A stretch of 64,000 nucleotides of DNA from Bacteriovorax sp. BSW11_IV (GTDB lineage Bacteria > Bdellovibrionota > Bacteriovoracia > Bacteriovoracales > Bacteriovoracaceae). This document shows, piece by piece, positions 1 through 64,000 of this stretch; position 1 is the first letter of the stretch, and every line of letters begins with the position of its first letter. Made by a program: the position numbers and the translations under genes. The notes below the pieces were generated by a model. The model was not told the DNA's origin, searched no databases, and saw only the letters and a program-made list of their open reading frames with translations. The DNA lies in the NCBI RefSeq assembly GCF_000447755.1, contig NZ_AUNE01000027.1, positions 62,001 through 126,000 on the forward strand, given 5' to 3'.

Positions 1-64
1 CCGCGGCCTGGGCCTGTGTTAGTGTCAGTAGGGTTATTGAACCAATAATTAGACTCTTAAGCAT
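1..64 (-). CDS. Truncated secreted protein (N-terminal signal peptide only)
   Basis: Only the first 21 codons lie inside the window; the gene continues beyond base 1. The visible peptide starts MLKSLIIGSITLLTL and ends TQAQAA, which has the charged start, hydrophobic core and small residues of a Sec signal peptide. The start is an ATG at 64 with a strong ribosome binding site (AAGGAG, 71-76 on the minus strand) seven bases upstream. The mature protein is not visible, so no function can be assigned. Confidence 0.7.
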   Translation of the reverse strand, partial: MLKSLIIGSITLLTLTQAQAA

Positions 65-172
65 AAATACTCCTTATTAGATATGGAGTCTTTATAATAG
101 AAAGTCGAATTTTAGGCCAAGGGCACATGTAGGAATTATAGAGGTGTCTAAAGACTGTAAATTAAAGAGTAA

Positions 173-934
173 TCAAGGGAAATCAATGTAATACTTCTTC
201 TCAATGGTTTTTAGTTTTCCCTCTTTTTTCAGCGAATTCATCGCTTCCATGATGCTTTTCATTGTTAGTTTTGAATTGGGGCGGCCAAGAATCTTGTGAT
301 TATAAATTTGGTCATAATCTGCAGAAAGCTTGAGTTTTGAAGTGAGGTCTTGGTTGATATCGGATTTCATCTTGAAATAGGATTCTGTAATAATCGCCAG
401 GTCAGCTCGTCCTTTTAATACAAGATCTATATTTTTACTATGATCATTTGTGAAGATGATATTGTACTTTCTCTTTAGCTCTTCTTCATTGCTCTCAAGC
501 TCAGCAAAGCCATAGTGATAACCAAGAATAACAGCGATTTTTTTATCTTTTAAATTTTTTTGTAGATCTTTTTGAGTGTAGATACTTTTATTAGTTTTTA
601 AGCTTAGATATTTCTCTCCACCCATAGCAATTATTGGCGACACACTTAAGTTATATTTTTCCCAACCCCATTTTTCTGACTCAAAGAAAATATAATCAAA
701 TTTGTTTTCTTCGTAATCTTGGTAGCGTCTTTTTGGAGAAGTGAAATAGGGGCGAAGTTCAATGTCGAACTTAACAAGTTTGTCATTGAGCAGGTGGATA
801 AGGTCGACTGCAGCTCCTTGGGCCTTGGTATCTGTTATCTCAGCATAGGGAGGAAAATTGTAGAGGCCAACGTATATAACGTCTAATGCCAAGGAGTGCG
901 CACAAATGGCCCAGAATAAAAATATTTTAAACAT
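173..934 (-). CDS. Periplasmic solute-binding protein, family 3 type
   Basis: A 253-residue protein with a short signal peptide (about residues 1-16, ending HSLA). The mature part has the fold pattern of family 3 extracellular solute-binding proteins: an early GLYNFPPYAE segment, a QGAAVDLIHLL helix where these proteins usually have a G.D.dl motif, KKIAVILGYHYG at the second lobe, and GRADLAIITE near the hinge. Such proteins bind polar amino acids or similar solutes. No permease or ATPase gene is adjacent, so it may act as an orphan binding or sensing protein; Bdellovibrio relatives carry many such orphans. The ATG at 934 has AAAGG six bases upstream. The ligand cannot be read from the sequence. 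Confidence 0.75.
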   Translation of the reverse strand: MFKIFLFWAICAHSLALDVIYVGLYNFPPYAEITDTKAQGAAVDLIHLLNDKLVKFDIELRPYFTSPKRRYQDYEENKFDYIFFESEKWGWEKYNLSVSPIIAMGGEKYLSLKTNKSIYTQKDLQKNLKDKKIAVILGYHYGFAELESNEEELKRKYNIIFTNDHSKNIDLVLKGRADLAIITESYFKMKSDINQDLTSKLKLSADYDQIYNHKILGRPNSKLTMKSIMEAMNSLKKEGKLKTIEKKYYIDFP

Positions 935-1184
935 ATCAACCTTTAAATACTTTAGAAGATTATAAGCGAAAACCCTTGATTATTGAGTTAAAAAATTTTA
1001 CTCATTAAACCACGGTAATCATGGAGAGTTTAACTCGGTCATTGTCTAAAATGGTTGATGGCCAAAGGGTCGTTTATATTTATGATCATTGACCAAAGCT
1101 TAGGCAGTAAAGGCCCAAAATTGAGGGTCATCTCATTAAAATTACACTTGTATTTCAGGCGTCATTTTTGCACAAAGTACTGCG

Positions 1185-2399
1185 ATGATTAATTCAATAA
1201 GAAGCTCAATCTTATTCGCACTGATCTTTGGATCAATGTATTCACTTCCTTTACAGGCAAGTGGTCAATGCTTTTCACAATTAGAAAATTCCTACACTCA
1301 CAGTGAGGTTTTAAGTCGACTAGAGAATCTAAGTCCAGGGATCGATAAAGACAAAATTCGTCTAAAAGTTTCAAGTGTAGATTCCTCTTTTATGTTTTAT
1401 CGCAGTTTTGTCTCTCTTTTTTATGATGAACTAAAAGCAAGATTGGCCAACAGTCCTCTTCGTAAATTAGAGCACTTCCAAGGATTTTCACCCATTGACT
1501 ATCATCCTGATAACTTTTCATTTTATGGTGTAGGAAATAAAGAATTAAGATATCAAATGAACGATTATGATAATGGCAATCGTGTCCCTGTTATCACTGA
1601 TCTTATTCGCTATATGAGCTCTTTAAAAATTGCTAATCGTAACAGATTTGATCGCAAAGAGCTCAAGGAGCTTATTGAATCATATTATAAAGGTCTCCAA
1701 GGTAAAGAAATTGATTACCCAGAATTTATGCTGAAAAATATTCACTTCAAAGATGGACACTATTTTTCTGATTCATCGGATTATGGAGGTCAGAAATTAG
1801 TGCGCAAATTATCTAAAGGCAGAGTTGCTAGGGAGCTTAGTAAGGATGAAAATCATTTCATAGAGCAGATTGTGGAAGATTTTTTCAAGGGACGTTTAGA
1901 AGTTCTTGATGCTTTTAAATATTATAATGTAACAGGTGGTTCAGGAGGGCTTCTTCGCTATAAGATTCTGCTCAGGGATAAGGATCATATTCTCGTCTAT
2001 GAGTTCAAAGAAATTGAAGCAGGGGCCTTTAATCCTTTAAATGCAGTACTCAATGTTTCTCCTATTGAGACTTTAAATTTCCTCGTTGAGGACCCTCGCT
2101 TTCGTAATTTTTATGGGATGGCCCAAATGAGTGATAAAACTTATTTTGTCAGACCAAAATTTGATAATTTTAAGCAAGATGATTTTTTAGAATATTCCAA
2201 TAAGCAACAATTGAAATTGGCCAAAGTTCAAATGAATGTTATCGGCCTCAATCATAGAATCGCTCTAGGTAAAAAAAGTGAAATTTACTGGAGTGAACTC
2301 TCTACATTAAAAGACATTTTATCCGATAAGGTCGATGAGATGACAGATATAATGAATTTTTATTATGAACTTTTATCCAAAGATAAAGCTTCTCTCTAG
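1185..2399 (+). CDS. DUF2252-like exported protein
   Basis: A 404-residue protein with an N-terminal signal-peptide-like segment ending LQASGQC. Conserved blocks fit the DUF2252 family, which is distantly related to kinase-like folds: IDYHPDNFSFY (family pattern GD.H..NFG), MNDYDNG....P.ITDLIRYMSSL (family NDFDE..pgp...Dl.RL..S) and GGSGGLLRYKILL followed by EFKEIEAGA (family G.GS.G...y..L and KE). The function of the family is not established; phosphotransferase activity is only a fold-based guess. An exported DUF2252 protein is somewhat unusual. The ATG at 1185 has no clear ribosome binding site; a second ATG at 1236 would shorten the signal peptide. No partner gene is evident in the 250-base upstream gap. 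Confidence 0.6.
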   Translation: MINSIRSSILFALIFGSMYSLPLQASGQCFSQLENSYTHSEVLSRLENLSPGIDKDKIRLKVSSVDSSFMFYRSFVSLFYDELKARLANSPLRKLEHFQGFSPIDYHPDNFSFYGVGNKELRYQMNDYDNGNRVPVITDLIRYMSSLKIANRNRFDRKELKELIESYYKGLQGKEIDYPEFMLKNIHFKDGHYFSDSSDYGGQKLVRKLSKGRVARELSKDENHFIEQIVEDFFKGRLEVLDAFKYYNVTGGSGGLLRYKILLRDKDHILVYEFKEIEAGAFNPLNAVLNVSPIETLNFLVEDPRFRNFYGMAQMSDKTYFVRPKFDNFKQDDFLEYSNKQQLKLAKVQMNVIGLNHRIALGKKSEIYWSELSTLKDILSDKVDEMTDIMNFYYELLSKDKASL

Positions 2400-2459
2400 A
2401 AAAAAAATTCTTTTGCTGTTAAATTCATACTATTCCAAAGCATAGAAAATGGACGGCCA

Positions 2460-3836
2460 ATGATCGAACAGGATCTGACTGAACAAGAATTATTTGATAG
2501 CATCGCTAGGGATGTTGAGCGCTACGGCCATGAGAATATGGTTGTCTATCCTTACGATCTCAAAGAAACTCTTGTTCAACTGCGTGAGGAGAGTGAAGTT
2601 CTCTATCGCAAGGCCCTAACCATTATTCCCAACGAACTTCTGGCCGAAGTTATTTCTGAAATGCCTGGTCATCTCCAGGAAGAAGCCGCTGAATATCTTG
2701 GTGCCTTTAAACTCGCAGACGTTACATCAAAAATGGATACGGATGATGCGGCCGACTTTATTCAGACCATTAGTGAGTCCAACGAAACTATTGCGAAGAA
2801 TATTCTATCGAATATTGATAAAGAAGATCGTGACCTTATCAAGTCTCTTATTTCATACGACGAAGATGTGGCCGGATCTTACATGCAAACCGAGCTTTTT
2901 AGCGCCAATTTAAACGAAAATATTGGTTCTTCAATCGATCGTTTGAAACAAATGAAGGCCCAGGCAGAACTTGATAATGTTTATCATGTATTTATTGTCG
3001 ATAAATACAATAAATTTATTTGCTCTATCGGTTTAGAAGAAGTCATTATTATGGACTTCAAGAAAACATACAAAGATATCATCGAAGATGAAGAGAAAGA
3101 ATATACTCAAATCTTTGCAGGCCACAGAGACGATATTAGTAAGGTTGTTGAAAATGTGAGTAAGTACAACCTCTCTACTATTCCTGTCATTGATGAAGAG
3201 GGAATCCTTATCGGTCGAATCACTTCCGATGACGTTTACGATATTATCGAGGAACAGGCCACTGAACAGATCTATCATATGGCCGGGGTTAACGATGAAG
3301 TCGAAGAAGAGGCCGATATTTTTGCGGTTGCAATTAACCGAGGCAAGTGGTTGGCCATAAATCTAGTGACGGCGGTCGCGGCTTCAGTGGTTATTGGTCT
3401 ATTTGATACGACGATTCAATCCCTTGTGTCTCTTGCTATATTGATGCCGATTGTGGCCTCTATGGGTGGAAATGCCGGAACCCAAAGCTTAACGGTAACT
3501 GTTCGCCAACTTGCACTTGGAAGTATTTCTGAGGGCGATGCTAAAGACACAATCATTAAAGAAGTTGTCCTCTCATTATTAAATGGTTTGATCTTTGCTC
3601 TTGTGATTGGATTATTGGCCTATTTATGGTTCGATATGCCGCTTTTAGGGGTCGTCATTGCCCTTTCAACTGTGATCAATCTTTTATTTGCAGGATTTTT
3701 TGGATCCATTATTCCTCTTGTTCTAGAGAAATTAGATATTGACCCAGCAGTGGCAAGTACTGTTCTTTTAACAACAGTAACAGATGTTGTTGGCTTTTTC
3801 AGTTTTTTGGCCCTGGCCAAATGGATGATCTTATAG
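2460..3836 (+). CDS. mgtE: Magnesium transporter MgtE
   Basis: A 458-residue protein with the full MgtE architecture. A cytosolic N domain covers about residues 40-140 (LLAEVISEMPGHLQEEAAEYL, DDAADFIQ). A CBS-domain pair covers about 140-265 (DEDVAGSYMQTE, then STIPVIDEEGILIGRIT). A plug helix is followed by five predicted membrane segments from about residue 300, containing the pore signature LMPIVASMGGNAGTQSLT. The family moves Mg2+ down its gradient through the inner membrane and closes when Mg2+ binds the N and CBS domains. It ends tail to tail with the next gene on the other strand, overlapping it by six bases (TTATAG). Confidence 0.93.
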   Translation: MIEQDLTEQELFDSIARDVERYGHENMVVYPYDLKETLVQLREESEVLYRKALTIIPNELLAEVISEMPGHLQEEAAEYLGAFKLADVTSKMDTDDAADFIQTISESNETIAKNILSNIDKEDRDLIKSLISYDEDVAGSYMQTELFSANLNENIGSSIDRLKQMKAQAELDNVYHVFIVDKYNKFICSIGLEEVIIMDFKKTYKDIIEDEEKEYTQIFAGHRDDISKVVENVSKYNLSTIPVIDEEGILIGRITSDDVYDIIEEQATEQIYHMAGVNDEVEEEADIFAVAINRGKWLAINLVTAVAASVVIGLFDTTIQSLVSLAILMPIVASMGGNAGTQSLTVTVRQLALGSISEGDAKDTIIKEVVLSLLNGLIFALVIGLLAYLWFDMPLLGVVIALSTVINLLFAGFFGSIIPLVLEKLDIDPAVASTVLLTTVTDVVGFFSFLALAKWMIL

Positions 3837-4694
3837 CTTGTAGCTAACTCCTAAATACATGTGAACACCATCAAGTGAATTGAGTACCATTTCTTCACTT
3901 CCCGTATTAAATGGTTCAGTGTCAAAGACTTTGAACTTCATCATTTTAAGTCCCCCGACGAAACCCCATTGCGAGGCCGGGAAAAGTCTTATTTGTCCTC
4001 CAACACCACCGCCTAGATAAAGTCCACGATTAAAATCTTCTGCATTTGGGTCAGTGAATTGAATATCACCCGATCCTGATAGTTGTCCTACCAGATCGAT
4101 TGAAAAAGTTGAGTTGAAAAGTAGGGAATAAAACAGATAAACATCTAGGCCCACAGTTTTAACGGCCAGCTTTTCTTGCTCGGCACTGAGATAATTTAAT
4201 CCAATGGCAAAGGCCATGGGTTTATTTGGTGGCCTATGCTCAAGAGCAAGAGACATAACGGTGGCGCTTGCAAGGGTGTCGTTATAAGCAGTTGTTAGCT
4301 CTTCCCATTGAGGCCCTAGTGCCATTTGACCGTAAGTCAGTGTTAGAAAGTTATTTTCAGAAAGCTTGTCGATATCATCTTTGAAGAGCTCATCCACATT
4401 GTGCTCGTTTATTTTTTGGTGCCCAGATACCTCTGAAACCACCTCATCAGAAAGCGAAAGATCTTTTGTTTGAATATAGGCCACACGCCCTGAGACAATG
4501 ACAGCATATATGTCTTTGACTCCAATGGGATTATCACTGACGCGAACTTTTTTCCCAAAGCGGATATAACCCAAGGGGCTTGTTAATTCCTTGTCAGCAA
4601 AGACGACCGCCTTTGATGTTGTAACAGTGGCCACCCTCGCAGCAAGAGAATTTAAACAAAATAAGGCCAACATTATGACAATAATAGATTTCAT
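3831..4694 (-). CDS. Exported protein with SH3-like N-terminal region
   Basis: A 287-residue protein if translation starts at the ATG at 4694. This start gives a clean signal peptide (MKSIIVIMLALFCLNSLAA); the longer in-frame start at 4781 would add 29 residues and bury the signal sequence. After cleavage, about residues 20-75 resemble a bacterial SH3 domain (VTTSKAVVFADKELTSPLGYI, then KVRVSD and AVIVSGRVAYIQ). The C-terminal two thirds have alternating glycine-rich strands (YLGGGVGGQIRLFP, GFVGGLKMMKF, HMYLGVSYKL) that look like an outer-membrane beta-barrel or a beta-sandwich. It is divergent from gsk and convergent with mgtE. The function is unknown. Confidence 0.6.
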   Translation of the reverse strand: MKSIIVIMLALFCLNSLAARVATVTTSKAVVFADKELTSPLGYIRFGKKVRVSDNPIGVKDIYAVIVSGRVAYIQTKDLSLSDEVVSEVSGHQKINEHNVDELFKDDIDKLSENNFLTLTYGQMALGPQWEELTTAYNDTLASATVMSLALEHRPPNKPMAFAIGLNYLSAEQEKLAVKTVGLDVYLFYSLLFNSTFSIDLVGQLSGSGDIQFTDPNAEDFNRGLYLGGGVGGQIRLFPASQWGFVGGLKMMKFKVFDTEPFNTGSEEMVLNSLDGVHMYLGVSYKL

Positions 4695-4795
4695 AAGATC
4701 TATTATAGCTACAACACATATTTTTTTCAAAAACATTGTTGAAATAACTAGCGATGTTTTATGATAGAGCAAACTATTCAATGAGCGAGGGCCCC

Positions 4796-6094
4796 ATGAA
4801 GTTTCCTGGTAAGAGAAAAACTAAGCATTATTTTCCCGTCCGTGATCAGGGTCGTATTCCTTTCGAGGAAAACTTTGTCGATGGTAAAAAAGTTTACGTT
4901 GTTGGGATTGATCAACTTCTTGTAGATATTGAGGCCCATGTTGAAGATAGTTTCTTAGAAAAATACAATATCCCTAAAGGGGAATCAGTTGTTCTTGAGT
5001 CAGATGTGGTGGAAGAAATCTACTGGAAACTTAAAAATGAAAATCGCATAATAGGTGAATTTGCAGGAGGAGCTGTCGGGAACACTCTTCACAATTACTC
5101 TATTCTAAGTGACGACAGATCTGTGGCGCTAGGAACAATTTGCGATACTATCAGAGTTGGTGATTACGCCTTTAAATATATTTGTTCAACTTCATCGAAA
5201 GTTGATTTTAGCTATCTTCAGCCAAGTGATGGACACATGGGAAGGGCCATGTGCTTTTTAACTCCAGATAAAGAGAGAACTTTTGCCATTGGTAAAGGGA
5301 TAATGAATAATCTCACTCCAGAGTATATTCCTGAAGACGTGATTTCTGGTTCGAGTGCTCTGTTGGTAACAGCATTTTTGTTAAGAGATAAAGAGGCCCC
5401 AATGTATCAGGCCACAATCAAGGCCTGTGAAATTGCTCTAAAAAATAATGTTCCTGTGATCTTTGCTCTAGGAACAAGTTCTCTCGTTGAAGAGCGTCGC
5501 GATGAGTTTTGGGCCTTTATTGATAAGTATGTCACTATATTGGCGATGAATGAACAAGAGGCCTTGGCCCTAACACATATTGATGACCCTCTTCTTGCTA
5601 GTGAGAAGGTGTTGGATATTTGTGATCTCATTTTGTTAACTGTTGGTAAAAGAGGTCTTTATATTGCTTCATATGTAGATGAGCAAAATGCCAGAAAAAC
5701 AGATGATATGATTCATACAAAATCAATTTCAGAATATAATTTATATGAGTATTCTCGTGCACAAAAGAAAATTGATTGCCATCAACCAATGAAAATTTAT
5801 TCTCACATTAATCCTTATTTAGGAGGACCTGGAGAAATAACTAATACGAATGGTGCAGGGGATGCGGCCTTAGCGGCCTTGTTGCATGATATCGCGGCCA
5901 ACGAATACCATCGAATGACTTTACCGAATTCACCTAAGCATAATGATAAGTATCTCACATACTCGTCAATTCACCAGATTTCTAAGTATGCCAATAGGGC
6001 GAGTTATGAAGTTTTAAAACAAAATTCTCCACGTTTATCTCATGGCCTTCCTCAAAGAGAGGAAAGCTTAGAAGAGTCTTATTGGGAATTATAG
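4796..6094 (+). CDS. gsk: Inosine-guanosine kinase
   Basis: A PfkB-family (ribokinase-like) nucleoside kinase of 432 residues that phosphorylates inosine and guanosine to IMP and GMP in purine salvage. Diagnostic features are the N-terminal KFPGKRKTKHYFPV, VVGIDQLLVDIEAHVED, FAGGAVGNTLHNYS, ILAMNEQEALALT, the PfkB anion-hole motif NTNGAGDAALAALLHD and the C-terminal LPQREESLEESYWEL. From memory, these blocks match the gammaproteobacterial Gsk (E. coli Gsk has 434 residues) almost end to end. The ATG at 4796 is chosen because it aligns with the E. coli start and has GAGG upstream; an upstream ATG at 4781 lacks one. It is convergent with pyrF (six-base overlap), so purine salvage and pyrimidine synthesis genes sit side by side. 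Confidence 0.93.
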   Translation: MKFPGKRKTKHYFPVRDQGRIPFEENFVDGKKVYVVGIDQLLVDIEAHVEDSFLEKYNIPKGESVVLESDVVEEIYWKLKNENRIIGEFAGGAVGNTLHNYSILSDDRSVALGTICDTIRVGDYAFKYICSTSSKVDFSYLQPSDGHMGRAMCFLTPDKERTFAIGKGIMNNLTPEYIPEDVISGSSALLVTAFLLRDKEAPMYQATIKACEIALKNNVPVIFALGTSSLVEERRDEFWAFIDKYVTILAMNEQEALALTHIDDPLLASEKVLDICDLILLTVGKRGLYIASYVDEQNARKTDDMIHTKSISEYNLYEYSRAQKKIDCHQPMKIYSHINPYLGGPGEITNTNGAGDAALAALLHDIAANEYHRMTLPNSPKHNDKYLTYSSIHQISKYANRASYEVLKQNSPRLSHGLPQREESLEESYWEL

Positions 6095-6805
6095 AAGTTC
6101 TTTTCTTAGAAGCTCAGTACTTTGTTCATAAGGGCGCTCTTTCGTTGTTAATGAGCGTCCCATAACAAGATAGTCGGCACTTTTTACGAAGGCCTCCTTT
6201 GGAGAGAGGACTCTTTTTTGATCGCCGATATTTACACCAGAACTAATTTCGCTTACAAGTCTTACACCCGGGCAGACAGTTATAAGTGAAGGGTATTTAT
6301 TTTTAACATCACTCGCTTCTAATGGAGAACAGACAACACCATCAATATTTGTTTGATCTGCAATTGAAAAGAGACGGTCAAAGGCCTGTTCTTGTTCATT
6401 TTTATCAATGCCCCAGATCGCTTTAAAATCCTCGCCCTCGAAACTTGTAAGATAACTCACTCCCAGAAGTTTACACTCAGATAGGTATTCATTTTTAGTT
6501 TCAAGTGCTCTTTTACACATGGACTTTCCTCCCTGTAGATGGAGAGTTAGAAACTCAATAGGAAGACCTGAGAGTGATTTGATGGCCCCGCTTACTGTAT
6601 TTGGAATATCGTATAGCTTAAGATCGAGAAAAATTCTTATACCAAATTTGTCATAAAGCTCTTTTACAAGGAGATGACCTTCTTTGTAGAAGGCCTCCAT
6701 TCCAATTTTGTAGAATGAAAAATCTTTGTGTGATTTTCCAACAAACTCAAAAATCTCATTTCGATCCATGCCATCAAGGGCGACGATGATCTTATCTAGA
6801 CTCAT
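6089..6805 (-). CDS. pyrF: Orotidine 5'-phosphate decarboxylase
   Basis: A 238-residue protein that decarboxylates OMP to UMP, the last step of de novo UMP synthesis. Family motifs are IIVALDGMD at the start, the catalytic segment FLDLKLYDIPNTV (Lys and Asp residues), LTLHLQGG, GVVCSPLEA, TVCPGVRL and VMGRSLT with the phosphate-binding Arg. The ATG at 6805 has GGAAG at the right distance; the longer frame would need a TTG at 6817. It overlaps the end of carAB by 14 bases, which indicates translational coupling in a pyrB-carAB-pyrF operon. Confidence 0.95.
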   Translation of the reverse strand: MSLDKIIVALDGMDRNEIFEFVGKSHKDFSFYKIGMEAFYKEGHLLVKELYDKFGIRIFLDLKLYDIPNTVSGAIKSLSGLPIEFLTLHLQGGKSMCKRALETKNEYLSECKLLGVSYLTSFEGEDFKAIWGIDKNEQEQAFDRLFSIADQTNIDGVVCSPLEASDVKNKYPSLITVCPGVRLVSEISSGVNIGDQKRVLSPKEAFVKSADYLVMGRSLTTKERPYEQSTELLRKELL

Positions 6806-9800
6806 TTTCACTTCCAATATTTTGAAGTTTTACAGGTACTAACTCCTGATCAACAGTTCCAATTAAACTTTCGATCACGGCCAAAATATTCTCCGGTCTT
6901 GTAAAGCACGGAACTCCAAATTGAATGGCGTAGTTTCGAATAAACTCCCCATCTGACTTTGATTGTCCTTGATTTAGTGGAGTGTTGAAGACCATTCTTA
7001 GTTCACTGTCTTTAAGGGCCTCTATCATTGATATACCCTCGTGGTCACCAATTTTTCCTACGAGAGTACAAGGCAGTCCTTGTTTGGTGATATAATCATA
7101 TGTTCCACTTGTGGCCATAAATTTATGGCCAGCACGATGAAGAGTCTTAAGATAAGGAACAATACTTGCTTTATTTCTGTCGGCCAATGAGAAGAGGATT
7201 GAACCTTTGTGATTTAAAGAAGGATAATTACCTAAATACGACTTTAAAATCGCATGATCTTTATCGCTATCTATCCCGAGAGTTTCCCCAGTTGAGCGCA
7301 TTTTTGGTCCAAGGATAATATTGTCTTGAATAAAGCGATCAAATGGGAAAGTTGATTGTTTAACACAAAAGTATTTTGCCTTTTCTCTATCAAAATTTTC
7401 GATTTCTTTCCCACAAAGAGCGTCGGTTGCTTTTGCGGCAAGATTGAGTCCACATGCTTTACTTAAAAATGGAATTGTTCTTGAGCCTCTAGGATTGGCC
7501 TCGATACAATATATTTTTTCACCTTTAATCGCATATTGGAAATTGATGGGACCAATAACACCAAGCGCCTGGGCCAAATCTCGAGAGATATTTTTCATCT
7601 TTTGATACATTGAACTGGTTAGCATCACTGGTGGAGAGATCATTCCCGAATCTCCAGAGTGAACGCCTGCGTGTTCGATATGCTCACAAACGGTAAAAAT
7701 ACAATTACCATTAACATCTCTAATCAGGTCAACGTCATATTCCATTGCGCCTTCTAAGTAGTTTTCTACTTGAAAGATGACTGCAGAATTTTGAAGTTGT
7801 TCTTTTAATTGCTCTGGTAAATTTTCCAGTTCACTGTGATGGTGGAAAATGTACATACTCTCTCCACCAATAACATAACTTGGTCTGATGATCACAGGTA
7901 GACCAATTTCAATCATGGCATTGAGTACATTTTTGTGACCAGAAACTTCCATTGATTTTGTATGAGAGAGTTCGACTTTTCTTGTGATTTCATAAAATCT
8001 CTTTCTATCTTCCGTGAGATCAAGTAGGTCAAGTGATGGCCCGAGAAATTTTATATCATAAATTTCTTTTCTAAATTCGGATTCTAAATGTTCTCTAATA
8101 TTTATTCCTGTTTGCCCTGAAAAAGAAGCGATGACGCCGTTTGGATTTTCATGGGCCAGAATATCGAAAAGGTCTTCTGAAAAAAGAGGAGTGAGATAAA
8201 GTCGATCAGAACTATCATAATCAGTACTTACTGTTTCTGGATTAGAGTTTAACATAATGGCCTTGGTACCATTTGTTCTTAAATGCTCACAACTTTTTAC
8301 ACATGAATAATCAAATTCGATACCTTGACCAATCCTGTTTGGACCAGATCCTAAGATCGCAACAGTTTCACCTTCTTGTGATAATGCAGAGGCCTCATTT
8401 TCTTTTTGATAAGTAGAGTAGAAGTAAGGTGTTTTTGCACTGAATTCTCCTGAACAAGTGTCCACCGCCTTATAGATTGGAGTGATTCCAAATTTATAAC
8501 GTGTGGCCAAAATTTCCGAAAGACTCTTATCTGTAAGAAGTGCAAGATGCTTATCGCTAAAGCCCATGGCCTTTAATTCTTGAAGTTTTTGAGGGTTAAG
8601 TGTTTTATCTTCTTTAAGCTCATTTTCTTTTTCAATAAAAAGCTTCACTTGATCTATAAACCATGGAGTGATCCTTGATAGATTGAAAATTTCTTCTGTG
8701 CTCATTCCCAGTCTGAGGGCCTCAAGGACAGTCACAAGACATAACTCTTGTGGTGTTTTCAGACGCTTTTCTATGCTTTGTCTTGTTAGCGTTAATGGCG
8801 CTGATTTTAGCTGGAGAAGTGAAGGAATCTCTAGTCCCATTTCTGTTGAGCGCAGGGCCTTCATAAAGGCCTCATTAAAACTTCCCCCTAGAGCAAGCAC
8901 TTCACCTACTGATCTCATCTGAGGTCCTAGGTCTTTAGAACTTGTTGGGAATTTATTAAAGGGAAAAATTGGAATTTTTAGTGCCACATAATCCAACGTT
9001 GGTTCAAAGGCCACTGGAGAGACGAGTGTGATGTCGTTTAAAATTTCTTTTAAGGTAAATCCCACTGCCAATTGAGCAGAGATTTTTGCAATAGGATATC
9101 CCGTTGCCTTTGAGGCAAGGGCCGAAGAGCGGCTCACTCGTGGATTCATTTCAATGACAACAATATCATTTTCATCAAAAGGATTGATGGCAAATTGAAC
9201 GTTAGCGCCACCGGCCACGACATTCATATGTTTAGCAATTGTCAGGGACATAGTACGCAGTTGTTGGTAACAGCGATCACTTATCGTTTGTGCTGGGGCC
9301 ACGGTGATAGAGTCGCCAGTGTGAACACCACAAGGGTCAACGTTCTCAATAGAGCAAATAACAACACCATTTTTATTCTTATCTACCATGACTTCAAGTT
9401 CGACTTCTTTCCATCCTAGGAGAGACTTTTCCATCGTAATTGGAAATTTAATGTCCGAATTAAAAACATCTTCTAAGTCTGCCACGTTATGAACTAGGGC
9501 CGCACCTTTTCCCCCTAGCGCGAAGTCACGTCTAATAATAAGAGGAAAACCAACTTTACTTTCCGCTAAGCTAAGAGCATGAGTTTCGCTTTCGGCCATG
9601 AATCTTTTTCCAGTTTGGTAACCAAGCTTAGTCAGTTCTTTTGCAAAGAGTTCTCTGTCCTCTGTTTTTTTAATGGTATCAACATTGGCCCCAAGAAGTT
9701 CAACGCCAAGTTCTGCAAGAATCCCTTGCTCTTCTAGTTCTACACATAGGTTAAGCGCCGTTTGTCCACCCATTGTTGACAAGACGGCATCAACATTTTC

Positions 9801-11207
9801 TTGTTTGATGATTTTTACAATTGATTCTTTTGTAATTGGTTCAATAAAAGTTGCATCGGCCATATTGGGATCAGTCATGATGGTGGCCGGATTTGAATTT
9901 AAAAGAGCCACTTTGAGACCGAGCTCTTTTAAAGATTTTAAGGCCTGAGTTCCTGAATAATCAAACTCAGAGGCCTGTCCAATTTTAATGGGACCAGATC
10001 CAATAAGTAGAATTTTTTTAATGGGACCATTATATTTTTTGTCTTTTGTCAGCTCTGGTAGCGGGTGCGGGAGAATATCTGGCAAATCACTTTCTTTTTT
10101 CCCACTGAGATATTTTTCAACTTCTTCAAAAAAGATCACGCCATCTTTGGGTCCTGGATTGGCCTCAGGATGGTATTGCACTGATTTGATTAAGTGGTCA
10201 CTTGTACTCATTGATTCGACTGATCTATCAAAGAGTGAGCGTGAAGTGATGTGGAGTGTTTTCTTTGCTCTGTTATTATTTTTTATGGCAAGTACCGATT
10301 CTTCATCAGCAGCATAACCGTGATTTTGACTAGTGATGATAATGTCACCTGTCGCATGATCTAAAATAGGGTGATTGGCCCCACGTTGACCAAAGGGAAG
10401 TTTGATAGTCTTTGCACCTAGGGCCATTGTTAAAAGTTGGTGACCAAGGCATATTCCACGAATTGGTGTTTGGGCATCTATTAGGGCTTCCACCACTGCA
10501 ATTTGATCTTTATATTCCTTCGGATCCCCCGGGCCATTTGAAAGAAATACTAGGCGAGGATTGTATTTAAGAATTTCGTGCGCACTTATATTGTACGGAA
10601 CTTGCACAAGTGGCAATTTCATGGCCTTAAGGTAATCGACTATGGCAAGCTTTGTTCCATAATCAACTAGCACAATGGGATTTTCGCCAGCTAAATGAGT
10701 TATAGGTTCATGGCAAGATACTTTATCAAGATCGTTACACACAAGTGTTTGTCTATCAAACTCGTCTTTACTTGGGGCCTTTTCTTTCAAAGTGATTACA
10801 CTTTTATGCTCTCTCGTTTTTGTCGTAAGATACTTTACGAGTGCTCGAGTATCGATACCGCTTAGAAGCGCAATGTTATGTTTTATGAAGAAGCTGCTAT
10901 ATGAAAAATTCCTAGCGATAAGTGAGCTGGCATGAATTTTATGGGATTGCATGACTTTGTCACAGGCCTCGTAGTTACCCACATGGGCCGTTGTGAAGAT
11001 GATGTGCTGACCTAGGAAACTTGGGTCGCTCGCTGTTTCTTGGTAGCCGCTCATTCCGGTTGTAAAAGCACTTTCTCCCCAAATCCCTAGTGCTAAGCGA
11101 GGATCATTGCTTGGAAGGTTGATATAACCTTCGAAAGTTGTGCCATCACTAAAGTGCAAGTAGGCCTTGTTTTGTTTCAAGCTTTTTTGAAATGCTAGTT
11201 CATTCAT
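6792..11207 (-). CDS. carAB: Fused carbamoyl-phosphate synthase (CarA-CarB single polypeptide)
   Basis: A 1471-residue enzyme making carbamoyl phosphate from glutamine, bicarbonate and two ATP. Residues 1 to about 370 are the CarA glutamine amidotransferase half, with nucleophile Cys253 in GICLGHQ and His346/Glu348 in VQYHPE. A linker of about 25 residues follows. From about residue 395 the CarB half begins with KKILLIGSGPIKIGQASEFDYSG and contains two ATP-grasp halves; the second opens at VAILGSGPNRIGQGIEFDYS. The C-terminal 130 residues form the methylglyoxal-synthase-like regulatory domain (MATSGTYDYI). The CarB part, about 1076 residues, is full length. In most bacteria carA and carB are separate genes; fusion is typical of eukaryotic CPS II/III. 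The frame is open throughout with no junction stop. It lies between pyrB and pyrF. Confidence 0.95.
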   Translation of the reverse strand: MNELAFQKSLKQNKAYLHFSDGTTFEGYINLPSNDPRLALGIWGESAFTTGMSGYQETASDPSFLGQHIIFTTAHVGNYEACDKVMQSHKIHASSLIARNFSYSSFFIKHNIALLSGIDTRALVKYLTTKTREHKSVITLKEKAPSKDEFDRQTLVCNDLDKVSCHEPITHLAGENPIVLVDYGTKLAIVDYLKAMKLPLVQVPYNISAHEILKYNPRLVFLSNGPGDPKEYKDQIAVVEALIDAQTPIRGICLGHQLLTMALGAKTIKLPFGQRGANHPILDHATGDIIITSQNHGYAADEESVLAIKNNNRAKKTLHITSRSLFDRSVESMSTSDHLIKSVQYHPEANPGPKDGVIFFEEVEKYLSGKKESDLPDILPHPLPELTKDKKYNGPIKKILLIGSGPIKIGQASEFDYSGTQALKSLKELGLKVALLNSNPATIMTDPNMADATFIEPITKESIVKIIKQENVDAVLSTMGGQTALNLCVELEEQGILAELGVELLGANVDTIKKTEDRELFAKELTKLGYQTGKRFMAESETHALSLAESKVGFPLIIRRDFALGGKGAALVHNVADLEDVFNSDIKFPITMEKSLLGWKEVELEVMVDKNKNGVVICSIENVDPCGVHTGDSITVAPAQTISDRCYQQLRTMSLTIAKHMNVVAGGANVQFAINPFDENDIVVIEMNPRVSRSSALASKATGYPIAKISAQLAVGFTLKEILNDITLVSPVAFEPTLDYVALKIPIFPFNKFPTSSKDLGPQMRSVGEVLALGGSFNEAFMKALRSTEMGLEIPSLLQLKSAPLTLTRQSIEKRLKTPQELCLVTVLEALRLGMSTEEIFNLSRITPWFIDQVKLFIEKENELKEDKTLNPQKLQELKAMGFSDKHLALLTDKSLSEILATRYKFGITPIYKAVDTCSGEFSAKTPYFYSTYQKENEASALSQEGETVAILGSGPNRIGQGIEFDYSCVKSCEHLRTNGTKAIMLNSNPETVSTDYDSSDRLYLTPLFSEDLFDILAHENPNGVIASFSGQTGINIREHLESEFRKEIYDIKFLGPSLDLLDLTEDRKRFYEITRKVELSHTKSMEVSGHKNVLNAMIEIGLPVIIRPSYVIGGESMYIFHHHSELENLPEQLKEQLQNSAVIFQVENYLEGAMEYDVDLIRDVNGNCIFTVCEHIEHAGVHSGDSGMISPPVMLTSSMYQKMKNISRDLAQALGVIGPINFQYAIKGEKIYCIEANPRGSRTIPFLSKACGLNLAAKATDALCGKEIENFDREKAKYFCVKQSTFPFDRFIQDNIILGPKMRSTGETLGIDSDKDHAILKSYLGNYPSLNHKGSILFSLADRNKASIVPYLKTLHRAGHKFMATSGTYDYITKQGLPCTLVGKIGDHEGISMIEALKDSELRMVFNTPLNQGQSKSDGEFIRNYAIQFGVPCFTRPENILAVIESLIGTVDQELVPVKLQNIGSENESR

Positions 11208-11314
11208 GTCGATGATCCTCGAATTTTATTGGTGTGGAAATTATTCTTGAATTTTGTGAAAAGAAAAAATAGGCAATACGGCAATGATTAGAAATCAAAG
11301 GGAAAAAAGAAGAA

Positions 11315-12265
11315 TTAGTAACTCGACAGATTGGCAAATGTTCCAACTGTTTTATCTCCATTTTCAAGCATAGCAAGGATAATGGCCATTCTCATTGGAA
11401 TGGAGTGCTTCACTTGCTCGTGCCCGCGATAATATTGGCTTCGTAAAAGTTCCAAATCTAATTCTACTCCAATATTACATGGACCAGGGTGGTAAACTGG
11501 AACGAATTTATTTACATCTTTCATTAACTTTAGACTTAGGCCAAAGTCTTTATTGTATTGAGACAGGTCTCCAAATGATTCTTGGTGTCTCTCAAGTTGC
11601 ATTCTTAATAAGTAGATAATGTCGGCTTGCTGCAAACAATCTTTAGCTTTTTCAACATAAGGAAGATTTTCAGATTTTGCGTAATTTTCACACAATGATC
11701 GTGGACCACTAATAATGACCTTCGCACCGTACATTGGCAGAAGTTTTACTAGGGAATGAGTCACTCTAGAGTGAAGGCAATCGCCCATAATGGCAATGGT
11801 TTTACCCTCGATTTCACCTTCCCATTGTTGCATCGTGAACAGGTCTAACAGTGCCTGTGTTGGATGTTCATTGGTTCCATCCCCGCCGTTAATGACCCTT
11901 AGGGGTGGATTTTGTTTCAAGGGATTTAATAGAGCGTTATCACTTGAGCGAATCACGCAAGCATTTACTCCTTGTGAGTAAAGTGTGAGCAGAGTTTCCT
12001 CTAAGCTTTCACCTTTGCTTAAACTTGATTTCTCAGCGTTAAAATCCATATGACGACCACCAAGATTTTCAATGGCCATAAAAAAAGAATGTTTTGTGCG
12101 AGTTGAATTTTCGAGAAACAAAGTGGCCACAACTGGACGAGTTGTCGTGAAATTTGTCGTTAGGCTTGTACGAAATTTGAATTTTTCCGCAAGCTTTAAC
12201 AGACCATCGATTTGTGTTTTGTCCAAATCCCCGATGCTCTCGAGTATGGACGGAAAGTTTAACAT
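11315..12265 (-). CDS. pyrB: Aspartate carbamoyltransferase catalytic chain
   Basis: A 316-residue enzyme joining carbamoyl phosphate to aspartate, the committed step of pyrimidine synthesis. It has the carbamoyl-phosphate loop ENSTRTKHSF, GDGTNEHPTQALLDLFT, the aspartate-side LLRMQLERHQ and HPGPCNIGVE. The ATG at 12265 has GGAAAGG upstream; a TTG five codons earlier is the alternative. No regulatory chain (pyrI) or dihydroorotase gene is visible here. It is the first gene of the pyrB-carAB-pyrF set, with a 107-base gap before carAB. The product of carAB is its substrate, so the cluster order follows the pathway loosely. Confidence 0.95.
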   Translation of the reverse strand: MLNFPSILESIGDLDKTQIDGLLKLAEKFKFRTSLTTNFTTTRPVVATLFLENSTRTKHSFFMAIENLGGRHMDFNAEKSSLSKGESLEETLLTLYSQGVNACVIRSSDNALLNPLKQNPPLRVINGGDGTNEHPTQALLDLFTMQQWEGEIEGKTIAIMGDCLHSRVTHSLVKLLPMYGAKVIISGPRSLCENYAKSENLPYVEKAKDCLQQADIIYLLRMQLERHQESFGDLSQYNKDFGLSLKLMKDVNKFVPVYHPGPCNIGVELDLELLRSQYYRGHEQVKHSIPMRMAIILAMLENGDKTVGTFANLSSY

Positions 12266-12357
12266 GGCCGACCTTTCCAACTTTACGAAATTGTGTAAAA
12301 GTATCCTACAGATGATAGTTCAAACACGGCCTTGTGCCAAATAAATTTTTAAATTTG

Positions 12358-13398
12358 ATGAAAACTTACACCACGATCGAAACAAAGGCCCAAAAAGAGG
12401 CCCTTATTAACGAATTTAAAGGGAATCTCTTTGAATATCTCGTGGCGTCCTTTATGGCGAGAAATCACAAAATTGAAAGGGCGTTCATTTCAAGTTTTGG
12501 CGGGGCCATGAAAGAGCAGTTTTCTCATTACGAGCAATGGCTTAGGCAAAACGAACCAGAGCTATTAAAAGAACTTCCCGTTTTGGCACAAAAAACGGCA
12601 CAGGCCCTTGATGCCCATTTGCCAAAAGATTTGCAAAATATCCTCGTTATGGGAAAAATGGCCGCAGGTGCGCATGATATGACTTTCGGTGAGTGCGATA
12701 TAATGGCCGTTGGTGCTCATCAAAAAGTACCCTTTTCTCTAAAGTTGTGCAAAGGGGGGGCCTTCGTTAATACTAAAAGTGCTGGTGTAAAAAGCTTTCT
12801 CTCGTCTTACTTTTCGGCCTTTACCATGGCCAATAAATACCAAGAAGAATTCTCACGCTTTATTGATGAATCATTTTTACGTATGGGTCATGAACTTTAC
12901 CACATGGCGGGTCTAGAGTTTAGTGGCCGTTTTGATAGTGAGTGGACTAGTGAAGGTCATAGTGAGCTGCCAGGCCAATTACCGAGTCCCATGCAAAAAG
13001 TTGTCCTACAAACATATTATGATCTCGCGCAGAAACTTCACTTCTATCTATTAGAGCTTTACAAAATTGATGCGCAAAAATTTGCAGCATGCTTATGGCC
13101 ATTAATTGGTCAACGTGACAATGAACTCATTCAGGCCACTTGTTTTCATAAGAGTATGAGAAAAGATGGTATTGAAAAAAAATATCAGCTTAGTGGACTT
13201 TTAGTCCATAAACACGAACGTAATGATGATGCTAGTGTTGCAGTCGAGATTATTCCCATTAAAGATAGTATTAGTTCTTTTGAAATTCATTTTAGGGGCC
13301 TTATTTTACAAATTAGAATTAAGCCGATGAATAAATTCACGACGGCCTCTTATAAAGTCAATTGTTCAATCAAAGAAAGAGAGATTCATGACAACTAA
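12358..13398 (+). CDS. Uncharacterised protein with possible PD-(D/E)XK nuclease-like core
   Basis: A 346-residue protein that I do not recognise by name. Two stretches suggest a restriction-endonuclease-like fold: an N-terminal helix FKGNLFEYLVASF with a conserved-looking Glu, and FGECDIMAV followed ten residues later by PFSLKL, a D...(S)xK arrangement. These are followed by GGAFVNTKSAGVKSFL. The C-terminus has FRGLILQIRIKP and SYKVNCS, as seen in some type II restriction-like proteins. This is pattern inference, not a family match. It is divergent from pyrB and overlaps the next gene by 11 bases, so the two are probably co-translated. The ATG at 12358 is preferred over a GTG at 12334; neither has a convincing ribosome binding site. 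Confidence 0.5.
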   Translation: MKTYTTIETKAQKEALINEFKGNLFEYLVASFMARNHKIERAFISSFGGAMKEQFSHYEQWLRQNEPELLKELPVLAQKTAQALDAHLPKDLQNILVMGKMAAGAHDMTFGECDIMAVGAHQKVPFSLKLCKGGAFVNTKSAGVKSFLSSYFSAFTMANKYQEEFSRFIDESFLRMGHELYHMAGLEFSGRFDSEWTSEGHSELPGQLPSPMQKVVLQTYYDLAQKLHFYLLELYKIDAQKFAACLWPLIGQRDNELIQATCFHKSMRKDGIEKKYQLSGLLVHKHERNDDASVAVEIIPIKDSISSFEIHFRGLILQIRIKPMNKFTTASYKVNCSIKEREIHDN

Positions 13399-14335
13399 GA
13401 TATTTCTTATCAACTGTTCTTCTTCTGTAAGAAAGGCCGTGGAGCTCAATTATCCTGAACTCGTTCTTTGTGATGATTCGAGTTCATTTGATGGGGGAGT
13501 TGTTCTTGAGAGCATTGATCGTCTTGATTTTGATCTAGAGGCCCTTGTGGCCACAAATCAAAACACTTCGTTGGTTGAACTGCAAAATAATGATAAAGGT
13601 TTCGCTCTTGATAAAATGGGGAAATTGACTTCTTTGGATTCACAGAAACTCTATGTTGATTCTTTTTACCACATTGGGGCCTATCGATTGATGGATCGCG
13701 ATTCACTCACTCATTTGAAAGATGTAAAAGATACTTTCAGTGCCCTCATTGGGGCAACTGGTAGTAGAGAGTTTTCGCGTTCTGAATTTAAAAAGGCCCT
13801 CTTTTTGGATCGTGATGGTATTTTAAATCATGATGGGGGCTATTTATTTGAATTTGAAAAAATGTCATTTTATGATGAAATTACTGAGTCATTAAAACTT
13901 TTCAAGGCCCATGGCTATGATATCTTTGTTATCACAAATCAGTCAGGCATTGCCCGTGGGTACTATACTGAAGATGATGTGAGAGAACTTCATAAAAAGA
14001 TGCGTGCACATTTTGAAAAACTAGGTGTTGTCATCTCTGCGTTTTATCACAGTTGTCATCATCCTGAAAAAGGCGTTGAGAACTACAAGGCCAACAGTTT
14101 TACCCGCAAGCCTTATCCTGGCATGGTCTCTATGGCCATGAGAGAATTTCCCATCACCCTTGTTGATAGCGTGATGATCGGTGATAAGAAAAGTGATCAA
14201 CTTATGGCCTTTCCCGGAACAACTTTTCATATGAAAAGGCAGTATGATCTTTCCAATTCAAGTGCACAAATTTTTGAAAACTACGAGGAATTAAAAATGT
14301 TTCTTGCCAGTAAGTTTTTTAAAGGTCAAAATTGA
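13388..14335 (+). CDS. HAD phosphatase, GmhB/HisB-N-like, with extra N-terminal domain
   Basis: A 315-residue protein. Residues about 135-315 are a HAD-family phosphatase close to D-glycero-D-manno-heptose-1,7-bisphosphate 7-phosphatase: nucleophile motif FLDRDGILN (Asp141, Asp143), ITNQSGIARGYYT, HHPEKG, RKPYPGM and VMIGDKKSDQ. In classic GmhB a zinc loop carries Cys.His...Cys.Cys; here those cysteine positions read Ser222, Ser237 and Thr239, with one Cys shifted to 223. The first 130 residues are extra. Residues 70-105 (GKLTSLDSQ...YHIGAYRLMDRDSL) faintly resemble the C-terminal part of a sugar nucleotidyltransferase. The likely role is in heptose or LPS sugar metabolism, but the substrate is uncertain. 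It overlaps the preceding gene by 11 bases. Confidence 0.75.
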   Translation: MTTKIFLINCSSSVRKAVELNYPELVLCDDSSSFDGGVVLESIDRLDFDLEALVATNQNTSLVELQNNDKGFALDKMGKLTSLDSQKLYVDSFYHIGAYRLMDRDSLTHLKDVKDTFSALIGATGSREFSRSEFKKALFLDRDGILNHDGGYLFEFEKMSFYDEITESLKLFKAHGYDIFVITNQSGIARGYYTEDDVRELHKKMRAHFEKLGVVISAFYHSCHHPEKGVENYKANSFTRKPYPGMVSMAMREFPITLVDSVMIGDKKSDQLMAFPGTTFHMKRQYDLSNSSAQIFENYEELKMFLASKFFKGQN

Positions 14336-14378
14336 TTTAAATTCTTTTGTCAGGTTTTTCGTTTTAAATGGAGTTAGA

Positions 14379-14726
14379 ATGAAACTTGTGTTTTTAATCT
14401 TATGTGCATTTTTTCTTTCTTTTGCATTTCATTCAGAAGCGCGCGATCTTTCAGTGAAGGAAAAGCTTTCATTAATAAACTACGAACGCAATCAAGAAGT
14501 TCTTGAAGAACTTGTTGCTAATATTAGAGCTAATGACTTATCGATTCCAGAATATCTCTCTTTTCAAATTCATAAGAAAGGCTGCCTTCCAGTGCGCGGT
14601 TTGAAGGAAAAAATTGAAAGAGAAAATGATGAATACAAAGATCAATCACTTTTATTGAAAGAGCTTGATTCAGTTTGTGCACAATCAATTTCTGGCATTG
14701 CTAAATTGTATCTTCTTTATAAGTAG
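14379..14726 (+). CDS. Small secreted protein of unknown function
   Basis: A 115-residue protein beginning with a signal peptide (MKLVFLILCAFFLSFAFHSEA). The ATG at 14379 has GGAG six bases upstream and is preferred over an earlier in-frame start at 14304 that would overlap the preceding gene. The mature part is mostly charged helix with two cysteines (GCLPV and DSVCAQ) that could form one disulfide. No family is recognised. It follows the HAD phosphatase closely and precedes the mtgA promoter. Confidence 0.6.
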   Translation: MKLVFLILCAFFLSFAFHSEARDLSVKEKLSLINYERNQEVLEELVANIRANDLSIPEYLSFQIHKKGCLPVRGLKEKIERENDEYKDQSLLLKELDSVCAQSISGIAKLYLLYK

Positions 14727-14753
14727 TTGATATTTCATTATACCCCTTAAGGT

Positions 14754-14782
14754 TTCACGGCCGCCTTGATTTTTGCTACAAT
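14754..14782 (+). promoter_or_regulatory. Predicted sigma-70 promoter of mtgA
   Basis: A -35 like TTCACG (14754-14759), a 17-base spacer and a -10 TACAAT (14777-14782) with an extended TG at 14774-14775. Transcription would start about 25 bases upstream of the AGGAGG ribosome binding site of mtgA. Confidence 0.55.
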
Positions 14783-14812
14783 TGGAGGGCCGTAAGAGAT
14801 ACTTGAGGAGGA

Positions 14813-15748
14813 ATGATGAAAAAAGCAATGCTTATAACCTTTGGGGTTATGACCCTTGCCCTATTATCTCTGGCCTTTTACTTGTTTTCACTTGTTCCAA
14901 GGGCCGATATTGAGAAATTGCAAAATGGTTATGTGGCCTACTCTATTGAAAAAAACAAAGAGGCCAAGGTTAGTTATAAAGTCGTAACAAAAAAACCTAA
15001 AACTTGGAAATCTCTAAATCAAATCTCACCTCATCTTGTAAATGCCGTTTTGCTAAGTGAAGACTGGAGCTTTTATGATCATGATGGTGTCGATTATAAA
15101 CAAGTGGCCGAGGCCCTTGACGATGGTTTAAATGGTAAAAAGTTAAGAGGGGCCTCAACTATTTCACAACAAGTTGTTAAAAATGTTTTCCTCTCAAGTG
15201 AGAGATCCTATTGGCGCAAGCTCAAAGAAATGGGGATTACTTTTTGGTTAGAATATAAATTATCAAAAGATAAAATTTTAGAAGTCTATTTAAATATTGC
15301 TCATTGGGGTGAGGGAATTTACGGCGCAGAGGGTGCTTCACGCTTTTATTTCTCAAAGAGCGCAGGTGCACTAAATCCTCTTGAGGCCGCTTATTTAGCA
15401 ACTCTACTGCCAAGTCCCGTTCGATATGGTGAATCATTTCGTAAAAAAGAGCTGACCGACTTTGCACGCAATAATATCAATTCTATTCTTGATAAAATGG
15501 TGGTGGCCAAGAAACTTTCGGCGGAAGACGCTTACCGCTATAAAAGAACACCTCTTTTTAGGGAGGATTCGATTATAAAAAAACAAAAGCGTAAATTCTC
15601 TAAAAAGAAATTATATCATGATGGTAATGAGCTAGAAGGTTATTACGCTCATGACCCAGATTCACTTGTCAAAGAGAATATAAAGTATGACGATGACGCT
15701 CTTGATGAGAAATTTGAAATTAAAGATCAAGAATTCTCACTTGAATAG
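14813..15748 (+). CDS. mtgA: Monofunctional peptidoglycan glycosyltransferase
   Basis: A 311-residue GT51-family enzyme that polymerises lipid II into glycan strands at the outer face of the inner membrane. One N-terminal membrane anchor covers about residues 5-27. GT51 motifs follow: LLSEDWSFYDHDGVD (catalytic Glu), GASTISQQVVKN, RKLKEMGITFWLEYKLSKD, YLNIAHWGEGIYGAEGAS and EAAYLATLLPSP. No transpeptidase domain follows. It is longer than E. coli MtgA (about 240 residues) because of a Lys-rich and acidic C-terminal tail from about residue 245 that has no recognisable domain. AGGAGG lies just upstream of tandem ATG codons at 14813 and 14816. Confidence 0.92.
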   Translation: MMKKAMLITFGVMTLALLSLAFYLFSLVPRADIEKLQNGYVAYSIEKNKEAKVSYKVVTKKPKTWKSLNQISPHLVNAVLLSEDWSFYDHDGVDYKQVAEALDDGLNGKKLRGASTISQQVVKNVFLSSERSYWRKLKEMGITFWLEYKLSKDKILEVYLNIAHWGEGIYGAEGASRFYFSKSAGALNPLEAAYLATLLPSPVRYGESFRKKELTDFARNNINSILDKMVVAKKLSAEDAYRYKRTPLFREDSIIKKQKRKFSKKKLYHDGNELEGYYAHDPDSLVKENIKYDDDALDEKFEIKDQEFSLE

Positions 15749-15778
15749 GCCCTAAAAATTGTGTTGGAGTTACAGTTG

Positions 15779-16807
15779 ATGCAAGATGCTGTTAAAAAAG
15801 TTCGTGTTCTTATAGCTGATACATTTGATCCTTGGTTTAATTTGGCCACAGAAGATTGGATCTTTAGAGATATGGACCCTGAGGTGCCCACTCTCTTTTT
15901 ATGGCGCAATGACAATACTGTTGTTATCGGCCGTTTTCAAAATCCATGGACTGAGTGCAATGTTCAAAAAATGGAAGAAGACCATATTAAACTGGCCCGT
16001 CGCCAATCTGGTGGTGGAGCAGTCTTTCACGATCTAGGCAATACCAATTTTACATTCTTAAATTCGAGGTCGAGTTACGATAAAGAAATAAATAATGGAA
16101 TCATCATCAATGCTCTCGCGGCATTTGGAGTCAAGGCCATGGCCTCTGGACGAAATGATATGGTAGTAGAAGATGGTGAAGATATAAAAAAAATTTCAGG
16201 CTCGGCGTTTAAAGAAACAAAGGATCGTGCATTTCACCATGGCACACTCCTTATCAATGCCGATCTTTCAAAGCTTGCAAAATATCTTAATCCCAATAAG
16301 AAAAAGCTTGAATCAAAGGGAATTAAATCTGTTCGCCAGCGTGTGACAAATTTGCAAGACGTGAACAGTGGTATTACTCACGATGCGTTATGTGAGAGAA
16401 TCATCGAGGAATTTTTCAGTCATTATGGTGTACGCTGTGAAGTAGAGCATCTCGATTATGAGACTATTAAGACTGTTAGCGCATTACAAGGTCATTATGA
16501 AAAATTAAAAGACTGGAATTGGCGCTTTGGTGAAACTCCTAAATTTACCCATTTTATGGAAGAGCGCTTTAGTTTTGGTGGATTTGAAATTCATCTTGAT
16601 TCTCATAAAGGTCTCATCACTGAAAGTAAGATCTATTCAGACTCTTTACATCCTGAAATGGTGGAGTTTTTGACGGGGGCCCTAAAAGGCAAGGTCTATG
16701 CACCTGAGGGTGTAGAAGAGGCCATTTTGGAAACTAAAATAGAGTTGCCAATGATTGGTGAATATCTTGATGAAATTTGTCTTTGGATGAAAGAGCAGGT
16801 CAGATAA
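15779..16807 (+). CDS. lplA: Lipoate-protein ligase A
   Basis: A 342-residue protein of the biotin/lipoate ligase family, which activates lipoate with ATP and attaches it to lipoyl domains of 2-oxoacid dehydrogenases and GcvH. Motifs are TVVIGRFQNPWTECN, the lipoyl-AMP loop RRQSGGGAVFHDLGNTNFTF, KKISGSAFKETKDRAFHHGTLL with the catalytic Lys, and a C-terminal accessory domain (FTHFMEERFSFGGFEI). Its length is close to E. coli LplA (338). The ATG at 15779 is chosen: GGAG lies nine bases upstream, and a TTG at 15776 is an alternative. It sits 30 bases after mtgA and is probably co-transcribed. Confidence 0.93.
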   Translation: MQDAVKKVRVLIADTFDPWFNLATEDWIFRDMDPEVPTLFLWRNDNTVVIGRFQNPWTECNVQKMEEDHIKLARRQSGGGAVFHDLGNTNFTFLNSRSSYDKEINNGIIINALAAFGVKAMASGRNDMVVEDGEDIKKISGSAFKETKDRAFHHGTLLINADLSKLAKYLNPNKKKLESKGIKSVRQRVTNLQDVNSGITHDALCERIIEEFFSHYGVRCEVEHLDYETIKTVSALQGHYEKLKDWNWRFGETPKFTHFMEERFSFGGFEIHLDSHKGLITESKIYSDSLHPEMVEFLTGALKGKVYAPEGVEEAILETKIELPMIGEYLDEICLWMKEQVR

Positions 16808-16851
16808 TTTAACTTGCTAGTGGTTGTTGTGTCCGTGTATGATTTTTTCAC

Positions 16852-18546
16852 ATGAAATCTTTCGTACAAAAATCCAAAAAAGAACATTATAAACTTTGGT
16901 CAGACTTTATATTAAAGTACTGGCCAATCTATCTCTCAGGCGTATTGGCCGTTCTTGTGACCGACTTCTGTCAAGTTTACTACACGAGGGCCATGGGCTG
17001 GGTACTCGACTTTTTTACTAAAAAAAGTTTTCCTATAGAAAGTGAGTGGTCTGACAAAGAAAAGTTTTTCTACCTCTTCGCTTTTATGGTTGCAATGCGT
17101 GTACTTCTAACTCTTGGCCGTGTCGGTTGGCGTATGACCTTGGCCCGCCAGTCACATTATGCGGCCGGTTTTTTAAAAGAAAAAGTTTGGGAAAATGCGC
17201 GCTACTTTCCTCGCCATGAATTGAAAAATATTTATTCTAAAGGTCTGCTGATGAATGCCGCCAACTCAGATGTTGGGGCCTCACGCTTTTTATTTGGCTT
17301 TACTCTTGTGGGCGCAGTGGATGTCTTCTTTTTGGGAGTCATCACGTTTATTGCTATGGTTAATATTAGCTGGAAGTTTACGATCGTAACTCTTTTGTCT
17401 CTTTCACTTCTTCCTTGGGTGATTAAAAAAATATCATCAAGTGAAGTTGAGCGCTATAAAGAGGCCCAAGAGGCCCTTGATGAATTCAATGATCAAGTTG
17501 CACAATCAGTTGGTAGTATTCGCTTGCAAAAAATGAGTGATCTTGGCCGTTTTTGGACTGCGTTTTTAGAAGCAGGGGCCGACAAGTATCGCTTGAAGTG
17601 GCTATCGGCCATTAAAATTTCAATTTCCTATATGCCTGCAATCGGCCTTAGTAACGTTGTGGTTTACCTCGTTCTTTTCATTTACGGATTGGATCTATAT
17701 TTAAAAGGCGAGTTAAGTGTTGGGGATTTTGTGGCCATAAATGGGTTGGCCTTTATTATTCAAGATCCGCTTATTGAACTTGGCTATATTATTTCAGAGT
17801 GGCGAAAAGGAATGGCCTCTCTTGAAAGACTTAATCAAATTTTTTCTGCTAAGAAAGAATCATTTCTCTATCGACCTGGCCAGGTAATTTCTGGTCATGA
17901 AAATATTTTTAAATTAGATAATGTTTCTTTTCGCTTCCAAGACGGAGACGAGAATGTTCTTAACAACTTTTCTTTGGAAGTTAAAAGAGGCGAGCGTTTC
18001 GGGATTACTGGTCCAATTGGTTCAGGAAAGACTGTTCTTCTAGATATTTTAAGTGGGCTTGAAAGGGGTCATGAAGGGGATGTGCATTTTAAAGGGAAAT
18101 CCTTTGATGAGTACTCACATACAGACCTTAGAAAAGAAATCGCCTATGTCCATCAAAGACCTTTTCTCTTTGCAGATACTATAAAGGCCAATGTCTCATT
18201 AGATATGACTATGTCTGAAGAAGAAATTTGGAAGATTCTGTGGATTGCATGTCTTGATGAAGATGTGAAGAGATTTGAAAAAGGATTAGAAACACCTCTT
18301 GGAGAGTGGGGGGTGAATTTGTCTGGGGGACAAAAACAGCGTCTCTCCCTTGCGCGTGCCCTTGCTCGTAATCCTGATGTCCTTCTTTTAGATGATTGTC
18401 TCAGTGCTGTCGATACAGTGACTGAGGAGAAAATTTTGTCGCGCATTGATGAATACTTGGCACAAACGACAGTGATTTGGGTTGCCCATAGAAAATCAAC
18501 CCTCAAGTATTGTAATCACATTTTAGAATTAGGTATCTATGAGTAG
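16852..18546 (+). CDS. ABC exporter half-transporter, MdlA-like (degenerate ATP site)
   Basis: A 564-residue half-transporter: about six membrane helices in residues 25-310, then an ATPase domain from about 350. Walker A is GPIGSGKTVLL, the signature LSGGQKQRLSLARAL is canonical, and Walker B is VLLLDDCLSAVD with Asp where the catalytic Glu normally sits. The H-loop His is present (WVAHRKS). This arrangement matches MdlA, the partner of MdlB in heterodimeric exporters. Its stop overlaps the next gene by eight bases, supporting heterodimer assembly. Substrate unknown; relatives export lipids, drugs or peptides. Confidence 0.88.
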   Translation: MKSFVQKSKKEHYKLWSDFILKYWPIYLSGVLAVLVTDFCQVYYTRAMGWVLDFFTKKSFPIESEWSDKEKFFYLFAFMVAMRVLLTLGRVGWRMTLARQSHYAAGFLKEKVWENARYFPRHELKNIYSKGLLMNAANSDVGASRFLFGFTLVGAVDVFFLGVITFIAMVNISWKFTIVTLLSLSLLPWVIKKISSSEVERYKEAQEALDEFNDQVAQSVGSIRLQKMSDLGRFWTAFLEAGADKYRLKWLSAIKISISYMPAIGLSNVVVYLVLFIYGLDLYLKGELSVGDFVAINGLAFIIQDPLIELGYIISEWRKGMASLERLNQIFSAKKESFLYRPGQVISGHENIFKLDNVSFRFQDGDENVLNNFSLEVKRGERFGITGPIGSGKTVLLDILSGLERGHEGDVHFKGKSFDEYSHTDLRKEIAYVHQRPFLFADTIKANVSLDMTMSEEEIWKILWIACLDEDVKRFEKGLETPLGEWGVNLSGGQKQRLSLARALARNPDVLLLDDCLSAVDTVTEEKILSRIDEYLAQTTVIWVAHRKSTLKYCNHILELGIYE

Positions 18547-20356
18547 TTATCACGAATTAGATGATCAAGATGAAAAGAATCTCGACAAGAAAAAGACTAG
18601 CGATCTTCGTTCATTATTATTTTTAGTAAAATATTCTAAGAAATATGGTGTGGCCATTGTTGGCTCACTACTTTTACTTGTATTGTACTCGGCCGTGGCC
18701 CTCTATTCCTCACGTTTAACGGGATTATTTGTTGATGAGGGGCTTTTAAAGTCAGATCGCAACAGAGCTATTTTTCTTGGTCTATCGGTTGTTGGATTAG
18801 AGCTTCTCTCGATTATTTTTCATTGGATAGGACGCACAGTCTTAGCGCAAAGGGCCTCTTTGGTCGTTTTAGATATTAGGAAAGGGCTTTTTCAACATTT
18901 GCAAAAGCTTCCCCTTCAATTTTATGATCGTTGGCCCCAGGGGCGTGTTATCACTCGTATTACTCACGATGTAGAAGGACTTGAAAATTTCTTCACTAAT
19001 TCTTTGGGAAGAATGTGTTCATCTATTTTTATGGCCATTAGTGCAGTTATTGTCATGTGTTCAAGTGACTTAAAACTTGGGCTTATGATTTTGGCCTCAA
19101 TTTTTCCTGCGCTAATATTTGTGCTCTTAACACGTTCACCTGTTAAAAAGGTGAATCGTAAAATGTCTAAATTTTCAAGTATTATCAATTCCAAACTTAC
19201 TGAGTTTATTGATGGTATTTATGTCATAAGAAGTTTCGGCCTTGAAGGCTGGTCTATGAAAAAGTATAAGGCCACAATTGATGATCATATTAATTCAAGT
19301 CTTGAGGCCAACCTTCTTTATTCATGGTCACAGCCACTTCTGTCTTTTTTGTGTGCTTGTCCACTTCTTGTGTTGATTTGGTTTGGCGGACAGCAAGTAA
19401 TGGATGGAACAATGAGTGTTGGTCTTTTTGTGGCCTTCACTCGTTATTCGGAAAAGTTCTTCTTTCCAATTATGAATCTTTTTAGAGAATTACATGTTAT
19501 TTTTCAGGCCTTTACAAATACTGAGCGTGTGGCCAACTTTTTTGAACAAAGTGTAGAAGATGAAATTCTAAAACAAGACGACAATCCTATTTCTAAAGGG
19601 GACTTCAGGGGAGAAATTGAATTTAGAGATGTCTCAATGGGTTATGACGATAATTCGTGGGTTTTAAAAAATGTGAATTTTCATATTAAGCAAGGGGAGC
19701 GCATTGGCCTTGTTGGCCATACCGGTTGCGGAAAAACCACAACAATTTCTCTACTTTCAAGATTATATGAATTTCAAGAAGGTGAGGTGCTCATTGATGG
19801 CAATAGTGTGCGCTCATTTGACCGTACCTTTTTGCGCTCTCATATTGGTGTCGTTTCGCAGGATTCGATTTTATTTCATGGAACACTTCGTGAGAATCTT
19901 TCATTAAATACAGATCAATCTGATGAAGAAGTTCTTAGAATTTCTGAGCAAACAGGACTTCTAAAAGTAATGAATGACGCTAAAATTTCTCTAACATCAA
20001 TGATTCTCGAAGGCGGAGTAAATCTTTCTGTCGGTCAGAGACAATTGATATGTTTGACTAGAGTTTTTCTTACTAATCCTTCAATTCTTGTTCTTGATGA
20101 GGCCACGGCCAATATTGATCCTCAGATGGAAGAGGTTATTCATAGTGCCTTAAAACAATTAATGGATGGTAGAACGACGTTAATGATTGCTCACCGTTTA
20201 GATACTTTAAGCGGTTGTGATCGTTTATTTGTTTTTGAGAAGGGTGAAATTGTGGAACAAGGTGGGCCAAGGGAACTCATAGAAAAGAAGGGTCGATTCT
20301 ATGAGTTGCACAAAGCAGGTCAAAAGCGAGAGACTACCAACTCGCCTCATCAATAA
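18539..20356 (+). CDS. ABC exporter half-transporter, MdlB-like
   Basis: A 605-residue half-transporter with membrane helices in about residues 35-320 and an ATPase domain from about 360. Walker A is GHTGCGKTTTIS, Walker B ILVLDEATANID keeps the catalytic Glu, and the H-loop reads MIAHRLD. The signature is altered to LSVGQRQ, as remembered for E. coli MdlB (LSVGQKQ). With the preceding protein, this gives one canonical ATP site (this Walker A/B plus the partner's LSGGQ) and one degenerate site, the usual asymmetric exporter plan. Its end overlaps the convergent Ppx-like gene by 23 bases. Confidence 0.88.
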   Translation: MSSYHELDDQDEKNLDKKKTSDLRSLLFLVKYSKKYGVAIVGSLLLLVLYSAVALYSSRLTGLFVDEGLLKSDRNRAIFLGLSVVGLELLSIIFHWIGRTVLAQRASLVVLDIRKGLFQHLQKLPLQFYDRWPQGRVITRITHDVEGLENFFTNSLGRMCSSIFMAISAVIVMCSSDLKLGLMILASIFPALIFVLLTRSPVKKVNRKMSKFSSIINSKLTEFIDGIYVIRSFGLEGWSMKKYKATIDDHINSSLEANLLYSWSQPLLSFLCACPLLVLIWFGGQQVMDGTMSVGLFVAFTRYSEKFFFPIMNLFRELHVIFQAFTNTERVANFFEQSVEDEILKQDDNPISKGDFRGEIEFRDVSMGYDDNSWVLKNVNFHIKQGERIGLVGHTGCGKTTTISLLSRLYEFQEGEVLIDGNSVRSFDRTFLRSHIGVVSQDSILFHGTLRENLSLNTDQSDEEVLRISEQTGLLKVMNDAKISLTSMILEGGVNLSVGQRQLICLTRVFLTNPSILVLDEATANIDPQMEEVIHSALKQLMDGRTTLMIAHRLDTLSGCDRLFVFEKGEIVEQGGPRELIEKKGRFYELHKAGQKRETTNSPHQ

Positions 20357-21359
20357 GTAGGCCATGGGCCATATTAACTTTTAAAACTTCAACATTATTT
20401 ATATTCAATGACTGCATGTGACCAAGAACGAGAGCAATATTTGTCACATCAGTCTGAGAATATTCACCACCAAGTTCTTTGTCATTCATTTGTGATCTTT
20501 CCATCAAAGTCCTATATAGATCTTCTTGGTTGTAAATTTTATCGGCAATTTTAGTTTGGTTTCTAAGTGAGTAGTAATGAACTCCACCAATTCCATACAC
20601 TTTTGTGTCAGATAAGTTTCTAAAGGCCACAGGTACTTTTTTTGCGTATTCTTTAGAAAGTTGAAGAGCGCGTAGAGCTCGCTCTTTTCTCAGAGGGTTT
20701 GGTGTTTGCGCATTTTTGTTATAATACTTTTTTAAAACAGCATCTTTGAAACTGACGGAAGCAATTTTTCCTAAGTAGTAATTCCACTTACCATCAATAT
20801 TTTTAGTCATCTGTTGAGAACCACCACCGATGTCCCAAACCATAAAACTTTCGTTTTTATTTTTGATATGTCCTAGGGCCCCAAGGTAGCCAAAGCGAGC
20901 TTCAGTTTCTTGGTTGATAACTCTCATTTTGATCTTTGTCTTATCTGAAATTTCTTTAAGGGCCACAGCGCCGTTGCCCGCTGTTCTAAATGCAGATGTG
21001 GCCATGGCACTAAAGTCAGTGGCCCCCATGTCTTTGGCCATTTTTTTCAATTCACCTAAGGCATTTACGGCCTTTTTCTTAATGTCTGAGTTGAAGTTAT
21101 TGTCTTTTGCCTGGATCAACGCCTCTTTGAATGGCACTCCACGCTGGGCCTCGAGAAGGATGCTCACAAGTTTGTGTTCGCATTTATCGACTTCAGCGAC
21201 AACCATTTTTGTAGAGCCTGAGCCCACATCAAAGGCCGCTCTTTTTACGAGACAGGCTGAATTTGAAGTTTCGTTTTTTGTTGTAGATGCGCAGCCACTG
21301 ATAACAAGGGCCGCGCTAATGATAATAAAATTACGCGCGATAGACGAAGGCCTTTTCAC
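20334..21359 (-). CDS. Ppx/GppA-family phosphatase predicted as an exported lipoprotein
   Basis: A 341-residue protein. The N-terminus is a lipoprotein signal (AALVISGC, predicted modified Cys followed by AST). The rest is the ASKHA-fold Ppx/GppA family: phosphate-1 motif FDVGSGSTKMVVAEV, ATSAFRTAGNG, INQETEARFGYLGA and phosphate-2 motif VWDIGGGSQQM. Cytosolic relatives split polyphosphate or convert pppGpp to ppGpp; those substrates are not expected in the periplasm, so the substrate here is open. It lacks the C-terminal HD domain of long Ppx enzymes. The GTG at 21359 has AGGAG five bases upstream and lies inside the end of the DNA methyltransferase gene (29-base overlap), suggesting coupling. 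Confidence 0.82.
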   Translation of the reverse strand: MKRPSSIARNFIIISAALVISGCASTTKNETSNSACLVKRAAFDVGSGSTKMVVAEVDKCEHKLVSILLEAQRGVPFKEALIQAKDNNFNSDIKKKAVNALGELKKMAKDMGATDFSAMATSAFRTAGNGAVALKEISDKTKIKMRVINQETEARFGYLGALGHIKNKNESFMVWDIGGGSQQMTKNIDGKWNYYLGKIASVSFKDAVLKKYYNKNAQTPNPLRKERALRALQLSKEYAKKVPVAFRNLSDTKVYGIGGVHYYSLRNQTKIADKIYNQEDLYRTLMERSQMNDKELGGEYSQTDVTNIALVLGHMQSLNINNVEVLKVNMAHGLLIDEASW

Positions 21360-22479
21360 GTACACTCCTAATAGTTTGGTTTATTGTACTCTTCGTTTCG
21401 TTCTTATTGTCTTTATTCTGAAGAGAATCTTTGTACATTTTTACAATGGCCTTACCAATACATTTTGCCATAACTGGTGGCACAGCATTTCCAATTTGTC
21501 TCCACTGTGCAGATAGTGTTCCTTCAAATACGAAATCATTTGGAAAACTTTGCAAGCGTGCCGCCTCTCTTTGAGTTAAGTAGCGGTGCTCAACAGGGTG
21601 GAAGTAGCTATGTCTATGAGTCATAATTGTCGGGCTTGGTTTACTACGATCTAATCTTTGGTATTTTGTTTGACGGAAACGATTTTCTTTTAGATTTTTC
21701 CAATCAACACCTAGATAAAGTGATTTTGTTAGGAAAGCTTTTTCATCTTTCTCATAACGAATCCCTTGACCTTCAGGAATGCGCATAAGTCTTTTTTCAT
21801 CAATTTTTGATTTAACTTTAGCACTTGCAAGGTCATGGTTATGGATCATTCCGTCTTTTGCTTGCAGGTCAAGTAGAGCTTCACCTACAGTTACTGGCGC
21901 TTTATAAGTTTTGGCCATAATTGTATCGTGAGTAACTTTTGGAAATTCAATTTGAGAATTGATTCTTGAACCAATGATAATAGTTCTTCTTCTACGCTCA
22001 GGAACACCATAGCGCTCTGAAGACATGACTTGTACATCTAAGATATATCCAAGCTTGTAGAATTCTTTGAAAATGCTCTTTAATGTATTCTCATTTTTCT
22101 TTGCAAGAAGTCCTGTTACGTTTTCAATGACGACGTAGTAAGGATTTGTTTCTTTCACTATACGAACGAATTCGCGAAATAGTGAGTTTCTTGCATCTTT
22201 TGGATCACCTAATCCAACGGTTGAAAAACCTTGGCATGGAGGACCACCGACAACAACGTGAACTTCTTGATTATCAAGGTGCTCTTTTAAAGTTGATTTT
22301 GTAAGCTTTCTTACGTCGCCACAGTAGAATTTAGCGTGCTTGTGATTGCGAAGGAATGTTTGACCTGCAAATTTGTCAGCATCAACACCTAAAATACAAT
22401 TAAGTCCCGCCATTTCTAGGCCACATGAAAGGCCACCAGCTCCTGAAAATACATCGATAAAGTTCAATTTTTTGACCAT
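21331..22479 (-). CDS. C5-cytosine DNA methyltransferase
   Basis: A 382-residue enzyme that methylates cytosine at C5 in a short DNA target. The ordered motifs are all present: I (DVFSGAGGLSCGLEMAG), IV (GGPPCQGFS with catalytic Cys), VI (IENVTGL), VIII (ERRRRTIIIGS), IX (REAARLQSFP) and X (QIGNAVPP). The target-recognition region lies between about residues 190 and 290. No restriction endonuclease gene is adjacent, so it is either solitary or paired elsewhere. The ATG at 22479 is preferred over an upstream TTG. A strong promoter lies just upstream. The last 30 residues are Lys/Asn-rich, and the gene end overlaps the start of the Ppx-like lipoprotein gene. Confidence 0.92.
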   Translation of the reverse strand: MVKKLNFIDVFSGAGGLSCGLEMAGLNCILGVDADKFAGQTFLRNHKHAKFYCGDVRKLTKSTLKEHLDNQEVHVVVGGPPCQGFSTVGLGDPKDARNSLFREFVRIVKETNPYYVVIENVTGLLAKKNENTLKSIFKEFYKLGYILDVQVMSSERYGVPERRRRTIIIGSRINSQIEFPKVTHDTIMAKTYKAPVTVGEALLDLQAKDGMIHNHDLASAKVKSKIDEKRLMRIPEGQGIRYEKDEKAFLTKSLYLGVDWKNLKENRFRQTKYQRLDRSKPSPTIMTHRHSYFHPVEHRYLTQREAARLQSFPNDFVFEGTLSAQWRQIGNAVPPVMAKCIGKAIVKMYKDSLQNKDNKNETKSTINQTIRSVREKAFVYRA

Positions 22480-22528
22480 TGTGTAATCTGTCTCTTGTTG
22501 TTGGTTTAAAAGAAAAAAGTACAATGAT

Positions 22529-22558
22529 ATTATGAATTTACCAGAGAGTAAGTGTCAA
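22529..22558 (-). promoter_or_regulatory. Predicted sigma-70 promoter of the DNA methyltransferase
   Basis: On the minus strand there is a perfect -35 TTGACA (22553-22558), an 18-base spacer and a -10 CATAAT (22529-22534). It starts four bases beyond the stop codon of the upstream ABC-like gene and gives a leader of about 42 bases before the ATG at 22479, so the methyltransferase can be expressed independently. Confidence 0.65.
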
Positions 22559-22562
22559 CTAA

Positions 22563-23315
22563 TTAGCCGATCTTTTTTAGCTCGTTTTGGAGCTCGATGT
22601 TATTGAACACTAAGACTTCGTCTTTCTTGCGCTCCACAGGGAGTTTTTCCACTTTTTTTGTGGTTTCCATGCATTGGAACGTACCGTCATTTTTGCGAAT
22701 GATGATTTTGTCTGATAGCTCGGTCCATAGATCTAAATTTTTGGACAAAATAAGAAAACTTGTATTTTCTTTTTCGTTTTTTAGAAGAATCGCTTTTTTT
22801 AATAATTTTAATTGAAAGTGACTCAAGTGCTCATCAATACCATCGAGAATGATCATCGGACAATTGCGTAAAAAGGATTTTACAATACTTGCTAGAATAA
22901 GTTCTTCTTTATTGGCCTCGCTTGGAAGGTCATTCAAATTTTTAATTTGGAAGAAAAGGGATTTGAGTGCTGGTCTCATATGTAATCTTTCTTGAATGAT
23001 TTGTTCTTGATCATAGCAAAGTGTCTGAGTATCAGACTCGAGCATTATGTTTTGAAGAAGGGAAAGGTTTTTTACAAAATTCTGTCCTTCATCAACATGA
23101 GCAAATTGATAGTAGGCCTTCATGCCTAAATACCTAAGGGCCACAAGGCCATTTTTAAGTCCTGATTGATAGGCCTTTTGCTTTGGAGACATGAATATGA
23201 TGTCACCAGCGACGATCTTTTTTGCTTGATTTTTCATGCCTTCTTTATCGGGAAATAAAGTGTAAAACTTAATAATTGTTGCACATTTTAGTCTTTTTTC
23301 GGAAATATCCTCCAA
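22563..23315 (-). CDS. ABC-ATPase-like protein without ATPase motifs
   Basis: A 250-residue cytosolic protein whose layout follows an ABC ATPase domain but with every catalytic motif lost. Where Walker A should be it reads GDIIFMSPKQKAYQSG. The signature region is DLPSEANKEELILASIVKSF. Walker B is PMIILDGIDEHLS with Gly instead of Glu, and the H-loop region reads FLILSKNLDL. The match to the ABC fold is inferred from the order and spacing of hydrophobic strands, notably CPMIILDGIDEHL and SDKIIIRKNDG. The start is a TTG at 23315 with AGGGAG six bases upstream; the first internal ATG (23237) has its GAAGG too close. It is divergent from the MnmA-like gene. Confidence 0.6.
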   Translation of the reverse strand: MEDISEKRLKCATIIKFYTLFPDKEGMKNQAKKIVAGDIIFMSPKQKAYQSGLKNGLVALRYLGMKAYYQFAHVDEGQNFVKNLSLLQNIMLESDTQTLCYDQEQIIQERLHMRPALKSLFFQIKNLNDLPSEANKEELILASIVKSFLRNCPMIILDGIDEHLSHFQLKLLKKAILLKNEKENTSFLILSKNLDLWTELSDKIIIRKNDGTFQCMETTKKVEKLPVERKKDEVLVFNNIELQNELKKIG

Positions 23316-23376
23316 CTTTATCTCCCTGCAATTATTGGACTATAATGAAAGAGTCCATTATTTGAGGAGGCGGTGA

Positions 23377-24585
23377 TTGAGTACAATCATTATTGGCATG
23401 GATGGCAAAATTGAATCTTTGGTAGCGGCCTATTTGTTAAAAAAGCAAGGGCATCGCTGTATAGGTGTCAGTGTTGCTTGTTCAACTGGAAATGCAACTG
23501 TTGATAAAATTATGGCCCCTTGGATGCCTGAGAATTTAGAAAATATAAAATCCTACTGTGACCAATTGGAGATTCCTTATTACGCAACTGATGGTAGTGG
23601 AGAATTTTATGATCAGATCATTGATCGTATTGTCGCTGCCAAATTGCAAGGTATACGCTATAACCCTCTTCAAGATTTTAATAAACTCATTATCAGTAAA
23701 CTCATCGAAAAGAAGAAAGTTTTAGGCGCCGATTTTGTGGCCACAGGTCACTTTGCAAAAATCTATAAAAATCAAATCACCCATGAGTTTCATCTTCTGA
23801 CTTCAAATGATGAAGAAAATGACGAAAGTTATGGTGTCGCATCAATCGATAGTTCTTTTTATGAGCACCTGATGTTCCCTTTGGCCGACATTCGACGTTT
23901 TGAATGTGAAAAGATCTATGCACTCATGGGTATCAAAGTCAAAAGAGATTACAAGCAATTAAAAGAAGAGCGTCATGATTTCGATCTTCAAAAAGAAGTT
24001 AATCTTCTTACCAAGGAGTTGTCTTCACCTCATTTTGTAAAAGAAGGAACCGTTTTTAGCTATTATGATTCGCGCTCTCTTGGTGAACATGAGAGTACAC
24101 TCGATTTTTATCTTGGATTAGATAAATTTAACTTTAAGGCCAGTGCTCCAGTTGAAAAGGGCTTGATTGTTGGTAAAATTGTTCCAAGTACGGGGTTAAT
24201 TTTCTTAGTTAAAGAAGAATCGATGAAGTGTTCGCATATTTATGTTGAGGAATTTGTCTGTGAAGATAAATTAGATGTTTCTATGCCGATGAATTGCTTT
24301 TTTAAGATGTCGGCCAATTCTGAAAAAATTGCGTGTACATTGTACATGAAAAATAATGGTGCCGCTTTGATTGAGCTTAAAGAAGAAATTAACGAACTCA
24401 TTCCTCAGGGTCTCGCCTTGGCCTTTTACTCACGTAAAGGTGTTGGGGCAAAGGTTCTTGGCCGTGCACGGATACGTAGTTTTGGTTATTATGAAAACTC
24501 AGAGTATCGCTATCTTCCTCTTACTAAGGACGAGGAGGATGTTGTTAAAAAACCTCTGGTAGATATTTTTCAATTGAGGCACTAA
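23377..24585 (+). CDS. MnmA-like protein lacking catalytic residues
   Basis: A 402-residue relative of the tRNA 2-thiouridylase MnmA, whose intact gene lies 1.2 kb downstream. Shared features: an N-terminal adenylation-type fold (TIIIGMDGKIESLVAAYLLKKQG), GADFVATGHFAKI and a C-terminal beta-barrel domain. Missing features: the PP-loop SGGVDSS reads DGKIESL, the first catalytic Cys region (NPDILCNREIKF in MnmA) reads NPLQDFNKLIISKL, and the STGICFIGER segment with the second Cys is gone. It therefore cannot perform the usual thiolation and may be a binding or regulatory paralogue. The start is a TTG at 23377 with a perfect AGGAGG six bases upstream. Its stop overlaps the next start (TAATG). 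Confidence 0.75.
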   Translation: MSTIIIGMDGKIESLVAAYLLKKQGHRCIGVSVACSTGNATVDKIMAPWMPENLENIKSYCDQLEIPYYATDGSGEFYDQIIDRIVAAKLQGIRYNPLQDFNKLIISKLIEKKKVLGADFVATGHFAKIYKNQITHEFHLLTSNDEENDESYGVASIDSSFYEHLMFPLADIRRFECEKIYALMGIKVKRDYKQLKEERHDFDLQKEVNLLTKELSSPHFVKEGTVFSYYDSRSLGEHESTLDFYLGLDKFNFKASAPVEKGLIVGKIVPSTGLIFLVKEESMKCSHIYVEEFVCEDKLDVSMPMNCFFKMSANSEKIACTLYMKNNGAALIELKEEINELIPQGLALAFYSRKGVGAKVLGRARIRSFGYYENSEYRYLPLTKDEEDVVKKPLVDIFQLRH

Positions 24586-25724
24586 TGCGTTTTTTAATCA
24601 TTTTCTTTGTTTTATTTAATTTTCAATCTTTTGCCCTTACTCTGAAGGCGCAAGATTCAACGATTAGGAATAAAACGCAACTTTCTCGAATAGTGAAAAA
24701 TGTAAAAGAAGATGATCTTATATCTACTCTAAGAGATTTTGTGAGATGTTGTCGTCCCTCACGTATGGCGGGCACTAGTGGTCATGAAATGGTTTCAAAG
24801 TGGCTGGTTGACGAGATTAAAAAGCGTGATAATACAAACTCAGGTCTTACTTTTGTTGATGATTTTATCCCTAATACAGAAGAGGCCATTAAAAAGTTTC
24901 AAGACAACTTCCAAAAAGAGATTGTCGGACGTTATGAAGAAAAAGATCCCGTTTATAAAAAATGGAACGATTATACAAAATCAATGATTCAAAAAATTGA
25001 ATCACTCAAAACTGTAACAGGAAAAAATGTAATTTGGGAAAAGAAGGGTGCTAAGTTTCCAAATGAAGTTATCATGTTGGGGGCCCATTATGATACGATT
25101 GCCTTTAATAAGGAGACTCTGGTTATTGATGAAAGTGCCGCACAGCCTGGTGCCGATAATAATGGAACGGGTGTTGTTGCTCTTTTAGAAATGATTAATC
25201 TCTTTTCAAAAATTCAACTAGAAAAAACTATTCGAATTGTATTCTTTGATATGCAGGAATTAGGTGAGCTTGGTTCTAGGGCCTATGTCTCCAAGTATCT
25301 TGAGTCTCTTAAAAAAGAAAACTTTGTTGGTTTTATGAATGTGATGATGTTGGGCTTTGATACAAAGACCAGCGATAAGATTAAAAAAATTGGAAATTTT
25401 AAGGCCTATATTCGCGAAGGTCATGGTGAATTTCCTGATTCTGATAAATCTCTCTTCGATATGATAAATCGTGCTGGCTCACGAGTGAATTCATCATTTA
25501 AGTTTACACCGCTAGGCAAGGCCTTCTCTCCTGGAGATCATTTACCTTTTTGGGAAGCTGGACTACCTGCTGTCACTTTCACCCAAGATTTTGAAAATGA
25601 TTACAACGAAAAGAGAAATCATACTTCAAATGATTTTGTTGAGACTCTAAATTTCAAAACTTATCACAAGGCCTTTCTCTATTTGGCCGCAGGGGTTTTG
25701 GCCCAAAATTTTGAAATTAAGTAG
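24585..25724 (+). CDS. Exported M28-family peptidase-like protein (catalytic Glu replaced)
   Basis: A 379-residue protein with a signal peptide (FVLFNFQSFA). The M28 zinc-peptidase core is clear: MLGAHYDTI (His ligand), GADNNGTGV (bridging Asp), VFFDMQELGELGS, MLGFDTK (Asp) and SPGDHLPFW (His). In active M28 enzymes the central motif has two glutamates, the first acting as general base and the second as zinc ligand; here the first is Gln. All metal ligands remain, so it may bind zinc but cleave poorly or not at all. The start ATG overlaps the stop of the MnmA-like gene by one base, indicating translational coupling. An additional N-terminal helical region (about residues 25-150) has no assigned domain. 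Confidence 0.8.
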   Translation: MRFLIIFFVLFNFQSFALTLKAQDSTIRNKTQLSRIVKNVKEDDLISTLRDFVRCCRPSRMAGTSGHEMVSKWLVDEIKKRDNTNSGLTFVDDFIPNTEEAIKKFQDNFQKEIVGRYEEKDPVYKKWNDYTKSMIQKIESLKTVTGKNVIWEKKGAKFPNEVIMLGAHYDTIAFNKETLVIDESAAQPGADNNGTGVVALLEMINLFSKIQLEKTIRIVFFDMQELGELGSRAYVSKYLESLKKENFVGFMNVMMLGFDTKTSDKIKKIGNFKAYIREGHGEFPDSDKSLFDMINRAGSRVNSSFKFTPLGKAFSPGDHLPFWEAGLPAVTFTQDFENDYNEKRNHTSNDFVETLNFKTYHKAFLYLAAGVLAQNFEIK

Positions 25725-25787
25725 TTATTTTCACTAGATTTAGACAATTTCATTGATTGGCGGGGCCTTTTTTAGTAAAAGTGCCCC

Positions 25788-26930
25788 ATGGCAAGAATAA
25801 ACGATCCTAGAAAAAATGAAGAAATCACTGTTATCCTCGGTATGTCTGGAGGAGTGGATTCATCTGTATGTGCGGCCCTATTAAAAGAAGAAGGCTATAA
25901 CGTTATTGGTATGTTTATGAAAAACTGGGAAGAACTCGATGAAAATGGAGTTTGTCAGTCTGCCAAAGAATTCCAAGATGTCGTAAAAGTTTGTGAGAAG
26001 CTAGATATCCCTTATTACTCTGTCGACTTTGTGAAAGAATATCGCGAACAAGTCTTCAAGCATTTTGTTTCTGAATATGAAGCAGGTCACACTCCTAACC
26101 CAGATATTCTTTGTAATCGTGAGATTAAATTCAAAGTTTTCTTAGAAAAGGCCCTTGAATTGGGGGCCGATTATTTGGCCACTGGGCACTATTGCCAAAA
26201 TGAGTTCATTGGTGGCGAAAATCGTCTTGTAAAAGGTAATGATCCAGGCAAAGATCAAACTTACTTTTTGTATACGCAAAAAAAATCTATCTTAGATAAG
26301 GTTCTTTTTCCTATTGGGCACCTACCTAAAAAAGAAGTTCGTGAGATTGCAAAAAAATATGATTTGATTACTCACGATAAAAAAGATTCGACAGGAATTT
26401 GTTTTATTGGAGAGAGAAATTTCAAAAACTTTCTTTCAAATTATGTTCAATTAAAACCTGGTCGCTTCCAGACATTAGATGGCACAGATGTCGGAGAACA
26501 TTCAGGTGCTGCTTATTATACAATCGGTCAACGAAAAGGGCTCGGCCTTGGTGGCCAAGGTGAGCCATGGTTTGTTGTTGGAAAAAATATTGATCATAAT
26601 ATTGTATTCGTTGAGCGTGGAGAAGAGCATCCGGCGCTCTATGCTGATGAGCTATGGGCCAACGAACTTAGTTTTGTGAGTGAAGAATTTAATTTAGAAC
26701 TCCCATTTAAATGTCGTGCAAAGATTCGTTACCGCCAAGAAGATCAAGGTTGTACTATTGTTGGATTTGATGGTGAGCGCGTACATGTTATTTTTGATGA
26801 GGCCCAAAAGGCGATTACTATTCGTCAAAGTATTGTATTTTATTCAACCATCGAAGGACGTGAAGTATGTCTTGGCGGCGGAATGATTGAAAAAAGAGGT
26901 CCAACTCACTTCGAGAAGGCCAATCAATAA
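25788..26930 (+). CDS. mnmA: tRNA-specific 2-thiouridylase MnmA
   Basis: A 380-residue enzyme that adenylates and thiolates U34 of tRNA for Lys, Glu and Gln. It is complete: PP-loop GMSGGVDSSV (about residues 18-27), GMFMKNW, first catalytic Cys109 in NPDILCNREIKF, ATGHYCQ, KDQTYFLY, second Cys205 in STGICFIGER, GQRKGLGLGG and a C-terminal barrel ending GREVCLGGGMI. The start ATG at 25788 lacks a strong ribosome binding site. A rho-independent terminator follows at 26976. It lies downstream of its degenerate paralogue and the M28-like gene. Confidence 0.96.
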   Translation: MARINDPRKNEEITVILGMSGGVDSSVCAALLKEEGYNVIGMFMKNWEELDENGVCQSAKEFQDVVKVCEKLDIPYYSVDFVKEYREQVFKHFVSEYEAGHTPNPDILCNREIKFKVFLEKALELGADYLATGHYCQNEFIGGENRLVKGNDPGKDQTYFLYTQKKSILDKVLFPIGHLPKKEVREIAKKYDLITHDKKDSTGICFIGERNFKNFLSNYVQLKPGRFQTLDGTDVGEHSGAAYYTIGQRKGLGLGGQGEPWFVVGKNIDHNIVFVERGEEHPALYADELWANELSFVSEEFNLELPFKCRAKIRYRQEDQGCTIVGFDGERVHVIFDEAQKAITIRQSIVFYSTIEGREVCLGGGMIEKRGPTHFEKANQ

Positions 26931-26975
26931 GAGATTAATGTCAATTTTTTAGACACTTCATGTAATCTCCTCTCT

Positions 26976-27001
26976 AAAGTCCTTAGGGACGGACTTTTTT
27001 G
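26976..27001 (+). terminator. Rho-independent terminator after mnmA
   Basis: A seven-base stem AAAGTCC / GGACTTT (26976-26982 and 26991-26997) with an eight-base loop is followed by a T run. Confidence 0.7.
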
Positions 27002-27031
27002 TTATTCTTATTCCAATCATGAGGAATTGGG

Positions 27032-27628
27032 ATGTTTATAAATTCACTTAAATTTTGGTTTATTATAATTTTATTTTCTAGTGCCACGCCTGTATTTAGC
27101 GAAGAAGTTTCAATTGATTGGAATGATGTCGTTAAAAACCTTGAGTTACAACAATTCTTAGAAGAAATAGAAAAGGAAGAATTTAATTCTCTGATGCGAC
27201 CTTTTGCTCTTAAAGATATAGATATAAACAAGTACATCCCCGAGGACCTTGAATATTTAATAAATAAGAAGATGGATTTAAAGATTTATAAATATGAGTA
27301 TCAAGAGGCCTTAAATGCTCTTCAGTTTTTTTCAACATTTTCTTTGATAACGACTAACGCACAGACAGAGGAAGGGGCCCTCCCTAGTGAGAGAGAAGTC
27401 TTTACTGCGGTAGTTATCAATGGAACGGCCTATACTATTGCTAAGGCAAATGGGATGAATGAAGATGATGCAAATATCACGCGTTTTATTACGGGGTTTA
27501 TTGTTGGCCTTCTTCAAGATGGTTTAAAGAATTTTGGCAATGGTAGTATTGAATTCAATGACAATATCAAATACACCGGTGGTGGTTCATCATTTATCAA
27601 TTTGAGCTTTGAGTTCAAATTACCTTAG
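27032..27628 (+). CDS. Secreted protein of unknown function
   Basis: A 198-residue protein with a signal peptide (FIIILFSSATPVFSEE). The mature part is an acidic helical region (about residues 25-90) and then a segment INGTAYTIAKANGMNEDDANI...GFIVGLLQDGL that could be an amphipathic or buried helix pair. The C-terminus is strand-like (SSFINLSFEFKLP). The ATG at 27032 follows GAGG. No family is recognised. It is convergent with another small secreted protein and shares a terminator with it. Confidence 0.6.
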   Translation: MFINSLKFWFIIILFSSATPVFSEEVSIDWNDVVKNLELQQFLEEIEKEEFNSLMRPFALKDIDINKYIPEDLEYLINKKMDLKIYKYEYQEALNALQFFSTFSLITTNAQTEEGALPSEREVFTAVVINGTAYTIAKANGMNEDDANITRFITGFIVGLLQDGLKNFGNGSIEFNDNIKYTGGGSSFINLSFEFKLP

Positions 27629-27631
27629 GAC

Positions 27632-27664
27632 AAAAAAAAAGGGTCGAAAATGACCCTTTTTTTT
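27632..27664. terminator. Bidirectional rho-independent terminator
   Basis: The stem GGGTC / GACCC (27641-27645 and 27652-27656) is flanked by an A run on the left and a T run on the right. It can therefore end transcription of both convergent genes around it. Confidence 0.85.
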
Positions 27665-27668
27665 GAAG

Positions 27669-28088
27669 TTATCTAGCTGAGTCGTTAAGTGTTTTCCCTT
27701 TACAAGAAGCGATACAGTATTTGAACTCAGCGCTTGGTTTGCTGTAAAAAGCATAGCAAGTTTCAACACATTGTTTTACTTTTTCACTTTCGTTAACTAC
27801 TTTGTAGTCAACAACATCACACATATAATCAACTGTTAAATCCAGTGCGTACACATCTGAACCAGTGTTGATTTTTGTTTGGTAAAGTTCTACTTCACCT
27901 TTTTTAGCGATGAATTTTACATTTTCTTCTTCGTATCCTGTCCAAGTTGTAGCAACATCGTAAGATACGTTTAATTCTTGTGATAAAATATCAAGTGCTT
28001 GAAGACCAATGGCCTCTGTACACTCATCTGCCATAACAGGTGCGCTCATTAGTGAAATAAGGGCAAAAGTAGTTAGGAACTTTTTCAT
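27669..28088 (-). CDS. Small secreted cysteine-containing protein
   Basis: A 139-residue protein with a clear signal peptide (MKKFLTTFALISLMSAPVMA). The mature protein has six cysteines (DECTEA, DYMCDV, KQCVETC, KYCIASC); the last four form two CxxxC pairs in the C-terminal third, typical of a disulfide-bonded helical hairpin. No family is recognised. An AAAGGAG ribosome binding site precedes the ATG at 28088, and a TTGACA-containing promoter lies about 60 bases upstream. It appears well expressed by these signals and is monocistronic. Confidence 0.65.
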   Translation of the reverse strand: MKKFLTTFALISLMSAPVMADECTEAIGLQALDILSQELNVSYDVATTWTGYEEENVKFIAKKGEVELYQTKINTGSDVYALDLTVDYMCDVVDYKVVNESEKVKQCVETCYAFYSKPSAEFKYCIASCKGKTLNDSAR

Positions 28089-28122
28089 TGTGTGACTCCT
28101 TTAAGACTTTAAAAGTTGCCCT

Positions 28123-28151
28123 TAATTCTCAATAAAAACACCCTTTGTCAA
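28123..28151 (-). promoter_or_regulatory. Possible promoter of the small secreted protein gene
   Basis: On the minus strand a perfect -35 TTGACA (28146-28151) is followed after 17 bases by GAATTA, a poor -10. The spacing and position suit the gene starting at 28088, but the -10 is weak. Confidence 0.4.
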
Positions 28152-28182
28152 CGCGTTAATAAAATCTACATCATTGATTTTA

Positions 28183-30186
28183 TTAGATTAATTCATCGCT
28201 AACAATATTTGGGATCGTTACTTTTAATAAAGGCTCTTTTTCCATTGCACGTTTAATAGCGAAAATGGCCCCTTCATTTCTTGCCCAACTTCTTCTATTG
28301 ATTCCATTGTTCACGTCCCAAAAAAGCATGGATTTAATTCTTCTGTCACAATCTTCTGATCCATCGAGAACCATTCCGAAGCCACCGTTGATAACTTCAC
28401 CCCAACCAACACCACCACCGTTGTGTAAAGAAATCCAAGTGGCCCCTCTAAAAGAATCTCCAACGAAGTTTTGCACGGCCATATCTGCAGTAAAGCTAGA
28501 ACCGTCATAAATATTTGATGTTTCTCTGTAAGGTGAATCTGTTCCTGATACATCATGGTGGTCACGACCAAGTACGATTGGTGCTTTTATTTTTCCTTCG
28601 CGAATGGCCTTATTAAAAGCAAGGGCAATTTCAATTCTTCCATCACTGTCTGCGTAAAGAATACGGGCCTGTGAACCGACGACAAGTTTATTTTGTTTTG
28701 CCCCTTGAATCCATTGAATGTTATCACTCATTTGTTGCTGAATTTCAGCAGGTGATTCACTCTTTAATTTTAAGAGAACTTCACAGGCAAGTTCATCTGT
28801 TAAATCAAGATCTTCAGAAAGTGAGCTTGTACACACCCATCTAAATGGCCCAAAACCATAGTCGAAACACATCGGACCCATGATATCTTGTACGTATGAA
28901 GGATATTTGAAATCACCTTTTTCATTCGTTATATCTGCCCCAGCTCTCATTGATTCTAAAAGGAAGGCATTACCGTAGTCGAAAAAATACATTCCTTTTG
29001 CACTTAATGAGTTGATGGCATTCACATGACGTCGTAATGTTTTTTGAACTTCTTCTTTAAATTTTACAGGATCATTGGCCATCATTTCATTTGATTCTTC
29101 AAGTGTCATTCCTGCTGGGTAGTACCCACCGGCCCACGGATTGTGTAAGCTCGTTTGATCACTTCCAAGTTCTACATCGATATTGTCCTTATCTAGTCGC
29201 TCCCATAGATCAACGATATTTCCTTGATAGGCGATTGAGACAACTTCTTTGTTTTCTTTGGCCTTTTTAATTCTTGGAATAAGTTCATCTAAATTAGCAA
29301 AGACTTCATCAACCCAACCTTGCTCGTAGCGAGTTTTAACGGCCTTGGGATTAACTTCGGCCACAATTCCAACACAACCAGCGATAACGGCCGCTTTGGG
29401 TTGAGCACCACTCATACCACCAAGACCAGCTGTTACAAATAATTTACCGGCCAAAGTTCCTTTTTCTCCACGCTCTTCCATTAATTTTCGGCCAGCGTTT
29501 AGAACAGTGATTGTTGTACCGTGAACAATTCCCTGAGGACCAATATACATGAATGAACCTGCTGTCATTTGTCCGTATTGAGTAACACCAAGGGCGTTGA
29601 ATTTTTCCCAGTCATCTGGTTTAGAATAATTTGGAATCATCATCCCGTTTGTTACAACAACTCTTGGAGCATCTTTGTGCGAAGGAAATAATCCCGCAGG
29701 GTGACCAGAGTAGAGAACGAGGGTTTGCTCATCAGTCATTGTTGCAAGGTATTGCATGGTAAGAAGATATTGCGCCCAATTTTGGAATACGGCCCCATTT
29801 CCACCATAAGTAATTAACTCGTGAGGGTGTTGGGCAACGGCATAGTCTAAGTTATTTGATAGCATCAACATGATCGCAGCAGCTTGCTGTGACTTATGTG
29901 GATAGTCGTTTATTGATCTCGCAAAGATTTTATAATCAGGTCTGTAGCGATACATATAAATGCGGCCATAAGTTTCCAATTCCTCTTTGAACTCTGGCAG
30001 AAGATCTTTATGTAGATTGGCCGGAAAATAGCGAAGCGCATTTTTAAGGGCCAACTTTTTCTCGTCAGCATTTAAGATTTGTTTTCTTTTTGGCGCGTGA
30101 TTTATGCCAGCTTCGGGAGCTTTTTTTGGTGGTAGTGTTGAAGGGATACCTGCCAAAATGGCCTTTTGAAATTCTTCACGAGTCAT
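28183..30186 (-). CDS. hutU: Urocanate hydratase (urocanase)
   Basis: A 667-residue enzyme converting urocanate to imidazolone propionate in histidine breakdown. Motifs are YGGNGAVFQNWAQY, LYSGHPAGLFPS, QYGQMTAGSFMYIGPQGIVHGT, the NAD-binding GGMSGAQPKA and GPFRWVCTS with the catalytic Cys. It is longer than the roughly 557-residue Pseudomonas form and about the size of eukaryotic urocanase, so it belongs to the long subtype. No other hut gene is certain here, though an arginase-family ureohydrolase lies nearby. The ATG at 30186 is preceded by AGGA, and a nested hairpin occupies the leader (30201-30258). Confidence 0.95.
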   Translation of the reverse strand: MTREEFQKAILAGIPSTLPPKKAPEAGINHAPKRKQILNADEKKLALKNALRYFPANLHKDLLPEFKEELETYGRIYMYRYRPDYKIFARSINDYPHKSQQAAAIMLMLSNNLDYAVAQHPHELITYGGNGAVFQNWAQYLLTMQYLATMTDEQTLVLYSGHPAGLFPSHKDAPRVVVTNGMMIPNYSKPDDWEKFNALGVTQYGQMTAGSFMYIGPQGIVHGTTITVLNAGRKLMEERGEKGTLAGKLFVTAGLGGMSGAQPKAAVIAGCVGIVAEVNPKAVKTRYEQGWVDEVFANLDELIPRIKKAKENKEVVSIAYQGNIVDLWERLDKDNIDVELGSDQTSLHNPWAGGYYPAGMTLEESNEMMANDPVKFKEEVQKTLRRHVNAINSLSAKGMYFFDYGNAFLLESMRAGADITNEKGDFKYPSYVQDIMGPMCFDYGFGPFRWVCTSSLSEDLDLTDELACEVLLKLKSESPAEIQQQMSDNIQWIQGAKQNKLVVGSQARILYADSDGRIEIALAFNKAIREGKIKAPIVLGRDHHDVSGTDSPYRETSNIYDGSSFTADMAVQNFVGDSFRGATWISLHNGGGVGWGEVINGGFGMVLDGSEDCDRRIKSMLFWDVNNGINRRSWARNEGAIFAIKRAMEKEPLLKVTIPNIVSDELI

Positions 30187-30200
30187 ATCAGATGTCCTTT

Positions 30201-30258
30201 TCTAAGTGTGTCAAAGTCCTCGCATTTTAGCGTGGACTTAACACTTTTTCCACTTAGA
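30201..30258 (-). promoter_or_regulatory. Nested inverted repeats in the hutU leader
   Basis: The outer arms TCTAAGTG (30201-30208) and CACTTAGA (30251-30258) are perfect complements. Inside, AAGTCC (30214-30219) pairs with GGACTT (30234-30239) and CGC with GCG around a six-base loop. A competing outer pairing AAGTGT (30204-30209) with ACACTT (30241-30246) is also possible. The structure ends just upstream of the hutU ribosome binding site, so it could be an operator or an RNA switch. Confidence 0.45.
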
Positions 30259-30276
30259 AGTACACCTTATTTAATG

Positions 30277-31716
30277 CTATGCCGTAAGAGCTTTTATATG
30301 CTCGCCAATAATGCGCAGGTCCTTTTCCACGGCATCAGTCCACTTCATACCAGTACATAATCTTATATAATTGCGGTAGTCGTCGCTGGCCGAGAACATG
30401 ATACCTGGTGAAATAACGATATTTTTTTTGATCAGTTCATTATAAAGGTCTGTACTATCAACTTCCACAGGCAGCTTTACCCATAGAAAAAATCCACCTT
30501 CAGGATTGGTTACTTGGGTTTGTTCAGGAAAGTAGAGTTGAATACATTTTTGAAAGCGAATAATATTATCTTTCAAAATCTGGCTCAATTTTTTACAGTG
30601 ATTGTCGTAAAATTTCTTTTGTAATAAGTGGCCAACGACCATCTGATTGAGAGCATTAGTTCCAATATTAGAAATGAATTGATGCCTTTCAACTTCTTCT
30701 TTGAACTTAGTTGGCACTACCATAAAACCGACACGTAAACCTGGGCTTAGAGTTTTTGAAACTGAACTGCAGTAAATGACATTGTCATCATCGAAACTTT
30801 TGAAAGTAAGAGGTCTTTTATCATTGAAGGTCAGATCGCCGTAAATATCATCTTCAATAATGGCAATATTATTTTCTCTAAAAGTCTTAGCAATATTAAT
30901 CTTGTTTTTATCACAAATATACGAGCCCATAGGGTTGTTAAAATTTGAAATAAAAAGCGCGGCCTTAATATTGGTATTGGTGCTGATTATTTTTTCTAAG
31001 ATCTCTAAATCTATCCCATGAATGGGATGAGTTGGTACTTCTAGAATTTTTAGATCTAGATTTTGAATAGCAAGCAATGTTCCATAGTATGAAGGAGTTT
31101 CGATAAGAATGGTGTCTCCGGGTTTTGTGAGGACTTTGAGTGACAAAACAATGGCCTCCATTGCTCCGGATGTTGCAATGATATTTTCTAGAGGGGCCTT
31201 AATTTTCAAAGAAGAAAGTTTTTTTTGAACGGCCTTTCTATAAAATGAATTTCCTGGTGCAAAATTATAGAGAGCACTATGGGTCGGATTTTCTTTAATG
31301 ACCTGTTTTAGGGCCTTATTAAGCATAGTATTGGGCAAGAACTCGGGGTCTATTGTTGCGGCCCCAAAGTTGTGCATCTTCTTATCACTGGCCGCGCTAA
31401 TCATACGATAAACAAGATCGGGAATTTCGATTTTCTTGGCATTTTTAGTGACGGTGTAATGACAGCTCTTATCAAGGGTTTGAGGAATTTCATAGGTCAC
31501 ATAAAATCCCGATTGGGCCCGCGCTTCGATAAGAGCATCGTCTTCAAGAAGTGAGTAGGCATGTGTTGCCGTGGCAAGACTTACCGTTTCGTCCTTCATT
31601 ACTTCACGAATTGAAGGAAGTTTGTCGCCTGGAAGGAAATCTCCGCGGTGGATGAGATCACGAAATTTTGATGCAAGCTTCATATAGGCAAGATTTTGTT
31701 TAGTTTTATCAGTCAT
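30277..31716 (-). CDS. MocR-type regulator (GntR HTH plus aminotransferase domain)
   Basis: A 479-residue fusion. Residues about 10-75 form a GntR winged helix-turn-helix (GDFLPGDKLPSIREVMKDE, then SLATATHAYSLLEDDALIEA). Residues about 110-479 are a fold-type I aminotransferase domain with the PLP lysine in SSVSKTLSPGLRVGF, NFNNPMG and EDDIYGDLTF. MocR proteins use PLP and an amine ligand to control nearby genes such as gabT or pdxST. Its targets here could be its own gene, the divergent DUF2917-like gene or hutU, which lies 90 bases downstream. Its promoter region carries a 10-base direct repeat (31734-31774). Confidence 0.9.
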   Translation of the reverse strand: MTDKTKQNLAYMKLASKFRDLIHRGDFLPGDKLPSIREVMKDETVSLATATHAYSLLEDDALIEARAQSGFYVTYEIPQTLDKSCHYTVTKNAKKIEIPDLVYRMISAASDKKMHNFGAATIDPEFLPNTMLNKALKQVIKENPTHSALYNFAPGNSFYRKAVQKKLSSLKIKAPLENIIATSGAMEAIVLSLKVLTKPGDTILIETPSYYGTLLAIQNLDLKILEVPTHPIHGIDLEILEKIISTNTNIKAALFISNFNNPMGSYICDKNKINIAKTFRENNIAIIEDDIYGDLTFNDKRPLTFKSFDDDNVIYCSSVSKTLSPGLRVGFMVVPTKFKEEVERHQFISNIGTNALNQMVVGHLLQKKFYDNHCKKLSQILKDNIIRFQKCIQLYFPEQTQVTNPEGGFFLWVKLPVEVDSTDLYNELIKKNIVISPGIMFSASDDYRNYIRLCTGMKWTDAVEKDLRIIGEHIKALTA

Positions 31717-31733
31717 GAAAATCCTTATTTTAA

Positions 31734-31774
31734 CTGTATTTATTATAATACCATAAAATTGAATCTGTATTTAT
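31734..31774. promoter_or_regulatory. Direct repeat CTGTATTTAT, candidate MocR operator
   Basis: CTGTATTTAT occurs exactly twice, at 31734-31743 and 31765-31774. The 31-base period is close to three helical turns, in the space between the divergent MocR gene and the next gene. MocR-type regulators are known to bind spaced direct repeats. Confidence 0.5.
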
Positions 31775-31824
31775 TTTTTCACTTTGCTATATTGGCAATA
31801 GTAACAGTTAACAAGAAGATGTTT

Positions 31825-32085
31825 ATGAATAGATACAGTTTAGATCACCGCAATACATACACTTTCACTTCGGTTAAAGGTCGTTTTTGGGTCACAATTC
31901 CAGGTGATCACAAAGACTACATTGTTGAATGCGGTCAACATATTGAGATTAAAGATGCACACGGAACTTTGCTTATTTCTGAAATTGAAGGGGATAGTGG
32001 AAGTTTTGTTTTTGAGAAAACTGGTGAAGAAAAGGCGCCACAATTTTCAAAATTATGGCGCGCTTTTATGGTTATCTTTTCTTAA
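31825..32085 (+). CDS. DUF2917-like small protein
   Basis: An 86-residue protein if started at the ATG at 31825; an ATG at 31819 is an alternative with its purine stretch too close. The core GRFWVTIPGDHKDYIVECGQ followed by HIEIKDAHGTLLISEI fits the DUF2917 pattern (LWVT..gd..Dy.l..G), a small cupin-like beta domain of unknown role. No signal peptide or membrane segment is present. It is divergent from the MocR gene and overlaps the convergent ureohydrolase gene by 14 bases. Confidence 0.55.
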   Translation: MNRYSLDHRNTYTFTSVKGRFWVTIPGDHKDYIVECGQHIEIKDAHGTLLISEIEGDSGSFVFEKTGEEKAPQFSKLWRAFMVIFS

Positions 32086-33124
32086 TTAAACCCTGAGAAG
32101 CAAGGGCCGCTCCTGTGAGTTTGTAGAGTAGTCTCATACCAACATTGGCGTCCCACTCATCAGTCTTTCCTGGCGCAACTTCTACAAGATCAAATCCTAC
32201 TAATTTTCTTCCTGAATTTACAACTTCCTGAACTAAACCAATCAATTCCATATATTCAATCCCACCTGGTACTGGTGTCCCTGTATTTGGGCAATATCTT
32301 GGATCAAGGCCATCAATATCAAAAGAAATGTAAACGTTTTTTGGAAGATTCTTAACGATTTCCTTCGCAATTTTTGCAAAGTTTTCGCCCTTGTATTTTC
32401 TTTGCTGAATTTCTGCATCAAAGTAAGTTTTCACTTTTTTGTGATTTGTTACGTAGTCATATTCTTGTTCGCAGAAGTCTCGAATTCCAACTTGAACAAG
32501 CTTTTTCACTCCAGGAATTTTCTCTACAACGTTATACATAATTGAAGCGTGTGAGTTTTCAAATCCCATGTATGCAATTCTTGTATCAGAGTGAGCATCA
32601 AAGTGCAGAATACCGAAGTCTTTGTACTTTTCAGCATAGGCCTTTATAGCACCAAAAGGTGTCGCGTGATCTCCGCCAATAAGCACTGACATTTTTCCAT
32701 TGTCCAGTTGCTTTTTAGTCTCTTTGTAAACGATATCATTTAGTTTGTCGCAAAGTGCGTTCACTTTTTTCAATGTCGTTTGCAGTGTCTTGTCTTTTTT
32801 TAATTTGTCTTCATCTGCATCGATGATTTTTTTTGCAAGCTTGCGACCTTCTGTATTCATCTTCTTAATTTCAGCTTTTTCTTTTTGTAAGAAAAGACCT
32901 ACTTGGTAAGCGTCAATATAATCTAGATCGAAGAAATCAATTTGTTCACTGGCCCCTAGAATGGCCTTTGGTCCCTTTGCTGTACCAGCTTGGTAACTTG
33001 TTGTAACGTCCCAAGGCACAGGGATATATACAACTTTTGATTCCTTTTCTGTGAAAGGAAGCCCATAAATTCCATCTTTAGCAGATGCTTTAGAATTGGG
33101 ATCAAAATTGGTCTTTAGGCCCAT
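32072..33124 (-). CDS. Arginase/agmatinase-family ureohydrolase
   Basis: A 350-residue binuclear-manganese hydrolase. Metal ligands are visible in LIGGDHA, HFDAHSDTR and SFDIDGLDP. The family includes arginase, agmatinase (SpeB), formimidoylglutamase (HutG) and others. The protein carries a charged insertion of about 50 residues (residues 80-140) that is absent from short agmatinases. The substrate is uncertain: agmatinase is the default call, but the nearby hutU makes formimidoylglutamase possible. TAAGGAG precedes the ATG at 33124, and a perfect 16-base palindrome lies directly upstream. Confidence 0.85.
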   Translation of the reverse strand: MGLKTNFDPNSKASAKDGIYGLPFTEKESKVVYIPVPWDVTTSYQAGTAKGPKAILGASEQIDFFDLDYIDAYQVGLFLQKEKAEIKKMNTEGRKLAKKIIDADEDKLKKDKTLQTTLKKVNALCDKLNDIVYKETKKQLDNGKMSVLIGGDHATPFGAIKAYAEKYKDFGILHFDAHSDTRIAYMGFENSHASIMYNVVEKIPGVKKLVQVGIRDFCEQEYDYVTNHKKVKTYFDAEIQQRKYKGENFAKIAKEIVKNLPKNVYISFDIDGLDPRYCPNTGTPVPGGIEYMELIGLVQEVVNSGRKLVGFDLVEVAPGKTDEWDANVGMRLLYKLTGAALASQGLIKKR

Positions 33125-33140
33125 TGAAATAACTCCTTAA

Positions 33141-33156
33141 AATGTGAATTCACATT
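33141..33156. promoter_or_regulatory. Perfect 16-base palindrome, candidate operator
   Basis: AATGTGAATTCACATT is fully self-complementary and sits immediately upstream of the ribosome binding site of the ureohydrolase gene, near where its transcription should start. The position and symmetry suit a dimeric repressor site. Confidence 0.5.
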
Positions 33157-33226
33157 CTATATAATTAAATAAATATTTTGTCAGTAGCTAAACTTTCTCC
33201 TATTATGAATGAATAATAGGGACTTC

Positions 33227-33817
33227 ATGAATAAATTTTTCACTTTAACATTCTTGTTTTGTTTATGCTCTTATGCGCTTGCACTAAGTGACCATACTTA
33301 TTCTCTAGATCGCTCTATTTATAAAGCTATGCCTTATACTGATATCTATAAAAAGCAAGGTGTGCTGGCCTATAATGTTGATTTTGGGCCTGTAAATGCC
33401 CTTAAAAAGAGTATTGAAGATATTCTTGATATCAAGTTAAGTGATAGAGGGGAGGCCCACATAACGGTTTTAACACCCCCTGAGTATAAAAAAATATCAC
33501 CTCATTTAAGTGCTCATGAAATCCATCTGCGTTTTAAAGATGAGATTCAACGCATCCCATTTTCTGTAAAGTGTTTGGGGCAATTATCTGAGAAAGGAAA
33601 TACTGTTTACTATGTCGTTATTGCTTCAGAGGGTCTTATTGAAATTAGAAAAAAAATTCTTGAAATGGCCAAAGAAAATGCACAAAATGCGCCCATTGAT
33701 TTTGATCCAATTAAATTCTATCCTCATATCACTGTTGGTTTTATTACCGGTGATATTCATGACAGGCCAAAAAACGTGGACTCATGTTCGTCGCCAAAAA
33801 ATTTAATAATAAAATAA
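33227..33817 (+). CDS. Exported 2H-phosphoesterase-like protein
   Basis: A 196-residue protein starting at the ATG at 33227 (AGGGA upstream) with a signal peptide (FTLTFLFCLCSYALA). It contains two H-x-T-x motifs, HITV at residues 78-81 and HITV at 167-170, each preceded by a strand. These are the paired catalytic motifs of the 2H phosphoesterase superfamily (LigT, cyclic phosphodiesterases), which act on 2',3'-cyclic or 2'-5' nucleotide ends. The family is usually cytosolic; an exported version would act on extracellular or prey-derived RNA ends or nucleotides, but that is inference. The gene ends three bases before a lipoprotein gene and is likely in an operon with it. Confidence 0.72.
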   Translation: MNKFFTLTFLFCLCSYALALSDHTYSLDRSIYKAMPYTDIYKKQGVLAYNVDFGPVNALKKSIEDILDIKLSDRGEAHITVLTPPEYKKISPHLSAHEIHLRFKDEIQRIPFSVKCLGQLSEKGNTVYYVVIASEGLIEIRKKILEMAKENAQNAPIDFDPIKFYPHITVGFITGDIHDRPKNVDSCSSPKNLIIK

Positions 33818-33820
33818 TTC

Positions 33821-35185
33821 ATGCTAAATATTGTTCTTCTCTCACTTCTTTCTTTTTTTCTTGTCGCTTGCGGTAGTGTTCAGTCGAGAACCAATTATGT
33901 TGCTATTTCTGGTAACGATCTAAAAACTGTAAGCTATAAAGGTCAGCGCCATTTTTTGCCAGTTGTATTAGAAGTTGATCCCGACTTTTATTTTGAGTTA
34001 TCTCTCGATAGTAATGTTAAAAATATTAAAAATTATAATTGCGATTTAAATTATACAAAATCTGTCATTCCTAATTTTGCCATGGGGCTTATTTATCCAG
34101 TCGGAACTCTTGCCGCTGGGGTGATGGTTTCTGTTGATTATTTAACGGGTCATGTCTTTTCGTGTGATCAAAAGATTACTTTTGGTGATTTTCAATTTCC
34201 TAAAAAAGACAAAAAGCTCCTTCTTATGCCTTTTGCAAATGTATCGATTTCCAAGGATCTTTATCTTAAAAATAAGGCCATTGAAAAAGTTAATTCTCAG
34301 AAGTTAAAGATTATGAGTGATGATATTTCTGAGAACCTAACCAAGAATGGTATTACACGTGGATTTCCCTATACCGGTAGCTCTGAACATTTAAAGAAAA
34401 TTTGGCCCCTTGTTAAAAAGAAGGGATTTAATACCGTATTATACTATAAAAATGTCGACGATAAGAAGTTTGAGGCCTATTCACAAAACGTTTATACCGG
34501 TCATATCTCTAGAGAAAATAAACTCGATTTTGAAGATAATTTAAAAGCTAAAAAACGTTTTAGAGATTATCTTATTGATGCTATTACATTGATTCCGAAC
34601 TCATTCACAGTGACTTCTGTAACTCGTCCTGAAGTGGATCTCCACAAAGGTAATGTTTCCACTACAGGCGCCCATGATGTAAACCGTCACCCAAAGGCCT
34701 TGCCGCGTTTTGTTCAATATCTAGGTCTTAAAAATATGGCCCATCCTATATTTTATAGAACATGGGATTATACTTTTGGTGTGGCGCCAACTCTTAGTGG
34801 CCATTCGTATTCATTAGATCTTAATCCGCAAGTGGTAGATATTATCGATTACACTCTAACTTTTGATCTCCAACTTACAACTTTTACTCCTTTTGGACAA
34901 TTTGTCATAGAGTATGGAGTTGGCCCCATGTATGTCGACTATAAGGTTCGTCATCAAAGTGACGTCTCTCATTTTTATAAAGTGAATCGACTGGGGATTG
35001 GTTATTATGCATTTATTAGCAATCGTATTTTCTTTCTCTTTGGTGTTAGTTCTTATCGTATAAGTGATTTTTACATTAGTGAAATTGATCGACGAGTCGA
35101 TTCTGTCAATGATGTTTATGTAGGTTTTGGGTTCACTGTTCCAGAAATTGCCGATATGGTAAAAAACTACTTTTTAAAGAAATAA
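33821..35185 (+). CDS. Lipoprotein of unknown function
   Basis: A 454-residue protein with a lipobox (FFLVACGS, modified Cys at about residue 17). An N-terminal region to about residue 110 contains a hydrophobic helix (NFAMGLIYPVGTLAAGVMVSVDYL) that may pack or span. A middle alpha/beta region (about 130-230) begins KLLLMPFANVSIS. The last 200 residues alternate aromatic strands and turns (YTLTFDLQLTTFTPFGQFVIE, YYAFISNRIFFLFGVSSY), resembling an outer-membrane beta-barrel. No family is recognised. It is probably co-transcribed with the exported 2H phosphoesterase. Confidence 0.65.
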   Translation: MLNIVLLSLLSFFLVACGSVQSRTNYVAISGNDLKTVSYKGQRHFLPVVLEVDPDFYFELSLDSNVKNIKNYNCDLNYTKSVIPNFAMGLIYPVGTLAAGVMVSVDYLTGHVFSCDQKITFGDFQFPKKDKKLLLMPFANVSISKDLYLKNKAIEKVNSQKLKIMSDDISENLTKNGITRGFPYTGSSEHLKKIWPLVKKKGFNTVLYYKNVDDKKFEAYSQNVYTGHISRENKLDFEDNLKAKKRFRDYLIDAITLIPNSFTVTSVTRPEVDLHKGNVSTTGAHDVNRHPKALPRFVQYLGLKNMAHPIFYRTWDYTFGVAPTLSGHSYSLDLNPQVVDIIDYTLTFDLQLTTFTPFGQFVIEYGVGPMYVDYKVRHQSDVSHFYKVNRLGIGYYAFISNRIFFLFGVSSYRISDFYISEIDRRVDSVNDVYVGFGFTVPEIADMVKNYFLKK

Positions 35186-35263
35186 CAATAAAAAACATTG
35201 CTGTTCATTTTAGGCCTTCCGTGCTATGGTCCGCCTAGTGTTTCATTGAATTAAGGGATTTTT

Positions 35264-36853
35264 ATGATTAGTACATCAAACATAAGTTTAAGCTTCGGCG
35301 GCAGAAAATTATTCGACGAAGTAAATATAAAATTCACTCCAGGCAATTGCTATGGATTGATTGGCGCCAATGGTGCTGGTAAATCAACTTTTATCAAAAT
35401 TCTCTCTGGCGAGATCGAGGCCCAAACTGGACAAGTCGATATTACTCCAGGTGAGAGACTTTCAATTTTAAAGCAGGATCACTTTGCTTATGACGAGTAT
35501 ACTGTCATGAACACTGTGCTTATGGGGAATGAAAGACTTTATAAAATCATGAAAGAAAAAGATGAAATCTATATGAAAGAAGATTTCTCTGATGAAGATG
35601 GTGTTCGCGCTGCTGAGCTTGAGGGTGAGTTTGCTGAGCTCAATGGTTGGGAAGCTGAGTCTGATGCCGGAATTATGCTAGCAGGTCTGGGAATTGGTAC
35701 TGAGTATCTTGATCGTCAAATGAGTGAGCTTACAGGTTCTGAAAAAGTAAAAGTTCTTCTTGCTCAGGCCCTTTTTGGTAAACCAGATATCCTTCTTTTA
35801 GATGAGCCTACCAACCACTTGGACATTAAGGCCATTCGTTGGTTAGAAAACTTTTTATTAGATTTTCAAAATACTGTTATCGTTGTTTCCCACGACCGTC
35901 ACTTTTTGAATAAAGTTTGTACTCATATCGCTGATATCGATTTTGGAAAGATTACTATTTATGCAGGTAACTATGATTTTTGGAGAAAGTCGAGTGAGCT
36001 TGCTCTTAAATTAAAATCAGATCAAAACAAAAAGATGGAAGATAAGGCAAAAGAACTTCAAGCTTTCATTCAAAGATTTAGTGCAAACGCATCGAAGTCT
36101 AAGCAGGCCACTTCTCGTCAAAAACAGTTAGAGAAATTACAACTGACAGATCTTCCGATTTCAACAAGAAAATATCCATACGTTCACTTTGCTCCTAAAA
36201 GAGAAGCTGGAAAAGAGCTTTTAAAAGTTGATGGTATTTCAAAAACTATCGATGGAGTTAAGCTTCTTGATAATGTTTCTTTTGATGTGAATAAGAATGA
36301 TAAGATTGCTTTTGTTTCTGACAGCGATCTTGCTATCACAACATTATTCCAAATTTTAGCTGGAGAAATTGAACCGGACAGTGGGACATATACTTGGGGT
36401 GTAACGACTACTCAGTCATATTTTCCGAATGATAATGCTGTCTACTTTCAAGATGGTAAGTACAATTTAGTCGATTGGTTGCGTCAATATTCTGATGACA
36501 AAGATGAATCTTTTGTGCGTGGTTTCCTTGGGAAAATGCTTTTCTCTGGAGAAGAGGCCCTTAAGAAAACAAATGTTCTCTCTGGAGGAGAGAAGGTTCG
36601 TTGTATGCTTTCAAAAATGATGCTCTCTGGCGCAAATGTGCTTATGCTTGATGGTCCAACCAACCACCTTGATCTAGAGAGTATTACTGCAGTGAACGAA
36701 GGGCTTATTAAGTTCAATGGTACTGTGCTATTTGCGTCACATGACCACGAATTTGTGCAGACTGTGGCAAATCGCATAGTTGAGGTTAATGGCAGTGTAG
36801 CTGCAGACAAACTTATGACTTACGATGAATATTTAGAGTGGAAGCTCAATTAG
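35264..36853 (+). CDS. ABC-F protein, YbiT type, with degenerate second ATPase domain
   Basis: A 529-residue soluble protein with two ABC domains and a linker, the length of E. coli YbiT (530). The first domain is intact: GANGAGKSTF, LLLDEPTNHLDI and VVSHDRHF. The linker contains the YbiT-like FIQRFSANASKSKQATSRQKQ. In the second domain, Walker A reads SDSDLAITT and Walker B reads LMLDGPTNHLD, so the nucleotide loop and catalytic Glu are lost, while its signature LSGGEKVR is canonical. The first-domain signature is SELTGSEK. Thus one composite ATP site is intact and the other dead. ABC-F proteins act on ribosomes. The gene is monocistronic by spacing. Confidence 0.9.
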   Translation: MISTSNISLSFGGRKLFDEVNIKFTPGNCYGLIGANGAGKSTFIKILSGEIEAQTGQVDITPGERLSILKQDHFAYDEYTVMNTVLMGNERLYKIMKEKDEIYMKEDFSDEDGVRAAELEGEFAELNGWEAESDAGIMLAGLGIGTEYLDRQMSELTGSEKVKVLLAQALFGKPDILLLDEPTNHLDIKAIRWLENFLLDFQNTVIVVSHDRHFLNKVCTHIADIDFGKITIYAGNYDFWRKSSELALKLKSDQNKKMEDKAKELQAFIQRFSANASKSKQATSRQKQLEKLQLTDLPISTRKYPYVHFAPKREAGKELLKVDGISKTIDGVKLLDNVSFDVNKNDKIAFVSDSDLAITTLFQILAGEIEPDSGTYTWGVTTTQSYFPNDNAVYFQDGKYNLVDWLRQYSDDKDESFVRGFLGKMLFSGEEALKKTNVLSGGEKVRCMLSKMMLSGANVLMLDGPTNHLDLESITAVNEGLIKFNGTVLFASHDHEFVQTVANRIVEVNGSVAADKLMTYDEYLEWKLN

Positions 36854-36902
36854 CTGATATATTGAGTTACCATACTTATACACTTTCCTTGTTTATTATT
36901 CA

Positions 36903-36942
36903 GACCTAGTAAAACCTGCTCTGATTAGGTTTTTACTAGGTC
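36903..36942 (+). terminator. Long hairpin after the ABC-F gene
   Basis: GACCTAGTAAAACCT (36903-36917) pairs with AGGTTTTTACTAGGTC (36927-36942) with one bulged base, a stem of about 15 base pairs. No clean T run follows, so termination is plausible but not certain. The extended -10 of the carD promoter begins four bases later. Confidence 0.45.
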
Positions 36943-36945
36943 TTC

Positions 36946-36954
36946 TGCTATAAT
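36946..36954 (+). promoter_or_regulatory. Extended -10 promoter of carD
   Basis: TGCTATAAT is a perfect -10 hexamer (36949-36954) with the TG extension. The -35 region falls in the preceding hairpin and is poor, as is common for extended -10 promoters. The leader to the GTG at 37042 would be about 80 bases. Confidence 0.6.
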
Positions 36955-37041
36955 AAAGGGGTAAGAGTTCAAAAAAAGTCTTTTGTTCTTTTCCTATCAA
37001 ATTTTCATTTCTAACCGTCGATTATTCGACAAGGTGGTTCT

Positions 37042-37548
37042 GTGAGTACTGAAAAATTAAATCAAAACTATTCTGTTGGTGACGTCGTTATCTCGCCAAA
37101 GTTTGGGGTTGGTCATGTTGTTGGTATGGAGTCACTCTCTGATGTGGGCACAAGTTTTTATGTTATTGAAACCAACAATGATAAGTGCCGTGTTCTAGTT
37201 CCTCTAAGTGGAAGGCCGCAAATTCGTCGTCCTGCTACTAAGGATATTATTGAAAAATCTTTGGAACAAATTAAAACTGCTGAGAATGTAGTTTCAGCAT
37301 TTCCTGCTTTCAAAAGCAAGAGAGAGCGAGTTGAGTTTTTTAAAGAAGTATTAAAAAGTATCGATCTGAACACAACTGTAACGGCCATTTGCGAGTTAAA
37401 CGACATTTCTAACCGTGGTAAAGTTGAAGACCAAATTCTTGATGGTCTTATTGCAAATTATTCAATTGAAGTTGCTGAAGTAACTCAAAGGGATAATGAT
37501 GAAGCAAAAACTTTAATCTATGATCTATTAGAGATGAGAAAGGCCTAA
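37042..37548 (+). CDS. CarD/CdnL-family transcription regulator
   Basis: A 168-residue protein with an N-terminal RNA polymerase interaction domain (YSVGDVVISPKFGVGHVVG, residues about 10-65, like the Mfd RID) and a helical C-terminal domain (KSKRERVEFFKEVLKS, ending EAKTLIYDLLEMRKA). Family members bind the RNA polymerase beta subunit and stabilise open promoter complexes, often at rRNA genes. The start is a GTG with AAGGTGG four bases upstream. It has its own extended -10 promoter and shares four bases (CTAA) with the convergent esterase gene. Confidence 0.9.
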   Translation: MSTEKLNQNYSVGDVVISPKFGVGHVVGMESLSDVGTSFYVIETNNDKCRVLVPLSGRPQIRRPATKDIIEKSLEQIKTAENVVSAFPAFKSKRERVEFFKEVLKSIDLNTTVTAICELNDISNRGKVEDQILDGLIANYSIEVAEVTQRDNDEAKTLIYDLLEMRKA

Positions 37549-38531
37549 AGGCCCTTCTCTAAAACTTCATTGATTAGTTTATGTATGGCGCTCATTTGAG
37601 CGCCTTTTTTTGTGTGAAAATCACGTCCCGCATGACCCCACCAGTCCCAGCATCCATGGGGGTTCTCGAATGGTAGAGCTGATTTTTTTGCTTGAGGGAA
37701 AAGGATTGCAACTCTTAACGAATCTGCCGCCTGCTTAATGCCAGTATTCTCAATATAACTCATTTCGATATGATCAATGGTTTGTGAACAACCATGAAAG
37801 GCAACGTGCAATGGGCATGAGTTTTCTTGGCAATATTTCGGTACGTAGAGATAAGCTTCTTTTTGAAGATTGTTTTTTTCTTTTTCATCTTGAGAAAATG
37901 TTCTCATCTGACCTGGTTCAACGGCCGTGATAATCTCACGATTAGGGTAGAGGTATGAGAGTGATTCAAGCGCACCGTTGTAATGGCAATTGCTAATATA
38001 AGGTGTTTTAGCTGCAGTTTCACAGTCATTTCCGTAATGATTCGTGGGGTAGGCGTGCCCTGCAGGTAACCAGTCGACAAATCTAATATTTGAAGGTTCC
38101 AATTTTAAGAGTGTGTAGAGCTTTTTCAACTGATAGGCCACTTCTGGTAAAACGATAGTGTCGTTTGTGCCAGTGAAAATATAGACGCGATCTTCGTAGA
38201 GATTTTTTGTCGGATCGATTCTTTTTTTCTTCAATTGAGTTTTAATTTCGGCCATTGAATCTTTTGCGAGTGATTCAGTTGGACCTTTTTTCATACAGTT
38301 TGTAAGGGCCTTGGGGATATCACCTGATGAGCAATAAAAGGGTCCCCCTGCAAAGAGGGCCGCACCTTCAACATCTTCACTAAAAGCAATATGGTATTGA
38401 TGTGCAAAAAATGCACCCGAAGAGATGCCCGATACTGTAACTTTATTTTTCTCGTAAGAAATTGCCAGTGTGTTCGAATATGTTAGTGTTAGAAATGTAA
38501 TGAATACTGATATATATGTTAAAATTTTCAT
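37545..38531 (-). CDS. Exported PHB-depolymerase-like esterase
   Basis: A 328-residue alpha/beta hydrolase with a signal peptide (ISVFITFLTLTYSNTLA). The nucleophile elbow is GISSGAFFAHQ (Ser), the acid is probably in FTGTNDTIV (Asp), and the His in LPAGHAYPT. The pattern matches poly(3-hydroxybutyrate) depolymerase and related feruloyl-esterase-like enzymes. The second half (YVPKYCQENSCPLHVAFHGCSQ) also resembles the start of an esterase domain, and paired cysteines suggest disulfides in the periplasm or outside. Substrate could be a polyester or another ester; it cannot be told from sequence. Confidence 0.78.
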   Translation of the reverse strand: MKILTYISVFITFLTLTYSNTLAISYEKNKVTVSGISSGAFFAHQYHIAFSEDVEGAALFAGGPFYCSSGDIPKALTNCMKKGPTESLAKDSMAEIKTQLKKKRIDPTKNLYEDRVYIFTGTNDTIVLPEVAYQLKKLYTLLKLEPSNIRFVDWLPAGHAYPTNHYGNDCETAAKTPYISNCHYNGALESLSYLYPNREIITAVEPGQMRTFSQDEKEKNNLQKEAYLYVPKYCQENSCPLHVAFHGCSQTIDHIEMSYIENTGIKQAADSLRVAILFPQAKKSALPFENPHGCWDWWGHAGRDFHTKKGAQMSAIHKLINEVLEKGL

Positions 38532-38579
38532 AATTAAATATTTGCTATTAAAATATGATTAGGCAAGTTAGGATTTTGT

Positions 38580-39128
38580 TTGAACATCGAGAAAGATATG
38601 AGTCACGGAAAAACGTTACAAGAAAATGCAGAACAATTTTTTGATAAAATCTTTGATAAACACAAAGAACAAATGAGTTGTGCCAAAGGTTGTGCAAAGT
38701 GTTGTCACACGGATATCTCTATCTTTACCTGGGAGGCCGAACTTATTGTTGATTGGTTTATGGCGCTTGGTGAATCTGATAAAAATAGATTGAAGTCCCT
38801 TTGGTTGTACGATCAACAAAAAGGAGAGGATCAATACGGCAAGGAAGCGATGCCTTGTACGTTTTTATATGATAATGCCTGTTCTATTTATGAGGCACGA
38901 CCTATTATTTGCCGCACTCAAGGCGCTCCTTTATTTGTTAATGATGCCGTAGATGCTTGTCCGTTGAACTTCACTGAACACTTTCCACAAAAGACTGATT
39001 GGCTGGAATTATCTCGCCTAAACACTCTTTCATCTCTTGTTCAAATGAATTTTGAAGCAGGATACTCCTTTTTAAATGAGGAGCGAATTGAACTTAAAGA
39101 TCTGAGAAAAATTCTCTCAATTCTATAG
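38580..39128 (+). CDS. YkgJ-family cysteine-cluster protein
   Basis: A 182-residue cytosolic protein with the YkgJ/CxxCxxxCC pattern: CAKGCAKCCH near residue 34, followed by MPCTFLYDNACSIYEARPIICRTQGAP. The eight or so cysteines would bind zinc or an iron-sulfur cluster. The biochemical function of the family is not settled. The TTG at 38580 has AGGA six bases upstream and is preferred; an ATG at 38598 is possible. It overlaps the convergent HD-domain gene by six bases (CTATAG). Confidence 0.8.
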   Translation: MNIEKDMSHGKTLQENAEQFFDKIFDKHKEQMSCAKGCAKCCHTDISIFTWEAELIVDWFMALGESDKNRLKSLWLYDQQKGEDQYGKEAMPCTFLYDNACSIYEARPIICRTQGAPLFVNDAVDACPLNFTEHFPQKTDWLELSRLNTLSSLVQMNFEAGYSFLNEERIELKDLRKILSIL

Positions 39129-40655
39129 CTGTAAGGTACTCATCTTTCGAATTATTTTTGTGAAGTTACCACCTTTGAACCTCTCTTTTCGAGAGGCCAA
39201 ATATTCGTCCAAAGTCCAGTTCTCATTTTCCAAAATATAGCAGACAAAATCGTGGGCCACGATGAATATTGCTGCTAGAGGAAGGATGCGAATATGGTTC
39301 AGCCTCGTCGGGAATCCTGTGCCATCAGGAAGTTCATGGTGTTGCATAATGATCTTCTCTGCATCTACAGGAGCATCATCAAGTTCTTCGACTAATTTTT
39401 TAATATCTTCAGGGTGCTTGATATAAAGCCTTTTTTCTTCTTCCGATAAAGTTGGCTCTATTTCTTTATACTCTTCCAGTGTTTGAATTTTTGCCAAATG
39501 AGGATGATCAACTAGGGTGATATCGTGCATATAAGAGACAAAAATGAGTTTCTCAAGAGTTGATTCGTGATTCCACTCCATAATATGTGCAATGGAGCAA
39601 GTTATGCGTGTGAGTAGGTTTATGTGATTTTTAACATATGAATTTGGGTCGCGATCTAGGGCGAGTTTATCTAAGAGTTTTTTTAGGGCCGGCTTTTTTG
39701 CCATGATTTTTACGGCCTTACTCGTTTTTTGCTGAATTTCTTTTTTGAAGTTTTCATCAATTGCAAATGTGCCATCGAGTCTTTGTTCAATCTTTTTAAT
39801 TTCTTTTGAAACTTCTTGTTCAGATTCTTGAATATTATTTTCTTCAGTCACAGAAGCTGGGCCTTGTGTGCTTTTTTGTTCCTGGGCCTCGGCCCCTTGA
39901 CCTAGATTTTGCTGGCGCTCTTTTTTAATTTCAGCGAGAAGATCATTGTAGTCTTGTTTTTCAACGGGAGCAGACTTTTCGACTTTCTTGTCTTCAGGTC
40001 TCATCTTTTTATAGGTCATTTTATCTCCGCGCTCTAAAGTGCGGATCGTTGTCTCTATATCCAATGTCATTTGTTTTAAAATCCATTGAGCAGTACGTTT
40101 TTTTAAGTAAAGGGTTTCAACGCCTTTTTCTTTGTAGCGTTTGACGTCTTCATCCTCAATTTTGTCGTGTTGCTGATAAATTTTAATATATCGACCGCTA
40201 GGCAGTTGGATGTAGACATCTGTTTCTAGGCCCTCAAATGACGTGAGAAGCTTAAAACTAATTGGGCAATAGGGCATGGGTTTGATGAGCGGGTTTTCAA
40301 TAAAAAAGCCCTTCAGGAAGCGATTCATTTTCTCAATGGATTGATCTCTATTGATAACGGCGGCCTTCTTTGCATCAAGTTCTCTGGCAAATGTATCGTT
40401 GGCAATCACAAAGAAAGGAATTTCTTTTTTACTTTTCTCGTAGAGTTCATAGCAATTTTTGATTTCACCAAGGTTGATAGACCCATCGGCAACAATGAGA
40501 AAGTAGTCACCAGTTTGGGCAGTAAAATTTTTAAATTCGTTATAACTCTCGAAGCTTTGTACGGCGAAAGAATACTCGCTTTCTAAGTTGAATGTTAGAA
40601 TATCTGAGAAGGCATTTCTTTTACTTAAGAGAAGAACATTCGTTCTTTTAAACAT
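39123..40655 (-). CDS. HD-GYP-like protein with degenerate receiver domain
   Basis: A 510-residue protein. Residues 1 to about 125 resemble a response-regulator receiver (NVLLLSKRNAFSDILTFNLE, YFLIVADGS), but no clear phosphorylatable acidic pocket is visible. About 130-200 is a small beta domain resembling a PilZ or linker region (PISFKLLTSFEGLETDVYI). A charged, Gln/Glu-rich linker covers 215-290. The C-terminal domain (about 320-500) has HD-GYP features: VSYMHDI, IKHPEDI, QHHELPDGTGFP and VAHDFVCYI. The GYP triad reads GFP. It may degrade cyclic di-GMP or only bind it. It lies 12 bases after a cyclic-nucleotide-binding gene, so the two form a likely second-messenger unit. The ATG at 40655 has GGCGG upstream. 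Confidence 0.75.
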   Translation of the reverse strand: MFKRTNVLLLSKRNAFSDILTFNLESEYSFAVQSFESYNEFKNFTAQTGDYFLIVADGSINLGEIKNCYELYEKSKKEIPFFVIANDTFARELDAKKAAVINRDQSIEKMNRFLKGFFIENPLIKPMPYCPISFKLLTSFEGLETDVYIQLPSGRYIKIYQQHDKIEDEDVKRYKEKGVETLYLKKRTAQWILKQMTLDIETTIRTLERGDKMTYKKMRPEDKKVEKSAPVEKQDYNDLLAEIKKERQQNLGQGAEAQEQKSTQGPASVTEENNIQESEQEVSKEIKKIEQRLDGTFAIDENFKKEIQQKTSKAVKIMAKKPALKKLLDKLALDRDPNSYVKNHINLLTRITCSIAHIMEWNHESTLEKLIFVSYMHDITLVDHPHLAKIQTLEEYKEIEPTLSEEEKRLYIKHPEDIKKLVEELDDAPVDAEKIIMQHHELPDGTGFPTRLNHIRILPLAAIFIVAHDFVCYILENENWTLDEYLASRKERFKGGNFTKIIRKMSTLQL

Positions 40656-40667
40656 AGACAACCGCCA

Positions 40668-41015
40668 TTATATCTTTATTCTTTCATTGGCCTTTCTCAG
40701 TCTTTCAACGAGAGTCAGGGTGATCTTTTTAAACCATTCTTGCTGAGAGTTTAAAAGCTCATCGAATTTGGCCCTTTTAATTCTAACTAAAGTACAATCC
40801 GTATCGGCCAGCACAGAGGCAGAACGAGGCCCACGATCCAAAAAAGACAGTTCCCCCACAAGTTGGTTAGGGTGAATTTTTCCAATCTCTCTTTCCTCTT
40901 CTCCAATACCTTTGAGAATTGATAAGTGACCGCTAGTCAGAAGATACATCTCTGTACTTGGGTCTCCTTCTCTTAAGAGAAATTCGCCTTTTTTTAGGGT
41001 TAATGTTTCGTTCAT
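40668..41015 (-). CDS. Single-domain cyclic-nucleotide-binding protein
   Basis: A 115-residue protein that is one cNMP-binding domain: LKKGEFLLREGDPSTEMYLLTSG, then the phosphate-binding cassette VGELSFLDRGPRSASV with the Glu and Arg positions kept. No helix-turn-helix follows. It is probably a soluble sensor acting on a partner, most likely the HD-GYP-like protein encoded 12 bases downstream. Confidence 0.85.
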   Translation of the reverse strand: MNETLTLKKGEFLLREGDPSTEMYLLTSGHLSILKGIGEEEREIGKIHPNQLVGELSFLDRGPRSASVLADTDCTLVRIKRAKFDELLNSQQEWFKKITLTLVERLRKANERIKI

Positions 41016-41097
41016 GGGCTTAATGATATACGATATTAGTTGAATTACAAAAAAGAATATTTATTGTGTGAAAACTAACTGGAATATGGAGATTCTT

Positions 41098-41601
41098 ATG
41101 AAACGTTTAACATTAATTACATTGCTATTACTGTCAACTAATCTGCTTGCAGAAATGATGCCTTTAGTGACACTTGAGAAAGAGGCCGGAGGCCGTTTAG
41201 ATGGTTCTCTTTGGAGTTCTTCAGAGCTTGTGAATAAAGTCCATGTGCTTTTCTATGTTGATCCAGATGAAAAGGATCTTAATGAGCCATTAAGTGAAAG
41301 ACTAAAAGCAGAGAATTTTGATCGCGCAAATTACCAATCGATTGCTGTCATTAATATGGCCGCGACTTGGTTGCCAAACTTCGCTCTTGAGAGCTCTTTG
41401 AAAAGCAAACAAGAAAAATATCCTGACACAACATATGTGAAAGATTTCGATAAGCTTCTTGTGAAAAAATGGAGTTTAAAAGATGATTCTAATAATGTGA
41501 TCCTTTTTGATAAAAAAGGAAATGTTCTTTATAAAATCATGGGTGCAGCAAGTGCTGAACAAATTGAAGAGTTCATTGGATTAATTAAGAAAAATCTTTA
41601 A
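41098..41601 (+). CDS. ytfJ: YtfJ-family exported thioredoxin-like protein
   Basis: A 167-residue protein with a signal peptide (ITLLLLSTNLLA). The mature sequence follows YtfJ, a thioredoxin-fold family of unknown function: LWSSSELVNKVHVLFYVDP, SIAVINMAATWLP, KKWSLKDDSNNVILFDKKG and ending EEFIGLIKKNL. No CxxC motif is present, so it is not a typical disulfide oxidoreductase. The ATG at 41098 has GGAG six bases upstream; an in-frame start at 41068 would hide the signal peptide. It overlaps the convergent NlpC-like gene by 17 bases. Confidence 0.8.
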   Translation: MKRLTLITLLLLSTNLLAEMMPLVTLEKEAGGRLDGSLWSSSELVNKVHVLFYVDPDEKDLNEPLSERLKAENFDRANYQSIAVINMAATWLPNFALESSLKSKQEKYPDTTYVKDFDKLLVKKWSLKDDSNNVILFDKKGNVLYKIMGAASAEQIEEFIGLIKKNL

Positions 41602-42118
41602 GCTCAATTGATGTTAAGCGGATGGCCAAAAGTGCTGTTCGCTTAATTTTTTTCCTCTCACTAGACCATTGTAGTCCGATCATCTTCTTGTCATCATCAA
41701 TTTCTATTCTCATAAGTCCTAAACCTGGACCCTCAGTTCTTTTATCTTGATCATGGGGCAATTTAGAGGAGTCCAGTACCCAAACTTTTTGTAAGGCACT
41801 GTTTGGATCATTCTCTATTTTATAAATGATGGCCATGTGGCCAGAGTCACCATTTTTTGGAACGATGTCTTTTTTCCAGCAAAGAATATCGCCAGGGCCC
41901 AGCTCGTTAAAATTTGAGATGGGATTGCCTAGTTTTTTTTGAGCTAATGCATTGTAAAATTCATTAGCGCGAAAGAATGTCGTTGAATTTAATGCGAATG
42001 AAATAAAGCTCGCACAATTACAATGAATAACCTTTTTTTTCTCATCAAGAAAAGGATGTTTTGAAAAAACTTTTTCATTATAAGAAATAAAGGAGAGGGC
42101 CCGCTCTATGATACTCAT
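41585..42118 (-). CDS. NlpC/P60- or CHAP-like cysteine peptidase-like protein
   Basis: A 177-residue protein without a signal peptide. It has a nucleophile region CNCASFISFAL (about residues 33-43), GPGDILCWK and GDSGHMAIIYKI with the catalytic His, the order and spacing of NlpC/P60 or CHAP cysteine peptidases and amidases. Such enzymes usually cut peptidoglycan peptides. The lack of an export signal is odd for that role; it may act on cytosolic muropeptides or be a resolvase of another amide. It lies five bases downstream of mepA in the same direction, which supports a murein-related function. Confidence 0.65.
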   Translation of the reverse strand: MSIIERALSFISYNEKVFSKHPFLDEKKKVIHCNCASFISFALNSTTFFRANEFYNALAQKKLGNPISNFNELGPGDILCWKKDIVPKNGDSGHMAIIYKIENDPNSALQKVWVLDSSKLPHDQDKRTEGPGLGLMRIEIDDDKKMIGLQWSSERKKIKRTALLAIRLTSIELKDFS

Positions 42119-42123
42119 AGTCC

Positions 42124-42882
42124 TTAGCGTTTTGAGCCCCTTCTATCGTTGAATGGGTCAATTGGTCTTTTAGGTTTTTTAACCACAAAAACGGCATTAC
42201 AGCCATTGCCCTTAGCAGGATCAGGCTGGGATTGGCATAGAGAGTCTTTTTCAGGACAGTTCATTCGAATATGCATATGAGTACTGTGAAGGGCCTCTGG
42301 CCTCATTCTTCTAAGGACATTTGTTACGACTTCTTTTCCGTGAGTTTTTTCAAGCTCTGACCTTTTAAGGCAGTAAACTTTTTTAATCGCATTATCTACA
42401 AAGATTCGTGTAACTTTTTTTGTGTCAATTAGCTTCATCATAAGATGCCAATTGCGCTCAACGTGGAAATTATCAGTTACCTTTCCACCCTTTACGAAAT
42501 CTTCCGACCAACGTGATTGATTGGGATTTTGAGTAGTTTGCTTTTTTGTGTAGTAAACAATATCGGCATCAAGACCATTTTGATGGCTTTTGTGGCCCGC
42601 GATTTTACCACCGTTTCTAGCTGCGATGTCCCCAACTTGAAGTGGCTCACTCTCAGGGAATTCTGCTCTCATTTCTTGGGCCATTTGCTCTAGGAGCTCG
42701 GCCATTTCTGTTGTAGCAAAAGAACGATTTCTCGGTCTTAGCAACTTTAACACACTGGGTGCTTGTTCTAAAATATCATCGGCCTCTTTTAACTTTCCAG
42801 CATTATAAGAACCAATGGCCTCACTGGCCTTTGTGTTGGCGGCAATGAGGATTAATATAAGAAGTAAAAATAGATTTTTCAT
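42124..42882 (-). CDS. mepA: Penicillin-insensitive murein endopeptidase (M74), MepA-like
   Basis: A 252-residue protein with a signal peptide (FLLLILILIAANTKA). The M74 zinc-binding motifs are present: GHKSHQNGLDADIVYY (first His and Asp ligands), WHLMMKL and STHMHIRMNCP (further His). The family cleaves D-Ala-meso-DAP cross-links of peptidoglycan in the periplasm. The cysteines near the C-terminus (NCPEKDSLC, NGCNAVF) probably form disulfides. In predatory relatives such enzymes may act on the prey wall; that is inference. It forms a tight cluster with a small secreted protein upstream and an NlpC-like protein downstream. Confidence 0.88.
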   Translation of the reverse strand: MKNLFLLLILILIAANTKASEAIGSYNAGKLKEADDILEQAPSVLKLLRPRNRSFATTEMAELLEQMAQEMRAEFPESEPLQVGDIAARNGGKIAGHKSHQNGLDADIVYYTKKQTTQNPNQSRWSEDFVKGGKVTDNFHVERNWHLMMKLIDTKKVTRIFVDNAIKKVYCLKRSELEKTHGKEVVTNVLRRMRPEALHSTHMHIRMNCPEKDSLCQSQPDPAKGNGCNAVFVVKKPKRPIDPFNDRRGSKR

Positions 42883-42888
42883 AGGGGT

Positions 42889-43119
42889 TTAGAAGAAGGT
42901 ATTGAAGTTGACGTTGTACTTTGCCCTGGCCTCGTCCTTCTTTTTTTCAATGCAATCATTGAGGGCCGCATGAAGTTCTATCTCCTGCAGGCATTTGTTG
43001 ATGATTTTAAGGACAATTTCCTCTTTATTGAGCTTCTTCGGTCTCGGCGCCTTTGTTGGAGCTGCAACAGCAATAACAGTAGCTGTTAGAAGCGCAACGG
43101 CTGCGATGCGTTTGAACAT
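42889..43119 (-). CDS. Small secreted protein in the mepA operon
   Basis: A 76-residue protein with a signal peptide (IAAVALLTATVIAVAA). The mature part is a Lys/Pro segment (PTKAPRPKKLNKEE) and a helical hairpin with two cysteines (NKCLQEIELHAALNDC) 14 residues apart, consistent with a single disulfide. No family is recognised. GGAG precedes the ATG at 43119, and the gene ends six bases before mepA. Confidence 0.65.
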   Translation of the reverse strand: MFKRIAAVALLTATVIAVAAPTKAPRPKKLNKEEIVLKIINKCLQEIELHAALNDCIEKKKDEARAKYNVNFNTFF

Positions 43120-43192
43120 GGAATTCTCCTTAAGAATGTCTTTAATAGTTAATCAATTTGTTATGGATTGTCTAGGAAAGTCGCAATGGCCG

Positions 43193-43209
43193 TAAGTTTC
43201 TGAAACTTA
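43193..43209. repeat. Perfect inverted repeat TAAGTTTC-T-GAAACTTA
   Basis: Two perfect eight-base arms around a single base lie in the gap between the divergent mepA cluster and the 43330 hydrolase gene. It may be an operator for either direction. Confidence 0.45.
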
Positions 43210-43329
43210 GTACTTCTGACGATAGATATTATTTACCAATCCTGAATAAAGTTCACTATAGCAAAGCAATGATGGCCTAAAAATCAGTATCATGTAAAAG
43301 TTCCCGGTCCCCTAATGAGGAGTGAATTC

Positions 43330-45732
43330 ATGAAGTTAAGAAGGTTAGCCTTTGGCCTAATCACATGTTTTGTCTTTTTTCTATCGTTAATCATTTCAAC
43401 ACCTGTTTTTGCAAACGAAGAGTGTTTTAAGATTATCGCTAACGTATTTGATAAAATTAAAGCTCCAGAAAGCTTTCCTGCACAAACGAGTAGGGGGTTG
43501 CGTGAGTTGTCTGATCAACGTGTTGCAGAACAAGGAAGTCAGGGCCTAACGCAAAAAGATGTTGAGCTTGATGAAAAATTATATTTCGATCTTAAAGGTG
43601 AAGATGCTCCAGAGATTTTCAAAAGTCTTATGGTTGATGGTGTTCGCTTTATTGATCACGAACTTTATGGAAGTGCAAGAAAAGGAATTGTAAAGCTTGC
43701 CGATTCTGGAGAGTTCGTTTCAATGCGTGCTGATATTCCTTATAAAGGAAAAAATCTCGCAACTAATATTGGTTTAAATAAAGGCTTCTTTCTTTCTAAT
43801 TATGCTAATAAGCTAAAGTCGCTCGTTACTAAAGATGCTAAGGCCGTGGTTCTTTTCATGCATGGTGGAGGAACTAATACGACAGGTCATCACGTAGCGG
43901 CCCAATTATCTAATCACCTTTCAAGCTATGATGTAGATGTTATTTCACTAGATATGCCATGGCACGCTGAGGGTCCTCGCGATCACTTTGCAAATGCTGA
44001 TGAATTTATTGGTTGGATGAGAGCATTTATTGAAAAATATGTGGCCCCTTCAGGTAAGCCAGTATTTCTTGCTGGTCACTCAATGGGTGGTGAGATGGCC
44101 AATATCTATCTTCGCGCGAGTGCAAAAGAAGACAAGTGGGTAAGTGGTGTTATTTCACTATCTCCACCAGTTGATCCTGTTCCAGAAATCGGTGATGCCC
44201 GCACTAAGCTTGCCGAAATTGCTAAAATGTGGCGTGAAATTGAACTTGGTGGAACGTATAAAGAAGACCAAGATGAATTGAATATTCTAGCGTCATTAAA
44301 AGAAAAATTCACAAGAGAAGGAAAGACTATAAATGATATCGGAAATACTGATGAAGGTATTCTCGATGAGACAACTTTCCAAGGTAAAAACAACCCAATT
44401 GGAGTTCTTTTCGAACAGATCCTAACTGTGGCCAATACATGGGAAGTTCCTGCTCATAAAGGTGCTGACTATCTACCAGCTCTTTTTGCATGGGGTAAGT
44501 ACGATTACTTATTATCTGGTAAGTACTATGACTATATTAAGCAATATATTTCGCCTCTATCAAATGTTGACCTAAAACTTTATGGGCATAGAGAAACAGT
44601 TGGTGGAACGATCGAAAAAATTGGTCACTTAATCTTTGATCACTATGATTTAGAAAAACAAGATGAGCTTGAAGCGTTCTTAGACGTTAGAAAATTCATC
44701 ACTAAAGTTGCTGGTGTAGAGCTTGTAAGTAAGGCTAATAGGCCAGGTAGCAACGATATGCAAATGGCCTCTTCATTGATCCGCGAGTACGCTGTATCTC
44801 TAGACTTTAGAGCATTCGTAGACAGCGCCACTATTGAAAGAAAAGTTCAGGTTAATCCTGCTGAATTCGAAAAGATGGCCAAGGAAATGCAAGAGATTGG
44901 ACCAAAGCTTGCTGATAAGAATATGCCAGAAGAAGATAAAAAAGTTCTTCGTGAAAGAATGAATATTCTTAAAGATAAGATGAAAGGAAGTTATGTACCA
45001 AACTCTGAAGAAGGGGCAAAAGGTCGTGAACTTCTTGCTAAAATTGATGGTCTCGAAAAAGAGTATCAAGATTATTCTAAATCTCAAAAAACACTCTTGA
45101 AGCTTTATAACAATTTAGCTCCTAGAATGAATGCTAAAGAGAAAAAGATTGAAGAGCTAATTCGTGCCGCTGTAGCAACATCTGATGATGCTAAGGCCAA
45201 GGAACTTGCAAAAGAATATGAGGATGCTCAAATTCTTCTTCTTCAAGAGACAACTAAGGTCTACAAAGAGATCGATAAGCATATTGATAAGGTTTTAACT
45301 CTTGGCGATAAAGTGACGGCAGAAGATCTTAAACCAGCAACTTCACTCTATGAAACATTCAGAGAGTATGAGTATGGTTATTTCGAAGGTGTATTCGTTA
45401 AGTCTAAAAAGGCCTACGAAAACCTAATTGCACAACTTGGACGTGAAGGTAAGCTTGGTACTGAATTACAGGTTGAAATAAGTGCTTTTGATGCTGATAA
45501 GAAGCTTGTTGAAGACACTAGACTTGCTCTTGATCTTCTTGAGTACAGAATGTACGAACTGCAAGAAGAATCATCAACTCTCAAGCGTGAAATCGCTGAA
45601 ATGTATTCTAGTGATACATGGAAATTTGAAACGATTGCTCTTAAAGATATCTTTGAGGGTGGTGCTGGTTCAATTTCTGAAAATATTGGTGCTCTTCAAG
45701 AATTTTGGAAAAAATGGAAGGCCATCCAGTAA
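43330..45732 (+). CDS. Exported alpha/beta hydrolase with coiled-coil C-terminus
   Basis: An 800-residue protein with a signal peptide (LIISTPVFANEECF). Residues about 155-440 form an alpha/beta hydrolase: VVLFMHGGGTNTTGHH (oxyanion hole), VDVISLDMPWHAEGP, nucleophile GHSMGGEMANIY and a plausible acid in LFAWGKYDYLLSG, with a His in KLYGHRETVGG. The last 300 residues are Glu/Lys/Leu-rich and predicted to form long coiled coils. A fused exported hydrolase and coiled coil of this size is unusual. The ATG at 43330 has AGGAG seven bases upstream; an ATG at 43315 overlaps that site. Substrate unknown, possibly a lipid or ester. Confidence 0.78.
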   Translation: MKLRRLAFGLITCFVFFLSLIISTPVFANEECFKIIANVFDKIKAPESFPAQTSRGLRELSDQRVAEQGSQGLTQKDVELDEKLYFDLKGEDAPEIFKSLMVDGVRFIDHELYGSARKGIVKLADSGEFVSMRADIPYKGKNLATNIGLNKGFFLSNYANKLKSLVTKDAKAVVLFMHGGGTNTTGHHVAAQLSNHLSSYDVDVISLDMPWHAEGPRDHFANADEFIGWMRAFIEKYVAPSGKPVFLAGHSMGGEMANIYLRASAKEDKWVSGVISLSPPVDPVPEIGDARTKLAEIAKMWREIELGGTYKEDQDELNILASLKEKFTREGKTINDIGNTDEGILDETTFQGKNNPIGVLFEQILTVANTWEVPAHKGADYLPALFAWGKYDYLLSGKYYDYIKQYISPLSNVDLKLYGHRETVGGTIEKIGHLIFDHYDLEKQDELEAFLDVRKFITKVAGVELVSKANRPGSNDMQMASSLIREYAVSLDFRAFVDSATIERKVQVNPAEFEKMAKEMQEIGPKLADKNMPEEDKKVLRERMNILKDKMKGSYVPNSEEGAKGRELLAKIDGLEKEYQDYSKSQKTLLKLYNNLAPRMNAKEKKIEELIRAAVATSDDAKAKELAKEYEDAQILLLQETTKVYKEIDKHIDKVLTLGDKVTAEDLKPATSLYETFREYEYGYFEGVFVKSKKAYENLIAQLGREGKLGTELQVEISAFDADKKLVEDTRLALDLLEYRMYELQEESSTLKREIAEMYSSDTWKFETIALKDIFEGGAGSISENIGALQEFWKKWKAIQ

Positions 45733-45747
45733 CAATCTAATTAAATG

Positions 45748-45776
45748 AGCGCCAATATTTTATTGGCGCTTTATTT
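45748..45776. terminator. Bidirectional terminator with perfect 10-base stem
   Basis: AGCGCCAATA (45748-45757) pairs perfectly with TATTGGCGCT (45761-45770), with a three-base loop and TTATTTTT after it. It ends the hydrolase gene and overlaps the last codons of the convergent thioesterase gene. Confidence 0.75.
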
Positions 45777-46512
45777 TTGCCATAAAACTTTTTATTCCTT
45801 CGTTCTCCAAATGAAAATCAATCTCTTTAGCGCTTTCATTCTCATTTTTATTACAATATAAGCTCAGTTCTTTGCAATCCATGGGAACTTCTTTTGCATA
45901 GGCCGCATAGATAGATTTTGCTATGATATTTTCATCCATGAGATAATCTTCTAAAAGTTCAAAATAGGTTGTGTTGTTTAAATGTCTATTTATGTCAAAG
46001 TCTGTTTGTCGCAATTGAAACTGTTTCGCTTTAATAGTGTTATGCTTATCATTCAAGCGCCATCTTGCGATATCTTCTTTAAAGTGTGTTTCGTCACAAG
46101 TTTTAAATCTAGGAAATAAAGACGCATCAAATTGGGCCAATTTTTTTTCTTTGAAGTTTAAATAGGCCCATTGAGTTTGGGCATGAATTAGGGGTGTTCC
46201 TTCTTTTGTTGTAACAATAAATTCTCTTAGTCCCTTATGGCCATCTGCTCCTCTTGACCAAGTAGAGATGATGATATCTTCAGTGATCATAGGAATGCGA
46301 TCAATTTGAATTTCAATCTTGGTTAAAACCCAGGCCTTACCGTTTTTCATGACTTCACCAAAATTTTCCGCTTTAGTGGTGTAATGAACAAGAGCTACTT
46401 TTTGGAATAAGAGCATGAGTTTTTTAAGAGTGAGTTCACCTTTGTAGTTTACATCATCTGCATTGAGATGAATTTCTACAAGAAATTTATTATCTTTTTC
46501 ACCAAAGATCAT
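45760..46512 (-). CDS. Acyl-ACP thioesterase
   Basis: A 250-residue double hot-dog protein of the FatA/FatB-like family. Blocks are the N-terminal hot-dog helix LTLKKLMLLFQKVALVH, AWVLTKIEIQIDRIP, a W-S-R strand (IISTWSRGADG) and the second hot-dog active-site segment TDFDINRHLNNTTYFELLED containing the family Asn/His residues. It hydrolyses acyl-ACP to release fatty acids, which controls chain length. No signal peptide. AGGGAGG lies upstream of the ATG at 46512. The last codons lie in a shared terminator. Confidence 0.88.
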   Translation of the reverse strand: MIFGEKDNKFLVEIHLNADDVNYKGELTLKKLMLLFQKVALVHYTTKAENFGEVMKNGKAWVLTKIEIQIDRIPMITEDIIISTWSRGADGHKGLREFIVTTKEGTPLIHAQTQWAYLNFKEKKLAQFDASLFPRFKTCDETHFKEDIARWRLNDKHNTIKAKQFQLRQTDFDINRHLNNTTYFELLEDYLMDENIIAKSIYAAYAKEVPMDCKELSLYCNKNENESAKEIDFHLENEGIKSFMAKIKRQ

Positions 46513-46567
46513 CTTTCCTCCCTTAGAGTTTTTTATTATAAAAAAGCTCCATGCTGTTGGAAAGAAT

Positions 46568-47983
46568 TTAATTAATGATCGTTGTTAATGTACTTTCGAG
46601 GATCATGGCCGAGTTCGTGGCCTCACCTGGACCGCTGTTTTTTGGTGACGCTGGAGTCATTTCAAAGTGACCATAACCAACAAATCCTCCATCAATTGAT
46701 CCATTGATACTTGCAGGAGCACGAGAACCGGCACTGAAGTCAAAGAGTTCAAAATCTTTTAGAGTCAGTGTCTGGGTTGGACAAGTATAAAGATAATTAT
46801 CCATGGGGTTTGTATCAACAAGCATATGGACAAGGTAATTTACTCCATAATCAATATTATTTTGATTTAAAGAAATTTCATAAGGAATGCCAAGGCCTTG
46901 TGTTAGAAGATCTAGTTGATTAACAGTGGCATCATCATCGAAAAAGATCGCAGTACTTGAACTTGGAAAGTTGTTGTCAATGTTGCGACAAAAAGCACTG
47001 TCCACTGGAAATAGATCTTCTGGCCTTGTTGGGACTTTTCTTAAATCATAATAAAGTCCGCTTTGACCAAAAGCATTTGATTGAATATTTCCAAGTAAAC
47101 TCAATTCATTAGTCTGTAATTGTTCAATAGTAAAATCATAGGTTAGGGATGGAAGAGTTGTGTTAAGCACATATGAAACTGTGAGTTCATCTGATTCATT
47201 CCCACTTAAATCGGTAGCAAAGGCCTTGATACAATAATTCCCATCACCACTTGCACCTATATTAATTTTTTGAGTAAAGCTTACTCCGCTATCATGGGGG
47301 TCACAACAGGCCCCTCCAAATTGGATACAATATGTAATCTGACCGCTCTCTGAACTTGAGAGAATAACGTCAAATAATGAGCCATATGTACCACTCTTTT
47401 TGTCAGCACTAAGCTCTGGTGCTTCGTTATCAATGTTTGTAGAATCAGGTTGTGAAGATGTAGAGGTCGTCGTACTTGCCGTTTTTGTCTCGTCTTCACT
47501 CGTTTGTGATGAATTAGATGTATCAAGAATTCCTACATCATCGCCTGTTGCCGCTGTGGAAGTACCATCTGTCGCGGAAGCAGTGTCTGAAGAAGAACTT
47601 CCTACTTGGGATGCCTTTGAATTATTATTACTATTAGAAGAATTATTTGCTGAGCTACTTTTTTCTAAGGCCAAAGAAGATCCGCCAGATAAGTAGGCCT
47701 TCTCTTGTTCTTGAGTTTGCGCAAACTGTTCTGATTCCTCTAGGTTTGGTTCACTGTTATTTTGCACACGTATAACGTTTTGATCATTCTTTTTTTCAAT
47801 TTTCTTTTGACGCTTTATTTGTTTTATTTTTGTTGATGCAATTTCTCGAGAGTTTTTTTGTTCTGAAACTTCTTTTTCATTTTTATCAATGGTTGGAACT
47901 TCTGGTCTTAGCGATATAAATAGAAAGGCCACAACTGTAGCTATACCTATGGGTGTTGAAAAAGATTTAAACAGGTCTTTCAT
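46568..47983 (-). CDS. Membrane-anchored Ser/Thr/Asn-rich surface protein
   Basis: A 471-residue protein. One N-terminal membrane segment (about residues 10-25) is followed by a Lys-rich stretch, then a low-complexity Ser/Thr/Asn/Asp region (about 95-190), and then folded beta domains. Residues about 195-275 (KSGTYGSLFDVILSSSESG, then DLSGNESDELTVSYVLN) resemble the chitobiase/hexosaminidase C-terminal-like beta domain found in surface proteins; CCDPHD gives adjacent cysteines. The C-terminal 190 residues have no recognised domain. The layout suggests a periplasm-spanning or cell-surface stalk protein. Confidence 0.6.
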   Translation of the reverse strand: MKDLFKSFSTPIGIATVVAFLFISLRPEVPTIDKNEKEVSEQKNSREIASTKIKQIKRQKKIEKKNDQNVIRVQNNSEPNLEESEQFAQTQEQEKAYLSGGSSLALEKSSSANNSSNSNNNSKASQVGSSSSDTASATDGTSTAATGDDVGILDTSNSSQTSEDETKTASTTTSTSSQPDSTNIDNEAPELSADKKSGTYGSLFDVILSSSESGQITYCIQFGGACCDPHDSGVSFTQKINIGASGDGNYCIKAFATDLSGNESDELTVSYVLNTTLPSLTYDFTIEQLQTNELSLLGNIQSNAFGQSGLYYDLRKVPTRPEDLFPVDSAFCRNIDNNFPSSSTAIFFDDDATVNQLDLLTQGLGIPYEISLNQNNIDYGVNYLVHMLVDTNPMDNYLYTCPTQTLTLKDFELFDFSAGSRAPASINGSIDGGFVGYGHFEMTPASPKNSGPGEATNSAMILESTLTTIIN

Positions 47984-48315
47984 CGCGCTTTTATTTCCTT
48001 AGAAATCAATCTCCAATAGGCCTATCGACCCTTTCAAAGATAATGTTAATATTGATTCTCTTTAGAGGGGTTAAGTATTTGTTAATGCGTGGAGGTTTAA
48101 GGGATTTAGGCCGTGAATGTGCCATTTTTTATTGTCTTATTCTACTTCCAAAAACATTCCTAAAGGAATTGAGATTTTGTTAAGTTAAAAAATATAGTTT
48201 CCCATTATTTTTATAAAAATCAAAATTAGTAAGTCTCCTTTACAGATGCAACTTAGACATCACATAAAATTGTCGATGAGTATAGGCCATCTTCAGTATT
48301 TGCGGAGTGAATATA
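47984..48315. other. Intergenic region before the chemoreceptor gene
   Basis: This 332-base gap separates two divergent genes. It is AT-rich, with a small inverted repeat ATTCC/GGAAT at 48156-48169, and ends in GGAG, the ribosome binding site of the chemoreceptor gene. I looked for sigma-28 and sigma-54 promoter patterns and saw no convincing match, and there is no plausible small gene. Confidence 0.5.
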
Positions 48316-50658
48316 ATGAAATCTTTATCTCTGAATAAGAAACTTGTGCTTTCTTATCTTATTTGTGGACTTGTTCCGGCCTTTCTTATTATCGTTATAA
48401 GTTTTATCAAAAATAGTGATGCTCTAAGGCAGGAAGCTTTTAATAAATTATTGGCCGTTAGAGAAACGCGTGGAATTCAATTAGAAGACCTCTATGCCAC
48501 GATGAAGTCCCAAGTCAGTGCCCTTGCAAATAATAAAGTTTCTTTTGATGCTCTCAATGACCTCTCTGGTGATTTTGAATATTTTAAAATGGAGTCAAAA
48601 AAAGATTTATCACAGAGTAAAAAGAAACTTGAGGATTTTTATAAAAATCAATTCTATGCAAAATATGAAAAAGAAAATCATAAAGATGATAGCTTTGATC
48701 CCAATCATCTTTTCAAAAGTCTAAGCGATAATCAAATCATGATTCAAGATGCATTTATAAGTTCTAATCCAAATCCTCTAGGACAAAAAGACAAATTATA
48801 TGAATTAAAGAGCGAAACGACTTATGCCAAAACTCACAATAAATATCATAAGACTTTTCATACATACGTCCAAAAATTCGGCTATTATGATCTCTTCTTA
48901 GTTAGCGCTAAAACCGGAGAAGTTGTTTACTCCGTATTCAAAGAATTGGACTTTGCAACTTCACTCAAAAATGGCGCTTATAAAGACAGTGCTCTAGCTG
49001 AAGTCTTTAATGCCGTTCTCGCTGCAAAAAGTCGTGAAGATATTTTTATGACTGAAATGCATAAATACATTCCAAGTTATAATGCTCCGGCACAATTCAT
49101 TGGGGCCCCTATTTTTGATAATGAAAAAGTAGTGGGCGCACTCATTTTTCAAATCCCCGTTGATAAAATTAATAATATTCTAACAGGTAACCAGGGATGG
49201 AAAACACAAGGACTTGGGGATAGTGGAGAAACATATATTATCGGTGCTGATAAAATTATGCGAAGTGTTTCAAGATTTCTCTTAGAAGATAAAACGAATT
49301 TTTTAAATGCAATGAAATCTATTAACACAGATGAAAAAAGATTAACCTATATGTCTTTAAAAGAGACAACGGCGCTTTCTGCACTTATTGATAATAATGG
49401 GGCCAGTGCCGTTGTTAATGGTAAGTCTGGTGAAGATGTCTATGCAGATTATCGTGGTGAAAAGGTATTAGGTTCCTATAGGCCTTTAAATATTGAAGGA
49501 CTAAAATGGAATATTCTTTGTGAAATGGATGAGGCCGAGGCCTTAAGTAGTGTGAATCTTCTTAAAAATTTGATGATGATTCTTGCTGGTGCATGTGCTA
49601 TTGCTATTTTTGCTTTTGCTTATTTCCTAGCGAAAGGACTTTCTAGTGCCATTGTGAACTTATCTGATGAATTAAAAAATGGCGCAGAAAATATTTTAGT
49701 CAGCTCTACTTCTATTGCAGAAGGAGCTACTCAACTATCGAGTTCTACTGATGAGCTAGCGGCCAGTCTGCAAGAAACCTCTTCATCAATTAATGAAATC
49801 TCCGCCATGGTTACACGCAGCTCTGAATCAGCTGAACATGCAGCAAAACTAAGTATAGAAAGTAAGTCTAAGGCAAATCAAGGTAAAACATCAGTAAATG
49901 AAGTGAGAGATGCTATCACTCTTATTCATAGAAGTAATGAAGATATTGTTGAAGGTGTTTCTAGAAATAATCGCGAAATTGAATCGATTAATGCCATCAT
50001 AAATGAGATTGCTGAGAAAACGAAAGTGATTAATGATATCGTTTTTCAAACAAAGCTCTTATCTTTTAATGCCTCTGTTGAGGCAGCACGAGCAGGTGAA
50101 CATGGTAAAGGCTTTTCAGTTGTTGCCCAAGAAGTTGGGGCCCTTGCTCAGATGAGTGGTGGTGCGGCCAGTGAAATTTCATCACTGCTTGAAACGAGTA
50201 CTTCAAAGGTACATGATATCGTTACAAGCTCTAGAAGTATCATGGATGGCCTAATTGGCGAGGCCAAAAAGAATGTCGAAAATGGTCTCCAAAAATCAAC
50301 AGAATGCGAAGAGATTTTAGATCAAATTCTATCAAGTTTTGAAGTTGTTAATGATTCGGTTCGCGATATTGCAAATTCCTCAGGAGAGCAGGCCAGTGGT
50401 GTAAGAGAGATCACTCAGGCCGTTCAGCAATTAGATGGTGTAACCCAACAAAATTCACAAGTGGCCAATGATTCTTCGGCCCGTGCCGAAGACTTACGTC
50501 TACAGTCTGGAAAGTTATGGAATGTTGTTGAAAAAATGCAGACTCTTGTTTATGGCCACGTGATTAGCGAGGCCAAGGTACAAGCAATTAATTCTGAAAA
50601 AAAAAATAGAAAAAAAGAACATCAAACTCTAGATGACGATTTTAAGGATGTGGCCTAG
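48316..50658 (+). CDS. Methyl-accepting chemotaxis protein
   Basis: A 780-residue chemoreceptor. The first membrane helix covers about residues 10-32. A large periplasmic double-Cache-like domain of about 380 residues follows (YYDLFLVSAKTGEVVYS, QGLGDSGETYIIG), then a second membrane helix at about 418-440 (LMMILAGACAIAIFAFAYFLA). A canonical HAMP domain is not evident. The cytoplasmic coiled-coil signalling domain contains the CheA/CheW tip DIVFQTKLLSFNASVEAARAGE and flanking methylation helices. It probably senses a small molecule and steers motility. ATG at 48316 with GGAG upstream. Its stop lies three bases from the convergent gene, inside a shared hairpin (50646-50675). Confidence 0.93.
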   Translation: MKSLSLNKKLVLSYLICGLVPAFLIIVISFIKNSDALRQEAFNKLLAVRETRGIQLEDLYATMKSQVSALANNKVSFDALNDLSGDFEYFKMESKKDLSQSKKKLEDFYKNQFYAKYEKENHKDDSFDPNHLFKSLSDNQIMIQDAFISSNPNPLGQKDKLYELKSETTYAKTHNKYHKTFHTYVQKFGYYDLFLVSAKTGEVVYSVFKELDFATSLKNGAYKDSALAEVFNAVLAAKSREDIFMTEMHKYIPSYNAPAQFIGAPIFDNEKVVGALIFQIPVDKINNILTGNQGWKTQGLGDSGETYIIGADKIMRSVSRFLLEDKTNFLNAMKSINTDEKRLTYMSLKETTALSALIDNNGASAVVNGKSGEDVYADYRGEKVLGSYRPLNIEGLKWNILCEMDEAEALSSVNLLKNLMMILAGACAIAIFAFAYFLAKGLSSAIVNLSDELKNGAENILVSSTSIAEGATQLSSSTDELAASLQETSSSINEISAMVTRSSESAEHAAKLSIESKSKANQGKTSVNEVRDAITLIHRSNEDIVEGVSRNNREIESINAIINEIAEKTKVINDIVFQTKLLSFNASVEAARAGEHGKGFSVVAQEVGALAQMSGGAASEISSLLETSTSKVHDIVTSSRSIMDGLIGEAKKNVENGLQKSTECEEILDQILSSFEVVNDSVRDIANSSGEQASGVREITQAVQQLDGVTQQNSQVANDSSARAEDLRLQSGKLWNVVEKMQTLVYGHVISEAKVQAINSEKKNRKKEHQTLDDDFKDVA

Positions 50659-50675
50659 TTTTTAGGAACACATCC
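50646..50675. terminator. Hairpin enclosing both stop codons of convergent genes
   Basis: GGATGTG (50646-50652) pairs with CACATCC (50669-50675), and CCTA with TAGG inside. The stop codons of the chemoreceptor gene and the L,D-transpeptidase-like gene both lie within it. It lacks a T run, so termination is only possible. Confidence 0.35.
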
Positions 50676-51675
50676 TATCCCAATCGCTGACTTGTTTTTC
50701 AACTTTGTTCATATCATCAGGACAATCTGGTACGTAAGAGTAGAAAAGTGATCCGCCTTGAATCTTATTTACTATCTCTTTTCCTTCACCTGGTTGAAAT
50801 GCTGGGCATCCAAATGAGCGTCCCATGCGAGAGCTATCTTGATTGTAGAAGGCCTCATGCATAACTACACCATTTCTTAGAGCATCGTCATTCACAGAAG
50901 GAGTAAGTCCGTTGAGAATCATTTTATTGAGTCTCGGTCTTGTTGAGAACATTGGCCATGGAGCACTAGCGCTTTTATTTTCTGGGTCATGGGCCACAGA
51001 GTTTGCTAGATATGCTGTTGAATAGAAGCCTGGTCTTGTCATTGCCCAACGATCATGAATCGGAGATTGCCCATTTTTCTTACGAACAGAATTGATTTTT
51101 GTAAGTTGATCTTTGGTAAATTTACACTGATTAATCATTCCATCGTGATCTGGATCGCCATAACTAACACCATTAGTTTTTCCGGAACCATGGCTTACGC
51201 GAAAATTTTTAACTTCACCTGTTCTTAGATCTAGAAGATAAAACCTTTTTTGTGATGAGTGTTGAGAATAGTCTGCAATAGAAATGTAATTTTTATTTTT
51301 GAATTTACTCTTATTATCTTTGTAATATTTTAGAGCTTGCTTGAGGGGTTCGACAGGAACACCTTCGAGTACGAAGTTTTCGAAATACTTACATTCATCG
51401 GCACGAATAACTTTCTCTGTATCATTGATGAGCTCTTCGGCCTGTGCAACTGCACTACGCAGAGACTTTACTTGCATTTCTTCATTGCAATTTCTCAATT
51501 CGTTAACAGAAGTAGAAACACCTTCGTCTGCTACATCATCGTCTTGAAATGAAGATTTTGGATTGCCATAGCGTGGATCAACACGGGGGGCCCTCTCAAC
51601 TTGATTGGCCTGTGCAAAAGCTAGATTTGAAACCAATGTTCCAAGGATTAAAGGGACTAAAAACTTTCTTCTCAT
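50662..51675 (-). CDS. Exported murein L,D-transpeptidase-like protein (YkuD_2 type)
   Basis: A 337-residue protein with a signal peptide (LVPLILGTLVSNLAFAQA). The C-terminal domain has RFYLLDLRTGEVKNFRVSHGSG, then VVMHEAFY and SRMGRSFGCPAF, the His and Cys pattern of the L,D-transpeptidase catalytic-like (YkuD_2) family, which cross-links or remodels peptidoglycan. The N-terminal region (about 25-110) is acidic and helical with two cysteines. AGAAG precedes the ATG. It is convergent with the chemoreceptor gene. Confidence 0.85.
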   Translation of the reverse strand: MRRKFLVPLILGTLVSNLAFAQANQVERAPRVDPRYGNPKSSFQDDDVADEGVSTSVNELRNCNEEMQVKSLRSAVAQAEELINDTEKVIRADECKYFENFVLEGVPVEPLKQALKYYKDNKSKFKNKNYISIADYSQHSSQKRFYLLDLRTGEVKNFRVSHGSGKTNGVSYGDPDHDGMINQCKFTKDQLTKINSVRKKNGQSPIHDRWAMTRPGFYSTAYLANSVAHDPENKSASAPWPMFSTRPRLNKMILNGLTPSVNDDALRNGVVMHEAFYNQDSSRMGRSFGCPAFQPGEGKEIVNKIQGGSLFYSYVPDCPDDMNKVEKQVSDWDRMCS

Positions 51676-51731
51676 TTAAAACCTCACAACAATAGTATAA
51701 TTTTATTGTGAGGTCAGATAAAGGTAGTAAA

Positions 51732-52589
51732 TTATTCCAAATACAGAATGTAGTCAGCTATTTTTCCATACTTAGAGCTGTCAAATAATTCAGACCACTC
51801 TTTCTTTGTCATAGAGTTTTTGTCTACTACTTTGATTGAAATGATTTTATGGTCGTTGCTTGTGCGAATTTGCTCACGAATAAGTCCGTCGAAATAATCC
51901 GAGTGAAATGACCCCACTACAGTAAATCGAAGTGGATTAATCGCCTGTTGTTCAAATTGATAGGCCATTACTGAATCTGTAAAGGCCTGGGCATCAAAAT
52001 ACTTTTTCAAACTTTCTGAATCAGTATGACCACCCATAACTTCTTTAAAACGAATGAGGTATTGATCGCTTCCTTTCATATAGTTTGGAGGTAAGTACTC
52101 AGAGGGAAGATTTTCAATACCACCTGTTGTAATATAGCGCTTTACTTCACGTGTTTCATTCAAGGCAATGAATTGGCCATTGATATTTTTTGTGGCCTTA
52201 AAGATCGGAGCATATTTCATATTTTCTGAAATATTTTTTTCACCCATCATTTGAATTAATAATTCATCAATTGTTAATTGGTTGTTTGAATATTTATCGA
52301 AGAGTAATTCTAGCTTGTCATGATCTTTGTAATTTAAAAATTCCCAACCTGTGGTGACCTGACCTTCCATTTGCAGATTTCTAGTCATCAATTCTATAAA
52401 CTCACCTTGGGCCTTTTGAATTTGTTCATTGTAGTGATATTCACCTAGAATAAAATGGGTCTGATTTGATGCTATTGTTTTTGCCAATTGCTCAACAGTT
52501 AATTCTCTCTCATTTTGGACTTCAACCAATTTTGGTGCACCAAAGGCACATGATGAAAAAATGAAAGTAAGGGCGAAGAGCTTTTTCAT
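51732..52589 (-). CDS. ChaN-like heme-binding-type exported protein
   Basis: A 285-residue protein with a signal peptide (FALTFIFSSCAFGAP). It follows the ChaN-like (cofactor/heme-binding uptake) fold: THFILGEYHYNEQIQKAQGEFIELM, VTTGWEFLNY, a helical bundle containing FIALNETREVKR, and a C-terminal strand RFTVVGSFHSDYFDGLIREQIR. Some relatives bind heme at the dimer interface, others have metal-binding residues here (Glu49/His51 region). Function in this organism is not known. It is a single gene by spacing. Confidence 0.68.
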   Translation of the reverse strand: MKKLFALTFIFSSCAFGAPKLVEVQNERELTVEQLAKTIASNQTHFILGEYHYNEQIQKAQGEFIELMTRNLQMEGQVTTGWEFLNYKDHDKLELLFDKYSNNQLTIDELLIQMMGEKNISENMKYAPIFKATKNINGQFIALNETREVKRYITTGGIENLPSEYLPPNYMKGSDQYLIRFKEVMGGHTDSESLKKYFDAQAFTDSVMAYQFEQQAINPLRFTVVGSFHSDYFDGLIREQIRTSNDHKIISIKVVDKNSMTKKEWSELFDSSKYGKIADYILYLE

Positions 52590-52667
52590 GGGTTCTCCTG
52601 TGGACTATTCTATTAAACTTTTGATAGCATTAATTTTCTACGAACTCAAATAAATGGAAATCATGAC

Positions 52668-53486
52668 ATGAAAAACTTTTTCAAAATAACAATTCCACTA
52701 GCTATTATCATAACGTTAGGGGCCGTTATCTATCAAAGATCAACTGGACCAACTTATCCAAAAAAATTCCGCATTGGACCTTCTCAAGAGCGAGTATTGG
52801 TTAAATTCCCACGCAGTCAAGGGGGGACTATTGACGCCCTTGTGGAATTGCCAGTTCTAAACGATCAAATGAGTGCAAGTCTTACATATAAGCGCTTTCC
52901 TACTAACGATGAGTGGACAACTATCCCTTTGCTTAAAGAAGGCAATGTTCTGGCGGCCAGACTTCCAAATCAGCCTCCTGCAGGGAAGTTAACTTACTTT
53001 GTCACAGTTAATGCACCATGGGGCGTAGAGAATCTGGGTTCGATGGATAAGCCTATAATAATTCGTTATAAAGGCGAAGTACCTATTTGGATTTTGGGGC
53101 CACATGTCTTTTTTATGTTCTTGGCCATGTTGCTATCAAATCTTTCAGGATTAGAGGCCATCAAAAGAACGCAAAGTGCTGTTAGTGTAGGGCGTTTGGC
53201 CTTCGCTTCATTATTTATTGGTGGTATGATTTTGGGGCCAGTCGTTCAAAAGTATGCCTTCGATGTTTACTGGGCGGGTTTTCCTTTTGATTGGGACTTA
53301 ACTGACAATAAGCTTCTTATTGGCGTTATTTTTTGGGCCATTGCCTTTTTCACAAACTTAAAAAAACCACGCTATTTGACTCTTATTCTAGCGGCGATTG
53401 TTCTTATTGGTGTGTATTCAATTCCTCACTCAATGATGGGCTCTCAGTATAATTACGAGGCCGGTAAAATCGAAACAGACCGCTAG
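52668..53486 (+). CDS. Integral membrane protein of unknown function
   Basis: A 272-residue protein with one N-terminal membrane helix (about residues 4-22), a periplasmic beta-rich domain (about 35-130; IDALVELPVLNDQMSASLTY, LTYFVTVNAPWG) and four or five further helices (IWILGPHVFFMFLAMLL to LILAAIVLIGVYSIP). His residues in GPHVFF and IPHSMMGS are candidate heme or metal ligands, but no family is recognised. Its stop overlaps that of the convergent DUF2231-like gene (CTAG), and both encode multi-helix membrane proteins with paired His residues. Confidence 0.6.
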   Translation: MKNFFKITIPLAIIITLGAVIYQRSTGPTYPKKFRIGPSQERVLVKFPRSQGGTIDALVELPVLNDQMSASLTYKRFPTNDEWTTIPLLKEGNVLAARLPNQPPAGKLTYFVTVNAPWGVENLGSMDKPIIIRYKGEVPIWILGPHVFFMFLAMLLSNLSGLEAIKRTQSAVSVGRLAFASLFIGGMILGPVVQKYAFDVYWAGFPFDWDLTDNKLLIGVIFWAIAFFTNLKKPRYLTLILAAIVLIGVYSIPHSMMGSQYNYEAGKIETDR

Positions 53487-53947
53487 TTTTGGCATTTAAA
53501 GTCCTTCACAGCTGCGCCTTGCTCATAAACGAGCATGGCGCCTGAATGACCTGTTTGAATTAAATAATATGTTCCTGCAAAAGAAATAACGGTAGCACTA
53601 TAGAGAAGCAGTAGATTGTGCTTAACTTCAAAAATAATATAACTTAAATGACTCACAAGAAAGATCACCAATGTCGTGTAGGCATACTCTTCATGACTAT
53701 AGACATGACCTATCTGACATAAATTTTTCTTCACTTCATCAAAGGCCATATCACCCAAGAAGGTCGACATGGCAAATGTAAACAGACCGATAATATATAA
53801 AGCGTGAGTGCTAAATTTAAGCGCTTCATTTGTTTTTTCTTTTGACTTCTTTGTTGCAAAACAAATACCTAGCAAGGCGAATGGAATCAAGATAATTAGA
53901 CCCAGTGGTAGGTGGACAGTTAGGGGGTGTAAAAGCTCAGCGCGCAC
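53483..53947 (-). CDS. DUF2231-family membrane protein
   Basis: A 154-residue protein with four membrane helices. It carries the DUF2231 signature HPLTVHLPLGLIIL at the start of helix 1 and the C-terminal TGHSGAMLVYEQGAAV. Family members are predicted to bind heme via conserved His residues, but this is unproven. The GTG at 53947 is chosen because GAGGAG lies five bases upstream and HPLTVH then follows near the start; the longer frame to 54040 would overlap the divergent peptidase gene and has no site. Its stop overlaps the neighbouring membrane protein gene. Confidence 0.72.
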   Translation of the reverse strand: MRAELLHPLTVHLPLGLIILIPFALLGICFATKKSKEKTNEALKFSTHALYIIGLFTFAMSTFLGDMAFDEVKKNLCQIGHVYSHEEYAYTTLVIFLVSHLSYIIFEVKHNLLLLYSATVISFAGTYYLIQTGHSGAMLVYEQGAAVKDFKCQN

Positions 53948-54014
53948 AGGTTCTCCTCGCCCTTTGATTTTGTTTGTGATATGAAACTTTGGCACGATAA
54001 CAAAGGATTCATAT

Positions 54015-55856
54015 ATGTTCAAGATATTGATATTACTCACACTTTCTTTAACTAATCACTTTGTTTTGGCCAATGAGGCCCATAATACATTGAAATTTCT
54101 GGCAAGTGATCAATTAGAAGGAAGGCGACCTGGTACTCCGGGATCATTCAAGGCCATCAATTTTATTTCACAAAAATTATCGCAGTATTCAGTTAAAACT
54201 CTCGGTGATTCTTATCTGCAAGAATTTACAATTTTTACTCAAATGGAAAAAGAAGGGGTCAATTCGTTAAAGATTGGACCTAATACTATTTCTTCTTTTG
54301 AGCCATTGGCCTTTTCATTTTCTGGCGCCATTGAAAGTGAATTGATTTTTGTAGGTCATGGGATTTCTATTCCTAAAAATGATGAACGTCTTGTGTATGA
54401 CGATTACGAAGGCCTAGATGTTGAGGGGAAAATTGTTGTCGTTATGACTGGTGATCCTGGAGATGGCAATAAGCAGTCTCTTTTTAGAAATCCAGATTAT
54501 ATCAGTTATAGAACTTTGTTTTATAAAATTAAAAATGCCGCTCTTCATGGGGCCAAAGGTGTTCTTGTTATTCAAGACCCCCTAAGTGTTGATGGCAAAG
54601 AAAAAGTGCCTTATTTCAATAAAACTGAAGGTGGCGGTCATCGTTTCGCTATCATGGCCGGACTTACAACAAACGAGGCGATCAACAGTCTTTTGAAGAA
54701 GACAACGACACTTGAGATTCAAAAAATGATAGCGAAAACTCAAAGGCCAATGTCACTTTCTCTCGCTCCGAAGGCAAAACTTTCAGTTCATCTTAAAAAA
54801 ATCACTGGAAGGGTGAGCAATGTTGTTGGGGTCATTGAGGGGAGTGATCCTCTTCTTAAAAATGAAGTCCTTGTTCTAGGTGCGCACTTTGATCACCTCG
54901 GTTATGGAGGGCAAAATAGTATGGAGCCCAACCATGATCCTGTGATTCATAATGGTGCCGATGATAATGCTTCTGGTAGTGCAATGATTTTAGAGCTTGC
55001 TCGATTGATTGCAAAAAAACCTTTGAAACGAACTGTTATGGTGGCCTTTTTCAATGCAGAGGAGAGTGGATTACTTGGATCGACTCACTTTGTGGATAGT
55101 TGGGCCCAGTACAGTGAAAAATATGGACAACTCTACGCGATGTTAAACTTTGATATGGTGGGACGTTATCAAAATGAATTGGCCATCCTCGGAACCGAGA
55201 CGGCCTTTGAATGGGAGAGTGAATTAGAATCTTTTTTTACTAAAGATTTCGGCATAAATATTGTTCAAAAGAAAAAAAGTGTGGGCAGTTCGGATCATGC
55301 CCCGTTCATTGATAAGAAAATTCCGGCCCTGTTTTTTACAACGGGAACTCACGAAGATTATCATAAAAGTAGTGATGACTCTGAGAAGATCAACTACAAG
55401 GCCTTTGATAAGACCACTAATATGGCCTATGAACTTCTCGTTCAAAGTGATGTTATTACCAAACTTACTTTTAATCCTGAGGCCACAAGTGATGACGGTG
55501 CAGGACGTGAGCGTGGTTACGGCGCCCATCTTGGTTGTGTGCCACAATTTGGGCAAGATGATAGTATTGTTGGGGTCGTTTGTATGAGGGCCTCTGTTGA
55601 ATCTCCTGCTGAAAAAGCGGGAATTATCGCAGGTGATATTCTTGTCGGTATCGGTGATATTGAAGTGAAAACGATCTATGATTTGGCCTTCGCTTTAAAA
55701 TTCTATCGCGCTGGAGATGAAATTGAACTACGCTGGCAGCGTGAGGGAGTGTTGATGAAAAAGTTAGTCACTCTCACAAAGAGTACTCGCTCAAAAAGAG
55801 AATTGAAAAAAAATACCAAGACCTATGGGCACCATCCCATGAGAAGACTCTATTGA
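54015..55856 (+). CDS. Exported M28 aminopeptidase-like protein with PA and PDZ domains
   Basis: A 613-residue protein with a signal peptide (LILLTLSLTNHFVLANEA). A PA-type insert covers about residues 90-215 (FVGHGISI, GKIVVVMTGDPGD, ALHGAKGVLVIQD). The M28 zinc core follows: GAHFDHLGYG, NGADDNASGSAM, FFNAEESGLLGS with both glutamates, MLNFDMVGR and GSSDHAPF. A PDZ domain covers about residues 505-590 (SPAEKAGIIAGDILVGIGD). The tail is Lys/Arg-rich. The catalytic glutamate pair is intact, unlike in the M28-like protein at 24.6 kb. It probably trims peptides in the periplasm or outside the cell. Confidence 0.9.
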   Translation: MFKILILLTLSLTNHFVLANEAHNTLKFLASDQLEGRRPGTPGSFKAINFISQKLSQYSVKTLGDSYLQEFTIFTQMEKEGVNSLKIGPNTISSFEPLAFSFSGAIESELIFVGHGISIPKNDERLVYDDYEGLDVEGKIVVVMTGDPGDGNKQSLFRNPDYISYRTLFYKIKNAALHGAKGVLVIQDPLSVDGKEKVPYFNKTEGGGHRFAIMAGLTTNEAINSLLKKTTTLEIQKMIAKTQRPMSLSLAPKAKLSVHLKKITGRVSNVVGVIEGSDPLLKNEVLVLGAHFDHLGYGGQNSMEPNHDPVIHNGADDNASGSAMILELARLIAKKPLKRTVMVAFFNAEESGLLGSTHFVDSWAQYSEKYGQLYAMLNFDMVGRYQNELAILGTETAFEWESELESFFTKDFGINIVQKKKSVGSSDHAPFIDKKIPALFFTTGTHEDYHKSSDDSEKINYKAFDKTTNMAYELLVQSDVITKLTFNPEATSDDGAGRERGYGAHLGCVPQFGQDDSIVGVVCMRASVESPAEKAGIIAGDILVGIGDIEVKTIYDLAFALKFYRAGDEIELRWQREGVLMKKLVTLTKSTRSKRELKKNTKTYGHHPMRRLY

Positions 55857-55858
55857 TT

Positions 55859-55892
55859 AAAAAAAAAAGGCCAGATAAACTGGCCTTTTTTT
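55859..55892. terminator. Bidirectional rho-independent terminator
   Basis: GGCCAG (55869-55874) pairs with CTGGCC (55880-55885) around a five-base loop, with an A run before and a T run after. It serves both the M28-PDZ gene and the convergent ricT gene. Confidence 0.85.
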
Positions 55893-57585
55893 ATTCTTGT
55901 GGTTTGTTTGGTGAGCCGCTTCCGCCCTTATTACCGTCATTGCGGTTTTTCTTATAAGGTCTATTGCGATTGTTTCGATTAGGTCTGTTTCTATTTTGAC
56001 CACCGGCATCTTGAGCACCTTGTCCTGAATTTTGGGCGTGATTTGGATTTTGTCCTTGTCCCTGATTCGGATTATTGTGGCGGCGCTGTTGCTGATTTCG
56101 CTCTTCTCCCTCTCTGTGTGGCCTTTTGAAATTCTTTCTTGGAGCTCCAGAGTTTTGCCCGTCTTGAGATCTGTTTTCTTGAGGACGGCCATCAGGACGA
56201 TTTCTATTTCGATTATTATTTCTATTGTCGCGATTATTATTGTCGCGGCCACCTTGATCACGCTTAGCTTGGAAATTTCTTTGCTGATTGCGTGGTCTTT
56301 GGTTGTTATTGTTTCTATTATTGCGATTATCGTGCTTAGGAGCTTCTGCAATTTCTGGTTCAATCACATCGGCATCGTCGTCGCTATAACCTTCTTTTCT
56401 AAATTTACTTGATGCGATGATTTCAGCTTCATCTTCATCATCAATTGATGACGAAGTATCTTCGTCCTCATCATCGTAAGATTCATCTGATTCATCATAA
56501 GAGTCATCATACGAATCGTCGTCTTCATCAACTTCTTGGCGGTATTTCTCAAGGCGCAGGGCCTCTTCATCAGTGATTCCAATAACTGTACTTGTTTCGT
56601 TAACAATATGTTGGAAAGAGTCAGGAAATACCCAACTTAGTGATGGTTCACAATTTTTATCGTCATATTGCCCTCTAGCATAGCGACGAATTTGTCCACC
56701 ATCAGTTAGCATGTCAAACTGCTCAATTAGGATATGAAGCTTTAATACTTTTCCAATATCCCCATTTTGAACTTTTATATATGAACCTTCGCGCGGAAGG
56801 TGTTCACGCTTTTCAGAGTAAACATCATCTTCATAACGAATACAGCATTTAATTTGACCACAAACTCCGTTAATCTTGCTTGGAATAAGAGCAAGGTTTT
56901 GGTTTTTAGCCATCTTGATACTTACGTTTCCGTAATTTGTGAGAAAAGAAGAACAGCAAGTCTGTAGTCCACACGCTCCAACAGCTCCTAGGGCGGCCGC
57001 TCTATCGCGTACAGAGATTTGTCTTAGTTCAATTCTCATTTTTAAATCACTTACAAGCTCTTTTACGAGTTCACGAAAGTCAACTCTGGCAGGGGCCGTA
57101 AAATAGAATACGGCCTTTTTCCCAAATTGAATGAACTCAACGTGTGTGAGATTCATTTCAAGGGCATATTTATCAATGAGTCTTAAACAGATTTTCTCAG
57201 CATCACGCTCTTTTTTTGCATAACTTTTTTGCTCTTCGATATCTTCTTCTGAAGCCAGTTTCGCAATTGAACGCAAAGGCATAAGATCTTTAGTGAATTG
57301 AGTTTCATAAGGAAGAGAGTTGATATAACCAACAGTCATTCCTCTGTCACTCATGGCCAAAACTTTTTGACCGTACAAGAATGCTCTCTTACCAACTAGA
57401 AAGGGATGAGATTTTGCATTTCCTGGAAATCTAACGCGAATAAGTCGAACTGAGTCGCCCTCTTTAAAGCGGCTTTCGTTAGATTCATTGGCACTGTCTT
57501 CGTTCGTATCGTTTTGTTCTGGTTGCGTATCTTCTAAAACCTCTTGAGACGAGGTGTTTTCATTATTTTCTGTATTATCTTGCAT
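55891..57585 (-). CDS. ricT: RicT/YaaT-like PSP1-domain protein with long disordered tail
   Basis: A 564-residue protein. After an acidic N-terminal stretch, residues about 45-300 form the PSP1 domain with the cysteine pairs GACGLQTCC (Cys205, 210, 211) and GVCGQIKCC (Cys242, 247, 248), which in RicT proteins hold iron-sulfur clusters. In Bacillus the RicT complex stimulates RNase Y mRNA processing. Residues about 350-395 are extremely Asp/Glu/Ser-rich, and about 415-564 are Asn/Arg/Gln/Gly-rich, both low-complexity and probably disordered, the latter RNA-binding in character. The tail is not part of typical RicT. It is third in a tmk-holB-ricT operon, the order seen in many bacteria. Confidence 0.85.
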   Translation of the reverse strand: MQDNTENNENTSSQEVLEDTQPEQNDTNEDSANESNESRFKEGDSVRLIRVRFPGNAKSHPFLVGKRAFLYGQKVLAMSDRGMTVGYINSLPYETQFTKDLMPLRSIAKLASEEDIEEQKSYAKKERDAEKICLRLIDKYALEMNLTHVEFIQFGKKAVFYFTAPARVDFRELVKELVSDLKMRIELRQISVRDRAAALGAVGACGLQTCCSSFLTNYGNVSIKMAKNQNLALIPSKINGVCGQIKCCIRYEDDVYSEKREHLPREGSYIKVQNGDIGKVLKLHILIEQFDMLTDGGQIRRYARGQYDDKNCEPSLSWVFPDSFQHIVNETSTVIGITDEEALRLEKYRQEVDEDDDSYDDSYDESDESYDDEDEDTSSSIDDEDEAEIIASSKFRKEGYSDDDADVIEPEIAEAPKHDNRNNRNNNNQRPRNQQRNFQAKRDQGGRDNNNRDNRNNNRNRNRPDGRPQENRSQDGQNSGAPRKNFKRPHREGEERNQQQRRHNNPNQGQGQNPNHAQNSGQGAQDAGGQNRNRPNRNNRNRPYKKNRNDGNKGGSGSPNKPQE

Positions 57586-57665
57586 TAAAATTCCACTATT
57601 TTTTATTTCTTAAAAATAAAGTGTGTAAGGTTAAATAATCGAATTATTGTGCTCAAATGTCCAGT

Positions 57666-58472
57666 TTAAACAGCAATTTTGTGCAGTATATTTAAAATGG
57701 CCGTGATTCTTTGGGACTCTGAGTTATGAAAGGTTAGTGAGCGCTCAGTCCACTGCATAATTTTTTGAATATCATTGAGAATGGTAAAATTGTCGGTGTT
57801 TGAAATGGCCCATGTTATAGCATGTTCAAAAAACTTTCTTTCTAAGATTTTATTGCCCTTAGTATATTCATAAAACTTAGATTCATAATGTAGGTGCTCT
57901 TTTTCTATTTCTGTAAAATCTTGTTTCGATCTGAGGTAATTATAAAAGCTCTCACCCTTGGCCGAATCATTATCTTCCTTGCCAATAAAATTAAATGTTA
58001 TGGCCCTACTCTCTATTGTCGGCAGTAGACGAACTCCCGTAGGTTCCAGAAAAATTATTGTTGTATTTTTACTTGGTTCTTCTAGAGTTTTTAGGAATTT
58101 ATTTAGAATAACTTCACTTAAAAAAGTAGCGTCATTTATTATGGCAAAGCGGTGTTTCATTTCGAAGTTGCCATATGTATGAAACTTTAAAAAATCAGTG
58201 ATGGCCTCATCATTTAATGTGTAATTCTTGGCCCTTTCATTTTCATCAATATAAAGAATATCTGGGTGTCCACCATTGATAATATTGAGCGAGCTTTCCA
58301 CAGTTATTTTTTTTTCATCGGCGATGACAGCGCTTAAGAACTCTTTTGTCATATCATTTAAAAGAGAGCGCGCATTCTCGCTAGGTCGTGTTCTGAAAAT
58401 ATAGAAATGGGACAAAGTACGATTGTCCCATTTCTTTTTTAGAATTTGTTGTAAAGTTTGGTTGTGACTCAT
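57666..58472 (-). CDS. holB: DNA polymerase III delta' subunit-like protein
   Basis: A 268-residue clamp-loader protein. Visible features are HPDILYIDEN, KHRFAIINDATFLSEVILNKFLKTLEEPSKNTTIIFL (here split by short loops) and the sensor motif PTIESRAITFNF. As usual for delta', the Walker A loop is not recognisable. The start ATG is 11 bases after the tmk stop. Position between tmk and ricT is the classical arrangement and strongly supports the call. Confidence 0.85.
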   Translation of the reverse strand: MSHNQTLQQILKKKWDNRTLSHFYIFRTRPSENARSLLNDMTKEFLSAVIADEKKITVESSLNIINGGHPDILYIDENERAKNYTLNDEAITDFLKFHTYGNFEMKHRFAIINDATFLSEVILNKFLKTLEEPSKNTTIIFLEPTGVRLLPTIESRAITFNFIGKEDNDSAKGESFYNYLRSKQDFTEIEKEHLHYESKFYEYTKGNKILERKFFEHAITWAISNTDNFTILNDIQKIMQWTERSLTFHNSESQRITAILNILHKIAV

Positions 58473-58483
58473 ATCCCAAGATC

Positions 58484-59176
58484 CTATTGCTTGTGATCTT
58501 GTCCTTGTACCAGCTCGTCAATTTTAGAGCGAATGGCCAGATAAACTTCTTCAAGAGATCTCTCTGAATTGATAACTTGAATTCTGTCTGGAAAAAGTTC
58601 ACTTGCTGCGTCGTAACCTTTGATAAGTTTTGAGTGGAAGTCTTGATTTTCCGATTCAAAATAATCTTTTGGATTGTTACGGATTTCTTGGCGGTGCATA
58701 GAAGTTTCTAATCCGATCTTCAAATATAATGTTAAGTGAGGCACTAAGTGTAGTGGAAAGAGGTTATGGGCCTCTAGCACTTTTTCAATCCCTAGGCCCC
58801 TGGCCACACCTTGGTAGGCAATTGTGCTGTCGATATATCTATCGCAAATAATAATTGTATTAGGCACAGAAAGCTCGCTAAGTACAACCTCTGTTAGAAG
58901 TTGAGCTCTCGCTGAAGCGAAAAGGTAGGCCTCTGCTACAGGGTGAATTTTTGATGTTGTATTGAGGATGGCCTGACGCAACTTCTCACCATAAGGTGTT
59001 CCGCCTGGTTCTCTTAGAACAAGAACACGGAAATTCTTCTTTTCCAAATATTCCGTGATAAGTTTAATTTGTGTTGATTTACCAGAGCCTTCAATGCCTT
59101 CAAAGCTGATGAAGAATGAACCTGGGAATGCTGGTGGACGAAATTGTGTTAAGAGTTCTTTACTAATATTTTCCAT
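58484..59176 (-). CDS. tmk: Thymidylate kinase
   Basis: A 230-residue enzyme phosphorylating dTMP to dTDP. P-loop FEGIEGSGKSTQIK, the dTMP/DRX motif ICDRYIDSTIAYQGVARGLG and VLREPGGTPYGEKLR are all present. The N-terminal extension (about 17 residues before FISFEG) is longer than usual. The ATG at 59176 has no ribosome binding site, and an intrinsic terminator hairpin lies only 19 bases upstream, so its expression signal is unusual. First gene of the tmk-holB-ricT operon. Confidence 0.94.
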   Translation of the reverse strand: MENISKELLTQFRPPAFPGSFFISFEGIEGSGKSTQIKLITEYLEKKNFRVLVLREPGGTPYGEKLRQAILNTTSKIHPVAEAYLFASARAQLLTEVVLSELSVPNTIIICDRYIDSTIAYQGVARGLGIEKVLEAHNLFPLHLVPHLTLYLKIGLETSMHRQEIRNNPKDYFESENQDFHSKLIKGYDAASELFPDRIQVINSERSLEEVYLAIRSKIDELVQGQDHKQ

Positions 59177-59194
59177 GACATAAATCTATCATAG

Positions 59195-59220
59195 AAAAAA
59201 AGGGTTTCGCACCCTTTTTC
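59195..59220 (-). terminator. Rho-independent terminator between the GYF-like gene and tmk
   Basis: On the minus strand GGGT pairs with ACCC around a five-base loop, flanked by A and T runs (59195-59205 with 59211-59219). It is read after the upstream GYF-like gene and sits 19 bases before the tmk start. Confidence 0.8.
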
Positions 59221-59225
59221 TTAAT

Positions 59226-60389
59226 TTAGAACTCTTGTTCTTTATCGAAGAGTTCATCTTCATTGACGCTAGGTGTACGTGCATCAATTGGCTCAGCATC
59301 AATTAACTCTTCAGCTTCAATAACTGGGTCCATAGTATCTCTTGGAATTTGACCACGCATCTCGTCGTCTTCTCCCTCACTATAATAGCTCTCATCTGAG
59401 GCCATGGCGTCGTCTTCCATTTGTCTTTTCTTATAATTTTTAAAAGTATCAGAATCTTTAAATGGTTTGATTCCACGAGTAACAGTAGGAGGTCTTCTTA
59501 CTTTATTGTCTACGCGTTCAGCTCGAATTGGAGTTGGCTCTTTCGATCTAGATGCGGGAATTCGAGTCCCTTCAAGTTTTGCTTTTGGTGCTTTGAAGCC
59601 TTTTTCTATTGTGACTTTATTACTTGGCGTCGTATTAGATGTTCCTTTAAAAAGGAGGATCGCAATACCTGCTAGTGAGGCCACTAGTAACACGGCCCAT
59701 GGCCACTTTGTTGTTTGCGCACTCGTTTCTTCCGAACTGTGGTCTTCTTCAATAATAACAGGGCCATTAGAAGTCGCTTTTGTATCATTTGGATGATGTG
59801 TAAAAGCAAGACCTACCAGAGCATCTTCTTTCTCTGATTTCTCTCGTGCAAGTTGTAAAATTTTACTTTGATCGGCAACGCTCGCAAGGGGAGCACCGAT
59901 TTGATGAACATTGGGAAGAGATTTATTTGTGAGCTTTCTTCTATCGAATTGGTTGAAGTGATAAATCTTATTCCAAGATTGTCCTTCGTCAGTTGAGATT
60001 TCATCAATATGTAAAATTGTTTTTTCACTCAAGAGTTCGTTGATTTTATCTTCTGTAAATGGGCCTTGCTTTTGACCTTCAACAAGAAGGTAATAAGTCA
60101 TGGCGCTGTCGTTTACATTCTCAACTAGCTGTGGCCTTCTTCTTTGGAAATAGGGGTGAGTGACAAATTCAGTCCATTCATTTTGAGTAACATTTTTAAT
60201 TTCTATTTCAGATAGATTGTAGTCAGAATCTTCAAGAAAATCTTTTAACTCTTTTCCAAGAAACGGACCTATGATTTCATCGTCCATTTTAATTTCGAAA
60301 ATATTTTCAATAGGAAGATTCCCATTTTCAATTTCATTTTCATTTAAAATTAGATTTGTAAGTTCTGTCTTTTTTAATGCTTGTCCCAT
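59226..60389 (-). CDS. GYF-like two-domain membrane protein
   Basis: A 387-residue protein. Two tandem GYF_2-like domains are visible: residues about 30-75 (FEIKMDDEIIGPFLGKELKDFL) and 97-145 (TYYLLVEGQKQGPFTEDKIN), each with the G-P-F core. Such domains bind proline-rich peptides. One membrane helix follows (about 230-247; WPWAVLLVASLAGIAILLF). The C-terminal 135 residues are charged and disordered, ending in an acidic stretch. By the positive-inside rule the GYF domains are cytosolic and the tail periplasmic. Related GYF-TM proteins occur in deltaproteobacterial predators, but the partner is unknown. Confidence 0.62.
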   Translation of the reverse strand: MGQALKKTELTNLILNENEIENGNLPIENIFEIKMDDEIIGPFLGKELKDFLEDSDYNLSEIEIKNVTQNEWTEFVTHPYFQRRRPQLVENVNDSAMTYYLLVEGQKQGPFTEDKINELLSEKTILHIDEISTDEGQSWNKIYHFNQFDRRKLTNKSLPNVHQIGAPLASVADQSKILQLAREKSEKEDALVGLAFTHHPNDTKATSNGPVIIEEDHSSEETSAQTTKWPWAVLLVASLAGIAILLFKGTSNTTPSNKVTIEKGFKAPKAKLEGTRIPASRSKEPTPIRAERVDNKVRRPPTVTRGIKPFKDSDTFKNYKKRQMEDDAMASDESYYSEGEDDEMRGQIPRDTMDPVIEAEELIDAEPIDARTPSVNEDELFDKEQEF

Positions 60390-60487
60390 ATGAAATCATC
60401 CCCAACTGGTTTGATCTTCTTATCGACAAAAGCACAAATTTTTAGAGTTTTTCTTATAATAACGGGTGAAAAAGGCAAATTTTGACC

Positions 60488-60518
60488 AAAAAAAAGGCCG
60501 GATAAACCGACCTTTTTT
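60488..60518 (-). terminator. Terminator of the beta-barrel gene
   Basis: On the minus strand GGUCGG pairs with CCGGCC, including one G-U pair (60496-60501 with 60507-60512), followed by a T run. As DNA the plus strand has a C-A mismatch, so it is efficient only in the minus direction. Confidence 0.75.
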
Positions 60519-60533
60519 GTATTGAATTTCGAA

Positions 60534-61370
60534 TTAGAAAATTGGTAGTGAAACAAGTGTTCCAATTGCAGCTTCTTCTGTCCACTCTGGTCTGTAACTT
60601 GAAAATAGGTTACCGTCAGTAGTGTTAAGAATATACCCTTCATAATAAAGAGATACAGAAACTCCTGAGTTGAAAGCATAGTCTAGAGATAGAGTTGAAA
60701 GAAGGTACTCAGTGTTCTTCTCTGCATTGTCATATCTGTAGCTGTAGTAAGTATTTGTGTAAGATACACCAAAATTGTCATTGAATTGGTATCCGTGACC
60801 TAGTGATGCTGACCATACGTGAGTAGCTGCACCAGTTGTCTTAGAATCAGCATTTCTGTTGTAAACTAAAATAAATGGAGTTGAGCTTAGAGAGTATTTT
60901 CCAAAAGTTTTAGAGAAAACACCGTAAGCGTAGTGGTATGAATCATATCCTCTAGTTTTTCTTGTATTATCATTCGCAAAGTAGTTTCTTAGCATGAATG
61001 AAGCGTTAACACCGTGCTTGTCTTCTGTAAGAATGGCACTTCTAGAGAATCTGAACTCTGTAGTATAAAGTTCTGTATGGTAATCACCTTGAGCTTTTTG
61101 GGCCTTGTCGATAGTCGTTCTGAAAATCGGCTTAAGTGTAAGCTTGTGGTATTTGTCGATTTTGTAATTTAAATAAAGATAATGGTCAGTTGTTAAACCG
61201 TTAGCACCTTTTGCGCTAATCCAAGCATCGTTTAGGTAGCTCATTGAAAATGGTGACTTTTTTAGCTTGTCCCAAATGTTTGTTGAAGTTGTTGATGTTG
61301 CTGAGTCCTCAGCGTGGGCCAGTGAGCCTAGAACCATCATTAGTCCAAATAGTAATCCCTTAATTTTCAT
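60534..61370 (-). CDS. Outer-membrane beta-barrel protein of unknown function
   Basis: A 278-residue protein with a signal peptide (GLLFGLMMVLGSLAHAE). The mature chain is a regular series of amphipathic strands with many Tyr residues (YLYLNYKIDKYHKLTLKPIF, YSYRYDNAEKNTEYLLSTLS), ending in a terminal aromatic residue (VSLPIF), the recognised C-terminal beta-signal of outer-membrane barrels. Eight to twelve strands fit the length. No specific porin or transporter is identified. The ATG at 61370 follows GAGGAGAGAG; the apparent longer start at 61385 is a TTG. Confidence 0.75.
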   Translation of the reverse strand: MKIKGLLFGLMMVLGSLAHAEDSATSTTSTNIWDKLKKSPFSMSYLNDAWISAKGANGLTTDHYLYLNYKIDKYHKLTLKPIFRTTIDKAQKAQGDYHTELYTTEFRFSRSAILTEDKHGVNASFMLRNYFANDNTRKTRGYDSYHYAYGVFSKTFGKYSLSSTPFILVYNRNADSKTTGAATHVWSASLGHGYQFNDNFGVSYTNTYYSYRYDNAEKNTEYLLSTLSLDYAFNSGVSVSLYYEGYILNTTDGNLFSSYRPEWTEEAAIGTLVSLPIF

Positions 61371-61580
61371 TCTCTCTCTCCTCAAAATAATCTTCCCAAA
61401 AATTGTCTAGATGCCATTGTTTACCAGAAAACTAAACTTTGTCGACTATTTTTGCGGTGAATCATGACGGAAATACTCAAATGTAAGAAAATGTCAAAAA
61501 TTTTACTGTTAGAATTTAGTTAGTCTTAATAAATTGACGACTTACACCCAAAAGGTGACACTTTGATACTAAGGATGGCC

Positions 61581-62870
61581 ATGAAATTTTTATATTTATT
61601 TGTCACAGTGAGTCTTTTTCGCCTTGTTGGGCTTATTTTATCAGGCCTTAGCTTCTTACATCCGTTTTTGAAAACGCGTAAGGAGTTTGAAAGTCGTAAT
61701 AATGAAGAGGGTTGCATACCTTTTCATCGCCAAGGCGTTCGTGCCCATATCACTTTTCATGTCTCAAGCGAAGGGGAGCTGGAACAGGTTCGTCCTCTCA
61801 TAGATTCTTTTATTCAAAGAGCAAAACGCATTGAAATTCTTTATACAAGCCCAAGCGTTGAGGCGAAGATAAAAAGGCTTCACGCCGAACATCCCGAGTA
61901 TATTCGTTATTTGCGTTTTTGCTTTCTGTGCAATTTTCGCGATTGGCGACCATTTAATTGGATTACGAGCGAGCACTTTATAATGGTTCGCTATGACTTT
62001 TTTCCTGAGCTTTTGCTGATGTCTCGCTTTTGTGAGCGCACAACTCTTTTATGGGCCTCTCGAAAAGGGAAGAAAGAAGAATTCACATTATATGACAAGC
62101 TCATCTATAGCTTTTTTACTCATATTGTACCCGCCACGAACAAAGATGAAGAGCTATTTAAAAAAGAGTTCGACACCGTTGAGCACACATTTGATTTTCG
62201 CGTTTTGCAAATAGATAAGCGTGTGCAAAATGCTTTTGCGAAGTTGGATGAGGCCACTCTTTTGCCCTTGGTTCATTTTATTGAGGCCAACTTTTCACGT
62301 GAAAATCGTATCGTCTACGGCTCAGCATGGCCGGTGGACAGTGCGAGCTTGAGCGGTGAGTGGATCTCGAAAATTCATAGCAAAGAAAAATTTCTTTGCC
62401 TGTGTCCTCATAAATTGGATGAGAAAAGTTTGGATGAATTGATCACTTCTTTGAAAGAGAAGAATGTGAATTATTATTTAATAAATAAGAAAACAGATCT
62501 TACTCATATTTTGAAAGAATATGAGAGCTCTCCTGGTGTTATGATAAATGCCGTTCCTGGTGTTTTATGCGAGTTCTATACGATCTTTGGGAAGGCCTAT
62601 GTTAGCGGCGGCTTTGGTCGCAGCATTCATTCTGTCTTAGAGCCTTATCTTGCAGGGTGCTTTGTCTTTTGTGGACCGCGCACCCATCGATCGACTGAAT
62701 TTGATTTAATCTTAGAAAACGATCAAAGTGCAATTCATGTGGCCAGTGAATTGAATGAGCTTTATCCTTTGATGATGCAAGTGGACGATAAAGTTTTTGA
62801 TGCTGATAAGGTTAAAAGTTTTGTCGAGTCTTATCGCCAGAGGTATGATGGCATAGTAATGTCTTTATAA
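61581..62870 (+). CDS. Kdo-transferase-like glycosyltransferase (WaaA/KdtA family)
   Basis: A 429-residue protein with an N-terminal membrane-associated helix (FLYLFVTVSLFRLVGLILSGLS). The middle region (HVSSEGELEQVRPLIDSF) matches the WaaA acceptor-side motif S.GE...pl+..l, and the C-terminal domain (AYVSGGFGRSIHSVLEPYLAG, then VFCGPRTHRSTEF) matches the donor-side HN.LEP..G..v..GP motif. WaaA adds Kdo to lipid A, so it supports an LPS-type outer membrane. Sequence divergence from typical WaaA is considerable, so the exact sugar is uncertain. The ATG at 61581 has AAGG six bases upstream. Confidence 0.78.
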   Translation: MKFLYLFVTVSLFRLVGLILSGLSFLHPFLKTRKEFESRNNEEGCIPFHRQGVRAHITFHVSSEGELEQVRPLIDSFIQRAKRIEILYTSPSVEAKIKRLHAEHPEYIRYLRFCFLCNFRDWRPFNWITSEHFIMVRYDFFPELLLMSRFCERTTLLWASRKGKKEEFTLYDKLIYSFFTHIVPATNKDEELFKKEFDTVEHTFDFRVLQIDKRVQNAFAKLDEATLLPLVHFIEANFSRENRIVYGSAWPVDSASLSGEWISKIHSKEKFLCLCPHKLDEKSLDELITSLKEKNVNYYLINKKTDLTHILKEYESSPGVMINAVPGVLCEFYTIFGKAYVSGGFGRSIHSVLEPYLAGCFVFCGPRTHRSTEFDLILENDQSAIHVASELNELYPLMMQVDDKVFDADKVKSFVESYRQRYDGIVMSL

Positions 62871-62900
62871 GTATTTTTTAAGCATTTTGGAGTTAGAGCG

Positions 62901-64000
62901 TTGTTAGTTAAAAACTTTGATCTCGTTATTGTTGGAAAAAGTTATTTGTCAGTTCTTCTGGCCATGAAGCTTATTAAGCGCGGACAAAAAGTTCTTCTTC
63001 TTGATGATGAGAGAGTGGAAATAGGAACTCTATTTAGTGATTTCTTTGGTCCAATTGAAAAGAAGTTCATTGAATCTTGGGCCAGTGACAATGCCATGGA
63101 GTCATTTTCGGATATTGAGAAACTTCTCACTCCAAAACCTTATTCATTTGTAATTGAAAATAAGAGAATTCGCTTAGGTCGCACACCATCGGCAAATTTT
63201 TATGAACTTTATAGAAAGCTCAATTCACTTTTACCACTTTCTAATGATGAATTTACTAAGCACGTCGGCACAGAAGAAGCGCGAGAGCTCTTTGATAGTG
63301 AATTCTATAAATTAACTGATAGGATCGGAAAATCTTCATATTTTTTTAAGAGTTTACAAGGTCTAAATATTGATGGTCTTTTGGCCATGTGTCCTAAAGG
63401 AATTGTCGATCTCTATAATGCTTTTTCAAAAGTTGTTATTAAAAGAGAAAATCTTAGTGAGAAAGATTTATGGTTTTTAAAATCATTTCTTGTTATGACA
63501 AGAGGTCTATTTCACAAGTGTGTCGATTCTAAATTAAATGAAACTGAAGCGTTTCATCTTCTTCTTTGTCTTTTGTCTCCTAGTTATGAACTTGATCACG
63601 AGAAGGCCTTAGAAGAGATTATTCCTGTTTTTGAAAATGCAGGGGGAATTTATAAACGCTGCCAATTGCGCGAATGGAAATTTCATAATTCTAAACCCTG
63701 GTCTGTAGAACTTTCTAGTTATGAAGGTATTGTTCATCCAGAAAAAATTGTTTTTATTGGCGGTGACCTTACACAAATGCCAGTGACTCTTAACGAAAGA
63801 GGCAAGACGCTAAAGGATATCTGTGTTGAATGGCATATAGAAGGTTTACCTGACCCGTTATTGGGCGAGCGAATCTTCTTTTCGCGTGTCGATAAGATGG
63901 GAACTGATATCCCTCTTTGGTGTGCTGATGTTGAAGAGGGGAAATTAAATTTTAAAGTTTTTTCTCTTTATGAGAAAGGTTCAAAGATATCATTTATTAA
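62901..64000 (+). CDS. Truncated Rossmann-fold protein, possibly FAD/NAD(P)-dependent
   Basis: This gene runs off the window; 366 codons are visible. It starts at a TTG (62901) with GGAG eight bases upstream. The first residues (FDLVIVGKSYLSVLLAMKL) and KVLLLDDE form a nucleotide-binding Rossmann beta-alpha-beta unit with a degenerate glycine pattern (G-K-S-Y-L in place of G-x-G-x-x-G). The middle is helical (PKGIVDLYNAFSKVVIK), as in phytoene-dehydrogenase or amine-oxidase relatives, and the visible end is strand-rich. Probably a flavoprotein, not proven. It follows the Kdo-transferase-like gene by 30 bases. Confidence 0.6.
   Translation, partial: MLVKNFDLVIVGKSYLSVLLAMKLIKRGQKVLLLDDERVEIGTLFSDFFGPIEKKFIESWASDNAMESFSDIEKLLTPKPYSFVIENKRIRLGRTPSANFYELYRKLNSLLPLSNDEFTKHVGTEEARELFDSEFYKLTDRIGKSSYFFKSLQGLNIDGLLAMCPKGIVDLYNAFSKVVIKRENLSEKDLWFLKSFLVMTRGLFHKCVDSKLNETEAFHLLLCLLSPSYELDHEKALEEIIPVFENAGGIYKRCQLREWKFHNSKPWSVELSSYEGIVHPEKIVFIGGDLTQMPVTLNERGKTLKDICVEWHIEGLPDPLLGERIFFSRVDKMGTDIPLWCADVEEGKLNFKVFSLYEKGSKISFI

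Follow-up and report, generated by a model that had tools for sequence, protein, structure and literature searches.

Organization of the locus

The window, the whole stretch of 64,000 nucleotides from Bacteriovorax sp. BSW11_IV that was analysed and to which all positions refer, carries at 23377–24585 (+) an open reading frame of 402 amino acids with a TTG start that encodes a MnmA-like protein, referred to here as the paralogue. The start codon is preceded by a Shine–Dalgarno sequence, GAGGAGG, at 23364–23370 (+), within which the perfect AGGAGG described in the first-pass annotation of this DNA occupies positions 23365–23370, at a spacing of 6 nt. The ATG of an M28-family peptidase gene (24585–25724, +) overlaps the stop codon of the paralogue by one base, and this gene lies between the paralogue and the resident, intact D-type mnmA (25788–26930, +), which displays the motifs SGGVDSS, DILC, and GICFIG and starts 1.2 kb past the end of the paralogue, the distance at which an intact mnmA had been annotated. 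A stem followed by a run of T residues at 26976–26997, just past mnmA, is terminator-like and consistent with the end of an operon comprising the paralogue, the M28 gene, and mnmA.

Divergent from the paralogue, a gene at 22563–23237 (−) encodes a pseudo-ABC-ATPase without a Walker A motif, hereafter the companion. A C5 DNA cytosine methylase, putatively an orphan, is encoded at 21331–22524 (−) and is found at the locus in about 20 genera. A reading of the locus as a defence system was rejected, since PADLOC gave no match for either the paralogue or the companion and the methylase is a C5 DNA methylase of the ordinary kind.

Domain composition and predicted structure of the paralogue

A Pfam search identified the tRNA_Me_trans HUP domain in the paralogue with an E value of 1.5e-29 and, narrowly, the C-terminal barrel domain with 22.0 bits at a cut-off of 20.6; the middle PRC-barrel domain was not detected in this search. 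Against the NCBIfam MnmA equivalog NF001138 the paralogue scores 130.7 bits, far below the cut-off of 284, and against TIGR00420 it scores 108.1 bits at a cut-off of 237; the corresponding values for the resident MnmA, with which it shares 25% sequence identity, are 441.7 and 409.2 bits. Judged by its sequence, the paralogue is a homologue of MnmA, yet it falls below the score needed to call it MnmA.

The AlphaFold model of the paralogue has a pLDDT of 93.2 and a pTM of 0.89 and displays the three-domain fold of MnmA. Its best five Foldseek matches are all MnmA structures (including 2hma, 2der, 2deu, and 2det), with TM scores of 0.79–0.86 by target length. The claim that the protein retains the length and the C-terminal domain of MnmA is upheld, and the likeness covers the whole predicted fold. 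With the MnmA/TrmU tRNA-specific 2-thiouridylases (PF03054, NF001138; 2der, 2hma, 9hln) the paralogue shares the fold, the domain order, and the TGH and D-Q motifs, in addition to the proximity of its gene to mnmA. It differs from them in its degraded PP-loop, in its cysteines, which are lost in the window and arranged as C...CxxC...C in other paralogues, in the absence of the KDQ lysine and of QRxG from essentially all paralogues, and in an extra C-terminal tail that ends in Phe or Leu.

Loss and retention of catalytic residues

In the paralogue of the window, the PP-loop reads DGKIESL (residues 9–15; 23401–23421, +) where the canonical sequence is SGGVDSS. This substitution had been recognized in the first-pass annotation, but the motif, listed there as lost, is only degraded, because Gly10 and Ser14 remain; the first position is occupied by Asp. 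Across 90 paralogues, the last Ser is present in all and the Gly in 84, the first Ser is replaced by Thr, Asp, or Asn in most, and only five retain an intact SGGxDS. The two catalytic cysteines of MnmA, located in the D/CxxC and GICF motifs, are both missing from the window paralogue, as had been annotated. At the D/CxxC site, LQDF (residues 98–101; 23668–23679, +) has both Cys positions substituted, with F101 at the position of the DxxC cysteine; the second Cys segment, KDSTGICFIG, is missing, and Cys is absent from the corresponding site at about residues 201–202 (23977–23982, +). In MnmA from E. coli, the D99A, C102A/S, and C199A variants are inactive (PMC11784392), so no thiolation would be expected of a protein that lacks them and acts by itself.

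We compared 30 paralogues with the positions at which 93% or more of the aligned MnmA sequences agree, using the numbering of the mnmA product of the window. Kept in the paralogues are Gly21, Ser25, the TGH motif (residues 123–125 of the window paralogue; 23743–23751, +), Asp152, Asp156, Gln157, and Pro175. Rarely kept are the KDQ lysine (3%), TP (7–10%), and Arg314 (3%), and neither the Arg of QRxG nor the Gly following it is kept at all (0% each). These losses are common to Cys-bearing and Cys-less paralogues. Since residues that are near-invariant in MnmA have been lost clade-wide, the whole clade departs from canonical MnmA, and no member is a canonical 2-thiouridylase.

For the four cysteines that correspond to C...(D/C)xxC...C, the pattern is almost all-or-none: of 92 sequences, 45 have the complete set, 40 have none, and 7 are mixed, independently of the state of the PP-loop; the lineage of the window lacks all four. 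Orthologues with the same losses, the search for which had been proposed as a check, thus exist as far as the MnmA-invariant residues are concerned, but about half of the family keeps C...CxxC...C and the PP-loop is degraded to a variable extent. On the best tree topology, no fewer than five changes are needed to explain the presence or absence of the cysteines, although supported branches force only two to three; an independent-pairs test of their joint loss gave no significance, with too few supported pairs. The pattern would fit a metal or redox module that is retained or dropped as a unit, and the layout of the Cys-bearing half resembles the C/CC-CxxC-C arrangement of C-type MnmA (PMC11784392), the CC-CxxC-C class of Shigi.

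With about half of the orthologues keeping four cysteines and five keeping SGGxDS, some of them may be active on another substrate. The paralogue would then be a re-purposed sulfur- or adenylyl-transferase, in which the four-Cys members act in an Fe–S-dependent manner on a different position of tRNA, a different RNA, or a small molecule, and the Cys-less members have kept only adenylation or binding. Both the conservation of the four cysteines as a unit, matching the C-type layout, and the near-invariance of the PP-loop Gly and Ser speak for this explanation, which we nevertheless consider unlikely: the first Ser of the PP-loop has mostly been replaced, the MnmA-invariant residues have been lost from Cys-bearing members as well, and the lineage of the window combines the absence of catalytic cysteines with an Asp at position one of the PP-loop.

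The divergent companion and the C-terminal tails

No significant Pfam match was obtained for the companion, but a profile of its family matches ABC ATPases at 2e-7, and its predicted structure (pLDDT 85.5) matches ABC nucleotide-binding domains. Nowhere in the family alignment is a Walker A motif found. Family members occur in L031–L061, L087–L117, and L167–L226, and in most genera. Where a stretch leaves space for the companion, it adjoins the paralogue in 69 of 86 cases (35 of 37 for Cys-less paralogues) and is absent in 12 cases with a four-Cys paralogue; the intergenic region between the two divergent genes measures about 75–155 bp.

Of 67 companion sequences, 64 terminate in Ala or Ser, as in KKAA, KKAS, and KNVA; that of the window ends in KKIG. 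The paralogue of the window ends in the tail DIFQLRH (24562–24582, +), in which residues 398–402 are disordered in the AlphaFold model (pLDDT below 50), and those of its relatives commonly end in hydrophobic-x-Phe behind a variable, often acidic linker. Among 91 paralogues, 71 terminate in Phe and 10 in Leu, compared with 3.7% Phe and 10% Leu in other frames at the same loci. The hydrophobic C-terminus of the paralogue probably serves in docking or as a signal for turnover, and the ends of both proteins resemble docking motifs or signals for proteases; the KKAA-type end of the companion is reminiscent of ClpX C-terminal signals.

The conserved divergent placement raises the question of whether the paralogue may serve this ABC-like neighbour instead of MnmA. 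The two proteins would then constitute a disarmed two-protein module, either a scaffold or a regulatory switch, which might be controlled by proteolysis through both tails. Such an arrangement would account for their frequent adjacency, which includes nearly all Cys-less members, for the divergent intergenic region, and for the conserved ends of both proteins. However, the 12 four-Cys stretches without the companion indicate that the paralogue can do without it, and the tails could have unrelated purposes, so that we hold this explanation to be decidedly unlikely.

Conservation, linkage, and selection

Full-length orthologues of the paralogue were found in 43 of the 48 Bacteriovoracaceae genera searched, amounting to 92 near-full-length frames; the relatives bearing names in this sample are mostly Halobacteriovorax and Bacteriovorax. 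The gene is absent from genus g32 (four genomes) and from single genomes of g66 and g28. Neither g11, where a contig edge falls at the locus, nor g13, with an incomplete genome, counts as a clear absence. In G023 (L060) and G026 (L048), the frame is interrupted or shortened by TAA, which reflects either an assembly error or a recent loss. Outside the family, no orthologue was found in the genomes searched, matches in the rest of the phylum being MnmA itself apart from second copies in two genomes. These divergent second MnmA-like proteins, encoded at L072:3079–4197 and L085:2372–3634, are separate from the paralogue clade in the tree.

In all 85 stretches with both genes, the paralogue precedes mnmA on the same strand, and in 15 of these the two frames are at most 150 nt apart or overlap, which is too tight for the M28 gene. 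Pairwise dN/dS values (NG86; dS is saturated in several pairs) are low: among close Cys-less orthologues they are 0.049 for L187/L191, 0.083 for L183/L177, and 0.040 for L188/L189, and other close pairs fall between 0.031 and 0.077. For the window paralogue and that of its congener, the value is 0.133 at a dS of 2.7, which is near saturation. The purifying selection that had been proposed as a check is thus apparent, and values this low exclude neutral decay. The window paralogue has neither a broken frame nor a dN/dS near one, and the earlier suggestion of a gene retained for a new role, as opposed to one in decay, stands. Neither of the two findings that had been named as refuting it, a lack of orthologues in relatives and a dN/dS near one, was obtained. 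A decaying pseudogene of mnmA, to which the lost catalytic residues, the faster change than in mnmA (59% versus 77% identity to the congener), and the broken frames in G023 and G026 might point, is extremely improbable and was ruled out by dN/dS far below one and retention throughout the family, with fold, motifs, tail, and promoter all conserved.

Origin of the paralogue

In quick trees with long branches, the paralogues cluster together, separately from other MnmA sequences, with 99–100% SH-aLRT support. The resident MnmA of the Bacteriovoracaceae is of the D-type (DxxC) and groups with other D-type sequences, whereas most of the phylum has the C-type, which suggests that the original gene was replaced in the family or that the pair is ancient. 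A grouping of the paralogues with the resident D-type MnmA was rejected by the AU test (p = 0.002). The paralogue is therefore not simply a copy of the resident mnmA; it either predates that gene or is foreign to it. Groupings with all D-type sequences (p = 0.56) and with the C-type sequences of the phylum (p = 0.53) were both compatible with the data. One possibility is that the paralogue is a displaced C-type enzyme. The four-Cys layout of half of its members resembles that type; the clade stands apart from C-type MnmA in trees, and the family's own mnmA is of the D-type.

Proposed function

The paralogue is very probably a conserved, selected, non-thiolating protein with the MnmA fold. Our best reading is that of an MnmA-derived pseudoenzyme, specific to the predatory Bacteriovoracaceae and kept by selection across the family. 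The strict linkage to mnmA and the precedent of Ctu1/Ctu2 suggest that the protein works on tRNA or on MnmA, and we see the arguments for and against its acting as a partner or regulator of MnmA/tRNA as evenly balanced. As such, it would be made together with MnmA and serve as its non-catalytic partner; it could bind tRNA or a nucleotide through the retained TGH/D-Q/Gly-Ser framework, and it may steer, stabilise, or limit MnmA, as Ctu2/Ncs2 does with Ctu1/Ncs6. The ancestral paralogue would have possessed a four-Cys site of the Fe–S type, which was dropped as a unit in the lineage of the window. Against a partnership with MnmA, the synteny may merely reflect vertical inheritance, as the C5 methylase and other genes are also conserved at the locus, and genus g32, like a few others, does without the paralogue.

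That a disarmed paralogue can turn into a partner is already known from eukaryotic tRNA thiolation, where Ctu2 is without the cluster cysteines and yet thiolation in vivo depends on Ctu2 as well as on Ctu1 (PMC10067955). Like the paralogue, Ctu2/Ncs2, the non-catalytic subunit of the eukaryotic U34 thiolase, is a paralogue of a PP-loop thiolase that has lost its cysteines, and in both cases catalytic residues are missing while an intact thiolase coexists. The descent of the two is different, however: Ctu2 belongs to the Ncs6/TtuA subclass, and the paralogue lies outside it, since its profile matches MnmA at 1e-90 to 1e-102 and TtuA-type thiolases at about 1e-7. Moreover, a complex is supported for Ctu2, whereas it is one that we infer for the paralogue.

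Taken further, MnmA and a non-catalytic, MnmA-derived subunit might make up a two-subunit bacterial U34 thiolase, an independent counterpart of Ctu1/Ctu2 that would be linked to the Walker A-less ABC-ATPase divergent from the same intergenic region; we regard this proposal as speculative and rather doubtful. A family-wide, selected, and mnmA-linked case in predatory bacteria would allow ideas on how two-subunit tRNA thiolases evolved to be tested. The all-or-none pattern of the four cysteines also offers a natural test of what role an Fe–S site plays in MnmA-type proteins, which is disputed. No paper in the literature collection searched names MnmA together with a pseudoenzyme or together with Bacteriovorax.

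Upstream signals

In the window, TATAAT at 23341–23346 (+), 30 nt before the start, is a candidate −10 element of the paralogue and would give rise to a leader containing the Shine–Dalgarno sequence; no RNA element upstream of the paralogue was matched in Rfam. A hexamer resembling TATAAT, and in nearly all cases identical to it, ends 5–7 nt before the ATG in 31 of 78 orthologues. The same placement is seen in 6 of 86 mnmA genes, 2 of 46 companion genes, and 7.5% of background frames (scored over 4–8 nt). With the hexamer this near to the ATG, the paralogue mRNAs of these 31 relatives are predicted to be leaderless. TATAAT is found 6–7 nt ahead of the ATG of the paralogue in L172, L176, L183, L184, L191, L192, and L219–L223.
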